This document shows, one piece after another, positions 1-22,700 of a stretch of DNA of 22,700 nt. The translations under genes and the position numbers were made by a program. Below the pieces are notes generated by a model. The model saw nothing but the letters and a program-made list of their open reading frames with translations, made no database searches and was not told the DNA's origin. The stretch is from a virus: positions 1 through 22,700 of IMG/VR virus record IMGVR_UViG_3300015373_000045. The stretch is one strand, 5' to 3'. How positions within the stretch are numbered: the first letter of the stretch is position 1; every line of letters starts with the position of its first letter.

Positions 1-974
1 CCGAGGGGCCTATCGTCCGGCAGTTGGTGGACCGCCTCCTGTCGGGCGAGTCCCTGTCGGCCCTGGCCCGGTGGCTTAACGAGGAGGGCATCCCCACGCC
101 CTCCACCGAGTACCGCCTAGCCAAGGGGAAAACCCCGGCCAAGTGGACCGGGCCGAACCTGCGGGGCATGTTGAAATCTCCGCACCTGGCGGGGCGCCGG
201 ATTCACCACGGCAGGGACGTGGGCCCGGCCGCGTGGCCTGCCCTGATTCCGGTGGAGAAACATGACCACGTGGTGGCCCTGTTGAATAACCCCGCGCGGC
301 GGCCCAAGGGCGCCACCAACGTCCGTAAGTACCTCCTGCCGGGCATCATGGTTTGTGACGCTTGCGGCCTCGGGGTGCGGTCGGTCCCGGCCTATGTGAA
401 CACCTACACGGGCGGCCATAAGAAGCGGTCCTACCCGGTGCCTGCCGCCTACCGGTGCCCCACCGGCCGCCACACCCAAAGGACCATGGCCACGGTGGAC
501 CGGGTGGTGGAGTTGGCCATCGTGGAACGCCTGACCCAACATGACGCGGCGGGCCTGTTCACCGATGACGCGGCGGCCGAGGAGTTGCTTCGGTTGCGCG
601 ACCAGAGGCAGGCCGTAGCCGACCAGTTAAAGGCCTACGCGGGCCGGGTCCTCACCATGGACCCCGAGGCTTACGAATTGGCCACCAAGGAACTACGCAA
701 ACAGGCTGACCACCTAGACCTAGCCATCGTGGAGGCCACCACCGAGGTACGGCAGGCCTCCCGGGTCCTGCGGGGTGCGACCGGTCCGGGCGCGGCCTTG
801 GCGTGGTTTGGCCCCGGCGGCCCCGATGGGGACCGGGCGGGCGGATGGTCCCTAGCCCGGCGCCGGGCGATTATCGCCGAGGTGGCCGAGGTGAGGCTTA
901 AAGGTGGCCGCCACGGCACCACCCCCAAAGGGTCCCGGTTCGATCCTCGGGACGTGGTGATCCGGTTTCTTTAG
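1..974 (+). CDS. int: Large serine recombinase (integrase), C-terminal part
   Basis: Frame is open from base 1 (first full codon 3-5) and continues the recombinase N-terminus at 22103-22700 if the ends are joined; residue numbers here use that 523-residue protein. Visible are the end of the recombinase domain (GESLSALARWLNEEGIPTPS, then a K.TPAKWT...LRGMLKSPHLAGRRIHHG stretch typical of the DNA-binding recombinase domain), a zinc ribbon with C318, C321, C352 and H357, and a charged coiled-coil-like segment (about 385-440) that in this family regulates synapsis. The protein would integrate and excise the phage at attP/attB using a serine nucleophile that lies in the other part. It is followed by a strong terminator. 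An internal TTG at 24 is not a real start. The family is clear; that the two parts are one gene is inferred from frame and domain continuity. Confidence 0.93.
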   Translation, partial: EGPIVRQLVDRLLSGESLSALARWLNEEGIPTPSTEYRLAKGKTPAKWTGPNLRGMLKSPHLAGRRIHHGRDVGPAAWPALIPVEKHDHVVALLNNPARRPKGATNVRKYLLPGIMVCDACGLGVRSVPAYVNTYTGGHKKRSYPVPAAYRCPTGRHTQRTMATVDRVVELAIVERLTQHDAAGLFTDDAAAEELLRLRDQRQAVADQLKAYAGRVLTMDPEAYELATKELRKQADHLDLAIVEATTEVRQASRVLRGATGPGAALAWFGPGGPDGDRAGGWSLARRRAIIAEVAEVRLKGGRHGTTPKGSRFDPRDVVIRFL

Positions 975-983
975 CGACCACCG

Positions 984-1036
984 AACACCAAACCGCCCGG
1001 CCCCCTCACCATGGGGGACCGGGCGGTGGTGTTTTC
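984..1036 (+). terminator. Rho-independent terminator after the integrase
   Basis: A long stem begins ten bases after the integrase stop: AACACC (984-989) pairs with GGTGTT (1028-1033), and CCGCCCGG (993-1000) pairs with CCGGGCGG (1019-1026). A C-run and a G-run extend the stem inward towards a small loop. GTTTTC follows. It would also stop transcription arriving from the opposite strand. Confidence 0.8.
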
Positions 1037-1107
1037 AGGCGGGGACACGCCCGGGGATTTCAGGTCCTGGCGCGCGTTTCTGGCCGGTTTGACGGCCTGC
1101 CGGGACC

Positions 1108-1126
1108 GGGGCCAAGGGTTGGCCCC
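1108..1126 (+). repeat. Perfect stem-loop abutting the start codon at 1127
   Basis: GGGGCCAA (1108-1115), loop GGG, TTGGCCCC (1119-1126); the last stem base is immediately before ATG 1127. No separate Shine-Dalgarno site is visible for that ATG, so the hairpin could lower its translation, or it could be a protein-binding dyad. Confidence 0.5.
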
Positions 1127-1324
1127 ATGGGCATATCCGAGGAGGATGACGCGGCCATCCGGGCGTACGTGGCCGAGGTGGTGGCCAAGGCACCCCCGTT
1201 CACCCCGGAACGCCTGGAACGGTTGCGCCGCCTCATCAGGCCGCCCCGGACTCCTCGGCCCGAACGTGGCGCGAGAGGCCGTGGGCCGCGCGCCGATGCG
1301 CCCCCAACCCCTGAGGGTGGCTGA
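1127..1324 (+). CDS. Small conserved-type hypothetical protein (65 aa)
   Basis: The N-terminal 40 residues (MGISEEDDAAIRAYVAEVV then KAPPFTPERLERLRRLIRPP) form an acidic helix, a PPFTPE turn and a basic helix. This resembles short actinobacterial and phage proteins often found near excisionase or integrase genes, for which I know no function. The C-terminal 25 residues are Arg/Pro-rich and low in complexity. The 3' end overlaps the opposing zinc-finger gene by 89 bases, which is unusual but leaves both conserved-looking parts intact. A perfect hairpin directly precedes the ATG and no good ribosome site is visible, so expression may be low or leaderless. Confidence 0.55.
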   Translation: MGISEEDDAAIRAYVAEVVAKAPPFTPERLERLRRLIRPPRTPRPERGARGRGPRADAPPTPEGG

Positions 1325-1808
1325 ACTGCTTTTCGCACACGTCGCACACGTAAGGGGTGGGCACTCCGAGGGCCTCGGCCAGTGACTGGTCATGCCTTGC
1401 CCGAACGTGGACCCCGAGGGCGGAACGGGTGGTGGAAACATGCGTGCACCCCTCCACCGGGCAGGGCCACCCCTCGGCCGTGTGCGGAACCTCTAGGGCC
1501 GCCGTGTTGGCGCCTTTCCTGCGGGCCCGGGTGGGCATGGGGGCCGCGTGGGCCTGTGCGTCGGTCCTAGGGGTGTTTCTGGCGGCCGTGGAGGCCTTGC
1601 GCCGGGGACCCTCGGTTACCCGGCCCACCGCGTCAAGCATGGCGCCTAGGTCCACGAGGGTTTTCCCGTCATCGGTGCACAGGTCCACCTCCCACGTGGT
1701 GGCCCTAGGCGCGCCCGGCGGCCTGATGCTCACCTCCCACGATTGCCCCTCCACCTCCTCCTCGTGGAGTTGGTGCGCGTCACACACGGTGACGATTTTC
1801 TGTGCCAT
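1236..1808 (-). CDS. Lsr2-like N-terminus with two C2H2 zinc fingers
   Basis: A 190-residue protein. Residues 2-65 (KIVTVCDAHQLHEEEVEG, then TTWEVDLCTDDGKTLVDLGA) resemble the dimerisation domain of Lsr2-type nucleoid proteins, where an E/W-x-IDL strand precedes a helix. A basic, Ala/Arg-rich linker (66-110) follows. Finger 1 is C116-x4-C121-x12-H134-x4-H139 and finger 2 is C155-x2-C158-x12-H171-x4-H176; both have the spacing of classical C2H2 fingers, with a Leu at the usual core place. The protein probably binds DNA, perhaps as a silencer or regulator in lysogeny. ATG 1808 is preferred over an in-frame GTG at 1811. The upstream gene ends at 1811, so the two are coupled. The fingers are seen; the Lsr2 relation and function are inferred. 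Confidence 0.75.
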   Translation of the reverse strand: MAQKIVTVCDAHQLHEEEVEGQSWEVSIRPPGAPRATTWEVDLCTDDGKTLVDLGAMLDAVGRVTEGPRRKASTAARNTPRTDAQAHAAPMPTRARRKGANTAALEVPHTAEGWPCPVEGCTHVSTTRSALGVHVRARHDQSLAEALGVPTPYVCDVCEKQFSHPQGLGAHRRAAHGLSRHVRAEESGAA

Positions 1809-1810
1809 CA

Positions 1811-2167
1811 CTAGACCGCCTTTTGAGTCGTGGTTTCAAGGATCCGAGTCAAGGCCTCCAACCGGAACACGTCCCGGGTCAGGCCATCCTTATTCAGCAC
1901 CTTGGATGCTAGATAGCCCTCGGTGTACCTGTATCCGTTGCGGAGGACGTGGCCGTGTGAGTTGAGCACCTGGACCCTGACGGTTCCGCAGTTGCGGCAC
2001 CGTAGGGAGCGGTCGAAAATCTGTTCGCGGGGGTCATACGTGGCGGTGTGGTGGCGCCACTCGTGGCCCAACTCTCGGCAGTGAAGTTGCTTGTTTGAGA
2101 GTCCATGGGCAAAAGCGTGCACGTCCCGAATGTTCGGGTCCTCGGCCGCGCGCCTAGTTGGTCGCAT
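1811..2167 (-). CDS. Cys/His-rich phage protein, probable zinc binder (118 aa)
   Basis: The sequence has C30-x4-H35-x-W37 (CRELGHEW) and a C57-x2-C60 pair (LRCRNCGT), a plausible single zinc site, followed by a basic and aromatic region (RNGYRYTEGYLASKV). Similar short proteins with an LGHEW...C..CG pattern are common in actinophages without a known function. ATG 2167 was chosen because GGGAGGGA lies about ten bases upstream; a TTG-started extension to 2242 has no such site. It lies between the repressor terminator and the zinc-finger gene, with its stop codon touching the start of the next gene, so the two form one minus-strand operon. Confidence 0.75.
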   Translation of the reverse strand: MRPTRRAAEDPNIRDVHAFAHGLSNKQLHCRELGHEWRHHTATYDPREQIFDRSLRCRNCGTVRVQVLNSHGHVLRNGYRYTEGYLASKVLNKDGLTRDVFRLEALTRILETTTQKAV

Positions 2168-2236
2168 GCTTGTCTGTCCCTCCCGGTGAGGTGTTGGTGG
2201 GGGTGCGAGTCGGCCCCGGTGTGCTAGGGCCTCGGG

Positions 2237-2242
2237 TGTCAA
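2237..2242 (-). promoter_or_regulatory. Possible -35 element for the 2167-1236 operon
   Basis: Read on the minus strand this is a perfect TTGACA, placed after the repressor terminator and 70 bases before the ATG at 2167. I see no good -10 at 16-18 bases, so this is only a weak candidate. Confidence 0.25.
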
Positions 2243-2250
2243 GATAGTTC

Positions 2251-2284
2251 GGCGCCCCCGTTCCCGGAAGGGAACAGGGGCGCC
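2251..2284 (-). terminator. Hairpin terminator downstream of the repressor
   Basis: GGCGCCCC (2251-2258) pairs with GGGGCGCC (2277-2284) and GTTCCC (2260-2265) with GGGAAC (2270-2275). A single C/A mismatch separates the two stem segments and the loop is GGAA, a stable tetraloop type. It starts 13 bases after the repressor stop. There is no long U-tract, which is common in high-GC actinobacteria. Confidence 0.75.
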
Positions 2285-2296
2285 GGGCGTGTTTCG

Positions 2297-2650
2297 CTAG
2301 GCCGAGGTGGGCAGTTTCTTAACTGCCCTAGCGGTGGCTAGCACTACCTCTAGTTGGGCGTCGGTCAGTCCCTCGGCGTAAGCCATGAGGGCAGTTACGA
2401 GGCGCCTAGGCCCGTCGACATCCTCCCCGACAATGCCTCTCACGGCCGCCTCGCGGACTGCCTCGTAAGGCAGGCCCAAACCTTTGGCTAGTCCCTCCAA
2501 CGTGGCCGGGCGTGGGAAGGCGCGGCCCTTGTTAATCAACTCCGAGAGTGTCTGGCGACTCAACCCCCCTCGCGCCGCCACCGAGGCAAGGGTGTCTCCT
2601 GTCTGTTCGCAGTGGATCCGCAGCAACGCGGCTAGCGGTGTTTCGTCCAT
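2297..2650 (-). CDS. XRE-family HTH protein, candidate immunity repressor (117 aa)
   Basis: Residues about 18-63 are a Cro/C1-type helix-turn-helix: GDTLASVAARGGLSRQTLSEL, then a basic wing and LEGLAKGLGLPYEAVREAAVRGI. The 54 C-terminal residues are mostly helical (LVTALMAYAEGLTDAQLEVVLA), probably for oligomerisation. It is far shorter than lambda-type CI and has no LexA-like peptidase part, so RecA-driven self-cleavage is not expected. ATG 2650 is chosen because AAAGG stands seven bases upstream; a longer in-frame GTG/ATG extension enters the control region. It is divergent from the early operon and has its own terminator, the usual layout for a phage master repressor. The domain call is firm; the role is inferred from position. 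Confidence 0.82.
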   Translation of the reverse strand: MDETPLAALLRIHCEQTGDTLASVAARGGLSRQTLSELINKGRAFPRPATLEGLAKGLGLPYEAVREAAVRGIVGEDVDGPRRLVTALMAYAEGLTDAQLEVVLATARAVKKLPTSA

Positions 2651-2954
2651 GGGCGTGCCTTTCCCGTGGTGTGCCCTTGCCCCCCTGGCCGGGCACCGAG
2701 TCCCCCGACTATGCCCCCAACGGGTACCCATGGTCACCCGTTACGCGCAATTGGTCACCTGCTGACATGCATGGCCGCCCATGGCTACGGGTGGTGTCCA
2801 AAGATTCCGGCGGCCGCGTCTGGCGTGTCGCGGTGTGCCGGGCGTAGGACTGGAGGAGTTACGCGGCACTGGCGGTATGGGCGCCCACCGCCCCACCGAC
2901 CCCCACACCCGGGCCGGAATCCTTCCCCTGTTACGGCACCTACCGGGAGTTGCC
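2651..2954. promoter_or_regulatory. Divergent control region between repressor and early operon
   Basis: This is the only stretch of about 300 bases without a gene. It separates minus-strand lysogeny genes from plus-strand early genes, so both main promoters should lie here. The clearest pattern is at 2722-2761: GGTACC (2723-2728) followed by two copies of TGGTCACC at 2731 and 2752. The two copies are 21 bases apart, two helical turns, and fit operator half-sites for the repressor. No convincing -35/-10 pair stands out. In-frame extensions of the flanking genes into this region lack ribosome sites and look non-coding. Confidence 0.6.
2723..2761. promoter_or_regulatory. Candidate repressor operators (GGTNACC repeats)
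   Basis: GGTACC at 2723-2728 and direct repeats TGGTCACCCG (2731-2740) and TGGTCACCTG (2752-2761), 21 bp apart. Each contains the short dyad GGTCACC. The location between divergent promoters suits an XRE operator; binding is not shown. Confidence 0.4.
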
Positions 2955-3263
2955 ATGCCCCACGCGTTCCCTGTCCTGAACCCTGAAACCGGGCAGTTAG
3001 ACATGGTTGACCATTTCAACCTGGCAGAGGTGGCGGACATGTTCGAAATATCGGTCAGCACCGCCCGGCGCCGCGTGAAAACCGGGGAATGGACCGTGTG
3101 GGAACCCATCCCCGGAGTCTTTTGGATGACGGCCGAGCACATAGCAGAGGCCCGGGAACGGCGCACCCGGCACGCGGTCCCGTCCCTGCCCACGGCCCCC
3201 GAGGCGGGACCCCCGCGCCTCGGGGTGCCGGTAGCGGCCCATGATCTGGAGGGCATGAAATGA
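2955..3263 (+). CDS. Excisionase-like helix-turn-helix protein (102 aa)
   Basis: The core HFNLAEVADMFEISVSTARR, then a basic turn, W.V...IPGVFWMT.EHIAEA and basic RER. This is a MerR/excisionase-like winged HTH: recognition helix at about residues 24-40 and the wing near 45-65. ATG 2955 follows GGGAG by six bases; an upstream ATG at 2781 would add a proline/arginine-rich non-conserved tail. It is the first gene of the early operon and may be a Cro-like regulator or the recombination directionality factor for the serine integrase. It overlaps the next gene (start 3260). The fold is fairly certain; the role is not. Confidence 0.75.
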   Translation: MPHAFPVLNPETGQLDMVDHFNLAEVADMFEISVSTARRRVKTGEWTVWEPIPGVFWMTAEHIAEARERRTRHAVPSLPTAPEAGPPRLGVPVAAHDLEGMK

Positions 3264-4036
3264 CCACCCGGTTGACGTTCTCGGCCAAGGCCCACACCTA
3301 TGCCCTGGACGGTAAACGCATCCCTGGCGTAACCACGGTGATCCGCAACGCCACCGACAAACCGGCCTTGGTTGGTGCGGCGGCCCGGGAAACCGCGCAA
3401 TGGGCGGTGGGGAACGTGGAGGCCGTGGCGGCCCTCGGTGAGGCCGAATGGATAGCGGCGGCCAAGGCCCATTATCGGGAGAAATGGGCCGCTAGTGGCA
3501 AGCGTGGGACATTGCTCCACGAGGCGGCCCGGCAGTTGGTGAGGGGGGATGCCATCACCCCGGCCGAGGACTGGACAGAGGACGTTATCGCCACCGCCGG
3601 GCAGTTGGCGCGGTTTATGGACCGGTGGCACATGGACCCCGAATGGACCGAGACACCGCTTTACCATGCCGAGGATCGTTGGGCCGGGACCACCGACGCT
3701 ATAGCGCGCCTGCGGGATGGGGCCCGATGGCTACTGGACTATAAAACGGGGGAATCGGGGGTGTACCCGGAGCACGCGTTACAGGTGTGCGCCTACCGGT
3801 TCGCCACCCATATGCAACTGGTGACCAACGGGGAACCGACAGACTGGCCCATGGTGGAGGTGGACCGGTGCGGCCTCGTATGGGTGCAACCTGACTTTTA
3901 CGAATTGCGGCCGGTGGTCGCGGATGAGGACCGATATCGGGTGTTCCGGTCCATGCTCACTGTGTCCGATTGGACGGGGTGGGACGTGGCCGCCTCCATT
4001 GGTGACCCCCTGCCGATTCCGGCGGTGGCCTCATGA
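3260..4036 (+). CDS. RecB/Cas4-like PD-(D/E)XK exonuclease (258 aa)
   Basis: The sequence shows the RecB-nuclease pattern in order: G83-T..H87 (RGTLLHEAA), a GTTDAIARL strand with D146, LLDYKTG with D160 and K162, and Q175..Y179 (LQVCAYR). The length of about 260 residues matches phage stand-alone Cas4/RecB-like exonucleases. It likely resects DNA ends to give 3' single strands for the annealing protein ERF encoded two genes downstream, a two-component phage recombination system. Start ATG 3260 overlaps the previous stop (ATGA), and it ends four bases into the next gene. No iron-sulphur cysteine set like that of Cas4 is seen. Confidence 0.88.
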   Translation: MTTRLTFSAKAHTYALDGKRIPGVTTVIRNATDKPALVGAAARETAQWAVGNVEAVAALGEAEWIAAAKAHYREKWAASGKRGTLLHEAARQLVRGDAITPAEDWTEDVIATAGQLARFMDRWHMDPEWTETPLYHAEDRWAGTTDAIARLRDGARWLLDYKTGESGVYPEHALQVCAYRFATHMQLVTNGEPTDWPMVEVDRCGLVWVQPDFYELRPVVADEDRYRVFRSMLTVSDWTGWDVAASIGDPLPIPAVAS

Positions 4037-4218
4037 CCGATAAGCCTTGGTTGACCCGGGACCACGTTCTGGTGATTCAGGCGGCCCGCAACATGGCCAC
4101 CGAACCGATCTACGCGGAACAGTTGCTAGTGGATGCGGTGGACCCGTTGACGGCCGCCCTCCAACTCCTGGACCTGTTGCTACGGGAACGCATCGCACAG
4201 GAAATGCCCCCGTCATGA
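4033..4218 (+). CDS. Small acidic helical protein (61 aa)
   Basis: Unrecognised. It lies between the exonuclease and ERF with ATGA overlaps on both sides (4033 and 4215), so it is almost certainly translated as part of the recombination operon. It is predicted mostly helical (DHVLVIQAARNMATEPI, AVDPLTAALQLLDLLLRERI), with no cysteines, no membrane segment and no known motif. A partner or regulator of the recombinase pair is possible, but only from position. Confidence 0.75.
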   Translation: MTDKPWLTRDHVLVIQAARNMATEPIYAEQLLVDAVDPLTAALQLLDLLLRERIAQEMPPS

Positions 4219-5111
4219 CCGACCTGGACGAATTGGCCGAGGCCCTGGCCGCGTTCCAATCCGAGGTGCCGGTGGTCCCGAAGAAACAAACCGCGCGGAT
4301 CCAAACCGAACGGGGCCGGGATTACTCCTACACCTACGCGGACCTGGCGACTATCGCGCCCGTGGTGATGCCCCTCCTGGCCAAGCATGGCCTCTCGTTT
4401 ACGGCCCTCCCGATTGGGCCCAAAGGTGAGGGCCGGGGCCCGGTGTTGCGGGGGATGCTGTTGCACACCTCGGGGCAACACCTGTCGGGGGAACTGCCGA
4501 TCACGGGGCGCACACCGCAAGAAATCGGGTCCTCCCTGACCTACGGCCGCCGGTATCTCCTCGGGTGCCTAACCGGGGTGGTCACCGACGACGACGACGA
4601 CGGCCAGTTATCGGAACGGGCGGCCCGGGCGCGACCACGGAAGGACCCCGCGCCCCCCTCACCGGAGGACCTGCCGGTGGCGCCCCCGGCGCCGATCCAA
4701 CGCCGTACGCGGCCCCGGCAGGTGGAGGAATCGGCCCCGGTTGAATCCGCACCCAACGGGCCCCCCCACGGGTCACCCACGGGTGCGGCCCTGACGCCCG
4801 GGGCCGACTCCTCGGAGGAGGCTAGCCCGAAAGGTGTCCCTGATTCCATGCGTCGGGCCCTGTTCGGTGCCATCGGTAAGGCCCTCGGCCCCGAGGCCAC
4901 CCGGGCGGAACGGTTGGCCCTGTGTACGGCCATCCTCGGCCGACCGGTGGAGTCCAGTAACGATCTGGACCCCCGGGAGGTGTCCCGGATCCTGGAATGG
5001 CTGGAACGCAGGGCCGCCGGGCTAGCCGATTGGTCGTACGACCCGTACGCCGAAACCGGTTACGTGTTCGCCCTGGACACGGGCGAGGTGGGCCCCGAGG
5101 GGCCGTCGTGA
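4215..5111 (+). CDS. erf: ERF-family single-strand annealing protein (298 aa)
   Basis: The N-terminal 130 residues match the ERF family: helix LDELAEALAAFQSEV, YSYTYADLATI..VVMPLLAKHGLSF, and the signature SSLTYGRRYLLGCLTGVVTD with a run of five aspartates (125-129). A proline-rich linker (about 140-215) leads to a helical C-terminal domain (216-298) that probably contacts partners. ERF proteins anneal complementary single strands, circularising or repairing the phage genome. ATG 4215 overlaps the stop of the upstream gene, and the stop overlaps GTG 5108 of the next. An in-frame ORF extending upstream to 4047 is a shadow of the 61-residue gene. Confidence 0.9.
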   Translation: MTDLDELAEALAAFQSEVPVVPKKQTARIQTERGRDYSYTYADLATIAPVVMPLLAKHGLSFTALPIGPKGEGRGPVLRGMLLHTSGQHLSGELPITGRTPQEIGSSLTYGRRYLLGCLTGVVTDDDDDGQLSERAARARPRKDPAPPSPEDLPVAPPAPIQRRTRPRQVEESAPVESAPNGPPHGSPTGAALTPGADSSEEASPKGVPDSMRRALFGAIGKALGPEATRAERLALCTAILGRPVESSNDLDPREVSRILEWLERRAAGLADWSYDPYAETGYVFALDTGEVGPEGPS

Positions 5112-5587
5112 TTGGCCGGGAGGCGGTTGACCGGGGCCTCGTGGATGAGGGCCGGGTCCGCCTCGCCCTCATGGAAAACGGGTGGGGCGTGGTGCCTTTC
5201 GGGCAGGGGGCATGGAACCCCGAGGAATGCCCGGCCGGTAATGCGTTGGTCCTGGACGCGGTACGGCGCACCCGGAAACCGATTCGGCACGCCCCGGACC
5301 TGTTGGTGGGTTGCCCGCGTCGGGGGGTCGGTTTCGTGGAGGTGGTGAATTGCGGGACGTGGGAACGGCGGGCCCTGGAACTGGCGAAAATGGAGGCCCT
5401 TTCGGAATGGGCCCACATCGCCCCGGTGTGGGTGGTTGACGTTTCCGATTGGCGCGCGTGGCGACATGAGGCCGGTTGGGCCGATTCGGCCCTGTCCGAT
5501 GCGACCCGGGAGGGCCGAGGATCCGGTGACCCGTGGTGCCTGTTCACCCGGCGGGACAGCCTGCCGTTCGGGGAGGTGTTCGCATGA
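5108..5587 (+). CDS. PD-(D/E)XK-like fold protein lacking the usual lysine (159 aa)
   Basis: GTG 5108 overlaps the ERF stop. The central part reads APDLLVGCPRRGVGFVEVVN, then LELAKMEALSEW and IAPVWVVDV. This is the order seen in small phage nucleases: PD on one strand, an E-x-K strand, then a helix and a hydrophobic strand. Here PD is at 63-64 and E78, but the E-x-K lysine position holds V80, so the protein may be inactive, use another residue, or only bind DNA. It sits in the recombination operon with ATGA coupling to the next gene. The fold is inferred from pattern only. Confidence 0.6.
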   Translation: MIGREAVDRGLVDEGRVRLALMENGWGVVPFGQGAWNPEECPAGNALVLDAVRRTRKPIRHAPDLLVGCPRRGVGFVEVVNCGTWERRALELAKMEALSEWAHIAPVWVVDVSDWRAWRHEAGWADSALSDATREGRGSGDPWCLFTRRDSLPFGEVFA

Positions 5588-5958
5588 CCGCGCCGCCGCC
5601 GTTATGGCATTACACCTGCGACCATGGCCACGAGGCCATCGGGGAATTCGGGGTGTTGGTGCCCGGCCGGGTCCTGGCGCCGGACAGGATGCCGCCCGAT
5701 TACTGGCCTGCCGATTTCGTATGGCTTACCGATCTAGCGCGGCCTAATCGGGACGCCCTCGGCCTCACCTCATGGATTATCGAATGTGACCGCACCGCGC
5801 ACCGGTACCGGGCCGCGTGGGAAGTCACGATAAAGCCGTGGGTGGAGGTGCGCCGGTCGGTCAATAGCCCCGAGTCCCTAGAGGCGGCCGAGGGTGCGCG
5901 GCCCCGACATTGGTACGTGTCCCGGGACCCGGTGGCGGTCAGGTGGGCGCCGTTATGA
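5584..5958 (+). CDS. Hypothetical protein with HYT motif (124 aa)
   Basis: No firm family. The N-terminus LWHYTCDHG.EAIGEFGVL.PG followed by FVWLTDLARPNRDALGLTS and CDRTAHRYR resembles the layout of ADP-ribosyltransferase-fold and DUF2971-like proteins, which begin with an HYT/HFT strand and a helix reading like 'x-I-x-x-x-G-x-L'. The C-terminus RHWYVSRDPVAVRW looks like a final pair of strands. The likeness is weak and catalytic residues are not certain. ATG 5584 overlaps the previous stop, and the gene ends inside the next start. Actinophages often carry similar small proteins in this kind of early operon. Confidence 0.6.
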   Translation: MTAPPPLWHYTCDHGHEAIGEFGVLVPGRVLAPDRMPPDYWPADFVWLTDLARPNRDALGLTSWIIECDRTAHRYRAAWEVTIKPWVEVRRSVNSPESLEAAEGARPRHWYVSRDPVAVRWAPL

Positions 5959-6326
5959 CCCTGACGAATCGCCAACGGGGCGACTATTTCGAGAGGCAGG
6001 TTCGGGACACCCTGACCGCCCACGGATGGCTAGTGATCCGGTCGGCCGGGTCCCTCGGGGTGGCCGATCTGGTGGCGCTACGGAAGGGCAACACCCCCAC
6101 GTTGGTCAGTTGCAAACTGTCCGGCCGTATCGACCCGGCGGAACGTACCGCCATCCTGGACGCGGCCGACCACGCCGGGGCCCGGGCCGTGGTGGCCATG
6201 CGACCCCGAGGGGGCCGGGTCCTGCTGGCCGCCGTGATGCGGTCCACCTCCCGACTCGTGCCCCTGGACACGTTGCGGGTCCCGCCGCGCGACCGGCGGC
6301 CCACCCTAGAGGAGGTGGGGACGTGA
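5955..6326 (+). CDS. Hjc-like Holliday junction resolvase / PD-(D/E)XK nuclease (123 aa)
   Basis: RQRGDYFERQVRDTL with E13, GWLVIRSAGSLGVADLVAL with D38, and a strand LVSCKLSG with K54 match the archaeal-type resolvase pattern (E...D...[E/S/Q]xK). The expected second acidic residue is S52, a change tolerated in related phage proteins that have VQCK or VSCK. It would cut branched recombination intermediates, fitting the exonuclease and ERF genes upstream. ATG 5955 overlaps the previous stop, and the stop overlaps GTG 6323. Confidence 0.8.
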   Translation: MTLTNRQRGDYFERQVRDTLTAHGWLVIRSAGSLGVADLVALRKGNTPTLVSCKLSGRIDPAERTAILDAADHAGARAVVAMRPRGGRVLLAAVMRSTSRLVPLDTLRVPPRDRRPTLEEVGT

Positions 6327-6559
6327 CCGAGGACGGCCTGACACCACCCGGTGAGCAACTGGAATTGTTCCCCGACCCGGGCGTGACCGAGACCGTGGTG
6401 CACCGGGCGGGCGTGTTCGGTAACGGGGTGACGTGGTGGTGGTCCTGTGCCTGTGGCCGGGCAGGGCCACCGACCACCGAGGGCCGGGCCCATGGTGGGC
6501 GCCGGGTACACATGCGGGCCGCCCGGAAGCGGGCCGCCCGTTCACCCGACAGGCCCTAG
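6323..6559 (+). CDS. Small hypothetical protein (78 aa)
   Basis: Unrecognised. The start is GTG in a GTGA overlap with the resolvase. The N-terminal half is acidic with QLELFPDPG, a motif shape often used for partner docking. The centre has WWWSCACGRAGPP, and the C-terminus is strongly basic (HMRAARKRAARSPDRP). The two cysteines could join other ligands for a metal but the set is incomplete. Coupling and position in the early operon support that it is real. Confidence 0.6.
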   Translation: MTEDGLTPPGEQLELFPDPGVTETVVHRAGVFGNGVTWWWSCACGRAGPPTTEGRAHGGRRVHMRAARKRAARSPDRP

Positions 6560-6561
6560 CC

Positions 6562-6834
6562 ATGGGCGGCACCCCGCGCGCCCCCTGGCACGCCATGTTC
6601 CTCACCTACCCGTGTCACACCTGCGGGGCCGAGGAGGGGGAGGAGTGCACCACCACCAACGGTAAATGGGCCTTCCCCCACGCGGCCCGGACAAGGGCCG
6701 CCGCGCGGTGCCGAATCTGTGGGGAGGTGACTGACGGCCCCAACGGTCCCGAATCCCTGTGCGCCCGACACCGGTTGGTCCGGGCCCTGGAAATCGAACG
6801 GGCCACCACGCACAAGCGGCAGGACCCGGACTAG
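6562..6834 (+). CDS. Phage zinc-finger protein with two metal sites (90 aa)
   Basis: Site 1, YPCHTCGAEEGEECTTTNGK..FPHAAR, uses C18, C21, C29 and H40. This is the common phage motif C-x2-C...G..C....G...PHA.R, assigned to DNA-binding phage zinc fingers. Site 2 is a treble-clef-like C50-x2-C53...C67-x2-H70. A basic helix ends the protein. A nucleic-acid binding role in early transcription or replication is likely but unproven. ATG 6562 lies just after the previous stop; ATG 6595 is an alternative that keeps both metal sites. Its TAG overlaps the next GTG. Confidence 0.75.
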   Translation: MGGTPRAPWHAMFLTYPCHTCGAEEGEECTTTNGKWAFPHAARTRAAARCRICGEVTDGPNGPESLCARHRLVRALEIERATTHKRQDPD

Positions 6835-7427
6835 TGCGCGTTCTCGTGGCGTGTGAATTCTCGGGGATAGTCCGGGATGCGTTCCTGGCGCGCGGCCACG
6901 ATGCGGTCTCATGCGACCTGTTGCCCACCGAATCACCCGGCCCTCATATCCAAGGGGATGTGTTCGGGGTCCTCGGTGACGGGTGGGACCTGATGGTGGC
7001 GCACCCCCCTTGCACCTATGTGGCGAACCTGGCCAACCGGTGGCTTTACTCCCAACCGACCCGATGGCAAGACATGATCGTTGGGGCCGTCATGATCCGG
7101 GACCTACTGGCCGCCCCGATTCCACGGGTGGCCCTGGAAAACCCGGTAATGGGGAAATGGGCCCGGTTGGTGTTGGGGGCCGATCCCACCCAGACCGTGC
7201 AACCGTGGTGGTTTGGCCACACCGAAACCAAGGCCACGTGCCTATGGTTGCGGAACCTGCCACCCCTCACGCCCACCCGTGATGTCCGGGCCGAGACCTA
7301 CGCCCTGCCCTACAACCGCCGGGCGATAAGCCACCTACAGGTCCCGCACCCGGACCGGTGGAAACGGCGCAGCCTCACCTACCCCGGCCTGGCCGCCGCC
7401 ATGGCCGACCAATGGGGGGCCGAGTAG
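6834..7427 (+). CDS. Phage DNA methylase, Dcm-like Rossmann fold (197 aa)
   Basis: VRVLVACEFSGIVRDAF is an AdoMet motif-I-like strand and loop. SCDLLPT is the acidic ribose contact. WDLMVAHPPCTYVANLANRW carries a motif-IV-like PPC, and VALENPVMG stands where C5 methylases have ENV. The short length means no full target-recognition domain. This subfamily is common in actinophages and annotated as DNA methylase; it may protect phage DNA from restriction. GTG 6834 shares a base with the previous stop. The PPCT keeps the cysteine needed for C5 chemistry, but the target base is unknown. Confidence 0.8.
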   Translation: MRVLVACEFSGIVRDAFLARGHDAVSCDLLPTESPGPHIQGDVFGVLGDGWDLMVAHPPCTYVANLANRWLYSQPTRWQDMIVGAVMIRDLLAAPIPRVALENPVMGKWARLVLGADPTQTVQPWWFGHTETKATCLWLRNLPPLTPTRDVRAETYALPYNRRAISHLQVPHPDRWKRRSLTYPGLAAAMADQWGAE

Positions 7428-7780
7428 TGGGCGCCCGGTTGGTCACCGAGGCCCTGGCCGCCGCGCGGTGGTGCGCCCTCGTGGAGGGGCGGCCCCTCAC
7501 CGGCCGGGCCCGGATGGTCCTCGTGGTGATGGCCCACCGCGCCCTAGATAACGAGGGGCGGAATGGGCAACCGGCCCGTACCTATTTCGCGGGGTGGGAA
7601 TACCTCGCGCTAATGGCCTTGGATTACCGGGAATGGGTGCGGGGTGGCGCATCCCATAAAGCGGTGATGCGGTGTATATCCGAATTGCAGGAACGTGGAC
7701 TAATTCGGGTGTCTAAGAAATTCGGCCGCCTCACCGGGTATGAAGTCCTGCCCCCGAGAGGCCATCCGTATGACACCTGA
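7427..7780 (+). CDS. Winged-helix replication-initiator-type protein (117 aa)
   Basis: LTGRARMVLVVMAHRALDNEG..GQPARTYFAGWEYLALMAL, then GASHKAVMRCISELQERGLIRV, then FGRLTGYEVL. A helix-turn-helix with a typical 'x-x-I-x-x-L-x-x-x-G-L-I' recognition helix and a beta wing places it with phage RepO/DnaD-N-like wHTH proteins. No helicase-loader or primase domain follows. Four copies of TGTCCCAC-type half-sites begin four bases after its stop, so it is the natural candidate to bind them, as lambda O binds iterons next to its own DNA-binding domain. GTG 7427 overlaps the methylase stop. Confidence 0.75.
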   Translation: MGARLVTEALAAARWCALVEGRPLTGRARMVLVVMAHRALDNEGRNGQPARTYFAGWEYLALMALDYREWVRGGASHKAVMRCISELQERGLIRVSKKFGRLTGYEVLPPRGHPYDT

Positions 7781-9905
7781 AACTGTCCCACGCGGTGGGA
7801 CATCCCGTGTCCCTCATGTGGGACATACGGTGTCCCACATGTGGGACATGTGGTGTCCCACCTATAGAGGAACCAACGAACCAACGAACCAATGGAGGAA
7901 CCACCACGTACGTCAGGTGATTGGCTTAGTCGCGCGCGCCGAAAGAATGGACAACCGCATTGACGGGGTGGATATTCGGGGGGTGCCTAGCCGCGCGTCA
8001 CGCGCATCCCACCGCAACCGGGTGATAAACGGAACGCCGGTTAGCACCGAGACATGGCGGGAATTACGGAACAGGTGGCAGCAACGATTACCAACCGAAT
8101 GTCCTCGGTGCGGTAATCAGATAAACCCGTGGGATGCGTGGGACCTGGACCACGTGGGCGAACCGGTCGCGCTCGGTGGCGGTGGCCACGACATCCGGCC
8201 CGCGCACCGGGCGTGCAACCGGGGGGCCGGGGGGGCCCTCGGTGGGTTGGTGCGCGCGCTGGAAAATAGTTCGCGCCTCGGTGCGGAAATTCCGGGCGCC
8301 GATTTTTTGACAGTGGCGCAATCTTCGTTGGGGACTGCGGGCCTCGTTTCTACCCAAAACCACTCGACTTTGGCCGACACGGAACCGGACGACGCGGAAC
8401 CGGCCGTGGCCACGCTGGACCCGTCCGATTCGGCCTGGGACGCCTGCCCGTGGTTGGCGCCTCTCCTGGAGATTCCCCCCGATGCGACCTGGCCGCGCCT
8501 GATGAGCGGCCCGCACCCGGACGCGGTGGGCAGTTTCGGACCCGAGGCCGAGGAGTGCGCCGCCGGTTTGGGGATCACCCTGCGGTGGTGGCAGGCCTTG
8601 GCCCTCTACCGCCTCCTGGAGCATGACCGGGACGGTGCCCTGGTGTGGGTGGATGCCCTGGTGTCCACGGCCCGGCAGGTGGGCAAGTCGGTCCTTCTGG
8701 TGGTCCTGGCGTGGTGGCGGTTGCACCAACGGGACCGGTTCGGGGAGGCCCAACTGGTCATGCACACCGGGAAAGACATTTCGGTTTCGGCCGAGGTTCA
8801 GCGGCGGGCCCGGGTGTGGGCCCGGGAGTTGGGGATGCCGACCCGGGAGGCCAACGGCGCCCAGCAGATCGGGACCGCCGGGGAGGTGGACCGGTGGATG
8901 GTCCGGGCCCATCAGGCGGTGTACGGCTATGCCTCCACGCTGGCCCTGGCCGATGAGGCATGGGCCCTCCCGGCGGCCGTCGTGGAGGAGGGCCTGGAAC
9001 CGACGCTGGCGGAAACCTCCAACGGCCAACTGGTGTTGTTCTCCACCGCGCACCGCAAGTGCACCGGCCTGATTCCGGTCCGCCGCGCGGCCCTCCTGGA
9101 CCGGTGGGCCACCCCCGGCGGAACCTCGCTGCTGCTGGAGTGGTCGGCCACGCGCGGTTCCCAGATCGGGGACCGGGACGCGTGGCGCGCGGCCAGTCCG
9201 CATTGGGGCCCGCCCCGGCAGAGACTCATGGATGCGAAACACGCCCGGGCCTCGGGGGGCCAGTCGGTGGACCCGGACGAGGACGACCCGGTGGAATCGT
9301 TCCGGTCCCAGTTCCTCAACGTCTGGCCGGTGCGCCGCATCGTGTCCAGCACCCGGGCCGAGGTGTTGGTGGAGGCCGACCAGTGGAACGCGGCGGCCGA
9401 CCTGTTCGCCCCGGTGCCGGACGGCCCGGTGTGTGTGGCGGTGGAGGACTTCTACGGCCTCGGGGCGGCCGGTGCGGCGGCGGTCAACCTGCCGGACGGC
9501 CGGGTGTTGGTCTGGGGGGACGTGTTCCCGACCCGGGCCGAGGCCTACACGTGGGCCAGTTTCACCGCCGGGCGCCGGGAGGGGTCCCGGTTCCTCCTCG
9601 GCGCGTCCCTGTCGGTGGCCGAGGCGGCCGAGGCAACCGGACTGTCCCCGGTGCAGTGCGGCACCGCCACCACCTACGCGGCCCTTCCGGCGGTCCGGGC
9701 GTTGGTCCGGTCGGGCCGGTTGGTTCATAGCGCGGATGAGGCCCTGACCGCACAGGTGGCACAGGTGCGCGTGGTGCCCACCTCCAACGGGGGCCTGACC
9801 CCGGCCCACCGGGGGATCCGCTCGGACCTGTTGCGGGCCATGGCGTGGGCCGCGCATGACACGGCCGAACCGGTGGCCGCGCCCCTGGAGTTTTTCGTTT
9901 ACTGA
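7770..9905 (+). CDS. terL: HNH endonuclease-terminase large subunit fusion
   Basis: One uninterrupted frame. From ATG 7770 it is 711 aa: HNH at about 100-152 (C111-x2-C114, DLDH at 125-128, H140, H146, N150), a linker, then a terminase ATPase with Walker A-like STARQVGKS (299-307), Walker B LALADE (395-396), the LFSTAH coupling motif (423-428), and an RNase H-like nuclease starting near VAVEDFYG. It would package phage DNA, with HNH and terminase nuclease acting at the ends. HNH genes normally sit beside terL as separate genes. ATG 7770 has GAGAGG eight bases upstream and overlaps the wHTH stop, but codons up to about 7970 look non-coding, so ATG 7947 is a good alternative. All starts keep HNH joined to terminase. 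Confidence 0.9.
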   Translation: MTPETVPRGGTSRVPHVGHTVSHMWDMWCPTYRGTNEPTNQWRNHHVRQVIGLVARAERMDNRIDGVDIRGVPSRASRASHRNRVINGTPVSTETWRELRNRWQQRLPTECPRCGNQINPWDAWDLDHVGEPVALGGGGHDIRPAHRACNRGAGGALGGLVRALENSSRLGAEIPGADFLTVAQSSLGTAGLVSTQNHSTLADTEPDDAEPAVATLDPSDSAWDACPWLAPLLEIPPDATWPRLMSGPHPDAVGSFGPEAEECAAGLGITLRWWQALALYRLLEHDRDGALVWVDALVSTARQVGKSVLLVVLAWWRLHQRDRFGEAQLVMHTGKDISVSAEVQRRARVWARELGMPTREANGAQQIGTAGEVDRWMVRAHQAVYGYASTLALADEAWALPAAVVEEGLEPTLAETSNGQLVLFSTAHRKCTGLIPVRRAALLDRWATPGGTSLLLEWSATRGSQIGDRDAWRAASPHWGPPRQRLMDAKHARASGGQSVDPDEDDPVESFRSQFLNVWPVRRIVSSTRAEVLVEADQWNAAADLFAPVPDGPVCVAVEDFYGLGAAGAAAVNLPDGRVLVWGDVFPTRAEAYTWASFTAGRREGSRFLLGASLSVAEAAEATGLSPVQCGTATTYAALPAVRALVRSGRLVHSADEALTAQVAQVRVVPTSNGGLTPAHRGIRSDLLRAMAWAAHDTAEPVAAPLEFFVY
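7784..7861. repeat. Palindrome (iteron) array, candidate origin or packaging site
   Basis: Three dyads and a half-site. TGTCCCAC-GCG-GTGGGACA at 7784-7802; TGTCCCTC-AT-GTGGGACA at 7808-7825, one arm mismatch; TGTCCCACATGTGGGACA at 7831-7848, perfect; TGTCCCAC at 7854-7861. Starts are 24, 23 and 23 bases apart. The array begins four bases after the wHTH replication-type gene. Local base composition is less GC-rich just downstream, up to about 8110. It fits iterons of a phage origin; terminase-binding repeats are the main alternative. Confidence 0.8.
7871..7894. repeat. 8-bp tandem repeat, three units
   Basis: AACCAACG twice (7871-7878, 7879-7886) and AACCAATG (7887-7894), directly following the palindrome array. 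The 24 bases keep the terminase reading frame. Confidence 0.85.
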
Positions 9906-9917
9906 GAGGACGGGCCA

Positions 9918-10232
9918 ATGGCGCACGAGTTTTGCACCGTATGCGGCCAGACATTCGCGGCCACCCGGCCGGGGGACGCCCACCGGGTGGGCCGCCATGA
10001 CGTGTTCACCGGGCCGGAACGGCGTAGGTGTCGCACCCCGGATGAGATGCGGGCCGGGGGTATGTGGCAGGACGGCGTGTGGCATGGCGAATGGCGAAAG
10101 GACGGGGTGGCGCGGCGCCGCCCGCGCGCAGGCGCCCTAGGGGCCGCTAACCCCTCGGGGGGGCCAACTACCCACGCGGGCCCTGCCGACGCGTCTGGCG
10201 GCCACGCGCGAGTGGCTGGTGGGGGTTCCTAG
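9918..10232 (+). CDS. Small zinc-finger-like protein between terminase and portal (104 aa)
   Basis: FCTVCGQTF (C6-x2-C9) with histidines in DAHRVGRHDVF, then TGPERRRCRTPDEMRAGG. The pattern C..C...H..GRH..F.GP.RRRC.TP.EM occurs in small actinophage proteins encoded next to terminase or portal; their role is not known. The C-terminal third is Gly/Ala/Pro-rich and probably disordered. GAGAGGA stands upstream of ATG 9918, and the portal start follows four bases after the stop. A packaging accessory function is possible from position only. Confidence 0.75.
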   Translation: MAHEFCTVCGQTFAATRPGDAHRVGRHDVFTGPERRRCRTPDEMRAGGMWQDGVWHGEWRKDGVARRRPRAGALGAANPSGGPTTHAGPADASGGHARVAGGGS

Positions 10233-10235
10233 GCC

Positions 10236-11510
10236 ATGCCGTCCTTACAGACTCCCCGGCGCCGGGCGCCCGGACGCCCCCGACGCGTGGCCGGACTGAC
10301 CACGGGCGTACCCCGTAGCCAATGGGCGTTCCTCACCGGGGACGCGTACCCGGCCACCCCCTACCCGGCCACCGAGGCCGACGCCATGGGGATGCCCCCG
10401 TTCGGGCGCGGGGTGGCCCTCCTGGCCAACGCGATAGCGGGCACCGACTGGCACGCGGCGCGGTGGGACCCCTCGGTGGGTGTCTCGGTGCGGCTACCGG
10501 ACCAACCCTTGGTAGTGACCGACCCCGACCCCGAGACCACGCCATGGAACTACCGGTGGGCGGCCGTGGAGGATTTGATTCTGTACGGAAACCATTTCGC
10601 CATTCCGTGGGGTTTCGACGCCCGGACTAGCCGGGCCGCCTCACTGCTTCCGGTGGCGGCCGATTCGGTGGCCATCCTGGCCGACCCGTTTACCGGCGCC
10701 TGGCAATGGGTGGTGAACGGCAATCACCTGGACCCCGAGGGGGGTACGTGGGACCTGTTCCACGCGTCGGCCGGTAACCGGTCGGGGGAGGTGCTCGGCC
10801 GTGGTGTCCTGTCGCAATACGGCACCTCGCTAGGTGGCTACGTGGCGGCCGAGACACATTCCGGGGACTACTTCGCAGGGGGCGCGCTACCCCCGGCGGT
10901 TCTCCAGTCACCCACCCAACTGACCCAACCGCAGGCCGATGACCTGAAAACCAAATGGCGGGCCATGACCAACACCCGGGAACCGGTGGTGTTGCCCATG
11001 GGCTACGTACTGACACCCGTGGTGTCCAATGCGGAAACGTCCCAATTGGTGGAGTCCCGCCAATGGAACGCGGCCCTAGTGGCCATGATCCTCGGAATCC
11101 CCAATTACAAGTTGGGACTCTCGGGGCCGTCCATGACTTATCAGAATGTCGAAATGGCGGATATTGAATTCGTCCGGGATTCGGTGGACCGGTACGGGCA
11201 ACCGCTATCCGAGGCCTTTACGAAATGGCTACTGCCGCGCGGCACCTCCCTGGAATGGGACTACGCGGGCCGGATGCGGGCCGACCAGTCCACCACCGCC
11301 AACGTGCTCACCACCTACACGGCCGCCGGGATCCTCACTAAGGACGAGGCCCGCGCGGCCATCGGACGGCCGCCCCTGGACACCACGGCCGAGGAGAACA
11401 CCACCCCCGAGGGGGTCCCCGAACTAGTCGGCCCCGGCCGGGTCGTGGAGTCGGCCGCCGCCCAACCGCCCTCGGAAGGGGTGACCAGTGATGCCGGAAC
11501 TACTGATTGA
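10236..11510 (+). CDS. HK97-type portal protein (424 aa)
   Basis: The usual order is seen: N-terminal MPPFGRGVALLANAIAGTDW helix, an EDLILYGNHFA segment, WDLFH, LGRGVLSQYGTSLGGYVAAE, AGGALPPAVLQSP, LKTKWRAMT, and the SQLVESRQWNAALVAMILGIP...SMTYQNVE stretch that is nearly invariant in HK97 portals. The dodecameric portal sits at one head vertex, threads DNA and binds the terminase. The length of 424 is typical. Its last 20 bases overlap the protease gene, a usual coupling in this head module. ATG 10236 has only a weak ribosome site. Confidence 0.95.
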   Translation: MPSLQTPRRRAPGRPRRVAGLTTGVPRSQWAFLTGDAYPATPYPATEADAMGMPPFGRGVALLANAIAGTDWHAARWDPSVGVSVRLPDQPLVVTDPDPETTPWNYRWAAVEDLILYGNHFAIPWGFDARTSRAASLLPVAADSVAILADPFTGAWQWVVNGNHLDPEGGTWDLFHASAGNRSGEVLGRGVLSQYGTSLGGYVAAETHSGDYFAGGALPPAVLQSPTQLTQPQADDLKTKWRAMTNTREPVVLPMGYVLTPVVSNAETSQLVESRQWNAALVAMILGIPNYKLGLSGPSMTYQNVEMADIEFVRDSVDRYGQPLSEAFTKWLLPRGTSLEWDYAGRMRADQSTTANVLTTYTAAGILTKDEARAAIGRPPLDTTAEENTTPEGVPELVGPGRVVESAAAQPPSEGVTSDAGTTD

Positions 11511-12066
11511 GCGCGCGGCCCCTGCCCTGGAACCGGTGGGGGACGGCTGGACCGTGGAGGGCATCGCGGTCCCCTACGGGGTGCCACACCGGGTCAGCGA
11601 TGACGGGGTGAGTTACTACCGGGAAGGGTTCACCCCCGGCGCTTTTGGCCGGGACGTGGCCAAGGGGGGCCGGTGGGTAAACCTCATGCTCGGCCACCAC
11701 GGGGATGACGGGGACCGGTTCCTAGGCCGATGCGTGGGCCTCGTGGAGGAGGTGGCCGGACTGCGGGCTACGTTCCGCCTGGACCGCACCCATCCGCAGG
11801 CCGAGGCCGCCCGGGCCGGGGAGTTGACAGGCTGGTCGGTCTCGGCCCGGGTATACCGGTCCCGCACCGAGGGCCCGGCCGATGACCGGACCGTGTGGCG
11901 GGAGGTGTGCGGCCTGTCCCACGTGGCGGCCACCGCGCAACCGCAATACGCGGGGGCCGGGGTCCTCGTGGCCCGGGAACACACCCTGGTGAACGCGCCC
12001 TCACCCACCCCGCACCGGGACGAAATCCGGGCGTGGCTGGACGGCCTCCCGGCCCGGCCGCAATGA
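11491..12066 (+). CDS. HK97-family prohead protease (191 aa)
   Basis: TVEGIAVPYGVPHRV, YREGFTPGAF, LMLGHHGDDGDRFLGR and ELTGWSVSARV match the prohead protease family (peptidase U35): the histidine is H69 or H70 and the catalytic serine S116. It matures the head by cutting scaffold segments from the capsid protein, whose delta-domain-like N-terminus is encoded at 13143. ATG 11491 is used; GTG 11488 is an equal alternative. It overlaps the portal by 20 bases and the next gene by four. Confidence 0.92.
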   Translation: MPELLIERAAPALEPVGDGWTVEGIAVPYGVPHRVSDDGVSYYREGFTPGAFGRDVAKGGRWVNLMLGHHGDDGDRFLGRCVGLVEEVAGLRATFRLDRTHPQAEAARAGELTGWSVSARVYRSRTEGPADDRTVWREVCGLSHVAATAQPQYAGAGVLVAREHTLVNAPSPTPHRDEIRAWLDGLPARPQ

Positions 12067-12812
12067 CCACGATTCGGCACGCCCATTCGTCATCGCTGTA
12101 TTCCAACTCCCCCGATTCCCTGGCCAATCAGGTGGAACGGGCAGTGGAGGCCGATGACCCCGACGCCACGACCCTGACCTTTACCGAGGTGGGATCGGAC
12201 AAACGGACACAAGTGCTAAAGGATGCCGACCCCGATAACTGGGCCGCGTGGGTGCCTAATCAGTCGGACGTGGGGATTATGTGGCGCAAACATGTCTATT
12301 CCCCGGTGTGGAAGGAGGCCCACAAACTCACCGATAAAGTCTGGACCGATGGACAGGGGCGGAAACATGAGACATGGTGCGCCACGGCCCTTTTATCCCA
12401 CGATAAGGAGGGCCTGACCATATTCCTATCGGTGTGCCACCTGCCAAGCCATGTCCAGAACGGGGATAAGTTCTACGATAATGCGCAGGCTAAAGCGTGG
12501 AAATCGGCAGTAAACGGGTGGTCCGATTACTGGAACACCACCCGGAAAACCGATAAGCCGGACCTGGGAATGTTGGTCGCGGACTGGAATATCGACGTCC
12601 ATTCGTCCCATTGGATGGGTTACATGACCGACAAATTCCCGTCCATGTATTGCACGTGGGCCGGGGACCGGGAACCGCCCAACGATAAGGGCACCCATGG
12701 TAACCGCCTGATTGACTTCACGATGGCCACCAACAAAATGACCAAGGCGAAATTGCTAAAGGATGACAATTCGTCGGACCACCGGCCCTATGGGGAGGCC
12801 CTGCCGTTGTGA
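12063..12812 (+). CDS. DNase I-like (EEP superfamily) nuclease/phosphatase (249 aa)
   Basis: The catalytic set of the endonuclease/exonuclease/phosphatase fold can be read in order: E42 in LTFTEVGSDKR, H126 in SVCHLPSH, D174 and N176 in LVADWNIDV, D218 in LIDFTMAT, and D239-H240 in SSDHRPYG. All key positions are present, so it should be an active metal-dependent phosphodiesterase on DNA, RNA or a phosphate ester. It begins in an ATGA overlap with the prohead protease and lies inside the head operon, an unexpected place. No signal peptide is seen. The fold is confident; substrate and role unknown (DNA-end trimming, host DNA degradation or exclusion are options). Confidence 0.85.
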   Translation: MTTIRHAHSSSLYSNSPDSLANQVERAVEADDPDATTLTFTEVGSDKRTQVLKDADPDNWAAWVPNQSDVGIMWRKHVYSPVWKEAHKLTDKVWTDGQGRKHETWCATALLSHDKEGLTIFLSVCHLPSHVQNGDKFYDNAQAKAWKSAVNGWSDYWNTTRKTDKPDLGMLVADWNIDVHSSHWMGYMTDKFPSMYCTWAGDREPPNDKGTHGNRLIDFTMATNKMTKAKLLKDDNSSDHRPYGEALPL

Positions 12813-12949
12813 ATTCCACGGGGCGGCCGTGGTTGGATTTGCTTATTGCGGCCCTCGGTAGTGGAACCGGGTCCTTTGCCCTCGGGGTGGTGGTCGGTTA
12901 TCGGTGGGCGCGGCGCCGCCACGACACCGGCCGCCACGTAAAGGACTGA
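12809..12949 (+). CDS. Small single-pass membrane protein (46 aa)
   Basis: GTG 12809 overlaps the nuclease stop (GTGA). After a short N-terminus comes one membrane-length stretch (LLIAALGSGTGSFALGVVVG), followed by a basic end YRWARRRHD, so the C-terminus is expected in the cytoplasm. It is unrecognised. Possible roles are a holin-like or exclusion peptide, or a partner of the adjacent nuclease; nothing in the sequence decides between them. Confidence 0.6.
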   Translation: MNSTGRPWLDLLIAALGSGTGSFALGVVVGYRWARRRHDTGRHVKD

Positions 12950-13142
12950 CCGCCGGGGAGAAACGTGTTTCTGACCGGGCCCCCTAGACGATTCCGAATA
13001 GCGCGCGTACGTTCCGAAACGAGAACCGCCACCCGGCGCCCGGATTACCGGCCACCCCGTCCCGGAACGGACACCCCGGAATCTGACGAAACAGGGCTAG
13101 CCGCCGCCCGGTCGATATCCATTCGACCCCCGAGGGGTAATC
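12950..13142 (+). other. Spacer before the capsid gene
   Basis: 193 bases without a convincing gene. It holds a short dyad AGAAAC-GT-GTTTCT (12959-12972) just after the small membrane gene, which may form a weak hairpin, and GAGGGG seven bases before the capsid ATG. An internal promoter raising capsid expression could lie here, but no clear -35/-10 is visible. Confidence 0.4.
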
Positions 13143-14324
13143 ATGGGCGCCTATCTGGACCGCCTGAATGCGCAGTACGACGAAATCCGGGAAGGTATCG
13201 ACGCGCTAGTCAACCGCGCGGCCGAGGAGAACCGGGAAGTAACCGAGGCCGAGGCCGCACAGGTGGAACGTGACCGGTCCCGCCTCACCGACCTACAGGC
13301 CGGAATTGAACACTATTCCGCCCTGGAAACACAGAATGGCCGGGTGGCCGAATTGCGCCGGACTATTCCGGCCGCGCAAACCACCCGGACCACCACCGAT
13401 AAGGAACCGGAATACGACATCACCCGGGAATTCCCGAATGTCGGGGAATACGCGGTGACGCTTCACCGGGCCATGGCCCTTAGGGACCCGGCCGCGCGGG
13501 AGAAAATCGAGCGCGCCACCGCCCACCAACTCCTGGCGGATAACCCCGGAATCGTGCCCCGGCCCGTCGTGGGAACGCTGCTCAACGACATTGATTCGGC
13601 GCGGCCTTTCATCAATTCGATTGTCCGGCGGCCCCTTCCGGCCGGGACTTTCGACCGCCCGGTAATCACTCAGCATGTGGCCGTGGATAAGCAAGCGGCC
13701 GAGAAGACTCTGACCGCTAGCCAGAAAATGGTTATCGGCAAGATTCCGGTTGCGGCGGACACGTTCGCGGGCCACCTGAATATCTCCCGTCAGGACGTGA
13801 AATGGACTTCCCCGGGAATCCTCCAAATCGTTTTCGAGGATTTCGCGGCGGTTTATGCCAACGCCACCGATAACGAGGCCTGCGAGGATTTCGCGGCGGG
13901 AGTCACCAACACCGCCCCGATTGCCACGTGGGACGCGGCGGGAATCTTTGACGCCGTGTTTACGGCGGCCGCTAACGCCATGGGCACCGGGTCCAATGCC
14001 CCGGATACCGTGTGGGTGTCCCCCGACATTTGGGGCCGCATGGGTGGCCTGACCACGGCCGAGTCCCCGCTGTTCCCGGGAATCAACTCCGGGGGCGGTT
14101 CGGCCCCGGTGGGGATGCGCCTCGTGGTCGATAAGAATTTCCCGGCCTCCACCATGATTCAGGGGCCGTCCCGGTACGCCGAATGGTATGAGGACCTTGA
14201 CGGCCTTATGCAGGTTGGTGAACCGGACGTGCTCGGCCAGTTGGTGGGCTACGCCGGTTACGGGGCTTTTGTAAACGTCCTCCCGGCCGCGTTTACCAAG
14301 TTCACTGTTCCGGCCCCGGTGTAG
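13143..14324 (+). CDS. HK97-type major capsid protein (393 aa)
   Basis: Residues 1-70 are a charged coiled coil (YLDRLNAQYDEIREGIDALV, REVTEAEAAQVERDRSRL), like the HK97 delta (scaffold) domain removed by the protease. The capsid fold follows: RPFINSIVRRPLPAGTFDRP (N-arm and E-loop), VAADTFAGHLNISRQDVKW, ILQIVFEDFAAVYANATDN, VWVSPDIWGRMG, GMRLVVDKNFPA, and YEDLDGLMQVGEPDVLGQLV. Such proteins assemble the icosahedral head. GAGGGG precedes ATG 13143. Scaffold and capsid are in one chain, so no separate scaffold gene is needed. Confidence 0.95.
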   Translation: MGAYLDRLNAQYDEIREGIDALVNRAAEENREVTEAEAAQVERDRSRLTDLQAGIEHYSALETQNGRVAELRRTIPAAQTTRTTTDKEPEYDITREFPNVGEYAVTLHRAMALRDPAAREKIERATAHQLLADNPGIVPRPVVGTLLNDIDSARPFINSIVRRPLPAGTFDRPVITQHVAVDKQAAEKTLTASQKMVIGKIPVAADTFAGHLNISRQDVKWTSPGILQIVFEDFAAVYANATDNEACEDFAAGVTNTAPIATWDAAGIFDAVFTAAANAMGTGSNAPDTVWVSPDIWGRMGGLTTAESPLFPGINSGGGSAPVGMRLVVDKNFPASTMIQGPSRYAEWYEDLDGLMQVGEPDVLGQLVGYAGYGAFVNVLPAAFTKFTVPAPV

Positions 14325-14327
14325 CCG

Positions 14328-14684
14328 ATGACCACCACGCCGGGCCTACCGATCCCCGAACCGGCACCCCCGACCCTGGACCTAGCCACGGTCCGGGGAT
14401 ATCTAAAGGTGCCCGCCACCAATCTCAGCGATGAGGATTTGCAGAGGATGGTTGACGCGTGTTCGGCCGATCAATGGGCCCGGTGTGTGTGGGATCCGGT
14501 CGACTATCCGGCCACGTTGGGGCAGGCCCTGTTGCGCCGCGTGCAACGTGAGGTTGCGGCGCGAAACCTGCCCCTCGGCATGGTCGGTTTGGACGCGGCT
14601 GAGTACGGGCCCACGTCCCTGCCGAACCTGGACGCCCTCGTTAACGAGCATGAGAGGGCCTACCGGCGGCAGGTGCTCGCATGA
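14328..14684 (+). CDS. Head-tail connector, gp6-like adaptor (118 aa)
   Basis: LDLATVRGYLKVPATNLSDEDLQRMVDACSADQ is the helical N-terminus typical of HK97 gp6-like connectors, followed by the basic helix LGQALLRRVQREVAARNLPLG and PNLDALVNEHERAYRR. It forms a ring below the portal. It starts four bases after the capsid stop and overlaps the next gene by four bases. Confidence 0.85.
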   Translation: MTTTPGLPIPEPAPPTLDLATVRGYLKVPATNLSDEDLQRMVDACSADQWARCVWDPVDYPATLGQALLRRVQREVAARNLPLGMVGLDAAEYGPTSLPNLDALVNEHERAYRRQVLA

Positions 14685-15073
14685 GTCTCGCCCGGCCACA
14701 GGAGGCCACCGAACAGTCCACCCGGCCCGCGACTACCCGGGCCGCGATTGTGGCCGCCCTCGGGGCCGTTCCGGGCCTCGTGGCCACCTCCTCGGCCCCC
14801 GACCAAGCAACCGCCGGGGCCGCCTGGCCGAGGTGGATTCAAACCACGTACGACGGCCACCTCTGCACCCTGGCGCGCGACCAATACGACGTATTGGTCA
14901 CCCTGCCAGCGGACTACGCCCCCGCGACCGTGGATGAGGGGGACGCCTACCGGGACACGGTGGGCCTGGCCCTGGTCGGCCTCGGCCGGGTGGCCTATGC
15001 CGAACCGGTGTCAATCGCATTTCAGGACCGCCAAACCATGCCGGGACTCAGGTTCCGGTTAGAGATTTCGTAA
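14681..15073 (+). CDS. Head-tail joining / tail terminator-like protein (130 aa)
   Basis: An ATGA overlap joins it to the connector gene. The N-terminus is helical (TRAAIVAALGAVPGLVATSS); the rest shows strands ending in LVGLGRVAYAEPVSIAF and MPGLRFRLEIS, the layout of small head-tail stopper or tail terminator proteins between the adaptor and tail tube genes. The assignment rests mainly on gene order; the sequence has no diagnostic motif. GGGGAA follows its stop as the ribosome site of the tail tube gene. Confidence 0.65.
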   Translation: MSLARPQEATEQSTRPATTRAAIVAALGAVPGLVATSSAPDQATAGAAWPRWIQTTYDGHLCTLARDQYDVLVTLPADYAPATVDEGDAYRDTVGLALVGLGRVAYAEPVSIAFQDRQTMPGLRFRLEIS

Positions 15074-15083
15074 GGGGAACCTA

Positions 15084-15551
15084 ATGACCGTCAACCCTCC
15101 CGAACCGCCCGTGTGGCCCCTCGGCCCCGGCACCCTGACCATCGGCGAAACCGGTACGCCTATCGACGTGTCGTGCCTGGTCAATAACGCGGTGATTTCG
15201 GCTGACAAGGATGAGGGGGACTCGACCACGAAACTTTGCGGAACGGTCCGCCCCGGCGCCGTCACCTATGCCTATTCCCTGTCCGGGAACATGGATACCG
15301 ACGTGGGCGAGTCGGCCGGATTCTTCGCCCTGTCGCAGGACCACGCGGGGGAGGTAATGGACTTCACCTTTACCCCCAACACCGATTCCGGCACCTCGGC
15401 CGCCGGGACCCTCACCATTGACCCGCTGGACTTTGGTGGTGACACCACCGGAGAAACCATGGTGTCTGATTTCGAATTCTCCATTGTTGGTAAGCCCACC
15501 TACACCTATGGCACCCCGTTGGGCATGGTGGAGGAATCCGAGGTGGCATGA
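15084..15551 (+). CDS. Major tail tube protein (155 aa)
   Basis: An all-beta protein: GTLTIGETGTPIDVSCLVNN, KLCGTVRPGAVTYAYSLSG, GFFALSQDHAGEVMDFTFTPN, AAGTLTIDPLDFGGDTTGE, DFEFSIVGKPTY. The pattern G-x-L-x-IG...VS.LV.....S....E, a central 'SQD(H)AG..M.FTFTP' and 'F.F.IVG.P' is typical of actinophage tail tubes. Many copies stack to form the non-contractile tail. GGGGAA stands five bases before ATG 15084. The stop overlaps the following gene. Confidence 0.85.
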   Translation: MTVNPPEPPVWPLGPGTLTIGETGTPIDVSCLVNNAVISADKDEGDSTTKLCGTVRPGAVTYAYSLSGNMDTDVGESAGFFALSQDHAGEVMDFTFTPNTDSGTSAAGTLTIDPLDFGGDTTGETMVSDFEFSIVGKPTYTYGTPLGMVEESEVA

Positions 15552-15919
15552 CCCAAAATGACTTCCGGGCCGAGGTGGAGGGGGCCGAGGAACTGGACCG
15601 GTCCCTAGGTCGATTCGCGGATGACATTAAGGAAATGCCGGACGCGGGGACCAAGGCGGGACAGGCGGTAAAGGTGCGGGCCGCCTCCCTGGCCCCGAAA
15701 GACACCGGGGCCCTGTCCCGGTCCATTCGGGCCGATGCGACCGGGGCCGAGGTAACGGTGGGAACCGATATCCCGTACGGCCCCTATCAGGAGTACGGGA
15801 CTGTCACGGTCCCCGCCTCCCCGTATCTACGGCCCGCATTGGAGGCCGCCACGGCGCAAATCGTGGAGGCCTATACCGGGGAAGTCGAAACGAAACTAGG
15901 ACAGGTGAAAGGGGCATAA
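15548..15919 (+). CDS. HK97 gp10-like tail completion protein (123 aa)
   Basis: FRAEVEGAEELDRSLGRFAD, AVKVRAASLAPKDTGALSRS, YGPYQEYGTVTVPASPYLRPAL. The motif AP.DTG.L..SI...... PY...E.GT...PA.P.LRPAL is the signature of the gp10-like family, which completes the tail or head-tail joint. ATGA overlap with the tube gene. Finding it after rather than before the tube gene is a minor order change. Confidence 0.9.
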   Translation: MTQNDFRAEVEGAEELDRSLGRFADDIKEMPDAGTKAGQAVKVRAASLAPKDTGALSRSIRADATGAEVTVGTDIPYGPYQEYGTVTVPASPYLRPALEAATAQIVEAYTGEVETKLGQVKGA

Positions 15920-15921
15920 CC

Positions 15922-16248
15922 ATGGCGGGCGAGGTGCGACTGGTGGCGCCCCGGGTCAGGGTGATCCGGGAGAACGGGACCGAACCGCTAGAGATTCAGG
16001 CCGATAACCGGGACCTACTGGCGTGGGAATCCACCCGGATTAGACACAAGTGGCCGAAATTCGATGAGGCCCCGTTTAAGTGGATGACGTTTATCTCGTG
16101 GTCAGCCGCGCGGCGGGCCGGGGAAATCGACGCTTCCCTTACGTATGAGGCTTGGGAATCGTCGGTGCTATCGGTAACCGACACCCGGGCGGATTCCGAA
16201 TTGGGGGAATCGGGAGGCCCTACGGGCGAGGAACCCGAAACCGGCTAA
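15922..16248 (+). CDS. Tail assembly chaperone, short form (G-like, 108 aa)
   Basis: It sits between tail structural genes and the tape measure, the fixed position of tail assembly chaperones. It is acidic at the C-terminus (SELGESGGPTGEEPETG) and mixed alpha/beta before that (WMTFISWSAARRAGEID.SLTYEAW). These proteins coat the tape measure during tail assembly. AAAGGGGC precedes ATG 15922. The frame ends at 16248, but a -1 shift at 16203-16209 would give a longer form. Confidence 0.8.
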   Translation: MAGEVRLVAPRVRVIRENGTEPLEIQADNRDLLAWESTRIRHKWPKFDEAPFKWMTFISWSAARRAGEIDASLTYEAWESSVLSVTDTRADSELGESGGPTGEEPETG

Positions 16249-16382
16249 TCGTGGAAATCGCGGTGGCCACCAATACCGGGCCCGGGGATTGGCGGGAGGA
16301 ATCGGACGAAATTCTGGCCACCGTTTTAGACGTACTGGAATCCAACGCGCGGGAGGTGAAACGCCGTGGCAAACACCGCTGA
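15922..16382 (+). CDS. Tail assembly chaperone, long form by -1 frameshift (GT-like, about 153 aa)
   Basis: Reading 96 codons to GAA 16207-16209 and then moving back one base continues in an open frame to TGA 16380-16382. The added part is IGRPYGRGTRNRLIVEIAVA, then DWREESDEILATVLDVLESN and a basic end. The DW..E.DE.LATVLDVLE helix is what the T part of such chaperones looks like in actinophages. The downstream frame has no ribosome site of its own in the right place. It ends 17 bases into the tape measure gene. The two frames are seen; the shift itself is inferred from the family, in which it is conserved. Confidence 0.75.
16203..16209 (+). promoter_or_regulatory. Candidate -1 slippery heptamer GGGGGAA
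   Basis: In the zero frame the codons are TTG-GGG-GAA, so the heptamer is G-GGG-GAA. The P-site GGG re-pairs perfectly after a -1 slip; the A-site pairing is imperfect. It lies inside the overlap of the two chaperone frames. Confidence 0.55.
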
Positions 16383-18072
16383 CCTAGTGGTGCGCGTAAT
16401 CACCGAAACCGAGGACTCCACCTCCAACCTGAAAAAGTACGCGTCGCAATTCTCCTCGGTTAAGGGCGCGGTTAAGGCCGCCGCCGTCCCGGCCGCCGCC
16501 GCCCTCGTGGCCCTCGGGGCCGCCGCGATATCCGCCGGGAACGCGGCGGCCGATGACGCACAGGCGGCCGCCCTCCTGGCCCAGAACCTCAAGAATTCGA
16601 CCGGGGCCACGCAGTCCCAAATCGACGCCACCGAGGCCTATATCGACTCCATGGCCAAGGCAACCGGCGTTGCGGATGACCAACTCCGCCCCGCTATGGC
16701 CACCCTGGCGCGCGGTTCGGGGGACGTGACCCGGGCCCAAAAGGACCTAGCCGTTGCCCTGGACGTGGCGGCCGCCACCGGTACGGACGTGGAAACCGTG
16801 TCTAAGGCAATTGCCAAGGGCTACGGCGGGACCACCACGTCACTTAAGAAACTGGTCCCCTCCCTGGACGATGCCACCCTGGCGTCCGGGGATATGAGCG
16901 CCATCATGGCCGATTTGGCCAAGCAAACCGGGGGGTCCGCCGCCGCCGCCGCTGACACGGCCGCCGGGAAAATGGAACGCATGAAAGTGGCCATGGGGGA
17001 GGCGCAGGAGGAAATCGGGGCCGCCCTCCTACCGGCCATGTCCGCGCTGGCCGGGATGGCCGCCACCCTGGCCGGTTTCATCCAAAAGCATCCCCGTATC
17101 TTCATGGCGGCCGCTATCGCTATCGGTGTCCTGGCCGCCGCAATCATGGTGGCCAATGTGGCCATGACCGTGGCCGCTATCGCCGAAGCGGCCATGTTGT
17201 GGCCGATCCTGCTCATCGTGGCGGCCGTGGCGGCCCTGATTATCGTGATCGTACTGATTGTTAAGCATTTCGATACGCTTAGCGGTATCGCGGTGGCCAC
17301 GTGGGACGCAATCAAATCGGCCGCCGCCGCCGCCCTGAAATGGATAGAGGGGCACTGGCCCCTGATTCTGGCTATCCTCACCGGGCCTATCGGTATTGCG
17401 GCGGCCCTGATTATCACCCATTGGGAGCAAATCAAATCGGCCGCCAGTCGGGTATTCGACGCCATCAAATCCGCGTGGAATTCCATGGTGGGCGCCCTAA
17501 AGTCCGCCGTATCCGGCCTCGGCGCATTCCTGTCTAAGCCTTTTGACGTGGTGGAGGCGGCCGTATCGGCCGTGTCTTCGGCCATTGACGCCATGATTAA
17601 GTGGATTAAGAAAATCGACCCACCTAATCCTTTTGCGGGCCCGTTTAATACCGCAAAGAAGGCGGCCGATGACGTGGCCACTGCTGTCGACGCCATGATT
17701 AAGTGGATTGCAAAGGTGGTGGCCCCGCCCGGTTTCGCGGGTCCATTCGACACGGCCACCACCGCCATTAACGCGGCCTCTGCCGCAATTGAGAAACTAA
17801 TCAATTGGCTTAAGTCACTGTCCAAATTAAAGGTCCATGTTCCGCATGTTCCTAATCCGTTCGGCCGCAGTGCGGCGCCCGCCACCGCTATGCCTTCTGT
17901 GGCCGGGTATGCGGTCCCCCGAGGTATTGCGCCTGCCTCGGGGGGCCGTACGGCGGCCACCGCGCCCGTGGTTATCAACGTGACCGGGGCCCTGGACCCC
18001 GAGGCCGTGGCCCGCCAAATCAACCGGATCCTTTCCGGCCATAACCGCCGCGTTGGGTTGAGTGCCACATGA
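16366..18072 (+). CDS. Tape measure protein (568 aa)
   Basis: A GTG start at 16366 overlaps the chaperone long form. N-terminal VRVITETEDSTSNLKKY, Ala-rich coiled coils (50-240) containing the conserved tape measure stretch SMAKATGVADDQLRPAMATLARGSGD, a long hydrophobic zone at about 248-300 (several membrane-length helices), and C-terminal repeats with IDAMIKWI.K...P.FAGPF. The protein sets tail length and may form a channel during DNA entry. At about 0.15 nm per residue the tail would be only near 85 nm, so this is a short-tape siphovirus. Two copies of a 19-base repeat, 102 bases apart, lie in the C-terminal part. Confidence 0.95.
   Translation: MANTADLVVRVITETEDSTSNLKKYASQFSSVKGAVKAAAVPAAAALVALGAAAISAGNAAADDAQAAALLAQNLKNSTGATQSQIDATEAYIDSMAKATGVADDQLRPAMATLARGSGDVTRAQKDLAVALDVAAATGTDVETVSKAIAKGYGGTTTSLKKLVPSLDDATLASGDMSAIMADLAKQTGGSAAAAADTAAGKMERMKVAMGEAQEEIGAALLPAMSALAGMAATLAGFIQKHPRIFMAAAIAIGVLAAAIMVANVAMTVAAIAEAAMLWPILLIVAAVAALIIVIVLIVKHFDTLSGIAVATWDAIKSAAAAALKWIEGHWPLILAILTGPIGIAAALIITHWEQIKSAASRVFDAIKSAWNSMVGALKSAVSGLGAFLSKPFDVVEAAVSAVSSAIDAMIKWIKKIDPPNPFAGPFNTAKKAADDVATAVDAMIKWIAKVVAPPGFAGPFDTATTAINAASAAIEKLINWLKSLSKLKVHVPHVPNPFGRSAAPATAMPSVAGYAVPRGIAPASGGRTAATAPVVINVTGALDPEAVARQINRILSGHNRRVGLSAT
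17589..17709 (+). repeat. Direct repeat inside the tape measure gene
   Basis: CGCCATGATTAAGTGGATT occurs at 17589-17607 and 17691-17709, 102 bases (34 codons) apart. The protein copies are DAMIKWIKKIDPPNPFAGPF and DAMIKWIAKVVAPPGFAGPF, and a third, diverged copy (AIEKLINWLKSL) follows. This is in-frame module duplication in the tape measure. Confidence 0.85.
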
Positions 18073-19391
18073 TTGGCACCCCCCGGGTAATGCTCTATCC
18101 GGATCCCACCACCACCGCCGGGGCCGTGGATATCACCTGTCTCCTGGACGCGGTGGATATCCGCCACGGCCGCCCCAGTAGTTCCGGCCAACCGGAGGCC
18201 TCCACTATCACCATGGACCTTTCGGTGGACACCGACGAAACCGCGATGCCCACCGGGCTAGAGGTGGGCGCCGGTATTCGGGTGTATGTCACGGTCCCGG
18301 CCGGGCAGTCCCAACGCTTCTGGGGACGGGTCACCGATATCGCCTACGGGTGGGAGGACATGGGGGAGGACACCCCTAGTTCTCTCGTGGCCCAACTACA
18401 CGCGGCCGGGCCGTTGGCCGACCTAGGCCGCCGCATCGTGGGCGATGTCCCGTGGGCGCAAGAGTTGGACGGGGCCCGGGTGACCCGGATCCTCAACGCG
18501 GCCGGGATCAACCCGGACCCGGTAGTCAATGACCCGGGTACGGTGCAGATTCTGGCCCGGGACGTGGATGCGCAGGCGGCCCTAGAACTGGCCTCCTCGG
18601 TGGCCGAGGACTCCATGGGGGTCCTGTGGGAAACGCGGGACGGGCAGGTGTTGTACGCCGACGCGGCCCACCGCCGGGGCATCGCCGTGGCCCTCACCCT
18701 GGACGCGTGTGACCTGTTGGTGACCCCCACCTGGCAACGGAACACCGATGGGTTGGTGAACCTGGCAAGCATCGGTTACGGGGTGGCCCCCGAGGGGGGC
18801 GAGCAGCCCCGGTACGTGGCCACCTCGGCCGCCTCCCAAACCCGATACGGCCGGTACGAATACACCCGGGCCACCCAACTAGTGGACCTGGCCGCCGCCC
18901 AAACTTTGGGAAATGTGCTGACCGCCCGGAACGCCACCCCGGCATGGGGGTTCACCGACCTACCGATATCGGTGGTGGACCTGACCGAGGCGGAAACCTG
19001 GACCCTCCTGGGCCTGGACATGCATTCCCTGTTGTACCTGACCGGGCTACCGGTGGCCGGGAACGCGCCCACCTCGGCCTATCTGTGGGTGGAGGGGTGG
19101 ACCGAACACCTAGAGGCAGGGGCCCATGACCTAACCCTCGTTATCTCCGATTTCTGCCGTACCGCGCCCCCGCCCCGGTGGGATGACCTGCCCCCCGCCT
19201 GGACGTGGAACACCATCCAACCGGCCCTGACATGGGATTCCGCTATCTGTCTCGGACCTATCGCCCCGACCACTAGGGATCGGTGGATGGATATTCCCGC
19301 CTCACTCCGGTGGGACCAAGTGCCCACCACCACGACATGGGACGGTTGGGTTATTCCCGCGTCCACCGAAACCGAATTGGAGGCGGCCTAA
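18069..19391 (+). CDS. Large minor tail protein, probable tail tip/Dit-Tal role (440 aa)
   Basis: ATGA overlap with the tape measure gene. The N-terminal VMLYPDPTTTAGAVDITCLLDAVDIRHGR and GAGIRVYVTVPAGQSQRFWGRVTDI resemble the beta-rich ring domain of distal tail and baseplate-hub-like minor tail proteins. The middle has ARVTRILNAAGINPDP and ASSVAEDSMGVLWETRDGQVLY, typical of tail tip hub proteins. The C-terminus has repeated W-rich units (RWDDLPPAWTW, QPALTWDS, RWMDIPASLRWDQV, TTTWDGW). No other hub or distal tail gene follows, so one protein may cover both roles. Confidence 0.85.
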   Translation: MIGTPRVMLYPDPTTTAGAVDITCLLDAVDIRHGRPSSSGQPEASTITMDLSVDTDETAMPTGLEVGAGIRVYVTVPAGQSQRFWGRVTDIAYGWEDMGEDTPSSLVAQLHAAGPLADLGRRIVGDVPWAQELDGARVTRILNAAGINPDPVVNDPGTVQILARDVDAQAALELASSVAEDSMGVLWETRDGQVLYADAAHRRGIAVALTLDACDLLVTPTWQRNTDGLVNLASIGYGVAPEGGEQPRYVATSAASQTRYGRYEYTRATQLVDLAAAQTLGNVLTARNATPAWGFTDLPISVVDLTEAETWTLLGLDMHSLLYLTGLPVAGNAPTSAYLWVEGWTEHLEAGAHDLTLVISDFCRTAPPPRWDDLPPAWTWNTIQPALTWDSAICLGPIAPTTRDRWMDIPASLRWDQVPTTTTWDGWVIPASTETELEAA

Positions 19392-19909
19392 TGGGTAGCC
19401 AAACCCCGTTTTACGCGTTCCCGTACCCGCTAGGAACGGACCGGGTGGCCGATGGCGATAACGCGATTCAGGCCCTAGCCGAGAAAATGGAGGCGGTACT
19501 GGGGAAGGGCACCGGCGCCACCACCCGCGCGTGGGGCACCCCCTATCCCACCGACAATGACTTCACCGCTAACGGCGCCTTTATAGGTCTCATTTCCGGG
19601 ACACTGACCGCATGTCCGGTGGGCGCGCTGGTCCTCGTGATGTGGGTCGCCAAATTCAACACGCCCGGCGTCGCCGGGGCGGTGGCGAAGTCGCGGGTAA
19701 CTTCCGCTGGCATTACTTGGCTGGTCGCCCCCCCCGAACCGATCACCTCCACCCCATCGGCCACCCGCGTGTGGGGCACCAATACCGGCGTTGCTATTGG
19801 GACGGTCAGCATTGCGGCACCCACGGTCACGGTGGAGGGAATGTCCACCGGTGGCGGTAACTGCACCATTGGTGGCGGGTCTGCATTGCAAGCGGTCCGG
19901 GTCGCCTGA
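19391..19909 (+). CDS. Minor tail protein, candidate receptor-binding or fibre protein (172 aa)
   Basis: TPFYAFPYPLGTDRVADGDNAIQALAEKMEAVL is a common start of actinophage tail-tip and fibre proteins: an N-terminal peptide plus short coiled coil for trimerisation. Beta-rich, Thr/Gly/Val-rich repeats follow (ISGTLTACPVGALVLVMWVA, GTVSIAAPTVTVEGMS), as expected for a small receptor-binding head. The start ATG uses the last A of the previous stop TAA. Host range may depend on it; this is inferred from position and composition. Confidence 0.75.
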   Translation: MGSQTPFYAFPYPLGTDRVADGDNAIQALAEKMEAVLGKGTGATTRAWGTPYPTDNDFTANGAFIGLISGTLTACPVGALVLVMWVAKFNTPGVAGAVAKSRVTSAGITWLVAPPEPITSTPSATRVWGTNTGVAIGTVSIAAPTVTVEGMSTGGGNCTIGGGSALQAVRVA

Positions 19910-19925
19910 GAGAAAGGGAAACGAA

Positions 19926-20210
19926 ATGTCCTATGCCGAACAGGCCGCCACGGCCGCTGATGAGGAATTCCGGGCCCGGGTCCGGGCATGCTCCACCGAA
20001 CAGGCCCTTATTTTCATCGATGACGCCCGGCCGGAATTCAATCTGTTGGCGGAACAGGTAATCCGTAGCCCGGCATTTGCCGACCCATTGGTGCCGTTAG
20101 TGGCCGGGAAACCGGGCCTGACCACCGCGTCCGGTGACCCGGACATTCTGGCCGCCGTCCAATCGGTTTGGCCTGTCTACGGGGCCACGTTGGTACCCGA
20201 CGCCACCTAG
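19926..20210 (+). CDS. Small tail-region protein (94 aa)
   Basis: MSYAEQAATAADEEFRARVR, ALIFIDDARPEFNLLAEQVI, and DPDILAAVQSVWPVYGATLV. The pattern 'YAEQAA.A.D..F..RVR...EAL.F..D.RPE....A..VI.....DILAAV...WP..G' recurs in actinophages near tail tip genes, without a proven function; it is mostly helical. GAGAAAGGG lies upstream of ATG 19926. It could be a tail completion or trimming factor. Confidence 0.75.
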   Translation: MSYAEQAATAADEEFRARVRACSTEQALIFIDDARPEFNLLAEQVIRSPAFADPLVPLVAGKPGLTTASGDPDILAAVQSVWPVYGATLVPDAT

Positions 20211-20225
20211 TGAGAGGAACCGCGC

Positions 20226-20348
20226 ATGACTGAATCCGCACCGGCCCCGGCCCCCGAGGAAACCGAACCGGCCGAGGCCCCCGAACCGACCCCCGAGGAG
20301 TCACCCGAGGAAACCGAGGTGGAGTCTGATGACACGCCGGACCAGTAG
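20226..20348 (+). CDS. Acidic Pro/Glu-rich peptide (40 aa)
   Basis: ATG 20226 has GAGAGGAA ten bases upstream. The product is almost entirely P, E, A, T and D (MTESAPAPAPEETEPAEAPE and more of the same), with PE-type repeats and no fold. Similar short disordered acidic peptides follow tail genes in several actinophages. It overlaps the next reading frame by 20 bases. Real but unassigned. Confidence 0.55.
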   Translation: MTESAPAPAPEETEPAEAPEPTPEESPEETEVESDDTPDQ

Positions 20349-20511
20349 GGCCGACCAGCCGCAACACCGGGCCGAGGAAGGGCCACAGGACCCCGAGGCC
20401 GTGGCCCCTAGCCATCCGGCCGACCCGGACAACGACACGGGCGATGACGCCCCATCGGCCCCCGAGGGCAATCAGTCGGCCCGGGCAGGCCGGGAGAACA
20501 CGGGCGAGTAA
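20329..20511 (+). CDS. Hydrophilic disordered small protein (60 aa)
   Basis: ATG 20329 lies inside the preceding small gene with GGTGGAG upstream. The product is rich in Asp, Glu, Pro, Arg and Gln with no hydrophobic core, so it is probably disordered. The shared composition with the previous peptide and the tight packing suggest a pair, perhaps an old single gene split by frame change. Coding status is moderately supported by spacing only. Confidence 0.4.
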   Translation: MTRRTSRADQPQHRAEEGPQDPEAVAPSHPADPDNDTGDDAPSAPEGNQSARAGRENTGE

Positions 20512-20514
20512 GCC

Positions 20515-21057
20515 ATGGTCCGGGACGCGGAATCCACCGCCACCTCGGCCGAGGCCTCCACGACCAATGACCCGGGAATGTGCCTCCAATGGTCCCGCAC
20601 CCGGGCCGACATACCGGCCCTGTTCCCCGACGCGGCCACCGCCTGGCGGAATGCCTTTCACCGACACAAGGGGGACCGGGACCCCCCGCGCGGGGCCATG
20701 GTCTATTGGTTGGGCGGATCCCATGGGTACGGCCATATCGCGGTCTCGGTGGGCGGTGGCCGGGTGAGGAGCACCGACGCGGGGGGCGCCGGGCGCGTGG
20801 CCACGGTGGCCGTGGGTTGGTTTGAGGACCATTGGGGCCTGCCCTACGCGGGGTGGGCCGATAACGTCAATGACCAAGTGATTCCGGGAGTAGGTGCCGA
20901 AATGACCGAGGACGATTGGGCCCGTATGGAATCCCTGTTGGCCAAGGTGTGGACAGACAAAATGACCGTTACCCAACCGGGCACCGGGCAGGACACCACC
21001 AAGGCCCGCCAACAGGTCCTGAGGGAACTGTGGCAAAAGGTCACTAAGGCCACGTGA
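20515..21057 (+). CDS. Endolysin, CHAP/NlpC-like cysteine peptidase (180 aa)
   Basis: NDPGMCLQWSRTRADIPALF carries the nucleophile C23 in the C-x-x-[FW] context of CHAP-like amidases/peptidases. PPRGAMVYWLGGSHGYGHIAVSVGGG gives the catalytic H74, and VRSTDAGGAGRVATVAVGWFEDHWGL, then YAGWADNVN, completes the domain. The pattern is well known for actinophage lysins. The C-terminal 50 residues (TEDDWARMESLLAKVWTDKM and a coiled region) may bind the wall or oligomerise. It degrades host peptidoglycan at lysis. No signal peptide is seen, so a holin is needed. The stop overlaps the next gene. Confidence 0.88.
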   Translation: MVRDAESTATSAEASTTNDPGMCLQWSRTRADIPALFPDAATAWRNAFHRHKGDRDPPRGAMVYWLGGSHGYGHIAVSVGGGRVRSTDAGGAGRVATVAVGWFEDHWGLPYAGWADNVNDQVIPGVGAEMTEDDWARMESLLAKVWTDKMTVTQPGTGQDTTKARQQVLRELWQKVTKAT

Positions 21058-21248
21058 TGGCCGACCCGTTGCGCAACCTCCCGGTAGGGGATGAGGGCGG
21101 CCTGTCCCGGGTGTCTCTGGAACCGTGGATGGCCCGGTGTGCGGCCGTGGGGGAGGTGGACACGGCCGAAGCCATCCGCGCGGAACTGGAGGCCCGGACC
21201 TGGCAGTGGACCAACCCCTACCAAGGGTGGGCATGGACGGCGCCCTAG
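21057..21248 (+). CDS. Small hypothetical protein after endolysin (63 aa)
   Basis: ATG 21057 (or GTG 21054) is coupled to the endolysin stop. It has a helical middle (VSLEPWMARCAAVGEVDTAE, AIRAELEAR) and an aromatic tail WQWTNPYQGWAWTAP. There is no membrane segment, so it is not a holin itself. It is the last gene before the late terminator; a lysis accessory role is possible by position. Confidence 0.6.
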   Translation: MADPLRNLPVGDEGGLSRVSLEPWMARCAAVGEVDTAEAIRAELEARTWQWTNPYQGWAWTAP

Positions 21249-21281
21249 GCCGGGCGTAATCTCCGGTCCGGCGGCCCTGAC

Positions 21282-21313
21282 GGGCCCGCGCCACGCGTTG
21301 GCGCGCGGGGCCC
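21282..21313 (+). terminator. Late operon terminator hairpin
   Basis: GGGCCC (21282-21287) and GCGCCA (21288-21293) pair with GGGCCC (21308-21313) and TGGCGC (21299-21304). The loop is CGCGT and there is a three-base bulge. It is followed by a T/G-rich tract (GGTGGTTTGTG) rather than a pure T run. It lies 34 bases after the last late gene. Confidence 0.65.
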
Positions 21314-21406
21314 TCGGGTGGTTTGTGCCTATTCCGGCCTGAGGGACCCCGGCCCCGGTTTGGGTTACCGCCGTAGGGCCCCCGGTTCGGAACGTTAGAC
21401 AACAGG

Positions 21407-21433
21407 TTGCCCGGGCCGGGGGTCCACTAGCGT
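21407..21433 (+). promoter_or_regulatory. Leaderless-type promoter before 21440
   Basis: TAGCGT (21428-21433), fitting the TANNNT -10, ends six bases before ATG 21440, the spacing of leaderless actinobacterial transcripts. TTGCCC (21407-21412) is a possible -35, with a rather short 15-base spacer. Confidence 0.5.
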
Positions 21434-21439
21434 GGGGTC

Positions 21440-21643
21440 ATGCCCCCCACGGATGACGGCCGAGATTTCGACACGGGCTACCGGATGGGGTGGACCCAAG
21501 GGGTGGCGGACACGGGGGCCCAACTAGTGGCCGTGGTGGCGGCCGAGTTAGGGCATGACCACCCGTTGGTGGACCGGTTGGTGATGCGATTGGGGAGACT
21601 CACCCCACCGGCCCCGCCGGAACCGCCCCGGGTGGCCCCGTGA
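21440..21643 (+). CDS. Small hypothetical protein, leaderless (67 aa)
   Basis: YRMGWTQGVADTGAQLVAVVAAELGHDHPLVDRLVMRLGRL: a helical, weakly acidic protein with a proline-rich end. It is unrecognised. No ribosome site stands before ATG 21440 but a -10 element is placed for a leaderless start. The stop overlaps GTG 21640 of the membrane-protein gene, so the two form a small transcription unit separate from the late operon. Confidence 0.65.
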   Translation: MPPTDDGRDFDTGYRMGWTQGVADTGAQLVAVVAAELGHDHPLVDRLVMRLGRLTPPAPPEPPRVAP

Positions 21644-21813
21644 CCATGTTTGCGGGGGCATGTTTCGGGATCATGTGGGCCGCCACGCTGGCGGCCGTGT
21701 GGGCGGCCGAACACCACCGCCGGACGTATGGCGTCCCGTGGCGGTGGTGGACGTGGGGGCAACTCTCCGCCGCGCTTTGTATCTCCGCGCTATACGCGTG
21801 GGTGTGGCTGTAG
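21640..21813 (+). CDS. Two-TM small membrane protein, candidate holin (57 aa)
   Basis: GTG 21640 in a GTGA overlap. There are two hydrophobic helices, about 3-23 (MFAGACFGIMWAATLAAVWA) and 40-57 (LSAALCISALYAWVWL), joined by a basic, Trp-rich loop HHRRTYGVPWRWWTW. Short two-helix proteins near endolysins are typical class II holins, and no other multi-TM gene is found in the late region. Against this, it is on its own promoter beyond the late terminator, so a lysogenic (for example exclusion) role is also possible. Confidence 0.55.
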   Translation: MTMFAGACFGIMWAATLAAVWAAEHHRRTYGVPWRWWTWGQLSAALCISALYAWVWL

Positions 21814-21834
21814 GCCACGGCTAGACCGGTCCGG

Positions 21835-21872
21835 CATTGGGAGTGCGCCGATTCGTCAGGACACTCCCAATG
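21835..21872. repeat. 38-bp inverted repeat, candidate attP
   Basis: CATTGGGAGTG (21835-21845) and its exact reverse complement CACTCCCAATG (21862-21872) flank a 16-base spacer. The centre falls on the dinucleotide TC at 21853-21854, which is not self-complementary. Known attP sites of large serine integrases (for example phiC31) have about 10-bp arms in a span of about 40-50 bp around such a core, and often lie beside int, as here. It also overlaps the likely int promoter, so an operator is the main alternative. Confidence 0.55.
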
Positions 21873-21876
21873 ACGG

Positions 21877-21882
21877 TAGACT
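21877..21882 (+). promoter_or_regulatory. -10 element of the integrase promoter
   Basis: TAGACT ends six bases before ATG 21889, the same layout as the promoter at 21428. The predicted start site is near 21889. The -35 region falls inside the inverted repeat and no good hexamer is seen. Confidence 0.5.
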
Positions 21883-21897
21883 TGCGGCATGCCGCAA
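21882..21897. promoter_or_regulatory. 16-bp perfect palindrome over the int start site, probable operator
   Basis: TTGCGGCATGCCGCAA is its own reverse complement, overlaps the last base of the -10 and covers the predicted transcription start and ATG 21889. A repressor bound here would block int transcription. Confidence 0.55.
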
Positions 21898-21930
21898 AGG
21901 ATGCGGCCCCAATGGAAAGGCACCCCGTGA
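21889..21930 (+). CDS. Possible 13-residue leader peptide
   Basis: ATG 21889, placed for leaderless translation, opens MPQRMRPQWKGTP and stops in TGA 21928-21930, which overlaps GTG 21927 of the next gene. If translated it would couple to that gene. It may be only chance. Confidence 0.3.
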   Translation: MPQRMRPQWKGTP

Positions 21931-22106
21931 GCAATATTGTTTGGAGTCAAGAGGCCGGATGGCATGACGGCCCGGAGGCGGAAGTCACCATGGACGGGGG
22001 CCGCCTCACGGCGGCCCCGGCCCCGGGCCGGTGCGCCGACCACCCCGCGTATGACCCGGACTACTGCCCGGTGTGCGGCACCGCGCGCGAAATCGGCCGC
22101 GCGTGA
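21927..22106 (+). CDS. Small zinc-ribbon-like protein upstream of integrase (59 aa)
   Basis: RCADHPAYDPDYCPVCGTA gives C36-x2-H39-x7-C47-x2-C50, a compact four-ligand metal site at the C-terminus; the N-terminal half is polar (MSNIVWSQEAGWHDGPEAEV). GTG 21927 is chosen because GGAAAGG stands six bases upstream; an in-frame ATG at 21912 is possible. Its TGA overlaps the integrase GTG at 22103, so it is translated with int. It could be a partner or directionality factor of the integrase; there is no direct proof. Confidence 0.6.
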   Translation: MSNIVWSQEAGWHDGPEAEVTMDGGRLTAAPAPGRCADHPAYDPDYCPVCGTAREIGRA

Positions 22107-22700
22107 CCACCACCGCCACCCCGCCCCGGGAGTCGCACACGCGGCCCCGGGGCGGGGCCGTTGCGTCATATGAACGGATATCCAAGTTCGCCGAGGACCG
22201 CACCGGGACCGAGGTGGAACGGGGCGTGGACCGGCAGTACGCCGACGCGTGCAAGGCGGCCGAAATTCTCGGCCTCGGGGCGGTGGAACGGTTCACCGAT
22301 AACGACCGGTCCGCCTCGGCGTTCCGGACCAAGGAACGTGAGAGGTGGGAGGAGTTGCTGGAGGACATAGGCGCCGGGAAGGTGTCGCATGTCCTGTTCT
22401 GGCTATTCGACCGGGCCTTTAGAACCACCGATGACGCCTCCCGGTTCCTGGCCGCCTGCCGGGCCCACGGGGTCCTGATTGTGCAGACCGGGGGGTGGTC
22501 CCCCATGGTGGTCAACCCCTCCGATCCTGACGCGGTTTACAACATGAAACAGGCCGCGAATCAGGCGGAATACGAGGTGGCCAAAATGTCCATGCGCCAA
22601 CGGCGGCACAAGGAGGCCATGGCCGAGGCGGGGGTGAGTCACGGCGGGGGCCGCCGGTTCGGCTACCTGCCCGGCATGACCGACGAGCATCCCACCGAGG
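22103..22700 (+). CDS. int: Large serine recombinase (integrase), N-terminal part
   Basis: GTG 22103 overlaps the preceding stop. The resolvase domain is complete: the nucleophile S27 in SYERIS, TGTEVERGVDRQYADACKAA, FTDNDRSASAF (family motif NDRSAS), VLFWLFDRAFRTTDDASRFL in place of the common 'DRLGR', and the E-helix NMKQAANQAEYEVAKMSMRQ then RRHKEAMAEAGVSHGGGRRFGYLPG, which leads into the recombinase domain. The frame is still open at base 22700 with one base of a codon left, and continues at base 1. It cleaves and religates attP and attB through a covalent 5'-phosphoserine bond. Expression is from the promoter at about 21877. Confidence 0.95.
   Translation, partial: MTTTATPPRESHTRPRGGAVASYERISKFAEDRTGTEVERGVDRQYADACKAAEILGLGAVERFTDNDRSASAFRTKERERWEELLEDIGAGKVSHVLFWLFDRAFRTTDDASRFLAACRAHGVLIVQTGGWSPMVVNPSDPDAVYNMKQAANQAEYEVAKMSMRQRRHKEAMAEAGVSHGGGRRFGYLPGMTDEHPTE

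Follow-up and report, generated by a model that had tools for sequence, protein, structure and literature searches.

In phages with 3' cohesive ends of the HK97 type, the portal, protease and capsid genes follow one another in that order and an HNH protein is linked to terminase; in HK97 itself a separate HNH protein, gp74, promotes cos cleavage by terminase (PMC9410871). The authors of PhageTerm described how such ends appear in sequencing data: contigs of cos phages end at cos if only packaged DNA is present, 3' overhangs are lost during library preparation, and, if ring or prophage DNA is present, cos may be placed at any position in the contig (PMC5557969). Phages of Actinobacteria provide the nearest described integrases. 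Those of the Gordonia phage William (gp40), the Rhodococcus phage Jflix2 (gp51) and the Thermobifida phage P1312 each combine a Resolvase and a Recombinase domain in one protein, and the Jflix2 integrase adjoins repressor-type genes. Very small tailed phages are also described from Actinobacteria, namely the Microbacterium cluster EE phages with genomes of 17.0-17.5 kb (PMC7302621).

The DNA that we analysed (the window) is the whole of IMG/VR record IMGVR_UViG_3300015373_000045, exactly 22,700 bases without flanking sequence. The record carries no recognised end repeats and no completeness value. The window has the portal, protease and capsid order of the HK97-type phages, and in its family an HNH part is likewise linked to terminase and contigs appear to end at one point without overlap. 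Unlike in the HK97-type phages, the HNH and terminase parts lie here in one frame with the presumed cos inside that frame and, again in contrast to those phages, a separate small terminase was not recognised in the window. The integrase has the two domains found in William, Jflix2 and P1312, adjoins a repressor-type gene as in Jflix2, and is approximately 26-32% identical to cultured actinobacteriophage integrases among the matches listed; unlike theirs, the gene is broken at the ends of the record, a break that does not exist in nature. The window phage is larger than those of cluster EE, at about 22.7 kb, and encodes an integrase and a repressor; among the matches listed, none pointed to a sequence relation with cluster EE. 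Our main reading, to which we assign a probability of roughly 0.9, is that the window gives, as one turn of a 22,694-bp ring cut within the integrase gene (int), the whole genome of a small temperate phage that is siphovirus-like and probably infects a soil actinobacterium, and that the DNA in the virion would be linear with cohesive ends.

A sequence-only reading of the window had proposed that its two ends cut an integrase gene, and the domains found at the ends bear this out. The piece at the right end (22103-22700, plus strand) has a GTG start, and its frame (22103-22699) runs to the right end without a stop; residues 40-178 matched the catalytic Pfam Resolvase domain (PF00239) with 48.3 bits (cut-off 23.3). 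The piece at the left end (1-974, plus strand; frame 3-974) has no stop ahead of the one at 972-974 and contains the Pfam Recombinase domain (PF07508; 48.0 bits, cut-off 21.1) and a zinc ribbon/coiled-coil region. The integrase gene, made up of the last 598 and the first 974 bases of the window, is whole and uninterrupted in three related contigs (G2, G5 and G6; approximately 44-53% identity) and in a fourth, L062. When joined, the protein reads Resolvase and then Recombinase, the usual order, with the junction between the two domains, in agreement with the earlier claim that the join falls at the boundary of the catalytic and DNA-binding parts. The product is also free of stops, as had been stated: both possible joins are in frame, giving 523 aa when the ends are placed together seamlessly and 521 aa when a six-base overlap is removed. 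A profile comparison of the joined protein with serine integrases, which the earlier reading had suggested, recovered both Pfam domains in order, and a family profile of seven relatives gave 567.5 bits for the 521-aa join and 564.9 bits for the 523-aa join, compared to 239.5 and 315.3 bits for the separate halves. These comparisons show that the end pieces, by sequence, make up a single large serine integrase gene, and the cut inside it is the arbitrary start point of the record. Membership in the large serine integrases is assigned from the domains; attP x attB recombination is predicted only. A single-sequence search with the joined integrase gave no matches; a query with an alignment did.

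The two joins differ in how they treat CCGAGG, which is present at both ends of the window (1-6 and 22695-22700, plus strand) and is the only suffix-prefix match between them. A match of at least six bases arises for 0.19% of random point pairs from the same sequence. The earlier suggestion that CCGAGG may be a six-base overlap, removable without loss of frame, is favoured by the family profile. The joined protein had been given as 523 residues, of which the in-frame join stands and the size does not: the 521-aa version aligns with relatives without gaps. The distance from the FG motif to the next VR-type motif is 15 residues in G5, G6, L062 and the 521-aa join, and 17 in the 523-aa join. In a multiple alignment, four further relatives (G2, L066, L045 and L054) were also gap-free against the 521-aa join, and a two-residue insertion was needed only by the base-for-base join. 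If the ring were nevertheless 22,700 bp base for base, CCGAGG would be a genuine repeat and the integrase would have 523 residues with an extra Ala-Glu. This join is in frame and produces an E-x-E pattern, TEAEG, like the RESEA and REDEA of relatives; however, its insertion would be unique to the window when all family relatives are gap-free against 521 aa, and its score against the family profile is 2.6 bits lower. We consider a 22,700-bp ring unlikely. Because the spacing in relatives, the gap-free alignment and the family profile favour the 521-aa join, the ring is most likely 22,694 bp. The comparisons strongly indicate that CCGAGG is one sequence counted twice, the right copy most likely being the same bases as 1-6; with one copy removed, the spacing becomes that of the relatives.

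Relatives also allowed the map to be examined beyond the integrase. A search with the portal protein found 13 related contigs, and a search with a capsid alignment found 44 loci in IMG/VR. Two of the related genomes, G2 (21,789 bp) and G6 (21,930 bp), have nearly every window gene in the same order around the ring. In both, the tail and lysis genes are followed by int and then by a reversed repressor block, unbroken where the window ends lie, and the ends of both contigs fall within a frame (7740-9905) that the window carries without a break. The window and G2/G6 each close the other's gap, and hence the map is a ring. The junction region has similar lengths in the three genomes (3065, 3260 and 3363 bp), and the window therefore lacks no gene there. 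Across the ends, the genes follow one another as they do in G2 and G6, with the integrase gap-free. The gene order of these two near-complete relatives is shown by the alignment of maps to be a rotation of that of the window, and the joining of the ends into a closed ring map is a secure prediction. The earlier claim of a circular genome of about 22.7 kb holds as a statement about the map, on the strength of the intact integrases and collinear relatives; the wording that the genome is circular does not, as the contig ends of relatives point to linear packaged DNA.

The ends would look the same in an integrated copy bounded by attL and attR, in which CCGAGG would be a duplicated att core inside int, present once in the ring, and integration would split the gene. 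Host sequence is absent from both ends, where integrase coding sequence was found in place of host flanks or attL/attR, and the cut parts the catalytic from the DNA-binding domain, so that the integrase would lose its own gene. Serine integrase attachment sites normally lie beside int and not inside it, which also counts against an integrated copy. We regard this arrangement as extremely improbable.

The overlap of six bases is shorter than the end repeats ordinarily used to call a genome closed. Under the CheckV rule, end repeats shorter than 20 bp do not count, and assembler leftovers typically have k-mer lengths, e.g. 55, 77 or 99 (PMC8116208). With its end repeat of six bases, the record falls short of this rule, and an overlap of this length is not a usual assembler leftover, which counts against the closed-ring explanation. 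The exact junction pattern, with a gap of 0-6 bases, was absent from all other IMG/VR contigs. A gene split by the ends of a record can, together with relatives, prove closure below the 20-bp limit, and a record without recognised end repeats is thereby resolved into the entire genome of a small temperate phage, with its size defined. The window phage species was assembled more than once, because L015, a 5.4-kb contig of another IMG/VR record, is nearly identical to the window over 10952-16383 (5424/5432 bases).

Upstream of int is a 46-bp dyad (21831-21876) with 15-nt arms that are 93% complementary and a 16-nt centre. It is a candidate attP, unconfirmed and "attP-like" only, and neither G2 nor G5 showed a counterpart at the corresponding position. 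A terminator-like hairpin (983-1036, plus strand; 23-nt arms, 78% complementary) lies just 3' of int, and hairpins downstream of int are also present in G2, G5 and G6. In the ring, the reversed block after int contains a repressor-like HTH gene (2297-2650, minus strand; Pfam HTH_31, PHROG transcriptional repressor) that has the same position in G2, G6 and L062. Also beside int is a gene (1236-1811, minus strand) for a predicted C2H2-type zinc-finger protein (Pfam zf-C2H2, 1.3e-6), unusual in phage and conserved in G2, G6 and L062.

The frame in which G2 and G6 end (plus strand, 721 aa) combines an HNH endonuclease part (PHROG HNH endonuclease, 4.7e-5) with a terminase large subunit (PHROG terminase large subunit, 8e-22). 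Contigs of relatives that start inside this frame do so mostly around one point. With start residues extrapolated by hand from tblastn matches, 17 of 26 such starts fell within 42 codons (p ~2e-15 vs an even spread), and L003 and G2 have an identical start base although they come from different metagenomes. Both G2 and the larger G15 (25,772 bp) have terminase first and HNH last, with no overlap between their ends, as expected for 3' overhangs. The right end of G2 equals the window up to GTTGGG at 8332. This cos-like point is crossed only by the window and G14, and is where other family contigs extending that far come to an end. The clustered starts and the two full-length genomes without end overlap may reflect fixed ends shared by independent genomes. 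From this pattern we infer a likely cohesive-end (cos) region at 8303-8360 (plus strand); the packaged DNA would probably be linear, and its cohesive ends would lie near 8.33-8.35 kb in the window. The distance from TGGG to TACCC is 18 bases in the window and G14 and 14 bases in G2, which would fit a 4-base loss, but other relatives differ, and no overhang length common to the family could be derived. An exact window/G2 match of 77 bases at the cos-like region is by itself a weak sign of special conservation, since other exact stretches between the two reach up to 116 bases.

Clustered starts could also arise as assembly breaks at a variable linker, with the packaged DNA cut elsewhere or by a headful mechanism. 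The linker that follows HNH is indeed variable in length, and the contig starts at the presumed cos differ by tens of bases among relatives. Against this are the concentration of starts in so few codons, the start base shared by L003 and G2 from different metagenomes, and the fact that G2 and G15 each run from the cos-like point to the same point without overlap. We think assembly breaks a rather unlikely cause of the clustering.

Because the window crosses the cos-like point, unpackaged DNA (ring, concatemer or other) would have supplied at least part of the assembly. The source might have been tandem copies or a replication concatemer instead of a free ring, given that a concatemer also reads as a closed map and also crosses the cohesive-end site; nothing here separates the two. 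The integrase and repressor genes make a ring stage certain sometime, not necessarily in this sample. We put a concatemer source at somewhat under even odds.

Several properties of the terminase frame bear on where the gene lies relative to the packaged ends. It is open to the first base in 15 of the 15 left-end contigs tested (869 codons, 0 stops), whereas the remaining frames contain 19 and 33 stops (P ~3e-12). In four contigs (L011, L036, L038 and G15) there is no ATG, GTG or TTG before the terminase motif WPRLM, and the protein sequence ahead of WPRLM is conserved among relatives. G14, which is the same as L081, also has HNH and terminase in one frame (678 aa). Since the frame is open to the contig starts, start codons are missing in four contigs, and the HNH and terminase parts are continuous in the window and G14, the terminase gene probably spans the packaged ends, starting on one side, continuing on the other, and becoming whole only after they are joined. 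We find it fairly likely that only the ring or concatemer carries an intact HNH-terminase fusion gene, that the cos-cutting enzyme would be made only after end joining, and that its own gene would carry the cut site. A remote relative, a contig of an Ilumatobacteraceae MAG, likewise combines terminase with an HNH-like motif in a single frame. One reading frame also contains HNH endonuclease and terminase large subunit in L072 (3986-5992).

According to the model that we favour, the linear DNA of the virion would have its cohesive ends inside the HNH-terminase gene. Following injection, the ends would anneal, and the resulting ring would restore the gene. The integrase would then join the ring to the host chromosome via attP near int. 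Among the papers searched, there was no precedent for genes spanning cos or for HNH-terminase fusions, which does not prove absence. Cohesive ends inside the terminase gene are directly testable on virion DNA, and it is the cos-spanning frame that merits specialist attention; the split-integrase finding is ordinary but correct and useful.

The predicted gene set comprises terminase, portal (10236-11510, plus strand; PHROG, 2.2e-48), protease, major capsid (13143-14324, plus strand; PHROG, 1.6e-40), major tail and tape measure (16366-18072, plus strand; PHROG, 3.2e-28) proteins, an exonuclease, an Erf-like annealing protein, a methyltransferase, the repressor and the integrase. As judged from these predicted genes, the window is a new small temperate siphovirus-like phage. 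Its capsid protein is approximately 30-32% identical to cultured mycobacteriophage capsids among the matches listed. A soil actinobacterium as host is a guess, based on the high G+C content and on the closest cultured matches being phages of Actinobacteria. Capsid and terminase profiles found no close prophage in GTDB genomes, where the Ilumatobacteraceae MAG contig was the one remote phage-like contig, and a capsid protein search of plasmids found no match.

The analysis outlines an uncultivated phage family of 44 capsid-bearing IMG/VR loci (L003-L061), whose shared capsid proteins are mostly 54-100% identical. Three members are represented over their full or nearly full length, at 21.8, 21.9 and, more distant, 25.8 kb. 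Two other window genes recur in this family. Between the protease and capsid genes, 12060-12812 looks to be of the endonuclease/exonuclease/phosphatase type, with no Pfam or PHROG match; the gene has the same place in G2, G5, G6 and L015, and is found after the tail genes in G15. The product of the gene at 5952-6326 matches the Pfam archaeal Holliday junction resolvase family (Hjc, 2.8e-9) and is 77-79% conserved in G2 and G6.
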